Shown one piece after another: positions 1 to 52,747 of a stretch of DNA of 52,747 nucleotides (the stretch's first letter is position 1; every line of letters begins with the position of its first letter). The notes beneath the pieces are model-generated. The model saw only the letters and a program-made list of their open reading frames with translations, had not been told where the DNA came from and searched no databases. The translations under genes were made by a program, and so were the position numbers. Source of the DNA: Thermoplasmata archaeon (GTDB lineage Archaea > Thermoplasmatota > Thermoplasmata > Methanomassiliicoccales > Methanomethylophilaceae); the NCBI GenBank assembly GCA_015063235.1, contig SUSW01000050.1:1-52747 (forward strand). The letters are read 5' to 3'.

Positions 1-400
1 GTGATCCGGTAGGTCCTCCCTGAATTACAGGCTTGATGGGTGCGTTTCCGTGTCTGGGGTAGAACCTTGCGATGTCCCTTCCCTCTCCGCGAATGAGCTT
101 TTTGGGAGCCCTCTTGATTCCCTCCCAGATCTCCTCTTCCGTGAACTTCATTACACGGCCGAGGTCCTGGCAGTAGAATCCGCATGTGCACAGCATGTCG
201 AGACCAGCCTGGAACAGGTTGTTCTTCGTCTCGTTGTCCTCGGGGACGAACTTGTCGCCGAAGTTGAGCTTGTACTTCTCCTTCATTGCTGTGGCTGTCT
301 CAGGGATGATTTTGTAATCCCAGTCTGCCTCGGGAACTTTCTTTCCCTTTATGAATCTCTCATAGACGTCTGTAATTGTCAAGAACCTTGTTGCTGCCAT
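1..400 (-). CDS. mtmB: Monomethylamine methyltransferase MtmB, N-terminal part (runs off the window)
   Basis: Methyltransferase that moves the methyl group of monomethylamine to the corrinoid protein MtmC. Translating the complement from ATG at 398-400 gives 133 residues that begin MAATRFLTITDVYERF and end GGPTGS, matching the MtmB N-terminus (the DWDYKIIP and IQGGPTGS blocks). The gene is cut by the window edge, so its amber pyrrolysine codon (near residue 202 in the family) lies outside. It starts 26 bases after mtmC with an AGGTGA ribosome site between them, so the two form an operon. It is only about 40 percent identical by eye to the second mtmB at 13657, so the two are old paralogues, not a recent duplication. 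Confidence 0.93.
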   Translation of the reverse strand, partial: MAATRFLTITDVYERFIKGKKVPEADWDYKIIPETATAMKEKYKLNFGDKFVPEDNETKNNLFQAGLDMLCTCGFYCQDLGRVMKFTEEEIWEGIKRAPKKLIRGEGRDIARFYPRHGNAPIKPVIQGGPTGS

Positions 401-426
401 TATTATTCACCTGTTAGTTTGTGGTA

Positions 427-1065
427 TCAGTTGCCAGTGAGCTGGTCGACGAGTCCGATGATTTCGTTTGCAGTCTCAGAGTATCCGTCCGCTCCGATCT
501 CGTCGCACCACTCCTTAGAGCAGGGTGCTCCACCGAAGATCGCCTTGTAGGGGGCTTCCATCTCTTTGATTGTCTCAACGAGTTCTCTCTGTGACTCGAG
601 GGTGGTGGTCATGAGTGCAGATCCACCGCAGACCTGAGCGTTGTTCTCCTCAGCTGCATCCATAAAGTCCATTGCTGATGCGTCGGGTCCGAGGTCGATG
701 ACGTTGTAACCTGCTCCCCTGAGCATTGCACAGCAGACGTTCTTTCCAATCTCGTGGATGTCTCCCTCGACTGTTCCCATGACAACAGTTCCCTTGAGGT
801 TTCCCTCTCCGGATTCCATCAGGGGCTTGAGGATGTTGAGTGCTGCTTCCATTGTCTTGGATGCTGCAACGACCTGGGGTAGGTAGATCTCAGCCTTGTC
901 AAACCTTACTCCGATGGTCTCCATTCCCTTACCGAGTCCCTCACCAATGATGACTCCGATTTCCATCTTGGCGTCGATTGCGGCCTGGGTTGCTTCCTGT
1001 GCGAGCTTGATGTTCCAAGTCTCTACTGCTGTCTTAAGATCAGCGAGAATCTGTTCGTTTGCCAT
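427..1065 (-). CDS. mtmC: Monomethylamine corrinoid protein MtmC
   Basis: Cobalamin-binding protein of 212 residues that accepts the methyl group from MtmB and passes it to the MtbA-type coenzyme M methyltransferase. It has the usual two-part layout: a helical cap in residues 1-90, then a Rossmann-type B12 domain with the cobalt-ligand motif D102-x-H104-x-x-G107 (EGDIHEIGKN) and later GGSALMTTT and GGAPCSKEW. The start ATG at 1063-1065 has a strong AGGAGG 7-8 bases upstream. It is first in a leftward operon with mtmB and divergent from mtbC, so both operons share the control region 1066-1790. The assignment to MtmC rather than MtbC or MttC rests on the mtmB neighbour. Confidence 0.93.
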   Translation of the reverse strand: MANEQILADLKTAVETWNIKLAQEATQAAIDAKMEIGVIIGEGLGKGMETIGVRFDKAEIYLPQVVAASKTMEAALNILKPLMESGEGNLKGTVVMGTVEGDIHEIGKNVCCAMLRGAGYNVIDLGPDASAMDFMDAAEENNAQVCGGSALMTTTLESQRELVETIKEMEAPYKAIFGGAPCSKEWCDEIGADGYSETANEIIGLVDQLTGN

Positions 1066-1790
1066 ATTGTATTCCTCCTTTCGGCATATAGCCTATGCAG
1101 CGGTTTCCCGCTGTATGTTTTGACATGTCGTTAAAATGTATTTAATGATTTCTCATATATCTACAACTAAAATAGTAATATATTTAAATGTATTGTATTT
1201 TGACATAAGCAGGTATAACCCATATATAAATGTATAAGTTAGATGATACATCCAACTCAATTAAATTTAAATACAGAACTTTAATTTTATTTAAAATAAC
1301 ACGCTTTTAGTAACACGATTTTAATGAGGCAGTCATCATTATTCCAGAATTGTTGATTGTAGGATTTGTCCGCCAACACTTCTGCCCTGCAGTTAGATTT
1401 CGATGCCGGATATTTCGTTTTAATTTTCAATTCTATGACAGTAATAAAGGGCGTCCTAACTGGCAACAAGGATCTGTTAAAACATAGCGTTATCCCGATA
1501 ATAAACATCGATAAAATATTGATTTATTCAAGATTTTTGATGGATGTATGATATATCCATCCATATTTCATTCAAAATCAACATTTAATTTATATACTAT
1601 AAAATTTAGAAAAAACTAATATTTAAAGTATTACATAGGAATTAGAATCTATTAAATATAAAAAGTACAACAAAATGGTATACAAAAAACTAGTCTTTTG
1701 TTCTATTATAAATAAATATCTACAAAGATATATTAATCAATTTCATCATGCGATTCATAGAGCACTTAAAGTGCCTATAGGAGGAATAAA
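1066..1790. promoter_or_regulatory. Divergent control region between mtmCB and the mtb/mtt operon
   Basis: 725 bases without a credible gene, very AT-rich compared with the flanks. TATA-like stretches lie near both ends, for example around 1179-1190 for mtmC and around 1610-1735 for mtbC. The 9-mer TGGATGTAT occurs at 1541-1549 and, inverted, at 1246-1254, so each operon has one copy on its side. The first copy lies within an inverted repeat (ATGGATG 1540-1546, CATCCAT 1558-1564). TAACACG is repeated at 1297-1303 and 1311-1317 (14-base period). The stretch 1325-1480 is less AT-rich but shows no convincing coding pattern or tRNA fold. Operator roles are inference. Confidence 0.6.
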
Positions 1791-2423
1791 ATGGCTTTTG
1801 AAAGTGAGACGAAGAAACTGCAGGATGCTCTGATATCCTGTAAGGTTCCAGACATCGCTAAAGCAGTTCAGGAGGCCCACGATGCAGGCATGCCTGCAGA
1901 GGACATCATCAATGCTCTCGGAGCAGCGATGTCCGATGTCGGAGTCCTCTTCGAGAGGGGAAAGCTCTTCCTGCCTCACGTATTGAGCGCGGCGGCCGGA
2001 ATGAAGAATGCAATGAACACACTTGACGATGAGCTCAAGACCAGTGCAGGAACAAGTCAGGCAAAGGGAGTCGTCGTCATGGGAACAGTCGAAGGAGATG
2101 TCCACGACATCGGAAAGTCGATCTGTTCCACCATGCTCCAGTGTGCAGGTTTCGATGTACACGACCTTGGTAGGGATGTACCTCTCAAGAACTTCATTGA
2201 GGAGGTCAGAGGTGGATGCAACTTCTGCGGAATGTCCGCTCTGATGACAACAACCATGGTCGGAATGAAGACCGTCATCGAGAGTCTCAAGGCTGAGGGA
2301 CTTCGTGACAATGTAAAGGTCATGGTCGGCGGAGCGCCTATCACACAGGCATACGCTGACAAGATAGGTGCGGACATCTATGGAGAATCCGCTTCTGAGA
2401 CGACAAAGAAGGCACAGGCCTGA
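1791..2423 (+). CDS. mtbC: Dimethylamine corrinoid protein MtbC
   Basis: Corrinoid protein of 210 residues that carries the methyl group taken from dimethylamine by MtbB. The cap domain contains the FERGKLFLPHVL helix, and the B12 domain has D103-x-H105-x-x-G108 (EGDVHDIGKS), the GMSALMTTTM loop and GGAPITQAYADKIGAD. The ATG is preceded by AGGAGG (TATAGGAGGAATAAA), a strong site. It is the first gene of the rightward operon; mtbB follows after 23 bases. The family alone cannot tell MtbC from MttC; the call follows from the adjacent mtbB. Confidence 0.92.
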   Translation: MAFESETKKLQDALISCKVPDIAKAVQEAHDAGMPAEDIINALGAAMSDVGVLFERGKLFLPHVLSAAAGMKNAMNTLDDELKTSAGTSQAKGVVVMGTVEGDVHDIGKSICSTMLQCAGFDVHDLGRDVPLKNFIEEVRGGCNFCGMSALMTTTMVGMKTVIESLKAEGLRDNVKVMVGGAPITQAYADKIGADIYGESASETTKKAQA

Positions 2424-2446
2424 TTTTCAATCTAAGGTGGTTTTAG

Positions 2447-3853
2447 ATGACAGAATACTACACCAGGATGGGTGATGGTAAGAGGGTTACCATGACCAAG
2501 CAGCAGATCATGGACGATCTGCAGGCCGGAACAGCAGACGCAGCCGACATGGCATCCGTCCCTTCACTGGACGCAAACGAGCTCGAGCACCTTGCCGAGA
2601 TCATCATGTGTCAGGACAGGGTCGTCGGAGTAACGCCCGGAAACGAGGTCGTCCTCTCCTACGATATCGGTCAGCTGGACTTCACCGGTGACAATGGAAA
2701 CTCCGGAAACGGAGTCGACATGGGAAGGCTCGAAGCAGCATTGCTGCATGAAAGGGCACTGGGAGCCGACACATTCGAACTGGCCCACTCAGACTATTCC
2801 ATCAAGCCCGTCAAGCCCGTCATCGCGATGGAGATGCAGACGATGGAGGAGGTCCAGGCGGAGATCGTCGCACCCTTCTTCTACGGAGCGATGCCCAACC
2901 AGGGACTCTACTACGCCCCTGACGGACCTTACGGAAACCCGGCAGACCTCATGAGGGAGTTCAAGATCGAAGAGTCCATGCAGCAGTCCGAACTCGCTTC
3001 CGCTCACGTTACCAGGGATATCGAGTACGTCGCAACAAGGCTCCAGGCAGCAGGTTCCGATGGATTCAACTTCGATACTACCGGATCCGCAGGAGATGCC
3101 GACTGCGTAGGAACACTCAACGGAGTCAAGCTCCTGAGGGAGCAGTGCCCCGAGGCATACATCCAGGTAGGATTCGCAGGCGAGTCTATCATGGGAATCC
3201 ACGGAATGATCGAGTTCGATGGACAGGTCGTCGCAGGAATGTACCCTCACCAGTACGTCCACATCGCAGAGAAGGCAGGAGCCAACGTCTGCGGTACAGT
3301 CGTCAACACCAACACCAGCAAGTCCCTGGCATTCAACATGGCAAGGGCAGTGACATTCATCAAGGAAGCCGTCAAGACCTCTAACATCCCCATCCACGCA
3401 GACATGGGAATGGGAGTAGGCGGAATCCCCATGTGCGAGACACCTCCGATCGATGCAGTCTCCAGATGCAGCAAGGCAATGGTCGAGGTCGCAGGCGTCG
3501 ACGGAATATAGGTCGGAGTCGGAGACCCCGCCGGAATGGACCTCCCTCACTTCATGGCTTCAGGAATGGGAGGAATCAGATCCGCAGGAGACCTCGTCGC
3601 AAGGATGGAGTTCGCCAAGAACATGAGGGCGAAGGATGCAAAGGCATACGTCGCAAAGAAGCTCGGAATCGATGTTCTTGACATCGTCGACGAGTACGTT
3701 ATGAGGGACCTCCGTGAGGAGCTCGGAATCGGAGTCGTGACCGGAGTTCCCGGAGCACCCCGTGGAATCGCGGCCAAGATGAACATCGAGAATCTCCTCG
3801 ACATCAAGATCAACAGCTGTGAGAAGTTCCGCGAGAAGACACAGAAACGCTGA
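2447..3853 (+). CDS. mtbB: Dimethylamine methyltransferase MtbB, pyrrolysine protein (TAG at 3509-3511)
   Basis: Transfers a methyl group from dimethylamine to MtbC. Read through the TAG at 3509-3511 the product is 468 residues with pyrrolysine at 355, which is the family's normal length. Sequence on both sides of the amber codon belongs to MtbB: EVAGVDGI before it, [14 protein letters not shown] after it. If the TAG were a stop, the catalytic barrel would lose its last quarter, and the downstream segment would have no start or ribosome site of its own. Ends in TGA. It lies 23 bases after mtbC and 107 bases before mttB, with a strong hairpin in that gap. Confidence 0.95.
3509..3511 (+). other. 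In-frame UAG read as pyrrolysine in mtbB
   Basis: TAG at residue 355 of an otherwise open 468-residue frame, at the conserved pyrrolysine position of MtbB. Decoding requires the pyl genes, which are not in this window. Confidence 0.93.
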
Positions 3854-3862
3854 ATGAGGTTT

Positions 3863-3888
3863 TGCCGGCCTCCTGGCAGAGGCCGGCA
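3863..3888 (+). other. Perfect 10-bp hairpin between mtbB and mttB
   Basis: TGCCGGCCTC (3863-3872), six-base loop CTGGCA, GAGGCCGGCA (3879-3888), just after the mtbB stop. There is no T-run after it, and mttB follows in the same direction with its own strong ribosome site. It is therefore more likely an mRNA processing or stability element, or a partial terminator, than a full stop to transcription. Confidence 0.6.
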
Positions 3889-3960
3889 GACCGATCAGAA
3901 CATCAAACCATTCAACAAACCAGATCAAACCCCTTATTCCATAAAAAAGGAGGAAAACAA

Positions 3961-5451
3961 ATGAAAGCAATCCAGTACCCTGGAAAAATCGGAATGAACG
4001 GTATCAAGATGAACCTGTTCACAGAGGACGACTGCAGAGCCATTGATCTCGCAACAAGGGATGTCCTCTGGAACTACGGTGTCCAGGTATCAGACGACGA
4101 ATGCATCAAGATCTTCGAGGACGCAGGATGTATCGTCGACTACGAGACAAAGATGGTAAGGATCCCCGACTTCCTCATGAACAAGGCCCTTGCATCCGCA
4201 CCCAAGACATTCTACCTCTACGGAAGGGATGATGAGCACACAGTCGAGCAGGCATGGAACGGACGTGTCCACTACACTTGCTTCGGAACCGGTATCCAGG
4301 TATGTAACTACCTCGGAGACGGAAAGTACGAGACTCGTGACTCCAACTCAGCAGACCTCGCACAGATTGCAAAGCTCTGCGACTGGGCAGACGGAATCAG
4401 CTACTTCTCACTCCCCGTTTCCGCAAGAGACTGGGCAGGAAAGGGAGCTGAGGATGTCCACGAGATGTACATTTCAATCGCCAACACCGTCAAGCACTTC
4501 CACCACATCGACCCCGTCGCCGAGCACGTCAAGTACTATTGGGAGATGCTCGTCGCATACTACGGCGGAGACGCCAAGAAGGCACGCGACAGGCCTCTTA
4601 TGTCCATGCTCGTCTGCCCCACATCACCCCTCGAGCTGTCACACAACGCAGCACAGGTCATCAAGCAGGGAGCAGAGTACGGAATCCCCGTCAACGTCCT
4701 GTCCATGGCAATGGCCGGAGGATCATCCTCAGTCCACCTTGCAGGAACACTCGTCACCCACAACGCAGAGATTCTTTCCGGAATCATTCTCGCACAGATC
4801 GTGAAGCCCGGAGCACCCGTCTACTACGGATCTTCTACCACAATCTTCGACCTCAAGCACGGAACAGCACCCGTCGGAGCACCCGAGCTTGCACTCATTT
4901 CCGCAGCTGTCGGAGAGCTCGGAAGGTACTACGGACTCCCCGTCTTCACAGCCGGTATGTAGACCGACGCCAAAGTCCCCGACTCCCAGGCCGCACACGA
5001 GAAGACTATCACATCTCTTCTTCCCGCAATGGCCGGAGTCAACATGATCTACGGATCTGGTATGCTCGAGCTCGGACAGACATTCTCCCTTGAGCAGCTC
5101 GTCATCGACAATGACATCATCGCGATGGAGAGGAAGGCCCTCGAGGGTATCGTCGTCAACGACGAGACACTCGCCGTCCCCGTCATCAAGGAGCTCGGAG
5201 TAGGAAGGGACTTCATCGGACACCCCACCACCATGGCAAACATCGAGCTCGCATCCGACCCCACAGTGTTCAACAGGGACATGATCGGAGACTGGAGAGC
5301 ACAGGGATCCAAGGCATGTGTTGATGTCGCTCACGAGATCGTCGTAGATGTACTCAAGAACCACGTGGTCGCACCTATCGACCCCGAGATCGCCAAGAAG
5401 ATGGAAGCAATCGTCAAGAAGGCTGATGACGACTTCCTCAACAAGGCATGA
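3961..5451 (+). CDS. mttB: Trimethylamine methyltransferase MttB, pyrrolysine protein (TAG at 4960-4962)
   Basis: Transfers a methyl group from trimethylamine to MttC. Starting at ATG 3961, seven to eight bases after AAGGAGG, and reading TAG 4960-4962 as pyrrolysine 334, the product is 496 residues, as expected for MttB. An in-frame start further upstream at 3862 would add a segment unlike the family. Family blocks include [18 protein letters not shown] near the N-terminus, [19 protein letters not shown] before the amber codon and [18 protein letters not shown] after it. The continuous homology across the TAG supports readthrough. The stop is TGA and mttC follows after 34 bases. Confidence 0.95.
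4960..4962 (+). other. In-frame UAG read as pyrrolysine in mttB
   Basis: TAG at residue 334, flanked by FTAGM and TDAKVPDSQ. This is the conserved position in the pyrrolysine-containing MttB subgroup; many non-methanogen MttB homologues (MtgB type) lack it. Confidence 0.93.
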
Positions 5452-5485
5452 ATAAACTGATTTCAAACAAGGAGGAATAGTAAAA

Positions 5486-6133
5486 ATGACATTAGCAGAG
5501 GATGCAAAGAACGCAATTATGAAGTACGACAACAAAGCCGCCGTCGAGGTTGCCAAGAAGGCAGTCGCAGAGGGCGCAGACCTTGTCGACCTCATCGAGA
5601 ACGGATACTCGGCCGGAATGACAGAGGTCGGAGCTCTCTTCGAAGCAAAGAAGCTCTACCTCCCCCACGTCATGGCAGCTGCAGCGACAATGAACGCTGC
5701 AATGGAGATCCTCGAGCCCGAGATCGCAAAGAAGGGAGACGGAGTCGGAACCGGACTCGGAACAGTCGTCATATGTTCCATCGAGGGAGATATCCACTCC
5801 ATCGGAAAGGACATCGTCGCCATCATGCTCAAGGTAGCCGGATTCAATGTCAAGAACATCGGAAGGGATGTGCCTCTCGACACGATCATCCAGGCAATCA
5901 AGGACAACAAGGCTGTCGCAGTCGGAACATCCGCCCTCATGACCTCAACAATGGTCGGCCAGAAGACTTTCGAAGAGAAGATGGTCAAGGAAGGCCTCAA
6001 GGGCGGCTGTATCACCAACGTCGGTGGAGCACCCGTCACCCAGCAGTGGGCAGACGAGATCGGAGCGGATCTCTACACAGAGAATGCTTCCGATGCTGCC
6101 GCAAAGTTCTCTGCAGCTTTTGAGAAGAAATGA
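5486..6133 (+). CDS. mttC: Trimethylamine corrinoid protein MttC
   Basis: Corrinoid protein of 215 residues that receives methyl groups from MttB. Helical cap with FEAKKLYLPHVM, then the B12 domain with D102-x-H104-x-x-G107 (EGDIHSIGKD), GTSALMTSTM and GGAPVTQQWADEIGAD. A clear AGGAGG lies before the ATG at 5486. It ends 21 bases before a perfect hairpin (6155-6174), after which the permease gene begins in the same direction. The order mtbC-mtbB-mttB-mttC places each corrinoid gene next to its own methyltransferase. Confidence 0.93.
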   Translation: MTLAEDAKNAIMKYDNKAAVEVAKKAVAEGADLVDLIENGYSAGMTEVGALFEAKKLYLPHVMAAAATMNAAMEILEPEIAKKGDGVGTGLGTVVICSIEGDIHSIGKDIVAIMLKVAGFNVKNIGRDVPLDTIIQAIKDNKAVAVGTSALMTSTMVGQKTFEEKMVKEGLKGGCITNVGGAPVTQQWADEIGADLYTENASDAAAKFSAAFEKK

Positions 6134-6154
6134 ATTTTAACTAAACCATTCTAA

Positions 6155-6174
6155 GAGGGTGCTTTGGCACCCTC
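6155..6174 (+). terminator. Hairpin after mttC
   Basis: GAGGGTGC, loop TTTG, GCACCCTC: a perfect 8-bp stem followed by CCAAAA rather than a T-run. It may end most mttC transcripts or protect their 3' ends while some transcription continues into the permease gene. Confidence 0.6.
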
Positions 6175-6200
6175 CCAAAAACCTAATTGGAGGTTACAAA

Positions 6201-7283
6201 ATGGATGTAAAAGAGATTAGGGCAATGGATCACGAGAAGAAGAAGAGAATCGGTCTTCTCATGGGTATTCTGTGTGCCCTGTATTGGGGTGTCTGGTATG
6301 CACCTGGTTATGCGATATACGTTACGCCTCTGATCGCTGACGTTTACGATAACATGATTATTGCCGGATATTCCGAGGATGTCGCCGGAGTTCTTCAGGC
6401 GGTCTTCCTGACAGCAGTCAACGCCATAGCCTGTGCTGTTCTTCTGTTCGTTTGGAACGGGGGACTCGGAAAGATGGGAGAGCTTAAGAGAACCATCGTA
6501 CAGGTCAAATCGGTTACCAAATACTACATTCTTGCAGGTATCTGCGGAGCATGCGCTGTTTCCGGTACTTACATCGCAGCACTCTTCCTGAGCCCCGGAT
6601 TCGCAGCAATTGCCGGACTTCTGTACCCCATCATCGGTACCATCATGTCTGTCCTCTATCTGAAGCAGAAGGTCTCCAAGAGGGGATACCTCGCTATCAT
6701 CGTTCTGCTTGCAGGAGGAATCACGCTGTACTCCGGAAGCCTTGTCACAGGCGGTGTCGATTCAGCCAACCCGTTGATCGGATGTATCGGTGGAATCATG
6801 GCCGCTGTCGGATGGGGGTTCGAGGGAGCAGTTGCCGGAAAGGCACTGGACCTCACAGAGCCCGATATCGGACTTCACCTCAGGTTCATCTTCGAAGGAC
6901 TGTTCTGGATCATCGTACTCATCGTGCTCGTTATCTGCGGAGTGCCCATCTTCGATACCATCGGAGGACTCTTCGAGCCTACCACTTTCCTGCTGGTACT
7001 GCTCATCGGTCTGTCTTTCGCCTGGTGTTACGTTACCTGGTACAAGTCTTTCCCGATGATCGGTGTAGCAAGAGGACAGGCCATCGCATCGCTGTACGCA
7101 GCATGCGGAGTCATCTTCCTGTGCATCTTCCTCGGACCTGCCGAGGCACTGCAGTACAACGATGATTCGATGTGGACCATCGTCGGATTCACCATAGCCG
7201 GACTGATCATCTGTCTTATCGGATCGTTCCTGCTCGTCACCGAGGATGCGGAGAACACCGCAACTCTGAGGGAGGGATCGTGA
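6201..7283 (+). CDS. DMT/EamA-like permease, probable methylamine transporter
   Basis: Integral membrane protein of 360 residues with about ten hydrophobic helices in two similar halves, the plan of the drug/metabolite transporter superfamily. The cytoplasmic N-terminus (MDVKEIRAMDHEKKKR) leads into LMGILCALYWGVWYAPGYA, and the central YPIIGTIMSVLYLKQK with the following basic patch is typical of the family. The ATG at 6201 is chosen because GGAGG lies 7 bases upstream. Because it follows mttC directly it probably carries tri- or dimethylamine, like the permeases linked to methylamine operons in Methanosarcina; the substrate is inference. Its stop overlaps the next start (ATGATG). Confidence 0.8.
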   Translation: MDVKEIRAMDHEKKKRIGLLMGILCALYWGVWYAPGYAIYVTPLIADVYDNMIIAGYSEDVAGVLQAVFLTAVNAIACAVLLFVWNGGLGKMGELKRTIVQVKSVTKYYILAGICGACAVSGTYIAALFLSPGFAAIAGLLYPIIGTIMSVLYLKQKVSKRGYLAIIVLLAGGITLYSGSLVTGGVDSANPLIGCIGGIMAAVGWGFEGAVAGKALDLTEPDIGLHLRFIFEGLFWIIVLIVLVICGVPIFDTIGGLFEPTTFLLVLLIGLSFAWCYVTWYKSFPMIGVARGQAIASLYAACGVIFLCIFLGPAEALQYNDDSMWTIVGFTIAGLIICLIGSFLLVTEDAENTATLREGS

Positions 7284-7591
7284 TGATGGAGGGTTGCCCT
7301 ATCAAATTCCGTATCCTCGAGTTCGTTGAGGACGGACCCAAGAGGACCGACGAGATCTGCAACGCTCTCGCCAAGGAGTATCCCGGTCATGATAACGACT
7401 ATGGAAAGGCCAAGATCAAGTACGACTGCATCGAGCTCGCATCTGCGGGTATCCTCAACGAGAGCGACATCGTCGTCGACGAAGAGGGCATCTTCCAGCA
7501 AGGTAAGCTGCTCATCACATACTCGCTGAGCGGACTCGGACAGGACTATCTCGAGTATCTTAAGAAAACAGTTAAACCCCAGAAGGTGTGA
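7283..7591 (+). CDS. Small winged-helix-like protein in the methylamine operon
   Basis: 102-residue soluble protein. KFRILEFVEDGPKRTDEICNAL resembles the first helices of a winged helix-turn-helix domain, followed by helices (YDCIELASAGILN) and a beta-wing-like segment ending in YSLSGLGQDYLEYLKK. Its start overlaps the permease stop by one base, so the two are probably translated together. It may be a small regulator of the methylamine genes, but no family was recognised with certainty. A GTG at 7280 is an alternative start. Confidence 0.6.
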   Translation: MMEGCPIKFRILEFVEDGPKRTDEICNALAKEYPGHDNDYGKAKIKYDCIELASAGILNESDIVVDEEGIFQQGKLLITYSLSGLGQDYLEYLKKTVKPQKV

Positions 7592-7593
7592 AA

Positions 7594-7737
7594 ATGGCAG
7601 TTTGGGACGAATTGGTAGACTATATGTCCACTGGGATCTTCGGAGGCAACGCAGGCGCTATCGTCATGTCTGCCTTCATCATCGGACTGTGCATATACGG
7701 TCTGATAAAGTCAAGGAAGATCTTCAAAGAGGTCTGA
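7594..7737 (+). CDS. 47-residue single-span membrane protein
   Basis: Short frame directly after the previous stop: ATG at 7594, TGA at 7735-7737. It reads MAVWDELVDYMSTGIFGGNA, then a hydrophobic span (about residues 21-38, IVMSAFIIGLCIYGLIK) and a basic end SRKIFKEV. The preceding AGAAGGTG is a fair ribosome site. It is in step with the operon and followed by a hairpin, so it looks like the last gene of the mtb/mtt operon. One span with a positive tail suggests a small partner of the neighbouring permease; no known family was recognised. Confidence 0.6.
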   Translation: MAVWDELVDYMSTGIFGGNAGAIVMSAFIIGLCIYGLIKSRKIFKEV

Positions 7738-7760
7738 AACTCATTAGGGCGCAAGCCCGA

Positions 7761-7780
7761 GAGGGGGATCATTCCCCCTC
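7761..7780 (+). terminator. Hairpin ending the mtb/mtt operon
   Basis: GAGGGGGA, loop TCAT, TCCCCCTC: perfect 8-bp stem 23 bases after the last small gene, before the SMR pair. Confidence 0.65.
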
Positions 7781-7803
7781 ATAAACATGATTATCGAAAC
7801 CGT

Positions 7804-7819
7804 TCCGCCTATCGGCGGA
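7804..7819 (+). other. Short hairpin in the SMR leader
   Basis: TCCGCC, TATC, GGCGGA, 25 bases before the first SMR start. It could be a leader structure. I do not see the paired ACGR-loop hairpins of a guanidine-II riboswitch, which often precedes SMR genes in bacteria. Confidence 0.35.
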
Positions 7820-7844
7820 TGCTTTAGGAAAGAAGGTCGGGATA

Positions 7845-8180
7845 ATGGATATACTGTGGGCTTGGATAATCCTCCTGGTGGCCAGCATAATAGAGCCCAT
7901 ATGGGTCACTTGTTTGGATAAATCCGAGAATTTCAAGAAGAAGGGCTGGGGGATATCGGCCGTCGTTCTGGTGCTCCTCTGCCTGTACCTCCTATCGATC
8001 CCATCGAATCCCGAGAACATAGGGCCCGGAGTGTCATACTCGATCCTCGCAGGCATCGGAGCCGCAGGGATCGTCATTATCGGAAGGGTCCTGTATAAAG
8101 AGAAGATCACTGCGAAGAAGCTTGTCTTCATCACCATGATCGTCGTAGGCATCATCGGTGTGAGGCTCATATCGGGATGA
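7845..8180 (+). CDS. SMR-family transporter subunit A (pair 1)
   Basis: 111 residues, four predicted membrane helices, the size of EmrE-type small multidrug resistance proteins. The first helix carries the ion- and substrate-coupling glutamate (E17, in ASIIEPIW), and the third has the family's PGVSYSILAGIGA block (EmrE: IAYAIWSGVG). The second subunit gene follows after 4 bases, the arrangement of paired heteromeric SMR transporters. Members export guanidinium or organic cations. Beside methylamine genes, a methylated amine or quaternary ammonium compound is a reasonable guess. Confidence 0.8.
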   Translation: MDILWAWIILLVASIIEPIWVTCLDKSENFKKKGWGISAVVLVLLCLYLLSIPSNPENIGPGVSYSILAGIGAAGIVIIGRVLYKEKITAKKLVFITMIVVGIIGVRLISG

Positions 8181-8184
8181 TACC

Positions 8185-8556
8185 ATGGAAGGTGATTGGA
8201 AGTCGGATACAAGGATCGCCTGGGGACTTATCATCCTGGGCGGATTCCTTCAGATAGGATGGTCCATCGGACTCGCATATACGGATAGCTTCACAAACAT
8301 CGGTTGGGATATCGTCACCATCGTCTTTTTGGTGCTCAGCATGATTTGCCTTGAGTATCCGATGAGGATGGGCGTGCCCTTCACGACTGCGTATGCAGTA
8401 TGGATCGGGATCGGTGTGTTCCTCACGGTGGTGTTCTCGTATGCTCTCGGACTCGATGGTACGGGATTCTCCTGGGGAATGGGAGTCTGTCTCGCGCTCA
8501 TCATAGCGGGCGTGGTCGGACTTAAGATGACCCCTGTCGAGTACATCGAGGAATGA
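8185..8556 (+). CDS. SMR-family transporter subunit B (pair 1), coupling Glu replaced by Gln
   Basis: 123 residues with four membrane helices and an N-terminal extension MEGDWKSDTR. The third helix has VPFTTAYAVWIGIGVF, clearly SMR. In helix 1 the segment GGFLQIGWSIGLAYTDSF aligns with EmrE's GGAILAEVIGTTLMKFSEGF, which places Gln where the essential Glu14 normally is. Such a change in one subunit is expected only if the protein works as an asymmetric heterodimer with the preceding gene. The two genes are 4 bases apart. The gene ends at a bidirectional hairpin. Confidence 0.8.
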   Translation: MEGDWKSDTRIAWGLIILGGFLQIGWSIGLAYTDSFTNIGWDIVTIVFLVLSMICLEYPMRMGVPFTTAYAVWIGIGVFLTVVFSYALGLDGTGFSWGMGVCLALIIAGVVGLKMTPVEYIEE

Positions 8557-8571
8557 AAACGGATTAAGGTG

Positions 8572-8595
8572 CCGGGACATCTTCCGATGCCCCGG
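8572..8595. terminator. Hairpin between convergent SMR and chelatase genes
   Basis: CCGGG-A-CATC, loop TTCC, GATG-C-CCCGG: 9 pairs with one mismatch. It lies between two converging genes and is followed by TCTTTCTC on the plus strand, so it could serve both directions. Confidence 0.55.
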
Positions 8596-8601
8596 TCTTT
8601 C

Positions 8602-10542
8602 TCATATTATCTTCGCATTCGCTGTACGCACCAGGTTGATCTCTTCATAGGTCTCTATGCGCAGATCGTCCAAGGTGTAATATCTCGCATGGAGCGCATC
8701 GGCGAACTCCTTTGAATGGTGGACCGTATCGTATCTCTTCTCAGTATCGATGACGATCCATTTCACCGTCGGGAGATTGATCTTTCCGGCGATCTCCAGC
8801 GCCTCTTTGAGAGGGTCGGTCTTCTCGTCGTTCGGATCCAGGGGAACGTTCGCTTCCCCGTCCGTGACAAGGACCACATAGCAGTCGTCGTTGGGACGCT
8901 TCTTCACATACATGGACATGTAGTCGTTGATGTACTGCAGAGCACCCGACAGAGGTGTCCTTCTTCCGATGGCAAGATCGTCTAGCAGCTTGTAGATGAC
9001 CTCCACTTCTCTTGAGGGCTGCAGGAGCATCGTGATCGCCTTCTCGTTGAACGTGAGGAATCCCACACGGTCCTTCTTGACGTAGTGCTCCTTCAGAAGA
9101 GACAGGATCGCTCCTTTGACGGCGACCATTCTGTTGCGGATGATCAGCGAGCCGCTGGTGTCCACTGCGAATAGGAACGTCGATGAGCTTCTGGTCTCTC
9201 TGATCTTCTCCCTCATATCCGACTTCTCGATGATGACCGCCATGTCGGTGTCCTTCTCCTGATGGCGTTTGATCTGATATGGTGCGCTCGCACGTACTGT
9301 AGCATCGAAAGCGAGATCCGGATTCTTCTCTTCTGTCATCCTCGACCCGATGTATCTTCCCGCTCTGTCGCCGGATTTCTGCTGGAATCTCTTGCCTCTT
9401 GCAGAGGACTGTCCGCGTCTGCCGGCCTCGGTGTCCTCGAACAGGTCGATGGTCTTGAATGTCTCGCCAATCTTGGTGATGACGTCTTCTGCCTCCTTGG
9501 ATCCGAGCCTCGATTCATCCTTGTTATCAGAGGGCCCGGTCTCCGCGTCGAGGACCGCATCCGTCGGGGCCACATCGTCTTTCTTTATTGACTCGTGTGG
9601 GAGCTTCGTGATGGCTGGGGATTCGGTGTTGAAACCCACGGTCGAGCGGGCTAGTTTCTGTTGCTTGTCAACCCTTCTTCCCCTCACTGTTTTGACTCTG
9701 TGATTGAGGCAAAGCACCGATGCTTCTACTATATCGTCCTCGTTAACATCGGTACGTCCGTCCATGGCCGCAAGTGTGATCGCTACGTTCGTTGCAGTGA
9801 GGTCTCCGCGATGTCCGTCGATACCCATCTTATTGCATACTTCGGCTATCGTCCTTCTCAGGTTCTCATCAGGCATGTGCTCCTCGACGATACTGGATGC
9901 ATTCACTATCCTGTCGTGGATCTCCTGATCCTGTTCCCTGTACTTTTCGACGAACGCATCGGGATCAGCATCGTATTCGAGGCCGCGCAGGAGTATCTCC
10001 GTCCTGCCCGTCTCGTCGCTTTCGGAATCTATGTTGACGCATATGTCAAAGTGATCCAATATCGACGGGCTGAGGTATGCATCGCTGTTGTTCATCGTTG
10101 CGATGAGTACTGTATCCACATCATACGATGTAGACATGTTCTCCCTCTCGATTCTCACTTTCCTCGACAGTACAGCATCAATGACGCCTGTGATTATCCT
10201 GTGCTCGAAAAGGTTGATGTCATCCATGTAAAGGATGTTGCCGTCGGCCCTGTTCAGAAGACCTTCCTGCAAGCATATCCTGCCTTCCTTGACCGCTGTC
10301 TCGATATCGAGGCATCCGAATAATTGTTCATCCGTGACGTTCAGCGGGACGTTGACTATAGTCTTCCCGGTTATGTGGCCCAACGAGCGGGCCACGAGCG
10401 TCTTTCCAGTTCCTGAAGGCCCTCTTATGAGGACGGCCTTGATCCCGGGATTGGCCATCGCGCACATCAATGCCTTTTTGGCCTGATGCATTCCATAGAT
10501 AGCGGAGAACGGATAGTATGTGGGGTTCACATTCCCAGACAT
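8602..10542 (-). CDS. ChlD/BchD-like chelatase subunit: AAA ATPase plus VWA domain
   Basis: 646 residues. The N-terminal AAA domain has Walker A GPSGTGKT (about 40-47) and a Walker B-like ILYMDDINLF. A charged linker of roughly 100 residues rich in Glu, Arg and Ser follows, then a von Willebrand A domain with the MIDAS motif DTSGS (about 450). This is the layout of the D subunit of magnesium/cobalt chelatase. With the I-like subunit it forms an ATP-driven complex that helps a large H or CobN subunit insert a metal into a tetrapyrrole. No such large subunit is in the window, so the metal is not determined; cobalt or nickel insertion would suit a methanogen. Its start overlaps the preceding gene by 16 bases. 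Confidence 0.82.
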   Translation of the reverse strand: MSGNVNPTYYPFSAIYGMHQAKKALMCAMANPGIKAVLIRGPSGTGKTLVARSLGHITGKTIVNVPLNVTDEQLFGCLDIETAVKEGRICLQEGLLNRADGNILYMDDINLFEHRIITGVIDAVLSRKVRIERENMSTSYDVDTVLIATMNNSDAYLSPSILDHFDICVNIDSESDETGRTEILLRGLEYDADPDAFVEKYREQDQEIHDRIVNASSIVEEHMPDENLRRTIAEVCNKMGIDGHRGDLTATNVAITLAAMDGRTDVNEDDIVEASVLCLNHRVKTVRGRRVDKQQKLARSTVGFNTESPAITKLPHESIKKDDVAPTDAVLDAETGPSDNKDESRLGSKEAEDVITKIGETFKTIDLFEDTEAGRRGQSSARGKRFQQKSGDRAGRYIGSRMTEEKNPDLAFDATVRASAPYQIKRHQEKDTDMAVIIEKSDMREKIRETRSSSTFLFAVDTSGSLIIRNRMVAVKGAILSLLKEHYVKKDRVGFLTFNEKAITMLLQPSREVEVIYKLLDDLAIGRRTPLSGALQYINDYMSMYVKKRPNDDCYVVLVTDGEANVPLDPNDEKTDPLKEALEIAGKINLPTVKWIVIDTEKRYDTVHHSKEFADALHARYYTLDDLRIETYEEINLVRTANAKII

Positions 10543-11555
10543 AGGTCGAGCTCCTTCTCATCGAAGGTGACGTTGTCGAATGCACGCTTTTTGAGACGGT
10601 GGGCGAGGACCAGCGGTGCAATGGTACGGAGATCCTCCTTGGTGACCTCCTTCCTACCCTCCAGAGCGGCGTTGGCCTTCGCAGCCCTCATCATGGTGAT
10701 GTCTGCCCTATGACCTTCCATGTTGAAATGGATAGATGTCATGACAATGTCATGGACGATCTTCTTGTCCATGACCACCTCGGGTAGGAGCTCCCTTGCA
10801 GCGACGATCTTGCTACGCATAGCTTCTATGTCAGATCCGCAGTCCTCCAGATATTTTTCCGGGTTCCTGTCGAATTCCATCCTGCGCTCGATGACCTCCA
10901 TTCTCACGTTGACATCCTTCTCTCCCTCGATGTCCACGCACAGTCCGAACCTGTCCAGGAGCTGGGGCCTGAGGCTTCCCTCTTCGGGGTTCATGCTTCC
11001 TACGAGGATGAACTTAGCGGGGTGTGAGAAGGACACGCCTTCCCTCTCGATGTAGTTGACGCCCATCGCCGCGGAGTCCAGAAGCAGGTCGATAATGTGG
11101 TCGTCCAAGAGGTTGACCTCATCGACGTAAAGAACATTGCCGTTGGCCTGTGCAAGAACACCAGGTTCGAACTTCTTCTCTCCGGTCTTGAGAACATGTT
11201 CCAGGTCCAGGGTTCCGGAGACACGATCCTCCGTGGCGCTGAGCGGGAGCTCGATGACGGACATTGGCATCATCTTCGATTCCAACTGGATCCCGGCGTT
11301 GACCTTCTCCTGACACTGCATGCACATCCTCTTGGGATACCTCGGGTCGCAGTGGAACGGGCATCCTACCACGGTCGGTCTCTCAGGAAGTATCTGTGCG
11401 AGGGATCTAACTGAGGTGGATTTCGCCGTACCTTTCTCTCCTTTGATGAGGACGCCTCCGATACCGGGGTCGATGATGTTGAGCAGCAAAGCCTTCTTCA
11501 TTTTCTCCTGTCCAACAACACGAACAAAGGGGAATAGCAATGTGTTTGTGGTCAT
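10527..11555 (-). CDS. ChlI/BchI-like chelatase ATPase subunit
   Basis: 342 residues from ATG 11553-11555; a longer frame to 11594 is possible, but MTTNTLLFPFVRVVGQEKMK is the natural family start. Walker A GEKGTAKST, Walker B VLYVDEVNLLDDHI, sensor region GSMNPEEGSLRPQLLDRFG and the arginine-rich C-terminus are typical of the chelatase I subunit. Residues around CPFHCDPRYPKRMCMQC form a cysteine cluster, seen in many such proteins. It is the first gene of a two-gene leftward operon and divergent from the small gene at 11644 across an AT-rich promoter region. Partner of the ChlD-like protein. Confidence 0.83.
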   Translation of the reverse strand: MTTNTLLFPFVRVVGQEKMKKALLLNIIDPGIGGVLIKGEKGTAKSTSVRSLAQILPERPTVVGCPFHCDPRYPKRMCMQCQEKVNAGIQLESKMMPMSVIELPLSATEDRVSGTLDLEHVLKTGEKKFEPGVLAQANGNVLYVDEVNLLDDHIIDLLLDSAAMGVNYIEREGVSFSHPAKFILVGSMNPEEGSLRPQLLDRFGLCVDIEGEKDVNVRMEVIERRMEFDRNPEKYLEDCGSDIEAMRSKIVAARELLPEVVMDKKIVHDIVMTSIHFNMEGHRADITMMRAAKANAALEGRKEVTKEDLRTIAPLVLAHRLKKRAFDNVTFDEKELDLCLGM

Positions 11556-11643
11556 AATAATCAGCCTGAAATTACCATTCTCTTTAAAAAACATTCTATA
11601 TTATTAAGATAAAATTAAATAATATTATCAAGTAAATTGTATC
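11556..11643. promoter_or_regulatory. AT-rich divergent promoter region
   Basis: The 88 bases between the chelatase and Pyl-candidate genes include ATATTATT (11598-11605) and AATAATAT (11618-11625), an inverted pair that could be back-to-back TATA boxes. Both are close enough to their start codons for short-leader or leaderless transcripts. Confidence 0.45.
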
Positions 11644-12075
11644 ATGGCAAATGGTCCTGGAAATAACGAATCCATATCTGATTCGGACATCAGACGTCTT
11701 TTCGAGTAGAGGGTCGATATCGACGGAAGGAACCCCCAATCCCCCGAGGAGATGAAGAAGAATCGTGCATGCGTTGCAGAGATCGATAGCATACTCGAGA
11801 ACCACAAGGATTCGGTCCAGGCCATTAAGGACAGCATCGTTGACAGACAGGAATTGATCGAATACTTCAGTCTGAATTCCGATGATCCGGATGTTCTGGA
11901 AAAGGGATTGGGTGCGATGTGGCAGCGCGTGGGCATGCTCCAGAATGCAGCCATTTCTGCAGGACAGTCCGGAAATACGAAGGATAAGTTCGAGTATGAG
12001 GTCGAGATTTCCGTCCTAAGAGAGCTCAGGTTCGAGACTCTCGACAGGCTGTCCGCGCTGAAAAGTAGCGGGTGA
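11644..12075 (+). CDS. Candidate new pyrrolysine protein, 143 residues (in-frame TAG at 11707-11709)
   Basis: ATG at 11644 opens a frame that runs 21 codons (MANGPGNNESISDSDIRRLFE), meets TAG, and continues open for 121 codons to TGA at 12075. The 14 codons between the TAG and the next ATG (11752) are coding-like, with G or C in most third positions. The ATG at 11752 has its only GAGGAG touching the start codon, a poor position. The downstream part is acidic, helical and coiled-coil-like (residues 37-143: MKKNRACVAEIDSILENH, later EVEISVLRELRFETLDRL). No homologue was recognised. Alternatives: a 21-residue peptide plus a 107-residue protein from 11752, or a broken gene. The next gene overlaps its stop, suggesting an operon. 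Confidence 0.55.
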
Positions 12076-12566
12076 AGGGAGTGGCACAGGACATTGGGAA
12101 GCTATTATTCTCATTCACGATCGACAAGGATCTCGGAAGGAAAGAGTTCCTCCGTATGGGTCGTGCAATCAGATATAGCAATTCGAGGAAGATTATGATG
12201 GTGGCGTTGGTCTCCATATTCGCAGTCTTCTTCCTGTCCGCTGTCGTTTCTGCTTTCTTTCTTCTCCTCTTTATCATAGTTGCAGTCGAGATAGCCTTGT
12301 ACATGGAGTTCTCTATCAGAGGGATTGCCGACAATCTTCAGAAGAAGGTTCCGATATGCTATGACTTCTATGAGGACGGCCTCATAGAGACGATGGAAGG
12401 GAAATCTGAGCTGCTTCTTTACGGAAGGTTCAAGGCGGTCAAGATGTCCAAGCATCTTTTCACTCTAGTCGGCAGGAAGACGGAGATCGTCGTCGTTCCC
12501 CGTTCGCTTATCGGAGAGGATGCGGACAGGCTGCTCATGAAGCTTCAGAGGATCATTGGAGGATAA
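12072..12566 (+). CDS. Membrane protein with YcxB-like C-terminal domain
   Basis: 164 residues from GTG 12072; GTG 12081 is another possible start. Two adjacent membrane spans (about residues 41-76) form a hairpin, followed by a cytoplasmic domain: YDFYEDGLIETMEGKSELL, YGRFKAVKMSKHLFTLV, VVVPRSLIGEDADRLLMKL. This beta-strand pattern resembles the YcxB-like domain of small bacterial and archaeal membrane proteins of unknown role. The start overlaps the previous stop and the MarR-like gene follows within 16 bases, so 11644-13182 is probably one operon. Confidence 0.65.
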   Translation: MKGVAQDIGKLLFSFTIDKDLGRKEFLRMGRAIRYSNSRKIMMVALVSIFAVFFLSAVVSAFFLLLFIIVAVEIALYMEFSIRGIADNLQKKVPICYDFYEDGLIETMEGKSELLLYGRFKAVKMSKHLFTLVGRKTEIVVVPRSLIGEDADRLLMKLQRIIGG

Positions 12567-12582
12567 TCAGAGGTGTGATGAG

Positions 12583-13182
12583 ATGAATGCGCAGAGTGAG
12601 TATGATGAGCTTTGGGGTGTGTTTCTGCCGTTGCTGTTCGACAAGATATCGCGTAATATCCGCATCGACATGTCCAAGGAATTGGAGGAGTACGGTCTGT
12701 CAAGTATGCATGCCCCTTATCTGATGGCCCTTAACATCAAGAACGGACAGACGCTAATGTCGCTGTCGCACTTCCTCGACATGGACCGTTCTAATTCCTG
12801 CCGCGTCATTCGTGAGTTGGAGGACAAGGGTATGGTGTACGATCTGCGCAGATCTCCCACCAGCAAGAACTATCCTCTTTTCCTGACGCATCGTGGTGAG
12901 CTGATATCGAACAAGCTGATGGATGTTATGTACTCTTTGGTATCGAGGTATTTCGAGGGGATCAGTGAAGACGAGTACAAAAAGATGAAGAATACGCTCA
13001 TCCGTTTGTTCGAAAACATCAGTACCGAAGGCTATAGCAGCCCGACATGGAGGATGGACCCGTATTATGAGTATATGATAGAGTCACAGAACACCCGCCT
13101 CACAGGAAAGAGGTCCATAATGGAAGGCAACAAAGACCATTCATATATTGAAAGTTTCAATTCTAATGATATTAATTTATAA
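12583..13182 (+). CDS. MarR-family transcriptional regulator
   Basis: 199 residues from ATG 12583 (AGAGGTG upstream); a TTG at 12556 would extend it into the preceding gene. It shows the MarR winged-helix pattern: a dimerisation helix (FLPLLFDKISRNIRIDMSKEL), then LMSLSHFLDMDRSNSCRVIRELEDKGMVYDLRRS, where the recognition helix is DRSNSCRVIRELEDKG, then the wing and LTHRGELISNKLMD. It may control the neighbouring operon, including the orphan mtmB and permease downstream, but no operator was identified. About 50 residues of extra C-terminal tail are not typical of the family. Confidence 0.8.
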   Translation: MNAQSEYDELWGVFLPLLFDKISRNIRIDMSKELEEYGLSSMHAPYLMALNIKNGQTLMSLSHFLDMDRSNSCRVIRELEDKGMVYDLRRSPTSKNYPLFLTHRGELISNKLMDVMYSLVSRYFEGISEDEYKKMKNTLIRLFENISTEGYSSPTWRMDPYYEYMIESQNTRLTGKRSIMEGNKDHSYIESFNSNDINL

Positions 13183-13235
13183 TATTTTCTATATTTTATA
13201 GTAAAATTTATAAAATATTACTTTGAATCAATGAT

Positions 13236-13652
13236 ATGAACCATCTGGGATGCATTGCTGCAATAACGCCTATCGGAAGTGCGATTGGCATCATTGCATT
13301 CATGTGTCCTTGGGTTTCCGGATTGAACGGAATCGATCTCCTCGAGGGATCAGTTGCCGATCCTGTGAGATTAGTGCCTGTTCTGGTAATGATTTTGTCA
13401 GTCATTGAAATCCTTCTTTCCTCGACCTATTTCCTTAGCCCGAGATGGTTCATACCGTTCATCACATTCTTCCTAGGCGTATTCACCCTGATACTCACAT
13501 CGGTTCTAGCCATGTCGACCATCGACGGGGCCAAAGTGGGTGTAGATACAGGAGCCGCATTATCATACCTGGCCGGAACTGCCGTTCTGCTGGGCTCAGC
13601 GATTCTTTACAAGATGCAGTTCAAGCCTGCGACAGACAACTCCAAGAGCTGA
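13236..13652 (+). CDS. Four-helix membrane protein, unknown function
   Basis: 138 residues with four hydrophobic helices (about 5-28, 44-64, 70-92, 106-126). It is preceded by an AT-rich stretch (13183-13235) with TATA-like TATATTTTATAG, so it probably begins a transcript. Its stop is 4 bases before the orphan mtmB start, so the two are likely cotranscribed. No family was recognised. The link to mtmB suggests a role in methylamine uptake or sensing, which is inference only. Confidence 0.6.
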   Translation: MNHLGCIAAITPIGSAIGIIAFMCPWVSGLNGIDLLEGSVADPVRLVPVLVMILSVIEILLSSTYFLSPRWFIPFITFFLGVFTLILTSVLAMSTIDGAKVGVDTGAALSYLAGTAVLLGSAILYKMQFKPATDNSKS

Positions 13653-13656
13653 TTCA

Positions 13657-15039
13657 ATGGCTGCAAAACGTTATGTTGATGTATTCGAGATGTACAACCG
13701 TTGCGTTGTAGGCGACCGCATCTCTGAAGAGGATTGGGATTACAACATCATTCCACATAACGCTGCACTAATGAAGCAGCGCTATGACATCTCATTCGGT
13801 AACAGGATCATCCCCAACGACCAAGATATGGTTGACCGTCTTTTTGTTGCAGGAGTGGATATGCTCCTTACTTCCGGCATTTACAACAAGGCTACCGGCA
13901 CCAGGATGCTCATTACGGAGGATGAGCTTTACGAGGGACTCAAGATGGCTCCGAGAAAGCTTCAGCTGGGATCAGGAAAGGATTCCATCGTATGTTCTCA
14001 GCGCAGAGGGAATTCAATTAATAAACCGATCATCGAAGGCGGCCCCACAGGTGCTCCACTCACAGAGGATTTATACATCCCTATCATAGAATCGTATGCC
14101 CAGGAGCCTGCTGTTGATACGATAGTCAGCGGAGTGCTGAGGACTGTGAAAGGTTCGGCAGCGGAGAAGAATACACCGTGGGAGATCAGGGGCGCGCTGG
14201 CAGAGCTCAGCTATACCCGCGAGGCCCTTTACAACGCAGGAAGGCCCGGTATGGCGATATAGGGCCCTCAGACCCCGCTCACAGCACAGGGACGCATCGT
14301 AGCGGATCTCGGAGGACAATCCGGTTTGAACAATTTCGATCTTCACGAGTGCTCTCAGATGAATGAGCTTAAGATAGACACGTCCGCTTTGAATATGATT
14401 GCCGCATGGCACCTTTCCGGAGTGAACATACTCGTGGAACAGATGCCGATCATCGGAGGATATGCAGGGAGCGTGGAAGAGACGGCCATATGCGACATCG
14501 CCACGACCTTGGCCTCTTTCGCGGTAATGAATGCCGATATCCATCTCGGCGGCCCTATACATATTAGATGGGGTACGACCACCAACAGGCAGTCGCTGCA
14601 GGTCGCTTCGCATACGGCGATGGCCATGGATACGAATACGGATGTTCTGCTTGCCAATCAATATTACACGATGGCCGATTCCTGTACGGAGATGAATATA
14701 CTCGAAATCTCGGCGCAGGCTATGTGCGATACCGTTACCGGCAGGGAACTCCTGTCGGGAGTCGCTTCATCTAAAGGCGTCAAGACAAACATGGTATCCG
14801 GAATGGAGGCTAGGGCCTTGGGTGATGCATCGATGGCCACATGCGGTATGGATCCTGCAGAGGTGAATGATATCGTCAACCGTATTCTGAGAAGGTACGA
14901 GAACGATTATGCCAACCCGCCCAAGGGCAAGACCTTCAGCCAGTGCTATGATGTCAACTCTATTGAACCTACCCAGGAATATCTGGATCTGTACAGTTCG
15001 GCGTCTGAGATATTGGCTGAATGCGGCCTTTATTACTAA
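13657..15039 (+). CDS. mtmB: Second, divergent monomethylamine methyltransferase MtmB (TAG at 14260-14262)
   Basis: Read through TAG 14260-14262 this encodes 460 residues with pyrrolysine at 202, the position known for Methanosarcina MtmB. Family blocks lie on both sides: NAGRPGMAI before the amber codon; GPQTPLTAQGRI, EQMPIIGGYAG, IRWGTTTNRQSLQ, SCTEMNILEISAQAM and LLSGVASSKGV after it. The stop is TAA. It has no adjacent mtmC, so it must use a corrinoid protein made elsewhere, perhaps MtmC at 427-1065. It is clearly divergent from the first MtmB (for example YNKATGTRMLITEDEL where the other has YCQDLGRVMKFTEEEI). It lies between a small membrane gene and the APC permease. Confidence 0.93.
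14260..14262 (+). other. In-frame UAG read as pyrrolysine in the second mtmB
   Basis: TAG at residue 202 between GRPGMAI and GPQTPLTAQ, the catalytic pyrrolysine site of MtmB. Confidence 0.93.
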
Positions 15040-15273
15040 TTTTTATACTGAGGCCTGGAATCTTGCTTCTATGAAAATATTTATATAATATCGATTCGGC
15101 GTTTATCTTAATTTCAAGATAGATTTAGATATATATATTATACACAATTATTATTAATTTGTTAGATTTAAATAATATTATATAAATTTATCTTAGAAAT
15201 ATAGATAGTTTTTTAAATAAAAAATTTGAATTTATTACAACTGGTAGGAAACTACCGTAAGGGAGGAAAATTT
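15040..15273 (+). promoter_or_regulatory. AT-rich promoter region of the permease gene
   Basis: 234 bases, mostly A and T from 15070 on, with several TATA-like runs (ATATATATTATAC about 15130-15142; TAAATAATATTATATAAATT about 15168-15187). It ends in GGGAGG, a strong ribosome site 7 bases before ATG 15274. No hairpin terminator for mtmB was recognised. The TGGATGTAT motif of the other methylamine promoters is not present. Confidence 0.5.
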
Positions 15274-17064
15274 ATGGTAAAGCATGGAGTCAGGATCCTT
15301 GCTGAGGGAAACAGTCACGCATTCGTTGGTTTCTCCTCAGACACGGGTCTTGTAAAATCCATCGATTGGAAGCAGGGTATGATTATCGCAATGGGTGTTC
15401 CTATTCTGATTCTTCCTGGAATCTATGATATCGCAGGAACGGCTTGGGGTCTCAGTATTTTCATCTGGACAATCTCCGTTCTGCAGGGTTTCGCACAGAA
15501 TCTGGCGATCGGAGAGATGGCGGCTGCATTAGAAATGCCGGGTATCGGAGGCTGTGCACAGAAAGTATTCACAAAGCCTAATGGAGGCAGATACGGGTTT
15601 GGTAAATTTATCGGAGCATTCACAGCGTGGTCCTATTGGTTCACCTGGACCCCTGTCATCCCCATTTTCACTTGTACTTCGGTTGATTACATCTCTAAGT
15701 TTTTGGAGTATGGTATGGGTATGGATCCGTTGGACAGCACTATGACCCTTTGTCTGCAGCTGATGTTCGGTATTGTTGTTTTCAGCGCTATCGTGTTTGT
15801 CGGTTCCAAAGGACTGTCCGGAGGGGCCAAATTGGGTCTTATACTGGCATTGGTGGCCATTCTGCCTTTGCTGGTGGTTATTGCTATGCCCCTTCTCGGA
15901 CTTACGGTCGGAGGCGGTGAACTTACGGGATTCTCCATTGACAGGATCATGGAGAATCTGGTACCGGACGGTTGGGGTTGGACGGCATCCGACTTCATGA
16001 TGGTATTCGGTATGTTCGCATATGCCCAATGGTGTGCTTGTGCATGGGAATCCGCAGCCACCTATGGAGCGGAGTATAAGACTCCTGGTAAGGATGTCCC
16101 TAAGGCTCTGATATCCGCAGGTTTGGTTTGTCTTGGTATGTACTTCATCGTGCCTTTCGTGGTGTACGGAATGATGGATCCTGCGATGATAGACGCATGG
16201 GGCGTTTCAACGCTGTACCCCATTGCTCAGTACGACTTCGGGGACATAGGCCTGATAATCGCGCTCATTCTGCTGGTGGCAGGAATGGTCATGCTCATCC
16301 AGACAGCATTCTTGGGGTCATCCAGGACACTTTACTTCATGGGACACGAGGGCAACATGCCCAAGATGTTCACCTATACCAATAAGAACGGAGCGCCCCT
16401 GGTCGCTATGTTCTTCCAGTTCGCAATGGGCATCCTTTTCATCATCATCATTCACTTCGGATCCGTAGGAATGATCCTGGCAGCATCTTCCTTTGGATTC
16501 TCGTTTGCCCTTGGAATGGGTATGCTGGCATATATCGTTTCCAAGAAGAATCCCAGGTTTAAGGATCTTCCCAGACCTTATAAGGCTCCCCGTGGATGGT
16601 ATTACGTCGCTTGCTTCCTGATGATCTATCAGTTCTTCGTATTGATCCCTTGTTTGGCGTATTGGTGTATCAACGGGGGAATTGAGAACGGTACCTTCTC
16701 TGTCATTATTGGTGCCGTCATACTGCTGATTTACGTTCCTGTATGGTTCATACTGCAGTACTCCAACGGTAAGGCGGAGGAGAGCTGTTTCGTTTGCAAG
16801 AGATCGGTGGATGATTACAATGCATACGTTACCAAGCAGAAGAATCTGGATTTTGCGGAGACCGAAGACATAATGAGCGAGATGGATTCGTTGCCAGTGA
16901 TTCTTGTGGGTAACACCTACATCTCTCTGTGCCCGATATGCTACGAACTGACCTTCGGATTCTCTACGGATCCGGACGAGAGGTTATCGGGTATCAAGAA
17001 GTATATGGGCGGAGAGATCAACTATCACTTCGACAAGAAGTTCGATGACAGCGGAACTTCCTGA
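15274..17064 (+). CDS. APC-family permease with a Cys-rich cytoplasmic tail, MtmP-like
   Basis: 596 residues from ATG 15274 (GGGAGG upstream; an in-frame start at 15226 lacks one). About twelve membrane helices with amino acid/polyamine/organocation features: IYDIAGTAWGLSI early in the protein, then FAYAQWCACAWESAATYGAEYKTPGKDVPKAL in two blocks, FLGSSRTLYFMGHEGNMPKM and PRFKDLPRPYKAP. Methanosarcina mtmP, the proposed monomethylamine permease next to mtmCB, belongs to this family, and here the gene follows an mtmB, so monomethylamine is the likely substrate. Unusually, about 90 extra residues follow the last helix, with C505-F-V-C508 and C553-P-I-C556, a likely zinc- or metal-binding domain. 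A hairpin terminator follows. Confidence 0.85.
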   Translation: MVKHGVRILAEGNSHAFVGFSSDTGLVKSIDWKQGMIIAMGVPILILPGIYDIAGTAWGLSIFIWTISVLQGFAQNLAIGEMAAALEMPGIGGCAQKVFTKPNGGRYGFGKFIGAFTAWSYWFTWTPVIPIFTCTSVDYISKFLEYGMGMDPLDSTMTLCLQLMFGIVVFSAIVFVGSKGLSGGAKLGLILALVAILPLLVVIAMPLLGLTVGGGELTGFSIDRIMENLVPDGWGWTASDFMMVFGMFAYAQWCACAWESAATYGAEYKTPGKDVPKALISAGLVCLGMYFIVPFVVYGMMDPAMIDAWGVSTLYPIAQYDFGDIGLIIALILLVAGMVMLIQTAFLGSSRTLYFMGHEGNMPKMFTYTNKNGAPLVAMFFQFAMGILFIIIIHFGSVGMILAASSFGFSFALGMGMLAYIVSKKNPRFKDLPRPYKAPRGWYYVACFLMIYQFFVLIPCLAYWCINGGIENGTFSVIIGAVILLIYVPVWFILQYSNGKAEESCFVCKRSVDDYNAYVTKQKNLDFAETEDIMSEMDSLPVILVGNTYISLCPICYELTFGFSTDPDERLSGIKKYMGGEINYHFDKKFDDSGTS

Positions 17065-17068
17065 AACC

Positions 17069-17086
17069 AAGGGGCTTTGTCCCCTT
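17069..17086 (+). terminator. Terminator after the permease gene
   Basis: AAGGGG, loop CTTTGT, CCCCTT, followed by the T-rich TCCTTTCTTTTC. The stem starts 5 bases after the stop. Confidence 0.7.
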
Positions 17087-17153
17087 TCCTTTCTTTTCGG
17101 TATCGATGGACCTTTCATATACCTAATCGGGGATGGGTTTCCAGGAATGCGTC

Positions 17154-17483
17154 ATGGAAATCGAGGTGCTTTGGGTAGTCGCTGCCGGTCTTATGGAACC
17201 CATCTGGATGGTGTCGCTAAAGAAGTATAATGATTCCAAGAACCTCCTGTGGGGCGCCGTGGTCCTCGCGTTCATGTTTATCGGCCCGGCATGTCTTTCC
17301 ATGGCAACGGAAGGGGCCGTCCAGGTAAGTATCGCCTACTCTATCTGGGTCAGTATAGGCACGGTTATGACAACATTGATCGGATGGCTGTTCTACAAGG
17401 ACCCGCTGGACAAGTGGACTATATTGTTCGTATCGATGATCTTGGTCGGAGTCGTAGGATTCAATCTGTATACGGGGGCATGA
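17154..17483 (+). CDS. SMR-family transporter subunit A (pair 2)
   Basis: 109 residues from ATG 17154, chosen because AGGA lies 7 bases upstream and SMR proteins begin just before helix 1; an in-frame ATG at 17133 is the alternative. Four helices; helix 1 has the coupling glutamate in AAGLMEPIWMVSLKKY, and helix 3 has IAYSIWVSIGTVMTTLIGW, very close to the SMR signature. Subunit B follows after one base. It resembles subunit A of pair 1 (EPIW in both), so the two pairs are related. Its position after the permease again links it to methylated amines. Confidence 0.82.
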   Translation: MEIEVLWVVAAGLMEPIWMVSLKKYNDSKNLLWGAVVLAFMFIGPACLSMATEGAVQVSIAYSIWVSIGTVMTTLIGWLFYKDPLDKWTILFVSMILVGVVGFNLYTGA

Positions 17484-17484
17484 G

Positions 17485-17826
17485 ATGAGGGCGGCTTGGC
17501 TTTGGGTTATAGCTGGAGGGGTGGTGGAGGCCGTATACACCACGTTCATGGGTCTCGCTGACGGCATGACCGACATACTTTTCACTGTACTGGGTCTTGT
17601 GTTCAGCATAGTCGGCACGGTGCTTCTCAACGAGGGTCTCAAAAGGGGTCTGCAGATGGGGGCAAGCTATGCCGTATGGGTCGGAGTGGGCGTTGCCGGG
17701 GCCGCGATAGCGGATGTTCTGGTGTTCGAGAACGGTCTTGGGCTGGTCGGATACCTATTCCTGGCGCTGATCCTCGGAGGGATCGTAGGGCTAAATCTGC
17801 GCAACGACGGGCGTGCGCACGGATAA
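17485..17826 (+). CDS. SMR-family transporter subunit B (pair 2)
   Basis: 113 residues, four helices. Unlike subunit B of pair 1 it keeps the coupling glutamate (IAGGVVEAVYTTFMGLADGM). Helix 3 has GASYAVWVGVGVAGAAIAD. It starts one base after subunit A and stops at TAA. Together they should form a heterodimeric exporter of small cations; the substrate is unknown. The region after it begins the promoter of the ribosomal operon. Confidence 0.82.
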   Translation: MRAAWLWVIAGGVVEAVYTTFMGLADGMTDILFTVLGLVFSIVGTVLLNEGLKRGLQMGASYAVWVGVGVAGAAIADVLVFENGLGLVGYLFLALILGGIVGLNLRNDGRAHG

Positions 17827-17835
17827 CCCTCTCAA

Positions 17836-17976
17836 TTATTATATAGGGAAAGGACATCGGGCCGTTTACGTAAACTCAGGACCCACTCTCCGTCAGGGGG
17901 TGAAAACTGAGAGCTCTTTCCGGAAGGAACAGAGCTTGATCGAATCCCCAAGGGGATCATTTACGGAGGAATAAAA
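17836..17976 (+). promoter_or_regulatory. Promoter and structured leader of the rpsM operon
   Basis: TATA-like ATTATTATATAGGG (17836-17849) lies about 130 bases before the rpsM start, so the mRNA would have a leader of over 100 bases. Two inverted repeats occur in it: AGCTCT 17912-17917 with AGAGCT 17931-17936, and the hairpin ATCCCC-AA-GGGGAT 17944-17957. CGGAGGA precedes the ATG. Such leaders can serve ribosomal-protein feedback control; that is inference. Confidence 0.45.
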
Positions 17977-18447
17977 ATGGCCAGAGCGAAGAAAGAATCG
18001 CAGACCGAGGATGAGAACTTCAACTATATCGTCCGTATCGTCAACTCCGATATCGACGGTCAGAAGAGGACAGTCATCGGTCTCCAGAGCATTAAAGGAG
18101 TCGGAAAGAGGGTTGCACAGATCGTCGCCAAGAAGGCAGGCGTTGACCCTACAGTCAAGATGGGATCCCTCCCCGACGAGAAAGTCAAAGAGATCGAGAC
18201 ACTCGTCAAATCCTACGTCGAGTACGCACCTACCTGGGCAATCAACAGGCAGATGGACTACGAGACCGGAGCAGACATGCACCTCTTTGGACAGGACCTC
18301 GAGGTCATCCAGAAAGAGGATATCAACAGGATGAAGATGACCCGCTGCTACCGCGGAATCAGGCACGAGACCCACCACAAGGTAAGGGGACAGAGGACTC
18401 GTTCGAACGGAAGACACGGACTCACCATGGGAGTCTCCAAGAAATGA
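17977..18447 (+). CDS. rpsM: Ribosomal protein S13 (uS13)
   Basis: 156 residues of the archaeal 30S protein S13, which contacts 16S rRNA in the head and bridges to the large subunit. Features: YIVRIVNSDIDGQKRTVIGLQ and the helix-hairpin-helix region IKGVGKRVAQIVAKKAGV near the N-terminus, and the basic C-terminal tail TRCYRGIRHETHHKVRGQRT. The ATG follows CGGAGGAATAAA. It is first in the S13-S4-S11-Rpo3 operon, an arrangement widely conserved in archaea. Confidence 0.96.
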   Translation: MARAKKESQTEDENFNYIVRIVNSDIDGQKRTVIGLQSIKGVGKRVAQIVAKKAGVDPTVKMGSLPDEKVKEIETLVKSYVEYAPTWAINRQMDYETGADMHLFGQDLEVIQKEDINRMKMTRCYRGIRHETHHKVRGQRTRSNGRHGLTMGVSKK

Positions 18448-18458
18448 AGGTGGTTTAA

Positions 18459-19104
18459 ATGGGAGATCCAAAGTTTTCAAGAAAGACATATGACACCCCC
18501 TCACATCCCTGGCAGGGAGAGAGGATAAAGGCAGAGGTCGAGGTCGTTAACGCATTCGGTCTCAAGAACAAGACAGAAGTTTGGAAGGCAGACACCACCC
18601 TCAGGAACCTGAGGAAGCAGTCAAGGGACCTTCAGGCACGCCTGAGGACCGGAGAAGCAGGCAAAGATCGAAGCAGATGCGCTTCTCGCAAAGTGCGGAA
18701 GGCTCGGATTCCTGCCTGCAGACGCAAACCTGAATGATATCCTTACACTCAAGAACGAGGATGTTCTCTCACGCCGTCTCCAGACAATCGTCTACGAGAA
18801 GGGCCTGTCAAGCACTATCAAGCAGGCAAGGCAGATGATCACTCACGGACACATCTTCGTGAACGGACACAAGGTCACCGTTCCTGGATACATCGTCACC
18901 AGGAAAGAGGAGTCCTCCATCGAGTACAACCCTTCTTCACCCTTCACGGATGAGATGCACCCCATGAGGATCTCAGCAGAGCAGGCAGCAGCCAACGCTG
19001 CAGTCAAGGCAAAGGCTGAGGCAGATGCAGCCGCAGCGGCCGCAGCTGCAGCCAGGGCAGATGCAGAGGAAGCAGGAATCACAATCGAGGATGGTGAGCA
19101 GTGA
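18459..19104 (+). CDS. rpsD: Ribosomal protein S4 (uS4), with an apparent frameshift near 18654
   Basis: 30S assembly protein S4. The first frame reads [21 protein letters not shown] through [16 protein letters not shown] to about 18654, then turns to nonsense ending at TGA 18735-18737. From 18655 the next frame continues the S4 sequence without a stop: [19 protein letters not shown], the S4 domain ([35 protein letters not shown]) and an Ala-rich acidic tail to TGA 19102-19104. Joined, the protein is about 214 residues, a normal archaeal length. The shift fits loss of two bases in a GAGA run (GGAGAAG) or gain of one. In an essential single-copy gene a sequencing or assembly error is likelier than a real mutation. 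Confidence 0.9.
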
Positions 19105-19490
19105 TGACAGCAAAATGGGGAATCGCTAACATTTTCGCTAGCTACAACAACGTCATGATAACCTTGACCGACATCACCGGAGCAGAGACCGTCGCTAAGG
19201 TCACCGGTGGAATGGTCGTCAAGCAGGCGAAGGACCAGTCTTCACCTTACGCAGCACAGAGGGCGGCAGAGAAGATCGCCGAGGTTGCAAAGGAGAAGGA
19301 GTACGTCGGGATCCACGTCAGGGTACGTGCACCCGGAGGAAACAAGTCCGTTTCGCCCGGACCCGGTGCTCAGGCCGCCATCCGTGCCCTCACAAGGGCC
19401 GGACTCAAGATCGGCCGCATCGAGGATGTCACACCCATACCCCACGACGGAACCAAGAAGAAGGGCGGACGCAGAGGACGCAGGGTCTGA
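19104..19490 (+). CDS. rpsK: Ribosomal protein S11 (uS11)
   Basis: 128 residues from ATG 19104 (the start overlaps the rpsD stop; GTG 19101 is the alternative). Typical S11: [22 protein letters not shown], the [20 protein letters not shown] block, [20 protein letters not shown], and the basic end [13 protein letters not shown]. It binds 16S rRNA in the platform. The overlapping starts suggest coupled translation. Confidence 0.96.
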
Positions 19491-19502
19491 GGAGGTTACC
19501 CC

Positions 19503-20357
19503 ATGGCTACCATGGAGATCGAGATTATCGAAATGGCCGACAGGAAGGCAAAGTTCGTTCTCAAGAACTCTTCCCCGGCTATGGCGAATGCGCTCAGGAG
19601 GACACTTCTGTCCGACATCCCCAAGATGGCGATCGATCAGGTCGAGTTCATGACCGGAAAGATCGAGGGAGATGACGGAAGGGAGTATGAGAGTATCACG
19701 CCCCTGTTCGAAGAGATCATCGCCCACAGACTGGGAATGATCCCTGTACCGACCGACCTGGACCTTTTCGTGCCCCAGGACCAGTGTTCCTGCGGCGGAG
19801 AAGGATGTCCCAGCTGTTCAATCATGTACAGCATCAGGAAGACAGGTCCATCGACAGTCTATTCATCCGATCTGCAGCCACTCGGCGGCCCCAACAGCGA
19901 TAAGCTGAGGATCGTCGACGAGTTCATCCCGATAGTTGAGCTCACCGCGGATCAGGGAATATACGTCTATGCGAAAGCAGTGATGGGAACCGCCAGGAAG
20001 CATGTGAAATGGCAGGTCTGCAACGGTGTCGGATACAGCTACATGCCCGTCATCGATATCGACCCCAAGCACGCTTCGGACGACGAGGTCGTCGCATGCG
20101 CGGACATCTGTCCCAACGGACTTCAGGTCAAAGGCGGAAAGCTGGTCGTCACCAGTGCTCTCGAGTGCGGACTCTGCACCGGATGCATCGAGAAGATCAG
20201 CGACATCGACGGTATCAACGTCACTTGGGATGACAAGAACTTCATCTTCAAGTACGAGACCGATGGTTCCATGACCGCACAGCAGGCACTCGATGTGGCG
20301 CTCAAGGTCCTCGCCGATGAGGCGAAGGAATTCGTGAGCGACCTAGAGTCCCTTTGA
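19503..20357 (+). CDS. rpo3: RNA polymerase subunit Rpo3 (RpoD) with iron-sulfur ligands
   Basis: 284 residues, the archaeal homologue of the bacterial alpha N-terminal domain; it pairs with Rpo11 to nucleate polymerase assembly. Conserved blocks: NALRRTLLSDIPKMAIDQV and HRLGMIPVPTDLD. In the added middle domain, CADICPNG and CGLCTGC supply four cysteines arranged for one [4Fe-4S] cluster, as known in several archaea. A second cysteine group, CSCGGEGCPSC at about 98-108, may bind zinc or be structural. It is the last gene of the ribosomal operon, followed by a strong hairpin. Confidence 0.95.
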   Translation: MATMEIEIIEMADRKAKFVLKNSSPAMANALRRTLLSDIPKMAIDQVEFMTGKIEGDDGREYESITPLFEEIIAHRLGMIPVPTDLDLFVPQDQCSCGGEGCPSCSIMYSIRKTGPSTVYSSDLQPLGGPNSDKLRIVDEFIPIVELTADQGIYVYAKAVMGTARKHVKWQVCNGVGYSYMPVIDIDPKHASDDEVVACADICPNGLQVKGGKLVVTSALECGLCTGCIEKISDIDGINVTWDDKNFIFKYETDGSMTAQQALDVALKVLADEAKEFVSDLESL

Positions 20358-20366
20358 AACTATTCA

Positions 20367-20384
20367 CCCCTCCTTCGGGAGGGG
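20367..20384 (+). terminator. Terminator after rpo3, shared with the converging polymerase gene
   Basis: CCCCTCC, tetraloop TTCG, GGAGGGG: perfect 7-bp stem 10 bases after the rpo3 stop. It is between converging genes, so it could act on both strands, though no long T-run is present. Confidence 0.65.
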
Positions 20385-20438
20385 ATTCATATTATACTCA
20401 TCGTCTGAATATCTTACTGAGCTAATCTGTTTCGATTC

Positions 20439-23400
20439 TCAGAAGAAATCGGACAACTTGCACTTCTTGATCTTGTCGTTGTTGAACACGGAGTTCATGT
20501 TCATCTCAAGGATTTCGACCCTTTCCCTTGTGTAGGAATCAAGGCCGTATTTCTCACCGATGGTCTTCGATATCTCGAGATACTTCTTCACAGATGCTTC
20601 GTGAACGGTGAGGTTCAGCGGATTGTTACATTTGTAGCACAGTCCGCTGATGGTCATCCTGCGGTACTTCTCTCCGCACTTGGTGCACCTTACACTCTGC
20701 GTGGAGAAGCTCCTGAGGTTTCCGATCATGTCAGGCATGAAGTGCTTGTTGAGGACACGCACGGCGACATCCTTCTCATCCACTGCGCGAAGTTTCTTTC
20801 CGAGCATGAGCTGCGCGTTCATCTTATCCATCATTGATTCCAAAGTAGTGTAAGCAGAATACTTCGGACCGTTGGAGATGTCGTTGGTGTCGTGGGTGAA
20901 TCCCATGCCCTCATATTGCTTCTCCGTTCCGATACGCGAAGCGATGAGGTCCATCTTCTTTTCTATCTCCTTCGGCTCCTTCATGGCCATGGCCGCCTCG
21001 TAGAGCTCTAGAGGATATTCTCTGAGACAGTCCACGTTGTGAGCTTCTTTATCAATCTCGTTGGGATCGAGCCTTGTCGTAAGGACCAGAGGTGCATCCA
21101 TGAGTCCCCCTCTCCTATCGGGCAGGAAACTCCTGGAGAAGTTCAATAGTGCGTCCAGCCCTAGCATCAGACAGTCTTCATCACCGTCGCAGTTCCTTCT
21201 CTTCGCTGCGTGGAAGAACGGGTGCCCGTAGCATCCGCGGACATCGGCGTAACCGATGACACGGCAGAGGATACATCCGGACGTGTGAGGTGCGAGGCCG
21301 AAGACTATGTTCCCGATCAGGTCCGTCCTGTTGTTGACGTTGTAGTACCTCGGAAGGTGATACAGAAGTTCGAGTTCATCGTCAAGATATTTTGCGACCT
21401 TTGCAAGATAGTCCCCGCAGTCCTTTGCAGGGACAACATCCTGGACCTTGAGCTCGCATATCTGCTCCGGATCCACCAGCGGGTCGCCGTTCCAATCCGT
21501 GAGATATCCCAGTTCGTGAGCCTTCTCGATCGAGAGGCCGATCTCCCTGGGCTTGAAGTGCGTGAGGGGGATATCGGTCATATCGAAACGTACGGTACCG
21601 TCCTTGAACACGGAGATGCCGTTCTTGCTCCTGAGGATGCCCTTCTCGAGGGTTTCCACGGTTTTGTTTTTAGATATCAGCACGTCGACGCATTTGATGT
21701 CCGGTGATGATTGGATTCCCAGATACTTGCATGCTGCATCCAGTTCTCCTTCGAGATCAATCTTCATCTCCGCAGGACCAGGAGTTCCGAACTGGTTCGG
21801 CTTCGGAACGTATACGGTATGTCCGCCGCAGTTCCTGCACCAGTTGCGGAATGTGTATATGTTGCATTCCTTACAGAATCTGTTCGCGACCACTTCAGTG
21901 ATAGTAGGCGTGTCTCCGCCATAGGCAGGCAGGCTCTTCTTCAGGATACCTATGGCCGCCTTGATCTCTTTTCCCGCTTCGGCGTCTTTGCCGACGGGGA
22001 ATACGCAGTGGAGCTTGGGTGTGAGTTCACGTTCTTTTGCTTTCTCGGGACGTCCCATCCTCGTACCTATGCGGGTCATGGCCCTTGCGCGGACCTCGTA
22101 ACCGGCTGCTTTGCTGATAGCTTCCAAGGTGGTATTTCCCTCAAGTTCTGGGCCGGCGGACAACCGGCCTCCATCGTGCTTAATGCCCATGCAGTCCAGC
22201 ATAGGTTCCGAATATCTCTCGTCGATCGTGACCTTCTTGTCGGCCACCTTATGAGGAACGCAGATGTCCTGCAGGATCTTCTTCGATTCGGGAACCAGAT
22301 CCATCCTGAGGTTCTTTCCGTCGAATGTGCCTGTTTCCAGAACATATCTTCTCAGGGCCTTGATGTCATCCAGCGGGATGTCCGACCAGAACATGTTGTA
22401 TTTCGGATGCAGCGGGACTCCGAGCTGTGCGCACATCTCCTTGGCACGCGCATATGTGGGGTCCAGCCAATCAGGTGGAAGGTCGCCCTTCGCCTTGATC
22501 TCCAGTTTGTGCCACTCGATGGGATAACCGCAGGGGACCAATGTATGGTTGTTCTCGCAGAACTCTCCGAACGGGACAAGGATCTCTCCGTTGTCGAGGA
22601 TCTCTGTGATCTTATCCCTTATCGCCAGTACCTCTTCCTTGGTCTGACAGTAGACTACGTCGCCGTTCTTGAGCAGGACGGTAGGTCCCTCCAAAATATC
22701 GCAGGGAGTGACAACACACGCTTTTCCGGGTCTTTCGATCTTCAGCTGCGTACCGATGGCCATGAAGTCGTCCATGACATACATGCTTGCGGTGCTGTAC
22801 GCAAGGGATGCGAGACCTGACGTCCTTGCCCTTCCATATCTGAGCCTGAACCCTCCTACTCTGCACGGGTGTCCGAATATAGGGCGCCCTGCGACGATGT
22901 CCCTGAGGTATTTGTCCAAGGGCTGGACCTTTTTCTCCACAGGTTTGTCATCCGCCTTCTTGGTGGGTTCCTTCATCTTATGTGCATCCAGGTATTTCCC
23001 GATGAATTCCCAGCCAGGGATCTGAAGCTTGTCGACGTGCTTCTTCAGCTTGGCAGCTTTTTGGCACATCCCTTCTGCGATGACCAGCACGGCTCCTCCT
23101 CTGACACGGTTGGTGTCGATCCTGGGCAGGTCCCTGAATCCGGATATCTCAATCTGTTCGGTCCCTTCGCCGTCGACACATATGGGGCAGTTCCTGACGA
23201 TTAGGTCGATCTCTTCCGATGTGGGGGAGTACTGCAGGTGCTGACATTGTTTGTACAGCGGTATCTCCTCGTCGAATCTCGCTATCTCCGCATCCGTTGC
23301 GATATACTTTCCGATACCCAGCTCGGACCTGACGACGTCTGCGATAAGGACGCTCATAGCCTGCGCTGTTCCTCCTGCCGCACGGATGGGTCCCGCGAAC

Positions 23401-23834
23401 AGCAGATCCACATAGCTGGAGCCGTCATCGTTCTTTCTGATCCTCGTCTCCGCGATACCTTCCAGCGGAGCGACCAGGATACCTTCGGTCAGAACAGCCA
23501 GACCAACCCTGATTGCTCTGTCCAGCTGTTTCTCCTGGCTTTCGGCCGGCCATTTGGCGACCTCTTTTGCGGTGAGAAGGCATGCGACCTCACGGTTTCC
23601 CGCTTCCAGAGTCTTCTGCCTGATGATCTCAGCTACGCCTTTTACCTGATAATCTTTCAGAAGTTCCTCGCAGCGTGAGGCCAGATCCTCCGCCTGAGGT
23701 ACATCCACATAGTCCTCCGGATCGAAACCCAAGGATCTGGCTTTCTTTGCCAGTTCGTAGATCTCATCCTTCTTGGCATTGAGCTCCGAGAAGTACTTAG
23801 CCATCTCCTGGCTGTACACCGGGCCGTCCATCAT
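20439..23834 (-). CDS. polC: DNA polymerase D large subunit DP2
   Basis: 1131 residues, the catalytic subunit of the archaeal replicative polymerase PolD. Start ATG 23832-23834, which overlaps the stop of the upstream GTPase gene; the longer frame to 24062 runs over that gene and is not credible. DP2 features: LFAGPIRAAGGTAQAMSVLIAD near the N-terminus; the catalytic NCDGDEDCLMLGLDALLNFS with the DxD pair in the last third; RGGLMDAPLVLTTRLDPNEIDKEA in pieces; zinc-binding CxxC pairs in FCKECNIYTFRNWCRNCGG and, near the end, RCTKCGEKYRR and LCYKCNNP. No intein is present. The small subunit is not in the window. It appears translationally coupled to nog1. Confidence 0.95.
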   Translation of the reverse strand: MMDGPVYSQEMAKYFSELNAKKDEIYELAKKARSLGFDPEDYVDVPQAEDLASRCEELLKDYQVKGVAEIIRQKTLEAGNREVACLLTAKEVAKWPAESQEKQLDRAIRVGLAVLTEGILVAPLEGIAETRIRKNDDGSSYVDLLFAGPIRAAGGTAQAMSVLIADVVRSELGIGKYIATDAEIARFDEEIPLYKQCQHLQYSPTSEEIDLIVRNCPICVDGEGTEQIEISGFRDLPRIDTNRVRGGAVLVIAEGMCQKAAKLKKHVDKLQIPGWEFIGKYLDAHKMKEPTKKADDKPVEKKVQPLDKYLRDIVAGRPIFGHPCRVGGFRLRYGRARTSGLASLAYSTASMYVMDDFMAIGTQLKIERPGKACVVTPCDILEGPTVLLKNGDVVYCQTKEEVLAIRDKITEILDNGEILVPFGEFCENNHTLVPCGYPIEWHKLEIKAKGDLPPDWLDPTYARAKEMCAQLGVPLHPKYNMFWSDIPLDDIKALRRYVLETGTFDGKNLRMDLVPESKKILQDICVPHKVADKKVTIDERYSEPMLDCMGIKHDGGRLSAGPELEGNTTLEAISKAAGYEVRARAMTRIGTRMGRPEKAKERELTPKLHCVFPVGKDAEAGKEIKAAIGILKKSLPAYGGDTPTITEVVANRFCKECNIYTFRNWCRNCGGHTVYVPKPNQFGTPGPAEMKIDLEGELDAACKYLGIQSSPDIKCVDVLISKNKTVETLEKGILRSKNGISVFKDGTVRFDMTDIPLTHFKPREIGLSIEKAHELGYLTDWNGDPLVDPEQICELKVQDVVPAKDCGDYLAKVAKYLDDELELLYHLPRYYNVNNRTDLIGNIVFGLAPHTSGCILCRVIGYADVRGCYGHPFFHAAKRRNCDGDEDCLMLGLDALLNFSRSFLPDRRGGLMDAPLVLTTRLDPNEIDKEAHNVDCLREYPLELYEAAMAMKEPKEIEKKMDLIASRIGTEKQYEGMGFTHDTNDISNGPKYSAYTTLESMMDKMNAQLMLGKKLRAVDEKDVAVRVLNKHFMPDMIGNLRSFSTQSVRCTKCGEKYRRMTISGLCYKCNNPLNLTVHEASVKKYLEISKTIGEKYGLDSYTRERVEILEMNMNSVFNNDKIKKCKLSDFF

Positions 23835-24829
23835 TCCACTTCCGCTTCTACAGCTTTCCTGCGGTTGATCTCCCTCATCTCTTTGATGACGATGTCCGTG
23901 AGAGCCTCCATGTTCTCGCCGGTCTGAGCGGAGAAGAAGAGTCTTCCGTTGCCTGTTTTGAGGATATCGCACTTGCTCTCCGCTACGATGATGGGGACTC
24001 CCTGGAAGTTCTCCTGGACGTTCTTCAGGAGTTTCTCCTGAACGTCGAGTTTGAATCCGCAAGTCTCCGAAGGGTCGATGACGAAAAGCATGACATCCGT
24101 CAGATATCTGAGTGCCAATACGGCCTGCTTCTCGATATCGTTCCTCTTTTCGAACTCTCTGTCGAGAAGTCCGGGCGTATCGACGATCTGATATTTCCTC
24201 CAGTCATCTTCTATGTGTCCGACGATAATTCCCTTCGTTGTGAAGGGGTACGGGGCTATCTCGGGCTCCGCAGTAGACATTACAGTGACGAGGTTGCTCT
24301 TCCCGACATTGGGGAATCCGGCAACCACGATGGTGGGTACTGCCGGATCTATCGCCGGCAGCTTCCTGAATTTGTTCTTGGCTTCCTGAAGGAACAGTAG
24401 GTCGTCGGAGATCCTGTCGACATATGAATTGAGTCTGCCGTAGAATCCCCTCCTGGTAGCCTCGATGATCTCCGGGTCCTTGGTGCGTCTGATCTCCTTG
24501 AGGGTGTCGTTCTTCAGTTTCTCTGCCTTTGTGGCGCACCAGTTGACGGCACCCAACGACTTCTTGTAGCCGTCGATGCCTATGACGATGTCCACGAGCT
24601 GTGGGAAGAAGTCATCCTCCTTCTCGATCCTGGGGAACCTGTCCACATAGCCGGATAGAGCGGTCACTACGATATCGCCTGCAGCGGTCACCTTGGCCAG
24701 CGCTGTCTTCTTGCGGGTGTCCAGCGTGTTGGTGCCGTTCTTGTATATCTTGGATGCCCTGTGGAATGCCTTCTCCATGAGCTCTTCAGACGTAAGTACC
24801 GTGGGTATTTTGAAGTCTATTCCGGCCAT
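23831..24829 (-). CDS. Nog1-family GTPase
   Basis: 332 residues from ATG 24827-24829 (MAGIDFKIPTVLTSEELMEK); a longer frame starting upstream would overlap the next gene's 3' end. Helical N-terminal domain of about 155 residues, then the G domain with G1 GFPNVGKSN, G3 DTPGLLDREFEKRNDIEKQA and a G4-like ESKCD in place of the usual NKxD. Nog1 works in large ribosomal subunit assembly. The gene's stop overlaps the PolD large subunit start by 4 bases. Confidence 0.88.
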   Translation of the reverse strand: MAGIDFKIPTVLTSEELMEKAFHRASKIYKNGTNTLDTRKKTALAKVTAAGDIVVTALSGYVDRFPRIEKEDDFFPQLVDIVIGIDGYKKSLGAVNWCATKAEKLKNDTLKEIRRTKDPEIIEATRRGFYGRLNSYVDRISDDLLFLQEAKNKFRKLPAIDPAVPTIVVAGFPNVGKSNLVTVMSTAEPEIAPYPFTTKGIIVGHIEDDWRKYQIVDTPGLLDREFEKRNDIEKQAVLALRYLTDVMLFVIDPSETCGFKLDVQEKLLKNVQENFQGVPIIVAESKCDILKTGNGRLFFSAQTGENMEALTDIVIKEMREINRRKAVEAEVE

Positions 24830-24896
24830 GATATCGGTGAAACCATCCGCATAGATAAACGTTACACGCGTGCGCGCCAGCGTATGAAGAGAGGTA

Positions 24897-27800
24897 TCAA
24901 TCCCACTCGATAACGGCACGTATCAGCCAAAGGTCGTGGTCCATTCCGTTCTTCGGTGACAGCCTCGCAGGTATCCCCTCCATCGGGCAGTCTATGAATC
25001 TGATCCCACATTCCACACCGGATTTCCCTGTATCTTTCCCGAATATCTGGGTCAGTGCGGATATGTTCGTCCTGAAGGTCACTCCCAGATTAGCTTTGTG
25101 AAGTTCATCAAAGGCCGTGGAGAACATGCCGGGATTCTTGATCTCGGTCTCGAAGGTCACTTCGAGGTCGATGTTGTCAGTGAACATGGATACTGCATCG
25201 ATTTTGTACGGGTTTTTGATATTGAGGAACATCTCTTCAAGTTTCCCGGCGATGAATCTCAGTACATCCTTAACGAGGTCCGAATCGCATCTGAGCGCTA
25301 TCCTGAGGCCTGTGGAGGCTGTGGATGTTAGATCCTTGACATCGACCTTGACGTATATGGATGCCTCAGTGAGGCATGCTGCGACTTTGTTGATCACCGT
25401 ATTGACGGCCGATTTTATCGTCTCATTCAGCAGATTCTGCAAGGATTCCGCATCAGTCACCGAATCGACCTTGGAGAAGGCATCGTGCAAGGAATCCAGA
25501 ACTAGCTCCTTAGCCACTTCGGCGGTCAGGAAGTTGGATGAGATGTAAGATCCGTTGGAATTTCCCATGGTCCCGTCTTTGAGCTCCCATTGGCTCGCTC
25601 CATCATAGCTTCTCTGCCATGTCTTCCCATCGTCATCGGTGTCCTTCTTCACCGCTGTCTTATCCACTATGTTCCCTTCGACATCCTTCAGGGTCAGACC
25701 CTCGCCGTTCTTGGTCAGTTTCCCGGATTCGTTCACCATAAGGAACGTGGGGTAGATCAGCATATATTCTCCGGGAGCGATGGAACCGTTGAGCATCATC
25801 GTCTTCTTGGTACGGTCGGATGAAGCCACGAGCGTGTATCCTGTGAGGTCGATATCCTCAGAGGAGTTGTTGAAAAGCTCTACCCATTCCTTACCGGAAT
25901 CGTTACCGGCGGGATTCGATTCGAATTCGTTAATGACGAGGCCCTTGGATGACGGGGATGAATACTTGAGGCTGACGCCGACGTCCAATCCCACGTTCAC
26001 ACCCAATCCCGGCACAGGTATGTTCTGCAGTGCATTCCCGATTCCAGGGATGTCGCTCAGAGCGAATCCAAGCTCGTTATAATCCTCCAGATCCGGCAGA
26101 ACAGCAGTTATGTCGACGCCCTTCACATCGGCAGAGACGGTGGCCAGATGCTTGCCGCCCTTCAGCAGCGGGTCCAGGGCCATCTTCATCTTCCAGTCGT
26201 CGCCCTTCACGGATGCCTTGCCAATGACATACACGTTTCCTGTGTTGAGCTCCCCTTTGCTTTTGAGCGAAATGATCACTTCCGTGTCCATCCCGGCTAT
26301 GGGGCCCGAGAGGGTGGCTATGAAGACGGTCTTCGTTGTCGCATAGAGTGATGCGACGTCCATCTTGACCTCGAACCTGTATCCCATGTATTCGAAACCC
26401 ACTTTCTGCTCCGATAGGTTTAGACTCATGAAGACATCTATCATGTTGTCTTCGAGGAACCGCTCTATGTTCTGCTCTATCCACATCGTCAGGAGCCACA
26501 TGGGCTCGTAAAGCTTTTCATACATCTGCGAGAGAGCGTCGGAGACGTAGCGGGCAATTTCGTAAACGCATCTGTTCAGGGTATCGATTGTATCCATGAC
26601 GATTGTCATTATCTGTCTTAGAGGTTCCATCACAGGCTCCAAATACTCCCACAGAAGCTTGAACGCATCATCCACTATCGTTTCGCTGGCTTTGTAGTCC
26701 ACACCCGCCAGTGCCCAGGCGCTTGCCACTGAGATCTCAAGTTCGATGTCGTTGCGGATCGTGTTCGAGACCGCTCCAGTGTGGCCGCTTCCCATGGCAC
26801 TGCTTAGGGCTCCGCTGCACTCGATGCGGTATTCTATTATGTCCCTCACCGATACGGAGAATGTTGTGGAGTACGCAGCGCTGAGGTCCTCGCGGAAGCC
26901 GGTGACGTGGGTGCATTTGTCTATCTTGACGACGGGTTCCGAGATCACGGGGTCGTTGGTGTATTCGAATCTCAGGGATTCTCTTGTCCTGTTCCCTGCC
27001 TCGTCCACCAGTATGAAACAGTCGGTCTCAGGCAGTTCCAAGGCACCCGAGTACGGATTCATGTCCATATTGGCAACGACCTCCTCCAGCAGTATGTTGG
27101 CCCTTCCGTCGATAAGCCCGGATATGTCCAGGGCGTTCAGCCCATAGGAGGCAATCTCCACCATCGATTCGAGGACGATCCCGGTGCTTCCACCCTCGAC
27201 AGTCCTCATCGCATCGTAAACCGACAGATCGGAATAGACTTTCGATATGTATCTGTGAACAGCTTCTTCGATCTCCTGCGAGGCCATTATGGATTCGATG
27301 TCTACCTCTCCTCCAGATGCCTCGGCGAAAGCTTCGGCAAGCCTGCTGCGAAGGGTTTCGGAGTCTGCGATGCTGTCCGCGTGTCTCATCACCGTATCGG
27401 CTATCTCCGCGTAGAACGGGTCATATGCACGCTCTTTATTGATAACACCCATCAGGCTTCTGCTGAACTCTCTATCGATATCGGCCGATTGCATATGCAA
27501 TGTATCAGCGACCTTGGAGATGAACGAACTCGGGTCGCCAGGATCCAGTGTTACCTTCGCATAGCTGCTTCCCGAGAACATATTCTGGGCGGCGGAGTTC
27601 AGTATGTATCTGATGTCGTCCTGAAGATAATCTCTGTTCCCGGAATAATGGATATTGAAAAACCTGATCCAGCCCTCATCCATTATGTCAACAGCAGGGT
27701 TCTCCACACTCACGGTGTATCCGCCTGCGGTCACGGTGGTGTATCCTTTTCCCGGTGTGCGGTATATGTCGGAATCTATCCCTTCGGACTCCATTATCCG

Positions 27801-28811
27801 TTCTATGTATCCTTCGGCGCTGAAAGGGTCCTCGCCAGTGATGAATCTGACCAGGCAGTCTATGGCGACCTTATAAGGTCTGAATTTATCCTGGAACGCG
27901 TCAAGCAGGATGTCTCCGCACAGATAGCCGTACCATTTCAGAACCAGATCGTCCATCACCGACATGAGTACCTGCCCGTAGAAGGCGGAGCAGTTTATCC
28001 AGACCTCCTGGCCTACCATGGTCTCTGCAAGGTCCCTGCTCCCGCAGATGACCTCTCCGTCCGCGTCCCTGAAGCACATCGACTCGATCAGCGTCAGAGT
28101 ATTGTCATACGCCTTCTCGACATCCTGTCTGGTTAGAATGGAATCCGTACCGTTCTTCCCATACTGGTTCTTTGATCCGTATCCATTGATTACGCGATAC
28201 TGCGCCAACGATTGGAGCTCATAAGTCATCATCTGCGAGACTGATATCCCGCCGTCCGCGACCATCCTTTCGAACAGCGATCCCTGCTCTGCGGCAAGGG
28301 GGAGGGCATAGCTTCCGTCGGTGGAGATGTTTATGCTGAAGTCCGAACGCCCGTATTCCGACGATGCGGTGACCTCGAGATTGCCCTTCCCGTGAAGGTA
28401 GGAGGGGATGTATCCGCCGACTGTCCTGTCCCCGCTGACTATCTCCATGGGTTCGGCAGTCAGCATTATGTCCTTCGAATGCAGGCTTACGGTGACGTCC
28501 CCGCTCTTCATCGGGAATCTGTCATCGATCCATCTTCCAGCCCTCTCTGTGAAGACCTCAGCACGCCGGTCGAGGGTTCCCAGACTGTCGTCTAGGGAGA
28601 TCTCCAGTACGATCACGCCCAGCTCCTGGTTGACGTATGAGCGCACATTGTCCAGAGAAGATTCAAGAGCATCTGTCCCGTCCATAGTCTCCTCTATTCC
28701 GCTTTCGGACCTCGCATGTTCGGCCATCATCACCCCTGCGGCCGAGGCCAGCAGGAGTATTGTTACAGCTACCACAGCGAAAGGCATATTCCCTCTTCTG
28801 TCGCCGTTCAT
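24897..28811 (-). CDS. Large anchored surface protein with a lamin-tail domain
   Basis: 1304 residues. A basic N-terminus (MNGDRRGN) and one hydrophobic stretch (about 9-27) suggest a signal anchor, with the rest outside the cell. Most of the protein is helical and without recognised domain. Around residues 955-1090 lies a lamin-tail-like domain (VINEFESNP, KEWVELFNNSSEDIDLTGYTL, DTDDDGKTWQRS), a beta-sandwich often found in surface proteins and secreted nucleases. Aromatic and acidic residues and several N-x-S/T sites fit an exported glycoprotein. Its 3' end is 68 bases from the nog1 start. No homologue of known function was recognised. Confidence 0.7.
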   Translation of the reverse strand: MNGDRRGNMPFAVVAVTILLLASAAGVMMAEHARSESGIEETMDGTDALESSLDNVRSYVNQELGVIVLEISLDDSLGTLDRRAEVFTERAGRWIDDRFPMKSGDVTVSLHSKDIMLTAEPMEIVSGDRTVGGYIPSYLHGKGNLEVTASSEYGRSDFSINISTDGSYALPLAAEQGSLFERMVADGGISVSQMMTYELQSLAQYRVINGYGSKNQYGKNGTDSILTRQDVEKAYDNTLTLIESMCFRDADGEVICGSRDLAETMVGQEVWINCSAFYGQVLMSVMDDLVLKWYGYLCGDILLDAFQDKFRPYKVAIDCLVRFITGEDPFSAEGYIERIMESEGIDSDIYRTPGKGYTTVTAGGYTVSVENPAVDIMDEGWIRFFNIHYSGNRDYLQDDIRYILNSAAQNMFSGSSYAKVTLDPGDPSSFISKVADTLHMQSADIDREFSRSLMGVINKERAYDPFYAEIADTVMRHADSIADSETLRSRLAEAFAEASGGEVDIESIMASQEIEEAVHRYISKVYSDLSVYDAMRTVEGGSTGIVLESMVEIASYGLNALDISGLIDGRANILLEEVVANMDMNPYSGALELPETDCFILVDEAGNRTRESLRFEYTNDPVISEPVVKIDKCTHVTGFREDLSAAYSTTFSVSVRDIIEYRIECSGALSSAMGSGHTGAVSNTIRNDIELEISVASAWALAGVDYKASETIVDDAFKLLWEYLEPVMEPLRQIMTIVMDTIDTLNRCVYEIARYVSDALSQMYEKLYEPMWLLTMWIEQNIERFLEDNMIDVFMSLNLSEQKVGFEYMGYRFEVKMDVASLYATTKTVFIATLSGPIAGMDTEVIISLKSKGELNTGNVYVIGKASVKGDDWKMKMALDPLLKGGKHLATVSADVKGVDITAVLPDLEDYNELGFALSDIPGIGNALQNIPVPGLGVNVGLDVGVSLKYSSPSSKGLVINEFESNPAGNDSGKEWVELFNNSSEDIDLTGYTLVASSDRTKKTMMLNGSIAPGEYMLIYPTFLMVNESGKLTKNGEGLTLKDVEGNIVDKTAVKKDTDDDGKTWQRSYDGASQWELKDGTMGNSNGSYISSNFLTAEVAKELVLDSLHDAFSKVDSVTDAESLQNLLNETIKSAVNTVINKVAACLTEASIYVKVDVKDLTSTASTGLRIALRCDSDLVKDVLRFIAGKLEEMFLNIKNPYKIDAVSMFTDNIDLEVTFETEIKNPGMFSTAFDELHKANLGVTFRTNISALTQIFGKDTGKSGVECGIRFIDCPMEGIPARLSPKNGMDHDLWLIRAVIEWD

Positions 28812-28934
28812 CGGGACGTCTGAGGGTTGAGATTATTAAACAGGCACTGCTGCAGTCAGCCGACGATTTCCTTAACAGGGATTAATACAGAATCGCTGGG
28901 ACCTTAAAATGTTACGTATGTACGCGACTGCTCG

Positions 28935-28979
28935 TGTGTCCTTATTTTATATTAATATGTCTTGGGTACCTTGGGTACT
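28935..28979 (+). promoter_or_regulatory. Archaeal promoter of the lipid operon
   Basis: CTTATTTTATATTAATATG (28940-28958) is a good TATA box centred about 30 bases before ATG 28980, which suggests a short-leader or leaderless mRNA. The tandem CTTGGGTAC (28961-28969, 28970-28978 with a one-base difference) lies just before the start. Confidence 0.55.
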
Positions 28980-30611
28980 ATGACATTAACGTCAGTGGAA
29001 TATACGGCGCAGAAAGGTCTTCCGAAGAAGACACGTTCAATCTGCCCCGAATGCGGAAAGATCATCGACGCAACGATCCTCGAGAAGGACGGTATGGTCA
29101 TGATGGAGAAGGATTGTCCGGAGCACGGACATTTCAGTGACAAGATCTGGACCGATGTGGAGCTCTATCTCAAGGCCGAGAGGTATGCTTCGGACGGTAT
29201 CGGAATCCACAATGCGATGAACGAGACCATATCCGACAACGATGATATCTCCCATATCATCATCAACGGGGAGCGCATTAACATGCTCTCCTGTACCATG
29301 ATTGCCAACGTCGATCTTACCAACAGATGCAACATGCACTGTCCTATCTGTTTCGCTAACGCGAACGACCAGGGATACGTCTACGAGCCCTCCTTCGAGG
29401 AGGTCCACAAGATGCTCGTTGCCCTCAGGTCGGAGAAGCCCATCGCGAACACCGCTGTTCAGTTCGCCGGAGGCGAACCCACCGTCCACCCTGATTTCAT
29501 CAGGATAGTCGAGGACGCGAAGAAGCTGGGATTCGCCCAGCGCCAGGTGGCCACCAACGGTCTGGAGTTCGCATACCACTACGACTTCCTCAAGGCAGCC
29601 AAACTGGCGGGTCTCAACACCATCTATCTCCAGTTCGACGGAATGGATGACGAGATCTACCTCAGGGTCAGGGGAAGGAAGATGTGGGCCAACAAGCAGA
29701 AGGTCATCGAGAACTGCAGGAAGCTTGCAGAGGAAGGCATCCACCCCCCATCGATTGTTCTGGTCCCTGTCATCATCAACGGTGTCAACGACCACCTTGT
29801 GGGTGACATAGTAAAGTACGCATTCGAGAACTCGGATGTGATCAGGGGAGTAAACTTCCAGCCCGTAGCATTCACCGGAAGGGTGACTACCGAAGAGCTG
29901 CAGTCCGGAAGGTTCACGCTCACAGACCTCGTCGACAGAGTAGAGAAGCAGACTGGATATGCGACCAAGGACGACTGGTACCCCGTCCCTGTTGTAGCAC
30001 CTATCTCTAAGTTCGCTTCAATATTGCTCGGAAAGACCAAGGTCACATTCACGACGCACCCCCACTGCGGTATCGCAACATACCTCTTCCAGGACGAGCA
30101 CGGTAACGTCACACCGTTCCCCAGGTTCGTCGATGTCGACAGGTTCGCAAGAGAGCTCGACAAGATCTCCGAGAAGATGGAGAAGGCAACGTTCAAGAAG
30201 CTCTACGCAGCCAAGCTCATAAAGCTCCTGAACAGCTGCGTGGACGAGAGCAAGATGCCTGAAGGGATGACCAAGAAGAAGTTCGTCAACATGCTCTCAG
30301 GAGTCATGGGAAGCGATTCCAAGAAAGCACTCGCCAATTTCTCATGGAAGATGATGCTCATTGCAGGTATGCACTTCCAGGACAGTTACAATTACGATTT
30401 GGAAAGGGTCAGGCGCTGCGGTGTGCACTACATAACACCCGACTGCCGTCTGTACCCGTTCTGCGCTTACAACAGCGGTCCCGAGTTCCGCAGGGAGATC
30501 GAGGCCAAGTTCTCCATCCCTCTCGAGGAGTGGAAGAAACAGCACAAGGAGGAGGCCGATAAAATCGACGCCGCGCTCATTGTGCCGATTGATGAAAGAG
30601 GACCGGAGTGA
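28980..30611 (+). CDS. tes: Radical SAM enzyme, tetraether lipid synthase (Tes) type
   Basis: 543 residues from ATG 28980. An N-terminal zinc-ribbon-like part (SICPECGK, DCPEHGHF) precedes the radical SAM domain with C117-x3-C121-x2-C124 (NRCNMHCPICFANAN), and then GGEPTVHPDFIRI. Further cysteines occur near the end (VRRCGVHYITPDCRLYPFCAY), as expected for extra iron-sulfur clusters. This pattern matches the family of Methanosarcina MA_1486 and Methanocaldococcus MJ0619, shown to join two diether lipids into the membrane-spanning GDGT. The call is supported by the next two genes, a ferredoxin and geranylgeranyl reductase, the same order I recall for MA_1486, MA_1485 and MA_1484. A different radical SAM function cannot be excluded. 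Confidence 0.82.
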   Translation: MTLTSVEYTAQKGLPKKTRSICPECGKIIDATILEKDGMVMMEKDCPEHGHFSDKIWTDVELYLKAERYASDGIGIHNAMNETISDNDDISHIIINGERINMLSCTMIANVDLTNRCNMHCPICFANANDQGYVYEPSFEEVHKMLVALRSEKPIANTAVQFAGGEPTVHPDFIRIVEDAKKLGFAQRQVATNGLEFAYHYDFLKAAKLAGLNTIYLQFDGMDDEIYLRVRGRKMWANKQKVIENCRKLAEEGIHPPSIVLVPVIINGVNDHLVGDIVKYAFENSDVIRGVNFQPVAFTGRVTTEELQSGRFTLTDLVDRVEKQTGYATKDDWYPVPVVAPISKFASILLGKTKVTFTTHPHCGIATYLFQDEHGNVTPFPRFVDVDRFARELDKISEKMEKATFKKLYAAKLIKLLNSCVDESKMPEGMTKKKFVNMLSGVMGSDSKKALANFSWKMMLIAGMHFQDSYNYDLERVRRCGVHYITPDCRLYPFCAYNSGPEFRREIEAKFSIPLEEWKKQHKEEADKIDAALIVPIDERGPE

Positions 30612-30616
30612 TCAAC

Positions 30617-30784
30617 ATGATTACAGTCAATGTAGACAAATGCCTCCATTGCGGAGGATGCGTGGGATCGTGTCCAAAGAACGCGATCTTCCTCAACGAT
30701 TTCGTTCTCGAATTCAACAGCGACTGCATCAACTGCGGGATATGCGTGAAGCTCTGCCCCGTAGGAGCACTTACGAAGGGATGA
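30617..30784 (+). CDS. Small 2[4Fe-4S] ferredoxin
   Basis: 55 residues from ATG 30617 to TGA 30782-30784, with two cluster motifs: CLHCGGCVGSCP and CINCGICVKLCP. It starts 5 bases after the Tes-like gene and ends 4 bases before the reductase gene, so it is surely cotranscribed with both. In Methanosarcina acetivorans the ferredoxin in this position donates electrons to geranylgeranyl reductase; it may also serve the radical SAM enzyme. Confidence 0.9.
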   Translation: MITVNVDKCLHCGGCVGSCPKNAIFLNDFVLEFNSDCINCGICVKLCPVGALTKG

Positions 30785-30788
30785 TATC

Positions 30789-31979
30789 ATGAAGACATAC
30801 ACATGCGATGTTGTTGTGGTCGGAGCAGGTCCCGGAGGAAGCATGGCCGCAAGGTACTGCGCCGAAGGCGGCATGGATACGATCCTTATAGAGAAGAAGG
30901 CCGAGATCGGTGCGCCTCTCAGGTGCGCCGAGGGAGTCTCCAAGTCATGGCTGGACGAGGTCGGGATTGAGCCCGACAGGACATGGATCAGAGGGGACAT
31001 GAAAGGCGCCATCATCAAATCCACGAAGGGTACGACCTATCAGCTCGACGAGTCCAAGGCCGGAAACGAGGTCGGATATGTGCTGGAGAGGCACCTCTTC
31101 GACAAAGCCCTCGCAAGGGATGCAGCCAATGCAGGCGCCAAGATCATGATGAGGACCTCCTGTACGGGAATCATCCGCGAGGACGGTAAGATCGTCGGTA
31201 TCAAGGCCAAATCCATGGGCGAGGAGATTGAGATCCGCTGCAAGGTCGTCGTCGCAGCTGACGGATACGAGTCGCAGGTCGGAAGGTGGGCCGGAATCGA
31301 TACCACTCTGAAACTCAGCGACATAGACTCATGCATTCAGTACAGGATGTGCAACATCGACGTCGCTCCCGACTACTGTGAGTTCGTCATAGGGTCATGC
31401 GCGCCCGGAGGATACATATGGGTCTTCCCCAAGGGAGATAAGGTCGCCAACGTCGGAATAGGCGTTGCGGGACAGCTCTGCACCAGGGGAGCGGATGCCA
31501 AGTACTATCTCGACAAATGGATCGCTGAGGACCCCAGATTCAAGAACGGTCAGATCCTGGAGATCATGGGAGGTTTCGTCTCCACATGTCCCGGATTGGA
31601 CTCGGCGGTGGATGACAACATCATCCTCGTCGGAGATGCCGCGAGGATCATCGACCCGATCACCGGCGGAGGAATCTGCCACGCATGCAGGACCGGAATG
31701 TACGCAGGACAGGTCCTTGTCGAGTGCAACAAGACCGGGGACTTCTCGAAGAAGGCGCTTCAGCCCTATGAGAAGAGATGGCGTGACAGGATGGAGGACA
31801 AGCTGTTCAGGAACTGGATGGCCAAAGAGAAGCTGGCGAGCCTCGACGACGAGGTCATCGATGAGATCATCAAAATGGTCAGCACCGCCAAGATCGAGAA
31901 TGTCACGGTCTACAACCTGCTGAAGGCGATCAAGGAGAAATATCCGAAGGTCGTCGAAGGATTCGAAGACCTTATCTGA
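30789..31979 (+). CDS. Digeranylgeranylglycerophospholipid reductase
   Basis: 396-residue flavoprotein that saturates the isoprenoid chains of archaeal membrane lipids. FAD-binding motif GAGPGG (12-17) in VVVVGAGPGGSMAARY, EIGAPLRCAEGVS, and the second FAD site GDAARIIDPITGGGICHA are all characteristic of the geranylgeranyl reductase family. The ferredoxin just upstream is a likely electron donor. Order and spacing (4 bases) show one operon with the Tes-like gene: chains are first reduced, then cross-linked. A hairpin terminator follows. Confidence 0.92.
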   Translation: MKTYTCDVVVVGAGPGGSMAARYCAEGGMDTILIEKKAEIGAPLRCAEGVSKSWLDEVGIEPDRTWIRGDMKGAIIKSTKGTTYQLDESKAGNEVGYVLERHLFDKALARDAANAGAKIMMRTSCTGIIREDGKIVGIKAKSMGEEIEIRCKVVVAADGYESQVGRWAGIDTTLKLSDIDSCIQYRMCNIDVAPDYCEFVIGSCAPGGYIWVFPKGDKVANVGIGVAGQLCTRGADAKYYLDKWIAEDPRFKNGQILEIMGGFVSTCPGLDSAVDDNIILVGDAARIIDPITGGGICHACRTGMYAGQVLVECNKTGDFSKKALQPYEKRWRDRMEDKLFRNWMAKEKLASLDDEVIDEIIKMVSTAKIENVTVYNLLKAIKEKYPKVVEGFEDLI

Positions 31980-31986
31980 AACTTTC

Positions 31987-32006
31987 AGAAGGGGGCGACC
32001 CCTTCT
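31987..32006 (+). terminator. Terminator of the lipid operon
   Basis: AGAAGGGG, loop GCGA, CCCCTTCT, then TTCTGTTTTC: perfect 8-bp stem with a T-rich tail, 8 bases after the reductase stop. Confidence 0.72.
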
Positions 32007-32028
32007 TTCTGTTTTCGGTATCAATTTG

Positions 32029-32057
32029 AGTAACACGATTTAATTATTCGTGTTACT
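32029..32057. repeat. Perfect 9-bp inverted repeat between converging genes
   Basis: AGTAACACG (32029-32037), 11 A/T-only spacer bases, CGTGTTACT (32049-32057). It lies between the reductase and HdrD-like stops, so it could be a terminator for the minus strand, although no T-run follows. AGTAACACGATTT also occurs at 1309-1321 in the methylamine control region. Confidence 0.5.
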
Positions 32058-32065
32058 ATTCTTCT

Positions 32066-33112
32066 TCACCAGCGCATTCCCTTGCTCTCTTTCGGAATGA
32101 AACCCTCGAACCGTGGTTTGAAGAAATCCTCATTATCCGGCTCTATCGGGATGTTGTGGTATTTGAAAGTCTCAGTGTGGCCGGCAGCCCACGCGACGAG
32201 CTCTGATAGGAACAGGACAGGCATCCCTCCGGGCTGAGCATCGTACTTGGTGAAGCATTTGGGACATGCGACGATGATCATGCACCCGTTGCCGCATTCT
32301 TTTTCGCGATCCTTCATCATGGATTCGGACAGTGTCGTATCCTTTCCGCAGCATCCCATCCCATTGTTGACGAATTCGCATCCCAGCGCCTCTACGACGG
32401 CTATCATCTCCTTCTTGAGAGGCATGCATGAGCATCCGGGCTCAAGGGCGACCTTGAAGTGTTTCTCGAACTTAGGGAGCTTGTCAATGTTGTTGTAAAG
32501 GAATTCGACCATGTTTGTATTCTTCTGACCATGGGCGTTCAGTGCATCTGTGCATCCTCCGCAGAGTGTGATGATCTCCTTTCCATGACCGTTCGCTACC
32601 ATAGACAGGATATCTGCATGCCTCTCTGTCTCCATCATCTCTCTGAACTGGGGCGGGCGCAGACAGCATCCAGAACCTTCAAGTTCGGAGCATGTCTTTC
32701 CTACTGTTTTTACGGCTGTCAATGCCGCATATTCGAGATAGGGTACTTTGCATTCCACTACGCATCCGGGCATTATGCAGACATCGTCTCCGTCCCATTC
32801 CATCTTCAGTTCTGAACGGGAGGGATGGTCTACCATCGGCATCGCATAGCCTGTGTCCTTGTACGCTTGGGAGACATGGAGGTCGTTGGCCAATGCCTTT
32901 AGGTCCCTCATGACTGTGAACGGATCCGATCTCCTGCAGACCTGTGAGCAGGTTCCGCAGAGGATGCATGTGGAGACGTCCGTCTCTCCGCCTATCATGA
33001 TCTCATGGGGATCAACCCCGCCGTATTTGTTCGCAGGGCAGTACGGTGTGCATTTGCCGCAACTGATGCACTTCTGCATAAGTCTGGCGATCTCATCCTC
33101 GATCATTCCCAT
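32066..33112 (-). CDS. HdrD-like heterodisulfide reductase subunit (HdrC-HdrB fusion)
   Basis: 348 residues. Two [4Fe-4S] motifs at the N-terminus (C15-C18-C21-C25 and C49-C52-C55-C59), then two cysteine sets of the CCG type: GSGCC with LCGGC, and NNGMGCCGKD with ACPKC. This is HdrD layout: the HdrC part hands electrons to the HdrB part with its noncubane clusters, which reduce CoM-S-S-CoB. The first set reads CCL rather than CCG, and the protein is shorter than the about 400 residues of Methanosarcina HdrD, so it could be a paralogue with another disulfide or dicarboxylate substrate. Members of this order are known to use HdrD without HdrE. Mevalonate kinase lies 9 bases upstream. Confidence 0.78.
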   Translation of the reverse strand: MGMIEDEIARLMQKCISCGKCTPYCPANKYGGVDPHEIMIGGETDVSTCILCGTCSQVCRRSDPFTVMRDLKALANDLHVSQAYKDTGYAMPMVDHPSRSELKMEWDGDDVCIMPGCVVECKVPYLEYAALTAVKTVGKTCSELEGSGCCLRPPQFREMMETERHADILSMVANGHGKEIITLCGGCTDALNAHGQKNTNMVEFLYNNIDKLPKFEKHFKVALEPGCSCMPLKKEMIAVVEALGCEFVNNGMGCCGKDTTLSESMMKDREKECGNGCMIIVACPKCFTKYDAQPGGMPVLFLSELVAWAAGHTETFKYHNIPIEPDNEDFFKPRFEGFIPKESKGMRW

Positions 33113-33121
33113 ATTATCACT

Positions 33122-34096
33122 TCATTGTAGCGGAATATCCATGCGTTTTCCATCAGCAATCGATTTCTCTATCCGGGCACCTTCAGAACCGCTGTTGATT
33201 ACGATGGGGGTCCCGCCCCTAGAGGCAATGGCCTCCGCAACCTTGTCCGGTCTGTCAGTGAGGGCCACCATGCATCCTCCGCCTCCGGAACCTGTGAGTT
33301 TTGCTCCGTAAGAGTATGGAAGCGATGCGTTGACGAGCTTGTTGAGTTCGTTGCAAGATACACCGAGGATCGAAAGCAGTTTGTGGTCCTGTGTCATGAG
33401 GCGGCCCAGTTTTTCCTTGTCGTTCTTCCTCAGGGCACTGTAGCCTTCCAGTGTGACTTTGCCCATCTCATCGATTATCTCCGATGCGAATCCGCTCTTC
33501 TCTTTGAATCTACGGATCTTCTCCACCTGCGGGCCCGTGGGAGCCTTGATCCCGGTGTTGCCGATAACGAATGACAGATCCGGAACCTTGATATCGCTGA
33601 CCCTCCAGGTTCTGTCATTCCTTTTGATGGTCCATAGTTCATTATTCGTGTTGGGGATGTTTATGGCTATGCCTCCTCCATGCACGCATGCGGACGCATC
33701 CATAGGGGAACCGTTGCCCTGTGCGTAGAGCTCTGCCCCATATGATTCGTCGACCAGTTGGCGTTCGGAAGGCTCCTCTCCCTTTTCCGTGCTGATGGCC
33801 AAGGCTATCGCTGCAGAGAGTGCGGCTGACGATCCCATTCCGGAACCTGAGGGAACCTGGCTTGTGGTGAGGAAATCCAGACAGTAGTGGACATCACGTG
33901 TGAGATATTTGATGTGGGGCTGCCTGTACAGGTCAAGTTTTTCACCATTGAGGCTGTTCATATAGGAGCGCCTGACGCTGCACTTTATCCTTAGGTCCGT
34001 AGCAAGGACCACGGCGGGTTTGCCGTATACCACCGAATGCTCTCCGAGCACCACGAACTTGCCGGGTGCGGAGGCACTGTACCATCTGTTGCTCAT
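33122..34096 (-). CDS. mvk: Mevalonate kinase
   Basis: 324 residues from ATG 34094-34096. A GHMP kinase phosphorylating mevalonate in isoprenoid synthesis for archaeal lipids. Motifs: APGKFVVLGEHSVVYGKPAV at the start, PSGSGMGSSAALSAA (ATP loop) near 98-112, DASACVHGGG, and KLTGSGGGGCMVAL near the C-terminus. The longer frame to 34375 is noise over the upstream gene; the start overlaps that gene's stop by one base. It is cotranscribed with the aminotransferase, a hypothetical protein and the HdrD-like gene. Confidence 0.92.
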   Translation of the reverse strand: MSNRWYSASAPGKFVVLGEHSVVYGKPAVVLATDLRIKCSVRRSYMNSLNGEKLDLYRQPHIKYLTRDVHYCLDFLTTSQVPSGSGMGSSAALSAAIALAISTEKGEEPSERQLVDESYGAELYAQGNGSPMDASACVHGGGIAINIPNTNNELWTIKRNDRTWRVSDIKVPDLSFVIGNTGIKAPTGPQVEKIRRFKEKSGFASEIIDEMGKVTLEGYSALRKNDKEKLGRLMTQDHKLLSILGVSCNELNKLVNASLPYSYGAKLTGSGGGGCMVALTDRPDKVAEAIASRGGTPIVINSGSEGARIEKSIADGKRMDIPLQ

Positions 34097-34617
34097 CACT
34101 GATTCAATCCGTATTTGTTCATCTCTTCCCTGATGGCGTCGTTGGGATTGCGTCCGTTGAGGATAGGCTGGGGGATGCTCCACCATCCCTCCTCCATCGC
34201 TGAGAGCCTGGTCTCGAACTGTTCGTCGGATTCGTCGGACTCCTGCTCGATTTTCTGGAGTTCCTCCATGACGGCCTTGACCAGATCGACCTGGAACTTC
34301 TGATTCACCAGGTTCATTCCGATGAACGAATCCAGGCTGACCGCAACCTCCTCTCTGTATTCCGGAGGGAGGCATTCCATGATCATGTCGAGGACGCCGT
34401 GGGCGGTGGCCTTGAAGACGAAGCTAAGTTTTCCTTCTACTGGAAGTTTGTCGTCTGCAAGAGTATCATCTATGAGTCTCTTGCCGAACAGCGTTTCCAT
34501 CGCGACCGCTCTGTTGGGGTTCTTTCCGAACGCGTATTCGTTAAGAAGTTCCTCTGGGCTCTTCTCTGGTTCAGGCTCTCCGAAGAGGCCTGCGTTTGGA
34601 TCCATTTCGTTGACCAT
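34096..34617 (-). CDS. Hypothetical protein, 173 residues
   Basis: Acidic soluble protein from ATG 34615-34617, chosen because AGGTGA lies 5 bases upstream; GTG 34624-34626 overlapping the previous stop is the alternative. It reads MDPNAGLFGEPEPEKSPEEL, FGKRLIDDTLADDKLPVEGK, then helical segments (AVSLDSFIGMNLVNQKFQVD; VDLVKAVMEELQKIEQESDE) and ends RNPNDAIREEMNKYGLNQ. No family was recognised. It sits between an aminotransferase and mevalonate kinase with overlaps on both sides, so it is part of this operon. Confidence 0.72.
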   Translation of the reverse strand: MVNEMDPNAGLFGEPEPEKSPEELLNEYAFGKNPNRAVAMETLFGKRLIDDTLADDKLPVEGKLSFVFKATAHGVLDMIMECLPPEYREEVAVSLDSFIGMNLVNQKFQVDLVKAVMEELQKIEQESDESDEQFETRLSAMEEGWWSIPQPILNGRNPNDAIREEMNKYGLNQ

Positions 34618-34622
34618 TGATC

Positions 34623-35747
34623 TCACCTAAGTTTCTTGATTGTGGATTCCAGGATATCCATTCCTGCGTTGATCTTGCTCTCATCGGCGGCGTAGGAAAA
34701 TCTGAGATGTCCCTCTCCATACTTTCCGAATGCCGATCCGGGTGTGCAAATGAGTCCCGCTTTTACCAGTTCTGCAGCGAGGTCGGCGGATTTCATGTCC
34801 ATATCGAAGGCCGGGAATGCGTAGAACGCTCCTTTTGGAGGTTCGATGCTCATTCCGGGGATCTCGTTGATCCTCTTGCATATTAGGTCTCTTCTGGCCT
34901 TGTAGACCTTCCTGGCGTTCTCGAGGTACGGGTCGATGTTCGGCAGTGCCGCGAGAATACCGTAGCTGGCCGGCATGTTGGGGCTGGCCACGACGTGGTA
35001 CTGCATCTTGATGAGAGCATCCATTATGCTCGTGTCGGCGCAGAGGAATCCCATCCTCCAGCCTGTGACCGCCATCATCTTCGAGAATCCGCTCGCCACG
35101 ATGGCCTTATCGAGCTGGTTCATGAATGATAGGTGCTTGCCCTCGTAAATGAACGGCTCGTAGACCTCGTCTGCCAGGATGGTGATGTCCTTGTCTGCTG
35201 CGATGTCGCATAGGGCCTTATAGCTCTGTTCGTTGAGAACTCCCCCGGTAGGGTTGGAGGGCGTGGTGACAACCAGCATTTTGGTTTTGGATGTGATCTT
35301 CGATTGGATATCGTCTATATCCGGCTGGAAATCACCGTCCGTGAGCCTGTATTCCGTGTACGTCCCTCCGGCCAATTTGGCGTGGGGGCCGTAAATAACG
35401 AATCCGGGGCTGGGGATGAGCACATCATCGCCGGGGTTTATCATCGTCATGGTGATCTCGTAGAGCGCAGACGATCCGCTTGACGTTATCATGATGTTGT
35501 CGCCGGTTATGTCACCGTATTTCCTGAACTTTTCAGCAACCGCTTTCCTGAGTTCGGGGATGCCTGCGGTGGGACCGTATTTGTTGCGTCCTTCGGATGC
35601 TGCCCTGTTCATTCCTTCTACTGCTTCCGCCGGAGGGGCCAAATCCGGTTCGCCCAGACCAAGGTTTATCGAGTTGGGTCCGGCGAGGTCGAACATCTTC
35701 CTGATACCCGACATCGGGATGTCGTTTATCCTCTGTGAAATCTGCAT
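34623..35747 (-). CDS. PLP-dependent aminotransferase, aspartate aminotransferase fold
   Basis: 374 residues, class I/II aminotransferase. Features: INLGLGEPDLAPP, YGPTAGIPELRKAVAEKF, ITSSGSSALYE, TPSNPTGGVL (substrate loop), ADEVYEPFIYEG, the PLP lysine in SGFSKMMAVTGWRMGF, and the C-terminal RFSYAADESKI with the carboxylate-binding arginine. The substrate (aspartate, aromatic or other) cannot be told. A TATA box AAAATATAATAAAAG (about 35762-35778 on the minus strand) is about 25 bases before the start, indicating a leaderless transcript. First gene of the leftward operon ending with the HdrD-like gene. Confidence 0.88.
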   Translation of the reverse strand: MQISQRINDIPMSGIRKMFDLAGPNSINLGLGEPDLAPPAEAVEGMNRAASEGRNKYGPTAGIPELRKAVAEKFRKYGDITGDNIMITSSGSSALYEITMTMINPGDDVLIPSPGFVIYGPHAKLAGGTYTEYRLTDGDFQPDIDDIQSKITSKTKMLVVTTPSNPTGGVLNEQSYKALCDIAADKDITILADEVYEPFIYEGKHLSFMNQLDKAIVASGFSKMMAVTGWRMGFLCADTSIMDALIKMQYHVVASPNMPASYGILAALPNIDPYLENARKVYKARRDLICKRINEIPGMSIEPPKGAFYAFPAFDMDMKSADLAAELVKAGLICTPGSAFGKYGEGHLRFSYAADESKINAGMDILESTIKKLR

Positions 35748-35841
35748 GTGCCCGTGATATCTTTTATTATATTTTAGTAAGGGTCCTGCATCCGGCCCGT
35801 AGGTGCATGCTTCAATTGCAAAGCAGCCAAGGGTTCATCCT

Positions 35842-37983
35842 TCACAAATCGAAATCCAGATCCAATCTCGATGCGGCATATTCCCTGAGAAGCAGGGATT
35901 CCGGAATGTATCTGTCATATTTGCCGATCTTCATGATATCGTCGTCATACGCCAGTGCCAGACTGTCATGTTTCTCGATGTATCCATATATCTTACGTAC
36001 GATCTCGTCCTCGGACATGTCAGTGCGGACATCGACGTAGTATGGCTGGAATGCGCGCACTCTATCTGTTCCGATTATCTTATGCAGGATCCTCGTCAGC
36101 GTGTCGAACTGCTTAGTTCCCAGCCAGGGGTAGATCCTGTAGCCGCCCCTCCTCTCGGAGAACACATCTGTCATTCCAAGCTCCCTCGCTGTAGATCTGC
36201 TCTCGGCCAGGCGCTGTTTCGCAGCATCGTCGATATAAGGGTAGTCATCGTCTGATGAGAGCACCTCGAGCATCTTCCGCATGATACGTGTGTGGGTGGG
36301 CGGCGTCCCGGATCTCCATGGGTTGCAGGCTTCGCCCTCAGTCTTCTCCACTTCGATCCTTGATTTGTCCTCTGAAACCTCTGTGACGGACCACACATGT
36401 CCGGCCAGCTGTATCAGCTCCCCTACCTGCGGAAGATTCTGGATGGATCCTACGGTCTTTCCTTCGGATCTGACGGTAATCTCCTTCTTGGTGGAGAACA
36501 CAGAGCAGAAGTCGCGATTGAACACGATTCTTTCTGCCTTGGGACCGATGAGTATGGTCTGATCGGACATTATCTGGAGATGTTCCAGGTTGACCAGATG
36601 CTGGATCAGGAGTTTGTACTGCTCCTTGGATATGTCACGGAAAGGATACATCGTAAGGATGTCGGAGGCCAGTACAGAGAACTTGGCGCCGAGTCCCGCC
36701 CTGAGATATTCCATCGTCTGATGGTATAGGAGGCCGTAAGGCAGGCTGTCGCGTTCCGCAGGTTCCGTCCAGCCCTCCTTGAGGACCAGCTCGGACATGG
36801 CTATGGCTTTGACCAGACTCATGGATACGCCGTCTATGGTGGACCACCATTCGTCATCATCCTCCCTGCACATGAGTATGAGCGTCTGCTTCCCGCTCCT
36901 TCTTCCGGACCGTCCCATCCTCTGGACCAGGCCGGAGCATGTGAACGGCGCATCTATCTGAACGATCCTGTCGAGATTCCCGATATCGATACCCAGTTCC
37001 AGCGTTACCGTCGCTACTGTGGTGTTCTTCAACGACGGATCCTTCAGTCTGTCCTCCGCAATCTTTCTGTATTCCTTGGAAATGCTGCCGTGATGAATGG
37101 ATATCTCGTCTGGAAATCCTTTTTTCTCTGCCACTATACGCAGGGATTTCGCTGTTGCCTCGGCGTCGGCCCTGCTGTTGGTGAAAACGATAGAATTGTA
37201 GCCGTGAGTCTCTTTGAACAGCTGAAGGTAGTATGATGTGATCGCCTTCTTCCTTCCCATATCTTCCGTTTCAGGATCATGCGGAGGGAATAGGTTGAAG
37301 TGTATGTGTATCTCCCTTTCGTTCAGCGCATCGTTTCTGATGATCGATACCTGTCTGCCGGTATCTGCCTTCAGCCATTCTGCAGCATTGCTGCAGTCAG
37401 ATATGGTGGCCGAGAGCCCTACACGTCTCGGATTGCAGTGTGCCAGAGTCTCTAACCTCTGTAGGCAGCAGAGGAGCTGGAGCCCCCTGTCCGTATCCAT
37501 GAAGGCATGGACTTCATCGATGATGATGAACCTGAGGTCGCTGAACAGCCTCTCCACTTCCTCAGGAGTGTAGGATAATATGTTCTGAAGGGACTCAGGA
37601 GTTATCTGGAGTATGCCTGAAGGCGACTCCATGAGTCTATCCTTGGAACTACTGGATATGTCACCATGCCACCCAGTGATCTTCAGTTCCGATTCTCCGA
37701 GTACCGGGCCCATTCTCTGGAATTGATCGTCGATGAGGGCTTTCAGCGGCCCGATGTAGAGCGCACCGATGCTATCAGTTGGATTGTTGTAAAGATTGGA
37801 AATAATCGGGAACAATGCCGCCTCGGTCTTTCCGCTGGAGGTCGGTGCGGATATCAGAATGTGGTCGTCTTTGGAATAGAAGCAATCGAAGGCCGCGGTC
37901 TGGATATCTCTGAATCCGGACCATCTGCAGGTGTGGATGTATTCCTTTATGAACCAGGGCAGTCTCTCGAAATAATCCGTCAT
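35842..37983 (-). CDS. Lhr-like superfamily 2 helicase
   Basis: 713 residues. Helicase motif I APTSSGKTEA (46-55), II IIIDEVHAF (about 155), III VGLSATISD (about 188), VI LVQRMGRSGRR (about 354). The motif set and the long C-terminal part after residue 400 resemble Lhr-type DEAD/DEAH helicases, including BrxHI of BREX type 2 and the helicase beside TerB-N/TerB-C proteins in bacteria. Its start overlaps the preceding ATPase stop by four bases (ATGA), so the two are translated together. DNA or RNA unwinding in a stress or defence complex is the likely role; a general repair helicase is the alternative. Confidence 0.85.
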   Translation of the reverse strand: MTDYFERLPWFIKEYIHTCRWSGFRDIQTAAFDCFYSKDDHILISAPTSSGKTEAALFPIISNLYNNPTDSIGALYIGPLKALIDDQFQRMGPVLGESELKITGWHGDISSSSKDRLMESPSGILQITPESLQNILSYTPEEVERLFSDLRFIIIDEVHAFMDTDRGLQLLCCLQRLETLAHCNPRRVGLSATISDCSNAAEWLKADTGRQVSIIRNDALNEREIHIHFNLFPPHDPETEDMGRKKAITSYYLQLFKETHGYNSIVFTNSRADAEATAKSLRIVAEKKGFPDEISIHHGSISKEYRKIAEDRLKDPSLKNTTVATVTLELGIDIGNLDRIVQIDAPFTCSGLVQRMGRSGRRSGKQTLILMCREDDDEWWSTIDGVSMSLVKAIAMSELVLKEGWTEPAERDSLPYGLLYHQTMEYLRAGLGAKFSVLASDILTMYPFRDISKEQYKLLIQHLVNLEHLQIMSDQTILIGPKAERIVFNRDFCSVFSTKKEITVRSEGKTVGSIQNLPQVGELIQLAGHVWSVTEVSEDKSRIEVEKTEGEACNPWRSGTPPTHTRIMRKMLEVLSSDDDYPYIDDAAKQRLAESRSTARELGMTDVFSERRGGYRIYPWLGTKQFDTLTRILHKIIGTDRVRAFQPYYVDVRTDMSEDEIVRKIYGYIEKHDSLALAYDDDIMKIGKYDRYIPESLLLREYAASRLDLDFDL

Positions 37984-39266
37984 ACCTCGAGGTCCTCGAT
38001 GATCTCATCGTCAGGGTTGGTATCGGCGGCTATGGCCCTTCCTTCCACCAGGTCCAGGAACTCCAGATCCTTGTTCTGATGCAGGGTATCTAGCAGACTG
38101 ATAAGGTCTCTGGTTATCTCCCTGGGGGTGATCATGGTCGATGATACCACGCTTCCCATGACCGTCCTGAGGTAGGTCTCCAGCATATCATCCGTTATTC
38201 CGGACTCATATCCGTATCTCTGTTCGTGCAGATCCTTGATCGTCCTCAGAAGAACGAATATCTCCTCATTTGTCAGAGGTTTGAGATTGATTATGGGACC
38301 GAGGTAGTTGTCGAAACCGTTCTCGTAGCGTCCTGCCACCAGTCTCGATCTCAGAGCTTCGTAGCTGTACAACCCTCTGTTGGGGTCCTCGATAAATTCG
38401 GGAGTTCCGCAAACGTAGATCGAGAGATATTGGGTCTTTCCCTGCATGATGTCGTTGAACATCGTGAGGAGACGCTCGTAGTTGTTCGATCTGGAGACCT
38501 TGTTCTGCAGCTTGTACAGGACCACCCCTTCGTCGATGAATATTACCATGCCTTTGAATCCAATCCTTTTCACGATCCCGGTCCAGATCTTGATCATGTC
38601 GTACCAGTTGCTGTCGTCGATAAGAGCATTGGTTCCGAGCTCTTTCCTAGATTCTTTCTTGACGTCCAGCTCACCCTTGAGCCATCTGACCGCCGTTATG
38701 TCGTCCTTCCCGTCCAGGAAGTCATTCATGTAGCAGATGATGACCCTCATGAAATCTTGATAGTTCTGGAGATTCGAGATGTCGGACACGCTCGAGCGCA
38801 TCGCCTTCTCGATATCCTCCCTAGTGGCCTCGGACTCTTTTTCTTTCTCGATCCTGTCCTTCGTGTCGAGTATCCAAGTCTGGAGGATGGGTTCCATGGC
38901 CCCTCCATCGGGTCTTGCTTTATAGGCCATGTTCTTGATGAGCTCCCTGTACAGGTTCAGACCTTCCTTCTTGGATCCGGTCAGCCTCCTGTTGATCGCC
39001 AGGTCAGCATCCATAACCACGAATCCCTTTTCCATAGCATAATTGCGTATCATTTGGGTCATGAAGCTCTTACCGTTACCGAAACGGCCGGAGATGAATC
39101 TGAACGCTCCTCCACCCTGGTATGTGTCCTCGAGATCGTTGACAAACGTCTCAGTCTCTTTCTTCCTGCCGACGGCTATGTACTCTAAGCCTCTTCTAGG
39201 CACGACACCTGAGGAGAGCGCGTTCATCATCGTTATGAGTGTTCTCTTCGGCACTTCGGCAGTCAT
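37980..39266 (-). CDS. BrxD-like P-loop ATPase (DUF2791/BREX ATP-binding family)
   Basis: 428 residues from ATG 39264-39266 with GAGGT upstream. Walker A GRFGNGKSF (60-68) is followed by MTQMIRNYAMEKGFVVMDAD; Walker B is GMVIFIDEGVVLYKLQN (about 240). These and GTPEFIEDPNRGLYSYEALRSRL are typical of the ATPases called BrxD or DUF2791, seen in BREX type 2 and in the TerB-linked helicase module. The preceding transporter gene is 200 bases away on the same strand; the Lhr-like helicase follows with overlap. No methyltransferase (pglX) or alkaline phosphatase (pglZ) is in the window, so this is not a full BREX system. Confidence 0.83.
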   Translation of the reverse strand: MTAEVPKRTLITMMNALSSGVVPRRGLEYIAVGRKKETETFVNDLEDTYQGGGAFRFISGRFGNGKSFMTQMIRNYAMEKGFVVMDADLAINRRLTGSKKEGLNLYRELIKNMAYKARPDGGAMEPILQTWILDTKDRIEKEKESEATREDIEKAMRSSVSDISNLQNYQDFMRVIICYMNDFLDGKDDITAVRWLKGELDVKKESRKELGTNALIDDSNWYDMIKIWTGIVKRIGFKGMVIFIDEGVVLYKLQNKVSRSNNYERLLTMFNDIMQGKTQYLSIYVCGTPEFIEDPNRGLYSYEALRSRLVAGRYENGFDNYLGPIINLKPLTNEEIFVLLRTIKDLHEQRYGYESGITDDMLETYLRTVMGSVVSSTMITPREITRDLISLLDTLHQNKDLEFLDLVEGRAIAADTNPDDEIIEDLEV

Positions 39267-39466
39267 TATAGGACCTCTTTCAGTGTTGGCGCATGATTTT
39301 AGCAGGATATACCATTATCGTAGAGGAGGAGTGGCGCTTAGGTTTACCGGAATTGTTTGATTCCCAGGACATGCCGAACATTGGGAATTAGCGATACCGC
39401 CGTTTGCTATAGGCTGTCGACGAGATCATCCAAATCTTTGCCGTATCGGACGGAGAGTATCGGTGC
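39267..39466 (-). promoter_or_regulatory. Intergenic promoter region upstream of the BrxD-like ATPase
   Basis: 200 bases. On the minus strand GGTATATCC (39307-39315) is a TATA-like box, and AGAGGT with 6 bases before the ATG gives translation start signals. The rest shows no gene, tRNA or hairpin. Confidence 0.4.
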
Positions 39467-40930
39467 TTATGAGGCCTCTGCCTCTAACTTCTTGCGCATC
39501 CTGATGTAGTACCTTACGAAGACCACCACGACACAGACTGTGAACAGCGCTCCAAGTATCATCGATATGTTGTAGTCGAGTCCCAGACCTATATTCGCGT
39601 GGAGGATGAACGACGAGGTTACCATGGTCATGAACACCGCAGGTATGGCGATGAACAGAGCGTAGTTGATATGGTTCCTGTACGATAGGACGAACACCAC
39701 TGCAGTCCATAGCATCAGACATGCCAGCGTTTGGTTGAGCCAAGAGAAGTAGTTCCACAGGACTGAGAAGTCTATGGTGCACAGGAATATGACTGGTATC
39801 AGGAGTATGCCTGTGATCAGCACGACCTTCTTCAGGCTTTTGGACTCTATATCCTTGTCGTCCTGGACCATCAGTCTTGCGGACCTCAGAGCAGTATCTC
39901 CTGAGGTAATCGGGCAGATGATTACACCGATGACCGCGAGGATCCCTCCGACAGGTCCCGCCACGCCGGTGGCGATATCGTATACCACGGTGGACGCCCC
40001 TCCTGCGGCAAGAGCATCGGCCAGTCCGACTGTGCCATGGAAAAAGGCGAGCCCCGCCATTGCCCAGAGCAGGGCTATGACTGATTCTATAACCATAGCG
40101 CCATAGAATACCGTACGGCCGTCTCTTTCGTCGGTGATGCATCTGGCGACCATGGGTGCCTGGGTCGCATGGAATCCAGAGATCGCTCCGCATGCAACGG
40201 TGATGAACATGTCCGGGAAGAACTCCGTCCCGTTGGGGTGGAGGTTCTCCAGCGTGAATTCGGGGAACTCATAGCCTCCCATGATAAGTCCGCCGGTGAC
40301 CACTACGGCCATCGCAATCAGCAGCACGCCGAACACAGGATAGATCCTTCCGATGACCATGTTTATGGGCAGCACCGTTGACAGGACGAAGTAGATGATG
40401 ATGAATATGATCCACACCTCGGACGGGACGTCCGTGATTATGCAGAGAAGGTCGCTGGCGCTCCTTGCGAATGTCGCGCAGACCATTATAAGAACGAAGA
40501 GGAGCAGGATTAGTACGGGGAATCTGGATTTCTCGCTCAGATAGCGCCGCACCAAGAAGGACGCGGATTTGCCGTCGTTGCGCTCGGACATCATTCCGCA
40601 CATGTAGTCATGGACCGCTCCTCCGAAGATGGTCCCGGCGACGATCCAGATGAAAACGATCGGCCCCCATTTCGCACCCATGAGGGCACCGAATATGGGT
40701 CCGGTACCGGCTATGTTCAACAATTCAATGAGCTGGTTCTTCCTCCTCGTCATCGGCACGTAATCGATGCCGTCTCCGTGCTGGAGGGCTGGTGTCGAGG
40801 GGCGGAACGGTATGACCATCCTCTCGACGAACCTGCTGTATAACACGTAGCCCAAAACCAGGCATAGCAGACATACCAGCAGTAACCACATCGGTACAAG
40901 GAATGCGGTATTCGTTAAAACATTTTGCAT
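39467..40930 (-). CDS. CstA-family transporter (carbon starvation protein A)
   Basis: 487 residues with many membrane helices (about 13), TAA stop. CstA/BtsT signature regions: FRPSTPALQHGDGIDYVPMT, LNIAGTGPIFGALMGAKWGP, GGAVHDYMCGMMSERNDGKS, and ISGFHATQAPMVARCITDE. The family imports pyruvate or peptides. It sits between the TerB-like gene and the BrxD-like ATPase on the same strand, 144 and 200 bases from them. It may have been inserted between them or belong to a starvation response shared with the module. Confidence 0.9.
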   Translation of the reverse strand: MQNVLTNTAFLVPMWLLLVCLLCLVLGYVLYSRFVERMVIPFRPSTPALQHGDGIDYVPMTRRKNQLIELLNIAGTGPIFGALMGAKWGPIVFIWIVAGTIFGGAVHDYMCGMMSERNDGKSASFLVRRYLSEKSRFPVLILLLFVLIMVCATFARSASDLLCIITDVPSEVWIIFIIIYFVLSTVLPINMVIGRIYPVFGVLLIAMAVVVTGGLIMGGYEFPEFTLENLHPNGTEFFPDMFITVACGAISGFHATQAPMVARCITDERDGRTVFYGAMVIESVIALLWAMAGLAFFHGTVGLADALAAGGASTVVYDIATGVAGPVGGILAVIGVIICPITSGDTALRSARLMVQDDKDIESKSLKKVVLITGILLIPVIFLCTIDFSVLWNYFSWLNQTLACLMLWTAVVFVLSYRNHINYALFIAIPAVFMTMVTSSFILHANIGLGLDYNISMILGALFTVCVVVVFVRYYIRMRKKLEAEAS

Positions 40931-41074
40931 GAATCCGATTTTAGCCTATTGGCTCTTTTGGAAATATATTCGATTTCTGAAATATAATGGACTCTTAGAA
41001 ACAGGATGCCGTAGTTTGGCAACCTCGGGATTTCGTCCGAGCTCACATCCGGGAAAGGCCGGAACTTGTGCCGT

Positions 41075-43342
41075 TCAGAGTACGCTCCTTAGTTCTGCCG
41101 CGTACTCCTCGAAAACCACGGAATCCTCGACGATGATGTCGCTGACACAGTCCTCGGCCATGGTGTTGATGGAATCTTCCATCCTCGATACCGGGATACC
41201 GACAGATCTGAGATAGGCTGCACCGCTGCCTTCCAGGCATGCTCTAAGATACCCCTTTTGCTTTTCATCAAGGTTATCGGAAAGGCTTTTCCATGAGTTG
41301 TTGGAGTCTTTTTTGGCAGGCTCTTCTCTGATTTCTTCGGCAAGAGGGACCTCGGGCTGTTCGGAGGACATCATCTCAGTCACCGCTCTGAGAGCGGATT
41401 CAGCACCGCTGACGGCTTCGCGGTCAAGGACCATGCTGTTTGCCCTGTCTTTGATCTCCTTTATTTCCTTTCCTTCGTACCATTCGGATACCGTCTCCGA
41501 CATCATATCCTTGCCATCCATACCGAAGGCCGAGAACTTGGTTATCTTGATGGGCTTGCCGGTCCTTCTGAGACGGACCGCGGAGAAGGCGGATTTCATA
41601 ATCTCCTTCAGCGAATCATCGAACGCCGCGTTGTAGATGTAATTGCTGTATGAGAATCTGGCCTTCCTGATCTCCTTGAAGTACTTCAGACCGTCGAAGA
41701 CCTGAAGGACTGTGGCCTGCCTCTCGACGTCGCAGTATTTGTCGATGGTGGTATCTTCCTCTTTCATCTTCTCCTGGACTTTGGTCAGGAAGGAGAGGGT
41801 GATTCCAATGCAGTCCTCGTCGAACTCCCTGACGATTGTCTTGTCGTTGATCCCGGAGAGGAACATCAGAAGGGTCTTATCGGGTTCGGTATCCATCCCT
41901 TTGAGGAATTGCTCCATGACCATGCATCCTAAGATGTTGGATTCGTAGATTGACGGTCTGGGCATCGGCAGCTTGTGCACTATCGCGTATTCGAAGCAGG
42001 TCTTTCCGATGATGCGGTCGTCCCCGAAGTCGCCGTAGGCATCATGGAGTCCCAATATCTGGTCGAAGATCTCATAGGGCTCGGCCTTGATGTTTATGAG
42101 CTCGCACAGATACAGCCATACGTACCCGGTATCAGTCTCGCCGTAGTTGCCCTTGCGGCACTGTTCCCTCCAGTGTACATAGAATTTCCTCTGCTGCTCC
42201 GAGAAGGATCTATAATCGGGATTGATGAATCCTGACGGAACGTAGTTCTGTTTTTCTTTGGATTCCACATTCCAGTTCCTCTCTATATCGCTCTTGAGAT
42301 GCGGGCTGACGTGCTGTTTCTCCGCATTCTCGTCGATATTCAGAATCGGTTTGGGTTTGTCCGGCGTTCCGAACTGCGATTCCAGTCTTGCGCCCATATC
42401 GACCAGTGCCCTTTCCTTCGAGGACATGGAGGTCCTGGTCGTTCCCCTCCAGAACTCCCCTTCGTCATTGTAGTCCGGCAGGCCTTCCTCGAACACCCTT
42501 TCTACGATCGCCCTGTACTCCTTGTTGAACGAACTTGGTGTGGCAGGGCCTTTCTCTCCGATTTCCTTGCAAAGGATCTTCCTGGTGTATGAGAACAGAC
42601 CCAGCATGAATTCGCCGAATATGCCGTCGGTCCTTAGTTTCTCGTATGTGATCTGATAATCCTTGTCCTTGCCGTAGGGCAGATAGAGGAACACTTTGTA
42701 GAGCTCCGTTATCAGCCCTTCGGAGTATGTCTGGGCGACCCCTTTCCCGGTGTTCTGATGGAGGAAGTGGTCTATCTCGCAGAGGCAGTCGTTGAAGAAT
42801 TCCACGTGCTTCATGTTGTCGACACCGTCGGCATGGACCTTCGGACCTCCTGACAGGTACCAGATCAGCTCTTTTCCGAGTCTGTCCGCCGGGAATGACA
42901 TGATCTCGGATGTGACCATGAACGATCTGACCGAACCCTTGCCCATCCACATTATCGGCAGATCCAAGCCATGTACCACTGCATAATCGAACATGGTGGC
43001 AGCCAGATCGGATTGGGGCATGCCGTGCATGCGAGTATTGTCGAACAGTAGCCTGAGTTCCCGCATTCCGGCCTCAGGGTCCATGTCGGAGTTGATCAGC
43101 TCCACCACACGAAGCTTTGCATACCCTCTGTCGGCCTTTAGGCAGTTCCCGCGTGCCAGCTCGTCCCTCCAATAGAGGTAGTATGCCCTCTGCCCCTTGT
43201 CCATCACGGAATAGTCGGCGTTCTTATGGTCGCATTTGACGTATTCGCATTCCTCACCGTGGGTATCCCTGTACTTGGCGATCTGCGATAGAAGATGGTT
43301 AACGTCGTAGTCGCGTCTCTCCTCGTAAGGGTTGAATGCCAT
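41075..43342 (-). CDS. TerB-N/TerB-C family protein with two TerB-N-like repeats
   Basis: 755 residues. Two segments repeat the same pattern: residues about 44-107 (YSVMDKGQRAYYLYWRDEL, GYAKLRVVELIN) and about 372-440 (YRSFSEQQRKFYVHWREQC, GYVWLYLCELIN), each with W-R, then GY, then ELIN, as in the TerB-N domain. The last 65 residues (LDEKQKGYLRACLEGSG, SVGIPVSRMEDSINTMAED, EEYAAELRSVL) follow the TerB-C end pattern. In bacteria such proteins occur with a BrxD-like ATPase and an Lhr-like helicase, exactly the genes found at 35842-39266. A role in stress or phage defence has been proposed for Ter-linked systems. ATG at 43340-43342. Confidence 0.75.
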   Translation of the reverse strand: MAFNPYEERRDYDVNHLLSQIAKYRDTHGEECEYVKCDHKNADYSVMDKGQRAYYLYWRDELARGNCLKADRGYAKLRVVELINSDMDPEAGMRELRLLFDNTRMHGMPQSDLAATMFDYAVVHGLDLPIMWMGKGSVRSFMVTSEIMSFPADRLGKELIWYLSGGPKVHADGVDNMKHVEFFNDCLCEIDHFLHQNTGKGVAQTYSEGLITELYKVFLYLPYGKDKDYQITYEKLRTDGIFGEFMLGLFSYTRKILCKEIGEKGPATPSSFNKEYRAIVERVFEEGLPDYNDEGEFWRGTTRTSMSSKERALVDMGARLESQFGTPDKPKPILNIDENAEKQHVSPHLKSDIERNWNVESKEKQNYVPSGFINPDYRSFSEQQRKFYVHWREQCRKGNYGETDTGYVWLYLCELINIKAEPYEIFDQILGLHDAYGDFGDDRIIGKTCFEYAIVHKLPMPRPSIYESNILGCMVMEQFLKGMDTEPDKTLLMFLSGINDKTIVREFDEDCIGITLSFLTKVQEKMKEEDTTIDKYCDVERQATVLQVFDGLKYFKEIRKARFSYSNYIYNAAFDDSLKEIMKSAFSAVRLRRTGKPIKITKFSAFGMDGKDMMSETVSEWYEGKEIKEIKDRANSMVLDREAVSGAESALRAVTEMMSSEQPEVPLAEEIREEPAKKDSNNSWKSLSDNLDEKQKGYLRACLEGSGAAYLRSVGIPVSRMEDSINTMAEDCVSDIIVEDSVVFEEYAAELRSVL

Positions 43343-43472
43343 ATGAATCGTTTGCGTATGGGCGAGCTCTGATAAAAACGGTGTTAGAGAATGGGGTTCC
43401 TAAGCCGGGTTTTTCACAATCTCGGAGTATCAATCGATAAAGCCTATATATTTAAGAGTAGAGCGGTAGGCG

Positions 43473-45281
43473 ATGAAGACAGTTCACATCCTCGTGTTTG
43501 CGGCAGTGGTTGCCGTCGTAGCGATCGCCATCGTTACATACGCGAATTCAGACAGCAGCGACAGCATTCGTATAGACCAAGTGATGGACGAGGATGGGAA
43601 GATCGGCGATTTCATCATCCTGGATAAAGATGGGAAGGAATCCTCTATCCAGTCTGGGGTCGAAGTAAGCAAACATGCAGTCATCAGATATGTCGGAAGT
43701 CTTACCGGCTGGTCCGAGAATGTTGAGATACAACCCGGATCCAACCTTGCAATCTTCACGATTTATGAGGGCCTGAACCCTGTGAACTACATCTTCAGGT
43801 TCTATGATACGACATCTAAAGGTCTCAATGCATACATCCAGGATGGCAAACCAGTAGTGGAATTTAATGCCAAGTCTGGTGTAGACATCGAGATGCTATA
43901 CTATGATCATAAGGGAATGGCCGATGTCCAGGAATACAAGTTCCAGACCTACGAATTCATGGCCAGCGGCAATGTGACGCTGTCAGCGTACTACGGCGAT
44001 ACCCTGTTCTCCAGTCCCGCGACGGCCAAGAACGCAGACCTGATGGCATTTGCTCTCGGTCTTGAACTGTCTACCGGAGTCGATGCGACGGACAGGTCCG
44101 TATCAGTCATGGAGCTCTTGAAGGACATAGGATGCGCCAATGCTACAGCGAACAAAGCATACAGCGAACCTCCGACTATCTACAGCACCGATGTCGCCAT
44201 CGGTTCGAAGTCTTGGAATGGATACACTCTCATATTCCTTGCTCTCAACGGTACCAAGTATACCACGGAATTCGCGGCTAACGCCATGCTGGGCGAGTCT
44301 GGGGACCACAAGGGATTCACGCTCGCGAAGGATCAGGCTCTCTCCATGCTCAGGGAATTCATATCCAGTAACGGCATCACAGGAAAGGCGAAGATTCTTG
44401 TCACCGGATACAGCAGGACTGCAGCAGGAGCGAACCTCACAGCTGCTTACCTTTCGGACGCGATTGCGGAAGGCAAGGTCAGCGAGAGGATCGGAAACAT
44501 CGAGCTGACGAAGGAGGACGTCTACGGATTCTCTTTCGAGACGCCACTATGCGGATATTACGAGAACGGAAGCGGAAGGATCTCTCCCACCGACAGCCGT
44601 TACGATAATATTTGGTATGTCACTAATCCTGACGATCCCGTCACATACGTCCCGACGAAGAACTACGGTTTCGTAAGATACGGACAGCAGTTCACCATCC
44701 AGTCCCACGATGCAGATAAGACTGCAGGGATGATCGAGATGGTCTCCAAATACTACGGGAGTGAAGTGGCCTCCCGTTATGACCTGTCCAAATTTGTGGT
44801 CATAGCCGATCTCAACAATCCGTCGGATATCTGGAACGGTTTCTTCGACAAGTTCTTCAGCAGTCTGGGCTCCAGAGAGTTCTACAATAAGGCCGTGGAG
44901 TCGGATTTCGTCAACATGATCTATGTCGTGTTCACGAAGACGGATATGCCGAAGGCCATATTGGAGAAGGCCGGAGGGGCTATTCTGTTCATCACGGCTC
45001 TGTATCAGAAATCGGGAGATAAGGCAGCATTCGATGAGTACTTCAAGCCGATAATCGATGAGGCCGCTCAGACCTATAGTTGCACAGAGTATGCTGACAG
45101 TATTGTCAATTCGCTCTATCAGGTCTCGAATCTTGTGAAGCGCTATTGCAACGACAGTCTGATGAACCTCATCACCGACAAGTATCTGCTGTCGATGATC
45201 GCCAACTATAATCTGATTCTCATCCCGCATCTTCCGGCGATGACCTATGGATACGTCGTACAGGAGAGCACCCTGTACTGA
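43473..45281 (+). CDS. Secreted lipase-like alpha/beta hydrolase
   Basis: 602 residues. The hydrophobic segment at 4-22 (VHILVFAAVVAVVAIAIVT) acts as signal peptide or anchor. An N-terminal beta-rich region of about 180 residues is followed by a class 3 lipase-like domain: the nucleophile elbow reads GYSRTAAGANLTAAYL (Ser about 313) where lipases have GHSxGG, and a likely catalytic Asp lies in TNPDDPVTYVP. A His candidate is in IQSHDADKT. The TATA box CTATATATTTAAG (43444-43456) lies about 25 bases before the ATG, so the mRNA is probably leaderless. Its substrate (lipid or ester) in the gut is unknown. Confidence 0.72.
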   Translation: MKTVHILVFAAVVAVVAIAIVTYANSDSSDSIRIDQVMDEDGKIGDFIILDKDGKESSIQSGVEVSKHAVIRYVGSLTGWSENVEIQPGSNLAIFTIYEGLNPVNYIFRFYDTTSKGLNAYIQDGKPVVEFNAKSGVDIEMLYYDHKGMADVQEYKFQTYEFMASGNVTLSAYYGDTLFSSPATAKNADLMAFALGLELSTGVDATDRSVSVMELLKDIGCANATANKAYSEPPTIYSTDVAIGSKSWNGYTLIFLALNGTKYTTEFAANAMLGESGDHKGFTLAKDQALSMLREFISSNGITGKAKILVTGYSRTAAGANLTAAYLSDAIAEGKVSERIGNIELTKEDVYGFSFETPLCGYYENGSGRISPTDSRYDNIWYVTNPDDPVTYVPTKNYGFVRYGQQFTIQSHDADKTAGMIEMVSKYYGSEVASRYDLSKFVVIADLNNPSDIWNGFFDKFFSSLGSREFYNKAVESDFVNMIYVVFTKTDMPKAILEKAGGAILFITALYQKSGDKAAFDEYFKPIIDEAAQTYSCTEYADSIVNSLYQVSNLVKRYCNDSLMNLITDKYLLSMIANYNLILIPHLPAMTYGYVVQESTLY

Positions 45282-45373
45282 CGTTCCTCGGTGCATCCAG
45301 TTTCAGGATGACTGACGTTGGTGTTAGGCCGCCTAAGTTTTATAGGATTTTATCGGTCTAGCCTTGTGGCAAA

Positions 45374-46861
45374 ATGAGGATCGGATTCGATAACGACTTG
45401 TATCTTCGCACGCAGTCCGAACACATAAGGGAACGTATAGCCAAATTCGGCGGCAAGCTGTATCTGGAGTTCGGCGGCAAGCTCTTCGATGATTATCACG
45501 CGTCGCGCGTGCTTCCCGGATTCATGCCTGACAGCAAGATCAGGATGCTCATGCAGTTCGGGCAGGATGCAGAAGCGATCATTGTGATCAACGCAGAGGA
45601 CATCGTCAAGAAGAAGATACGCAAGGATTTCAGTGTAGGATACGATCTGGAAGTCCTCAGGCTCGTGGACATGTTTCTCGACAGAGGGATAGGCGTGTGC
45701 GGCCTGGTCATCACCCATTTCAATGGACAGTCCGAGGCCGAGATTTTTCAGAAGAGAGCAGAGTCCAACGGGCTGAAGGTGTACAGGCACTATCTGATCG
45801 ACGGATATCCATCCAATGTCGACCTCATCGCATCCGATGAAGGATACGGAAAGAACGAATTCGTCCCCACAACGAAGCCTCTGGTCATAGTAACGGCACC
45901 CGGTCCTGGAAGCGGGAAGATGGCCGTATGTCTGTCGCAGCTCTACCATGAGAACAAGAGGGGTGTTCAGGCAGGTTATGCGAAGTTCGAGACCTTCCCG
46001 ATTTGGAATATCCCGCTCAAACATCCTGTCAACATCGCCTATGAAGCAGCCACTGTGGACCTCGCGGACGTCAATATGATCGACCCATACCATCTCGAGG
46101 CATACGGTGTAACGACAGTGAACTACAACAGAGACATCGAGATATTCCCAGTGGTCAATGCGATTCTGGAAGGTGTCCTCGGAAGCTCGCCATACAAGTC
46201 CCCTACGGACATGGGCGTCAACATGGCAGGGAACTGCATCATCGATGATGAGTTTGTCCGCAAGGCAGCCAATTACGAGATCATCAGACGCTACTTCTCT
46301 ACGCTCAGGGACCGCAGGGAAGGGAGGGCCACGCCTGAGACGCTGCTCAAGTCCGAAATCTACATGAAGAATGCAGGAATCACGCCAGAGTACCGTAAAA
46401 CGGTCGAGACGGTCAGAAATATCATGAAGGAGACCGAGAGGCCGGTCGTAGCAGCAGAGCTAGATGATGGAACCATCATCACAGGTAAGGCCACGCCTCT
46501 TACCACAGCGTCCTCCTCGATGATGCTTAACATGCTGAAGACGCTGGCAGGAATCGATGACAGTGTTCTGCTGATCTCCAAGGATGTCATCGAATCGGTA
46601 CAGAGGCTCAAGGTCGATAACCTGGGTTACAAGAATCCGAGGCTGCATCTCGATGAACTGCTCATCGCTCTGTCGATTCTCGCTAGGACAGATAGGAATG
46701 CGGAGAAGGCATTCTCCATGCTGCCTAAGCTCAGAGGCAGCGATGTCCATTCGTCAGTGATCCTGTCGGCGGTAGATGAGAATGTATACAAGAAGCTAGG
46801 CATGAACACATCCAGCGAACCGGAACATCAGACCAAGTGTCTGTTCCACGAGAGTTTCTGA
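45374..46861 (+). CDS. DUF1846 family protein
   Basis: 495 residues. MRIGFDNDLYLRTQSEHIRERIAKFGGKLYLEFGGKLFDDYHASRVLPGF (in parts) is the family's N-terminus. The central TAPGPGSGKMAVCLSQLYHE resembles a P-loop, followed by KHPVNIAYEAATVDL. The family is common in Clostridia and other Firmicutes and its role is unknown. TATA-like GTTTTATAGG (45336-45345) lies about 30 bases upstream of ATG. It stands alone on the plus strand and ends at a hairpin shared with htpG. Confidence 0.85.
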   Translation: MRIGFDNDLYLRTQSEHIRERIAKFGGKLYLEFGGKLFDDYHASRVLPGFMPDSKIRMLMQFGQDAEAIIVINAEDIVKKKIRKDFSVGYDLEVLRLVDMFLDRGIGVCGLVITHFNGQSEAEIFQKRAESNGLKVYRHYLIDGYPSNVDLIASDEGYGKNEFVPTTKPLVIVTAPGPGSGKMAVCLSQLYHENKRGVQAGYAKFETFPIWNIPLKHPVNIAYEAATVDLADVNMIDPYHLEAYGVTTVNYNRDIEIFPVVNAILEGVLGSSPYKSPTDMGVNMAGNCIIDDEFVRKAANYEIIRRYFSTLRDRREGRATPETLLKSEIYMKNAGITPEYRKTVETVRNIMKETERPVVAAELDDGTIITGKATPLTTASSSMMLNMLKTLAGIDDSVLLISKDVIESVQRLKVDNLGYKNPRLHLDELLIALSILARTDRNAEKAFSMLPKLRGSDVHSSVILSAVDENVYKKLGMNTSSEPEHQTKCLFHESF

Positions 46862-46872
46862 TAAGGATGGGC

Positions 46873-46888
46873 GGGCGGTCTGCCGCCC
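46873..46888. terminator. Hairpin between DUF1846 and htpG
   Basis: GGGCGG, loop TCTG, CCGCCC, then TTTCCC. It lies 12 bases after the plus-strand stop and just before the end of htpG on the other strand, so it may end both transcripts. Confidence 0.65.
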
Positions 46889-46895
46889 TTTCCCA

Positions 46896-48803
46896 TCAGA
46901 ATAGTTTGAAGACGTTTTCGGAGTATCCGAGCATATCCTCAACAGGCATTCCTGCCATCAGCAGCGCCTGATCGAGCATAATTTTGCACATAGCCTCTGC
47001 CTTGGGTTTGTCATTGGCATAGGCGTCCTCCAGCGCTTTGAACGCTGCATGGTTGGGGTTGATCTCAAGGACACGTTTCGCCTTTACGTTCTGTTCGGGC
47101 GATCCCGGGAGGTTGGCGAAGTACTTCTCCATCTCGAACGATACGTCTCCTTCGGTGCTCAGGCATACAGCATGGGTCTTCAGGTTTCTGGAGAGCTTGA
47201 CCGAATCGATCCTGTCACCCAGGGTATCCTTGACGAAGCCCAGGAGGTCCTTGGATTCCTCTTCTTTGGCCTCAGCCTCTTTCTTCTCCTCTTCGGTACC
47301 AAGGTCCAGATCCTTGCTGTTGATATCGCAGAACTCCTTTCCGTTGTAGTTCCTGAGTGTGCGCAGCGTGAACTCATCCAGTTCCTCTGTGAGGCAGATG
47401 ATATCATAGCCCTTGTCGCGGACCTGCTCGGCCTTAGGGAGCTGTTTGGCCCTGGCGATGCTTTCGGAGGATGCGTAGAAGATCTTATCCTGGCCCTCTT
47501 TCATCGACTCTGTATATTCCTTGAGGGTGATGGGTGCATCCTTCTCCATGGAATGGAACATGATAAGGTCCTTGAGGAGATCCGCTTTGGCACCCCAGCC
47601 TTCGACGATTCCGTATTTGAGCTGTGGTCCGAAGTTCTTGTGGAACTCGTTATAGGTCTCCCTGTCTTCGGTCAGTATCCTATCGAGATCGTTTTTGATT
47701 TTCTTCTCGAGATTGCTCCTTATCATGGCGAGCTGACGGTCGTGCTGGAGCATCTCCCTCGATATGTTCAGTGATAGGTCGGGCGAATCAACGATTCCCT
47801 TGACGAACCTGAAGCAGTCCGGCAGCAGGTCCTTGCATTTGTCCATGATCATGACTCCGGACGAATACAGCTGCAGTCCGGGTTCGAACTCCCTGCTGTA
47901 GAAGTTGTACGGTGCGACCTTGGGGATGAACAGCATTGCTTTGTAACTAACAGATCCCTCGGCGTTCACGCGGATGACGGAGATGGGTTCCTCATAGTCA
48001 TGGAACTTCTCCTTGTAGAACTTCTTGCAGTCTTCATCAGTGACTGAGGATTTGTCTCTCTGCCAGATCGGGACCATGCTGTTGACGACAGTGTCCTCGA
48101 TATGCGTCCTCCATTCCTTCTTGGGAGTGCCGTCCTCGTTAGTCTCGCCGGTCTCCTCCATGTCTCCCTTTTCGAGATACATGTGAATAGGCCATCTGAC
48201 GTAATCGGAATATTTCTTGATAAGCTCCTCCAGAGTGTATTCGCTGAGATACTGGCTGAAGCTCTCGTTCTCATCATCCTCGCGGATGTGCATGATGACA
48301 TCTGTACCGTAGGAGTCCCTCTCGCATTCCTTGATCGTGTATCCGTCGGCACCTTCGCTGGTCCACTTCCAAGCCTGGTCCTGGCCGTAGGCCTTCGATA
48401 TCACGGTGACCTTGTCGGATACCAGGAAAGAGGAATAGAAACCGACTCCAAACTGTCCGATGATATCTACATCCTTCCCTTCTTCGAGGTTCTTTTTGAA
48501 GTCAAGGCTTCCGCTGTGGGCGATGACACCGAGGTTCGCGTCCATCTCTTCTTTGGTCATTCCGATACCGTTGTCCGAGACGGTTACTGTGCCTGCTTCC
48601 TTATCCACCTTGACATCTATGCGGAAATCCTCCCTGGAGACGGGAACGTCGGATTCAGTGATGGATTTGTAATGAAGCTTATCGATCGCATCCGAAGCGT
48701 TGGAGATGATTTCTCTTAGGAATATTTCCCTGTGCGAGTAGATGGAGTTGATCATCAGATCGAGAAGCTGTTTGGATTCTGCCTTGAACTGTTTCTTACT
48801 CAT
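46896..48803 (-). CDS. htpG: Hsp90-family chaperone HtpG
   Basis: 635 residues. ATP-binding GHKL motifs: EIISNASDAIDKLHYKS, VSDNGIGMTKEEM, and IIGQFGVGFYSSFLVSD; the middle domain has VKGIVDSPDLSLNISREML with the conserved arginine region, and the C-terminus has MCKIMLDQALLMAGMPVEDM. It is full length without gaps. Bacterial Hsp90 is absent from most archaea, so this is probably a transferred gene; gut methanogens living among bacteria would be suited to acquire it. AGGGGGA precedes the ATG, and a TATA-like AGTAATATTTTA lies further upstream. Confidence 0.96.
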   Translation of the reverse strand: MSKKQFKAESKQLLDLMINSIYSHREIFLREIISNASDAIDKLHYKSITESDVPVSREDFRIDVKVDKEAGTVTVSDNGIGMTKEEMDANLGVIAHSGSLDFKKNLEEGKDVDIIGQFGVGFYSSFLVSDKVTVISKAYGQDQAWKWTSEGADGYTIKECERDSYGTDVIMHIREDDENESFSQYLSEYTLEELIKKYSDYVRWPIHMYLEKGDMEETGETNEDGTPKKEWRTHIEDTVVNSMVPIWQRDKSSVTDEDCKKFYKEKFHDYEEPISVIRVNAEGSVSYKAMLFIPKVAPYNFYSREFEPGLQLYSSGVMIMDKCKDLLPDCFRFVKGIVDSPDLSLNISREMLQHDRQLAMIRSNLEKKIKNDLDRILTEDRETYNEFHKNFGPQLKYGIVEGWGAKADLLKDLIMFHSMEKDAPITLKEYTESMKEGQDKIFYASSESIARAKQLPKAEQVRDKGYDIICLTEELDEFTLRTLRNYNGKEFCDINSKDLDLGTEEEKKEAEAKEEESKDLLGFVKDTLGDRIDSVKLSRNLKTHAVCLSTEGDVSFEMEKYFANLPGSPEQNVKAKRVLEINPNHAAFKALEDAYANDKPKAEAMCKIMLDQALLMAGMPVEDMLGYSENVFKLF

Positions 48804-48949
48804 TTCAAGTCCCCCTAAAATATTACTAAGTGAGATTGAGTGTTAGAACTTCTATAAGAACATTTGGTAAAAGGTTTCGTGTTCTTTGATAGTACGCCGC
48901 ATCAGTCTCTACCGGAGCGGTTCATACGGACAATATGCGTAACCTCTCT

Positions 48950-50059
48950 TCAAAGTTTGATGAGATCGTAGGAACCATCGCTGAGGCCTATCTTCTTGGC
49001 ATGTTCGAAGTGGGACTGCCAGCGGGTGCCTTTGTTGGTGGCGCCTAGGATGTCTTCGGGCTTCACACCTCCTGTCTGTTCGAAGAGTACGCTTCCAGGC
49101 AGCATCGGCTGCTGTTGTGCTAGATCGATGCATGCCTTGTCAAGGGATACAGGATCGGTGGATGCGAGTATCCCCACGTTGGGGATGATCGGGACGTCGT
49201 TGTGATTGTGGCAGTCGCATGTCGGGGAGATGTCCGTCATCAGGCTGATATGGAAGTTCGGTTTGCCGGCTATGATCGCCTTCGTGTACTCCACAATCTT
49301 GCAGTTGACGACCTCCATATTCTCGTCGTACTTTCCGAAGATTGCGTCGAACGGACACATGGCGATGCATCTTCCGCATCCCACGCAGAGGTTCTCGTCG
49401 AGATACATTTTCTTGCCTTTCATTGAAAGGGCATGTTGAGCGCATATCGGTGCGCACTTGCCGCATCCTCTGCACAGATCTTCGTTGATGCCGGGCTTGC
49501 TGGAGGTATGGAGTTCCATCTTACCTCTGCGCGAGGCACACCCCATTCCCAGGTTCTTCATAGCCCCTCCGAACCCTGTGACCTCATGGCCTTTGAAGTG
49601 ATTGAGCGTGATGATTATGTCGGCTTCAGCGATGGCCTGTCCGATCTTAGCTGTCCTCACGTATTCTCCGTTTTCCACCGGTATCTCGATCTCGTCTGAT
49701 CCTTTTAGACCGTCGCCGATGATGGTCTGGCATCCAGTCGTGACAGAGTTGAACCCATTGAGTTCGGCGCACTGCAGATGCTCTACTGCGTTCTTCCTCA
49801 TACCTACGTAAAGTGTGCTGCAGTCGGTGATGAATGGTATACCTCCCTTGGATTTCACCAAATCGGCTATGACGCGAACATACTGAGGCCGGGGATACGA
49901 AAGGTTGCCGTATTCTCCGAAATGGAGCTTTATGGCTACGAATTTCTTCTCCATATCCATGTCTTCTAGGCCCGCGGCCCTGATGAGCCTGTCCATTTTG
50001 ACAAGGAGGCTGTTATCGTCCTTTGTCCTGAGGTCGGTGAAGTATACTTTGGAGGTCAT
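48950..50059 (-). CDS. DUF362 protein with two [4Fe-4S] ferredoxin motifs
   Basis: 369 residues from ATG 50057-50059 (MTSKVYFTDLRTKDDNSLL); a longer frame to 50098 exists, but the TATA box TGTAATAATAC (about 50075-50088, minus strand) leaves room only for a leaderless start here. A DUF362 domain, with VAIKLHFGEYGNLSYPRP and TLNHFKGHEVTGFGGAMKN, is followed by two ferredoxin motifs, CRGCGKCAPICA and CVGCGRCIAMCP. The family is of unknown function, often in anaerobes, and probably a redox or metal-linked enzyme. It is monocistronic. Confidence 0.85.
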   Translation of the reverse strand: MTSKVYFTDLRTKDDNSLLVKMDRLIRAAGLEDMDMEKKFVAIKLHFGEYGNLSYPRPQYVRVIADLVKSKGGIPFITDCSTLYVGMRKNAVEHLQCAELNGFNSVTTGCQTIIGDGLKGSDEIEIPVENGEYVRTAKIGQAIAEADIIITLNHFKGHEVTGFGGAMKNLGMGCASRRGKMELHTSSKPGINEDLCRGCGKCAPICAQHALSMKGKKMYLDENLCVGCGRCIAMCPFDAIFGKYDENMEVVNCKIVEYTKAIIAGKPNFHISLMTDISPTCDCHNHNDVPIIPNVGILASTDPVSLDKACIDLAQQQPMLPGSVLFEQTGGVKPEDILGATNKGTRWQSHFEHAKKIGLSDGSYDLIKL

Positions 50060-50117
50060 GGCAGTCTGTAAGCTTTGCCGTATTATTACATTACCCATGA
50101 CTGTACATTTTTCAGTC

Positions 50118-50135
50118 AGTTCAACTAGTTCAACT
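50118..50135 (+). repeat. Tandem 9-mer AGTTCAACT
   Basis: AGTTCAACT occurs twice end to end (50118-50126, 50127-50135), in the gap between two divergent genes. It may be an operator half-site pair, or chance. Confidence 0.4.
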
Positions 50136-50139
50136 GTAT

Positions 50140-50394
50140 ATGTTCAAAGGAATTAAGAGTAAGGAAAACTTGACTAATATCATGGTTGACAGTTCGGAGC
50201 GTCTAGATTCCGCGGATGTGCTGAAGGGTATGCTCATCGTAGGCATAGTCTTCGTGCATATAGTAATCGTTCGCATGGACGTACTTGTGAGTGGAGCAGA
50301 TGCTTCCGGAACCGGTGTCCTGAGTGACAATTCGGCCGCCAGGAAGGTACTGGACCGTATTATGGCTAAAAAGGCCCAAAACACGGGTTGCTGA
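50140..50394 (+). pseudogene. Remnant of an acyltransferase-family membrane protein
   Basis: 84 residues. Residues 15-43 (MVDSSERLDSADVLKGMLIV, then GIVFVHIVIVR) look like the first helix of acyltransferase family 3 proteins (the R-x-x-x-LD-x-LKG-x-x-I/V-x-x-V-x-x-H pattern). These are normally over 300 residues, but here the frame leaves the pattern after residue 45 and ends at TGA 50392-50394, 70 bases before the hydantoinase start. Most likely a broken gene; a small functional membrane protein is possible. Confidence 0.45.
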
Positions 50395-50464
50395 CAATCC
50401 GCAGCCGTTCATCATGACCTCTGCGTCCATAACGGTTAATACGTTCATCCGCGGTTCGCCTTCT

Positions 50465-52429
50465 ATGGTATTGGGGCTTGGGATAGATACGGGCGGAACA
50501 TATACCGATTCCGTCGTAATTGATATGGATACTAAACAGATCGTATGCCGTTCGAAGGCGCTGACCACACGCGATGATCTGATCAAGGGGATCGTTGCGT
50601 CACTGAAAGGATTGGAATTCACAGATCACATATCCATTGTATCTCTGTCTTCAACGTTGGCCACCAACTCGATAGTCGAGGGGAAGAGCTGCCGTGTAGG
50701 ACTGATAGTACTTGGGAAGAAGTTCGGGCATACCGTCAGGGTCGCACAGTACGCATATCTCGATGCCCAGCTGGACCTGAAAGGCAGGACTGTGAAGAAG
50801 CTCGACATGGAGGAGGCCAAGAAGGCCGTGGAATCCATGAGAGGCAAGGTCGATGTCCTCGCTGTAGTGGGTTACATGAGTGTCAGGAATCCGGCGCATG
50901 AAGAGGCGGTGAAGTCCCTGGCGGAAAGGATACTGGGGATCCCGGTGGTCTGTGCACACGACCTTACTTCCAAACTCGGATTCGAACAGAGGGCGAACAC
51001 GGCCATAATCAACGCGGGTTTGATCCCGACGATCATCGATCTTATCAATGCGGTCAACAAGTCCTTGGAGGATCTCGGTATAGATGCCCCTCTGATGATA
51101 GTCAAAGGAGACGGTTCGATAATGAACGCTGCGACCGCGATCCGCAGACCGATCGAGACTATAATGTCCGGTCCCGCCTCCAGTCTGACCAGCGCAATGG
51201 TTCACACGGGCATCAGCGATGCGCTCATCGCGGATATCGGAGGTACCACCACCGATCTGGGGATAATCCATGGGGGATTCGTCCGCACGCTGGATTCCGG
51301 TGCGGTGGTAGGAGGCCACAGGACGAGGGTCCGTGCAGCAGATGTCAGCACATACGGTATGGGCGGGGACAGCAGGATCTCCGTGGAGAACGGAAAGATT
51401 AGGCTGTCCGCCATCAGGATCATCCCGATCTGCATAGCGGCATCGAAATGGCCCAGTGTGAAGGAGTGGATTTTGAATCTAACAGATCTGAAGTCATCGC
51501 CTTCCGATACGGTCTCTGACTGCGAGTTCTACACCCTCGCTTCCAATGAGGAGTATTCATATCTGACCGAGTACGACAGGAGGTTCCTGAGGACACTGAA
51601 GGACAGGCCGTATCCCGTCAGGGAGGTCTCCGAGGCCACAGAGATACCTTTCGACAGATTCTGCCTCAAGGATATGGAGTCCGAGGGTTATGTGACGAGG
51701 ATAGGCGTCACACCTACGGATATCCTGGCCGCCGAAGGCTCATACAGCGAGTACGATACAGAGGCTGCAAAGAAGGCGGTAGCCTTGCTGGCACACAAGG
51801 CCGGTATGGAGATGGATGCCTTCATAGCCGCCGCTAAGAAGGCGATCACGCAGAAGATCTGCAGATGCATCATGGACCATATGATCAGGTCGGAGACCGG
51901 CAAGGACGAGCTCACCGAGGCGGATTCCAGGGTAATCGAGGAGATCATAAAGGATACCAGCGATTATAACATCGGAATGAAGCTCAGGATGCCCATAGTC
52001 GGAATCGGGGCTCCCGTGGGGGCATGGCTTCCCGAAGTCGCCGGTTTCTTTGATACCGAGCTGATACTTCCAGAGAACTACGATGTCGGTAACGCGATCG
52101 GTGCGATATCCAGTTCCGTCACGGAAGTGGTGGAGCTCTCTGTCCGTGCGGCGTTCCAGGACTTCTCAGATGAGCCGGAATGCACGGTTTACAATGGCGA
52201 GACAGCTTTCGAGTTCTCTGACAAATGGGAGGCGATGGAGTTCGCTGTCGAAGAGGCCACCAGGATAGCCACCGCCAGGGCGATAGAATCCGGTGCTCAG
52301 GATGTGGTCATTGAGCACAAGATAGAGGAGACCTGCATCGATGTCGAAGGCAAGGGCAAGAAGGTCTTCCGCGGTGCCACGGTGATGGTGAGAGCCTCCG
52401 GGAAGCCTATGATGCATTGGTTCAATTGA
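50465..52429 (+). CDS. Hydantoinase/oxoprolinase A-like protein
   Basis: 654 residues from ATG 50465 (MVLGLGIDTGGTYTDSVV); the frame extends upstream to 50324 but without family sequence. The actin-like ATPase fold of HyuA shows in GIDTGGTYTDSV at the start, STLATNSIVEG, and ALIADIGGTTTDLGII (about 257-272). Family members hydrolyse hydantoins or oxoproline, usually with a HyuB partner; none follows here. Stand-alone archaeal members are of unknown role. The last third contains EVVELSVRAAFQDFSDEPE. Confidence 0.85.
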   Translation: MVLGLGIDTGGTYTDSVVIDMDTKQIVCRSKALTTRDDLIKGIVASLKGLEFTDHISIVSLSSTLATNSIVEGKSCRVGLIVLGKKFGHTVRVAQYAYLDAQLDLKGRTVKKLDMEEAKKAVESMRGKVDVLAVVGYMSVRNPAHEEAVKSLAERILGIPVVCAHDLTSKLGFEQRANTAIINAGLIPTIIDLINAVNKSLEDLGIDAPLMIVKGDGSIMNAATAIRRPIETIMSGPASSLTSAMVHTGISDALIADIGGTTTDLGIIHGGFVRTLDSGAVVGGHRTRVRAADVSTYGMGGDSRISVENGKIRLSAIRIIPICIAASKWPSVKEWILNLTDLKSSPSDTVSDCEFYTLASNEEYSYLTEYDRRFLRTLKDRPYPVREVSEATEIPFDRFCLKDMESEGYVTRIGVTPTDILAAEGSYSEYDTEAAKKAVALLAHKAGMEMDAFIAAAKKAITQKICRCIMDHMIRSETGKDELTEADSRVIEEIIKDTSDYNIGMKLRMPIVGIGAPVGAWLPEVAGFFDTELILPENYDVGNAIGAISSSVTEVVELSVRAAFQDFSDEPECTVYNGETAFEFSDKWEAMEFAVEEATRIATARAIESGAQDVVIEHKIEETCIDVEGKGKKVFRGATVMVRASGKPMMHWFN

Positions 52430-52514
52430 TTGTTGTCACAAGGTCATGTGTAAATACGGTTCTGTACGAAAGTGTGTGGAAATAGGCCCCGATTATCTGA
52501 AACTATCATCTTGT

Positions 52515-52532
52515 CGTTCCGGACTTTCACTC
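52515..52532 (+). repeat. 18-bp direct repeat, copy 1
   Basis: CGTTCCGGACTTTCACTC, followed at once by CACTTTCACTCG, so the 9-mer CTTTCACTC occurs twice here. Identical copy at 52640-52657. Confidence 0.7.
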
Positions 52533-52639
52533 CACTTTCACTCGTCGGATTCTAAGAAAGCTAGTCCGGATACGGGATCCGTAACGGCGGCCAGATGATC
52601 GGGGTTCACTAGGGTTCTTAGATTTACTCCAGAGATTTC

Positions 52640-52657
52640 CGTTCCGGACTTTCACTC
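52640..52657 (+). repeat. 18-bp direct repeat, copy 2
   Basis: Same 18 bases as copy 1, 125 bases downstream, just before a possible gene start. Confidence 0.7.
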
Positions 52658-52714
52658 ACCTCCCCTTCTCAGCTTCTTATACCGATAGGAGGATGATGTA
52701 TCGGAGGCTGCAGA

Positions 52715-52747
52715 TTGAAGGATAAACGGATCAGATCGTTGGTCATA
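52715..52747 (+). CDS. Possible start of a gene cut by the window edge
   Basis: TTG at 52715-52717 with GGAGG 7 bases upstream opens 11 codons (starting LKDKRIRSLVI; the first residue would be Met) that run to the edge. Too short to identify; the ribosome site and the ATG-less TTG start are the only evidence. Confidence 0.3.
   Translation, partial: MKDKRIRSLVI

Follow-up and report, generated by a model that had tools for sequence, protein, structure and literature searches.

A short helical protein from a gut or rumen methane-making archaeon suggests a role for pyrrolysine outside the known methylamine enzymes

The gene designated S lies at positions 11644..12075 on the forward strand of the window, by which we mean the whole 52,747-nucleotide stretch of DNA analyzed here. 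S encodes a short protein of 143 residues when its in-frame TAG is read as pyrrolysine (Pyl). The frame begins at ATG 11644, ends at TGA 12073-12075 and, as the original prediction described, is open except for the TAG at codon 22 (11707..11709, forward strand). A TGC codon on the same strand (11770..11772) encodes Cys43, and a TATA-like element (11614..11621, forward strand), recognized as a consensus match only, lies 30 nt 5' of the ATG.

Two genes follow S on the forward strand, one encoding a YcxB/PH-like membrane protein (12072..12566; start at GTG 12072, or at GTG 12081 by comparison with homologues) and the other a MarR-like regulator (12556..13182; start at ATG 12583 or TTG 12556). S had been described as the head of an operon with these two genes. 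Both neighbors are as described, with weak profile matches (PF14317, E=0.012; MarR_2, PF12802, E=0.0001) below curated cut-offs, as were all profile scores obtained for the regulator. The setting is nevertheless not merely that operon but a wider methylamine island. Divergent from S, on the reverse strand, are genes for a ChlI-like AAA+ subunit (10527..11558; TIGR02030, 416 bits, and TIGR02442, 486 bits, both below curated cut-offs) and a ChlD-like subunit (8602..10542; TIGR02442, 481 bits, and TIGR02031, 345 bits, both likewise below). The forward strand further encodes the dimethylamine methyltransferase MtbB (2447..3853, Pyl355; TIGR02368 over the cut-off), the trimethylamine methyltransferase MttB (3961..5451, Pyl334; TIGR02369 over the cut-off), an MttC-like corrinoid protein named from its position beside mttB (5486..6133), and an MtmB-like monomethylamine methyltransferase (13657..15039, Pyl202) assigned by sequence resemblance, with no NCBIfam match. 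A permease of the island (15274..17064, forward strand) is closest to the trimethylamine N-oxide permease model, at a score far below the cut-off, and an MtmC-like corrinoid protein is encoded on the reverse strand (427..1065; TIGR02370, 187 bits, below the cut-off).

The start of S was examined by comparison of six homologues, the window's own included. The TAG and the segment that precedes it were kept in all six, with an ATG 20-22 codons 5' of the TAG. The codons past the TAG are also coding, as had been proposed, with residues 22-51 invariant at 14 of 30 positions in the six homologues, a density equal to that of any block. An internal start at ATG 11752 was rejected because it is not conserved among the homologues, where such a start is not the rule: the column holds Met in 2 of 6, and in the near-identical S genes of two genomes (G018 and G030) the first in-frame ATG, GTG or TTG past the TAG is codon 52, beyond the Cys. 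The ribosome site of ATG 11752 is badly placed, as had been noted, since GAGGAG directly abuts the ATG. Every S gene (6/6) has a TATA-like element, by consensus match only, 28-30 nt before the upstream ATG. The position of this element fits a leaderless transcript that may begin at or near the upstream ATG rather than past the TAG. RNA folding around and past the TAG was unremarkable (z -1.71).

The window's genome (G000; 1.78 Mb in 54 contigs, 87% complete) encodes tRNA-Pyl(CUA) (pylT), pylS, pylB, pylC and pylD. TAG usage was assessed in 423,293 bases of this genome, in ORFs of at least 80 codons called by a codon-usage score. The 374 called ORFs terminated in TGA (322), TAA (39) or TAG (13). 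Ten of the 13 TAG-ended ORFs continued as coding sequence, six of them methylamine methyltransferase-like (two identified by profile and four by resemblance) and four others; of the remainder, one was ambiguous and two resembled true stops, so that at most 3 of 374 ORFs have a genuine TAG stop. The same census bore out the earlier statement that no complete gene of the window ends in TAG, since its three TAG-ended ORFs of at least 80 codons were the MtbB, MttB and MtmB-like genes read to their own Pyl codons. TAG thus appears to be mainly a sense codon in this genome, and an in-frame TAG would not be remarkable by itself. Archaea that read all TAG codons as Pyl were reportedly described in 2025.

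Homologues of S were sought more widely. Among 150 relatives, a protein search detected the S gene in the six genomes, and a profile search of 147 genomes of the order returned the same six together with a longer paralogue, whose own profile matched in 30 of the 147 genomes. The resulting alignment held 39 members, consisting of six of the short form, S, 13 of the closest long form, A, and 16 and four of the more distant forms B and C. The C members came from matches to the C-terminal half only, for which eight loci were fetched and four had a usable frame. The family is patchily distributed: of the genus's 31 genomes, 14 have S or A, and several of those without either are incomplete. G007 carries both, each with Pyl (L065, L066). 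PylS scored over its cut-off in 13 of these 14 genomes, and in the other (G003) the contig ends within the match. S and A are separated by a long branch of the tree (1.9). No match was found in phage records at E 0.01.

The five other S proteins, which share 42-48% identity with the window protein, all had TAG at a common column. The homologous column in A, found in 13 genomes of the genus, was TAG in 11 and Glu in two; no B or C member had TAG at this column. In all 17 S and A members that bear it, the TAG is codon 21-23. When the G030 near-copies were dropped, leaving 15 distinct TAG-bearing members, the only invariant codons across 127 shared columns were the start ATG and the TAG, and the invariant residues were M, L, O, C, I, D, L, A and E. 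The TAG has conserved coding sequence before and after it and stands in a genome with a pyl cassette; by these sequence comparisons, codon 22 of S is in all likelihood read as Pyl.

Control genes were drawn from the same genome. Its four non-methyltransferase TAG genes with coding sequence beyond the TAG are L109 (G000:C39:26923-28857), L102 (17194-18600), L103 (near 1564-2829) and L106 (10447-13086), and homologues of three of them were sought throughout the genus (31 genomes). For the first control, TAG was present in 1 of 29 orthologues (at least 62% identity, among the matches listed); at least two distant paralogues (~34% identity) held a TAG, its position not placed. For the second, TAG was present in one of the five genomes with a match. 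For the third, TAG occurred in 4 of 31 places listed, in four genomes, and on alignment these fell in different columns, none shared. These comparisons suggest that the TAGs of the three control genes are private, and that the TAG of S and A is the exception in what was tested. It is not sporadic, as in a Thg1-like case of neutral Pyl, but kept in 17 of the 19 S and A members, and very likely it has been kept by selection. A further in-frame TAG was observed in a C-family protein of G030 (L083), at codon 21, where three relatives have Gln. This is probably a young Pyl codon and neutral.

A second residue was found to vary together with the Pyl. All 17 Pyl-bearing members (15 distinct) have a Cys 14, 17 or 21 residues past the Pyl. 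In both Glu-bearing A proteins the Cys column is Arg, and in B and C it is Glu, Asp, Gln, Lys or Arg. In a tree built without the Pyl and Cys columns, the Glu/Arg protein of the window's own genome (A_G000) was sister to a Pyl/Cys protein (A_G024) with support of 100/99, and the other Glu/Arg protein (A_G012) was sister to A_G003, also Pyl/Cys, with support of 89/94 (not starred). Since each Glu/Arg member is sister to a Pyl/Cys member, the double change of Pyl to Glu with Cys to Arg most likely happened twice, independently. The 11 Pyl-type A proteins share 56 invariant columns; of these, two are changed in A_G012 (the Pyl and the Cys) and three in A_G000 (the Pyl, the Cys and one Glu-to-Asp change). 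If losses are assumed to be proportional to branch length, the probability that both Cys losses fall on those two end branches is about 0.0005 on the S and A tree and 0.0026 on A only. We consider a functional coupling of Pyl and Cys likely from this pattern, with the caveats that the two Pyl losses are the only ones, both within A, and that Cys-to-Arg and TAG-to-GAG are both single-base changes. The window's own genome retains a Pyl-less A gene next to that for RamA, the reductive activase of corrinoid proteins, so A can do without Pyl. In the A_G012 gene (L040, G012:C72) a TAA comes early, some 26 codons short of the usual end, through truncation, decay or a sequencing error; this gene may be decaying.

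The structure of the window protein was predicted with AlphaFold2, run with three relatives and with Pyl modeled as Lys. The model of S (mean pLDDT 88.5, pTM 0.78) has helices at residues 13-27, 34-65, 68-75, 82-108 and 112-142. The helical product anticipated from the sequence is also what the model predicts, as an all-helical protein. The Pfam scan of S gave no methyltransferase match, as anticipated, its sole match being DUF4845 at E 0.22; at 143 residues and with an all-helical model, S does not appear to belong to the methylamine methyltransferase families. The first two helices form an antiparallel hairpin with a six-residue turn; helix 13-27 carries Pyl22 and helix 34-65 carries Cys43. 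In the model the two residues plausibly lie on facing sides of this hairpin. This was reckoned from the helix ends: residue ~39 would lie opposite residue 22, and residue 43 one turn on, on the same face. The spacings of 14, 17 and 21 residues would differ by steps near whole helical turns, placing the Cys on roughly the same face in each case. The fold search gave no significant match, and a sequence search of the PDB with both profiles gave none below E 0.05. Of seven long paralogues, three matched Pfam FlaC_arch with E values of 0.01 or less (best 0.0011). One FlaC_arch score was recorded, 16.9, the gathering score being 27.8.

The neighbors of S and A were also compared. S lies between the divergent ChlI-ChlD-like genes and the PH/YcxB-like gene in 6 of 6 loci, and MttB, MttC and permeases are encoded in the same stretch in five; the sixth locus (G022) lies on a contig of 7 kb. 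A is tail to tail with RamA in eight genomes; the two genes are separated by about 1.5 kb in G012 and by no more than about 100 bases in the remaining seven. The RamA of the window's genome scored over the cut-off of TIGR04270. In five genomes A is beside ChlI-ChlD (G001, G017, G026, G029 and, by coordinates, G025). A ChlI with at least 79% identity to that of the window was present in 11 genomes, with S or A adjoining in all 11. At nine further ChlI loci, from seven genomes of other genera and from two of this genus (G019 and G024), no diverged S or A homologue was found by tblastn at E 1e-4.

The explanation that we favor, and hold to be fairly likely as a whole, is that S serves methylamine metabolism as a small, all-helical accessory protein, that its TAG is read as Pyl, and that its Pyl-Cys pair is under selection. 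A covalent latch that responds to amines is a bold and unproven version of this explanation, which we put forward tentatively. In this version, the thiol of Cys43 would add reversibly to the electrophilic imine carbon of Pyl22 and latch the hairpin, and the latch would open when methylamine or ammonia competed for the imine. S would then report amine supply to, or recruit, the ChlI/ChlD-like AAA+ pair or RamA. Pyl as an amine sensor that controls RamA or a ChlI/ChlD-like motor is likewise a speculative proposal. The Glu/Arg paralogues would have a salt bridge in place of the latch. Sulfite, a sulfur nucleophile, adds to the Pyl imine carbon in crystals of MtmB and MttB, according to the available portion of a structural report (PMC9842639), from which we infer that addition of a Cys thiol across the hairpin would be chemically reasonable.

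It is also conceivable, though unlikely, that the early TAG is kept as a supply checkpoint, in which reading past it reports the supply of Pyl-tRNA and readthrough of S couples ribosomes onto the PH and MarR genes, as in an attenuator. The arrangement of the genes would suit such a mechanism, since the PH gene is within ~25 nt 3' of S in 6 of 6 loci, the S stop and PH start of the window overlap or are 5 nt apart, and all 17 bearers have the TAG at codon 21, 22 or 23. However, A retains its TAG even as a lone gene facing RamA tail to tail, the covarying Cys calls for a reason at the protein level, and RNA folding near the TAG is unremarkable (z -1.71).

The Pyl of S might instead be neutral, a tolerated sense TAG placed by drift, as has reportedly happened in tRNA-His guanylyltransferase. 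TAG is nearly absent as a stop in this genome and private TAGs occur in other genes, including the C-family gene of G030 whose orthologues have Gln. Those private TAGs are absent from relatives, whereas the TAG of S and A is the sole invariant codon besides the ATG in the 15 distinct members, and a change of the Cys is coupled to each loss of Pyl; we regard neutrality as quite improbable. Still less likely, by analogy with the methyl-transfer sensor Ada, is a catalytic or sacrificial pair in which Pyl would bind methylamine and the Cys would take the methyl group. The same Pyl-Cys pairing and the methylamine setting would accommodate it, but no family or fold match indicates a cofactor or active site. 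That the TAG is an ordinary stop closing a short leader, with the true protein made from ATG 11752, as the abutting GAGGAG and a mechanical standard-code ORF list would have it, is the least credible reading and can be set aside, since that start is not conserved, two near-identical homologues have codon 52 as their first start, the conserved block of residues 22-51 is partly 5' of 11752, and the upstream ATG and TATA-like element are kept.

The probably selected Pyl-Cys pair in S may be compared with known uses of Pyl. MtmB, MtbB and MttB resemble S in having a single TAG, at a conserved position, that is read as Pyl, in belonging to the same gene clusters and in depending on the same pyl cassette. 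Those of the window are 460-496 residues long, whereas S has 143 residues, is helical and has a conserved Cys partner. MtmB and MttB are TIM barrels, and as of 2023 the solved structures of Pyl proteins were those of MtmB and then MttB, both methylamine methyltransferases, as stated in the accessible part of that report (PMC9842639). Pyl or amber codons also occur outside the methyltransferases in tRNA-His guanylyltransferase and transposases of Methanosarcina, as in S. The Pyl of the former is reportedly held to be neutral in Methanosarcina, and we know of no partner residue for either. For Methanosarcina transposases, a conserved amber codon is mentioned in the available excerpt of one paper (PMC2933860).

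Other predicted Pyl proteins of the Methanomassiliicoccales are like S in being non-methyltransferases of the same order with an in-frame TAG. Excerpts of the genome reports give 16 predicted Pyl proteins for Ca. M. alvus, half of them with TAG-less homologues (PMC4153887), and 46 amber genes for ISO4-H5 (PMC5011839); the rumen isolate ISO4-G1 has 25 Pyl proteins, methyltransferases included and mostly unnamed (PMC4824259). In these sources, as far as they were available, such proteins are listed genome by genome, whereas the TAG of S and A is common to divergent species and two paralogues and has a covarying residue. S had been proposed as an unrecognized Pyl protein outside the methyltransferases. 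The second part holds, but its novelty is only partly sure because an ISO4-G1 orthologue may be among the 25 already counted (PMC4824259). Within the portions of the literature covered, predicted non-methyltransferase Pyl proteins are on record in this order and no follow-up was found (PMC4153887, PMC5011839, PMC4824259). The texts, titles and starts of abstracts covered described no family with a conserved Pyl outside methyltransferases or transposases, and no Pyl-Cys pairing.

These comparisons suggest that, in a gut or rumen methane-making archaeon, Pyl has a job in S outside the known methylamine enzymes. A small protein family that retains Pyl in different species and paralogues, and loses a Cys when Pyl is lost, would mean a second function for the 22nd amino acid, and an amine-sensing latch, if true, would to our knowledge be the first selected use of Pyl outside methyltransferase catalysis. 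Other uses of Pyl would become directly testable in an isolated organism, ISO4-G1.

RamA and the ChlI/ChlD-like chelatase ATPases are encoded beside S and A and are candidate partners by neighborhood only; neither S nor A had a family match to them. A link of S and A to RamA or the AAA+ pair would be one of guilt by association, from neighboring genes. A literature search joining chelatases with pyrrolysine found no paper. The ChlI/ChlD-like pair may be a remodeling ATPase of corrinoid proteins rather than a chelatase. In a genome of another genus (G058, L147), a ChlI/ChlD-like pair was observed near RamA, PylB and PylS. At L090, L091, L094 and L092 the Pyl-less B genes show a conserved gene order: they come after a gene for a short protein whose tail is rich in Lys, and some of the loci have Sel1-like genes upstream.
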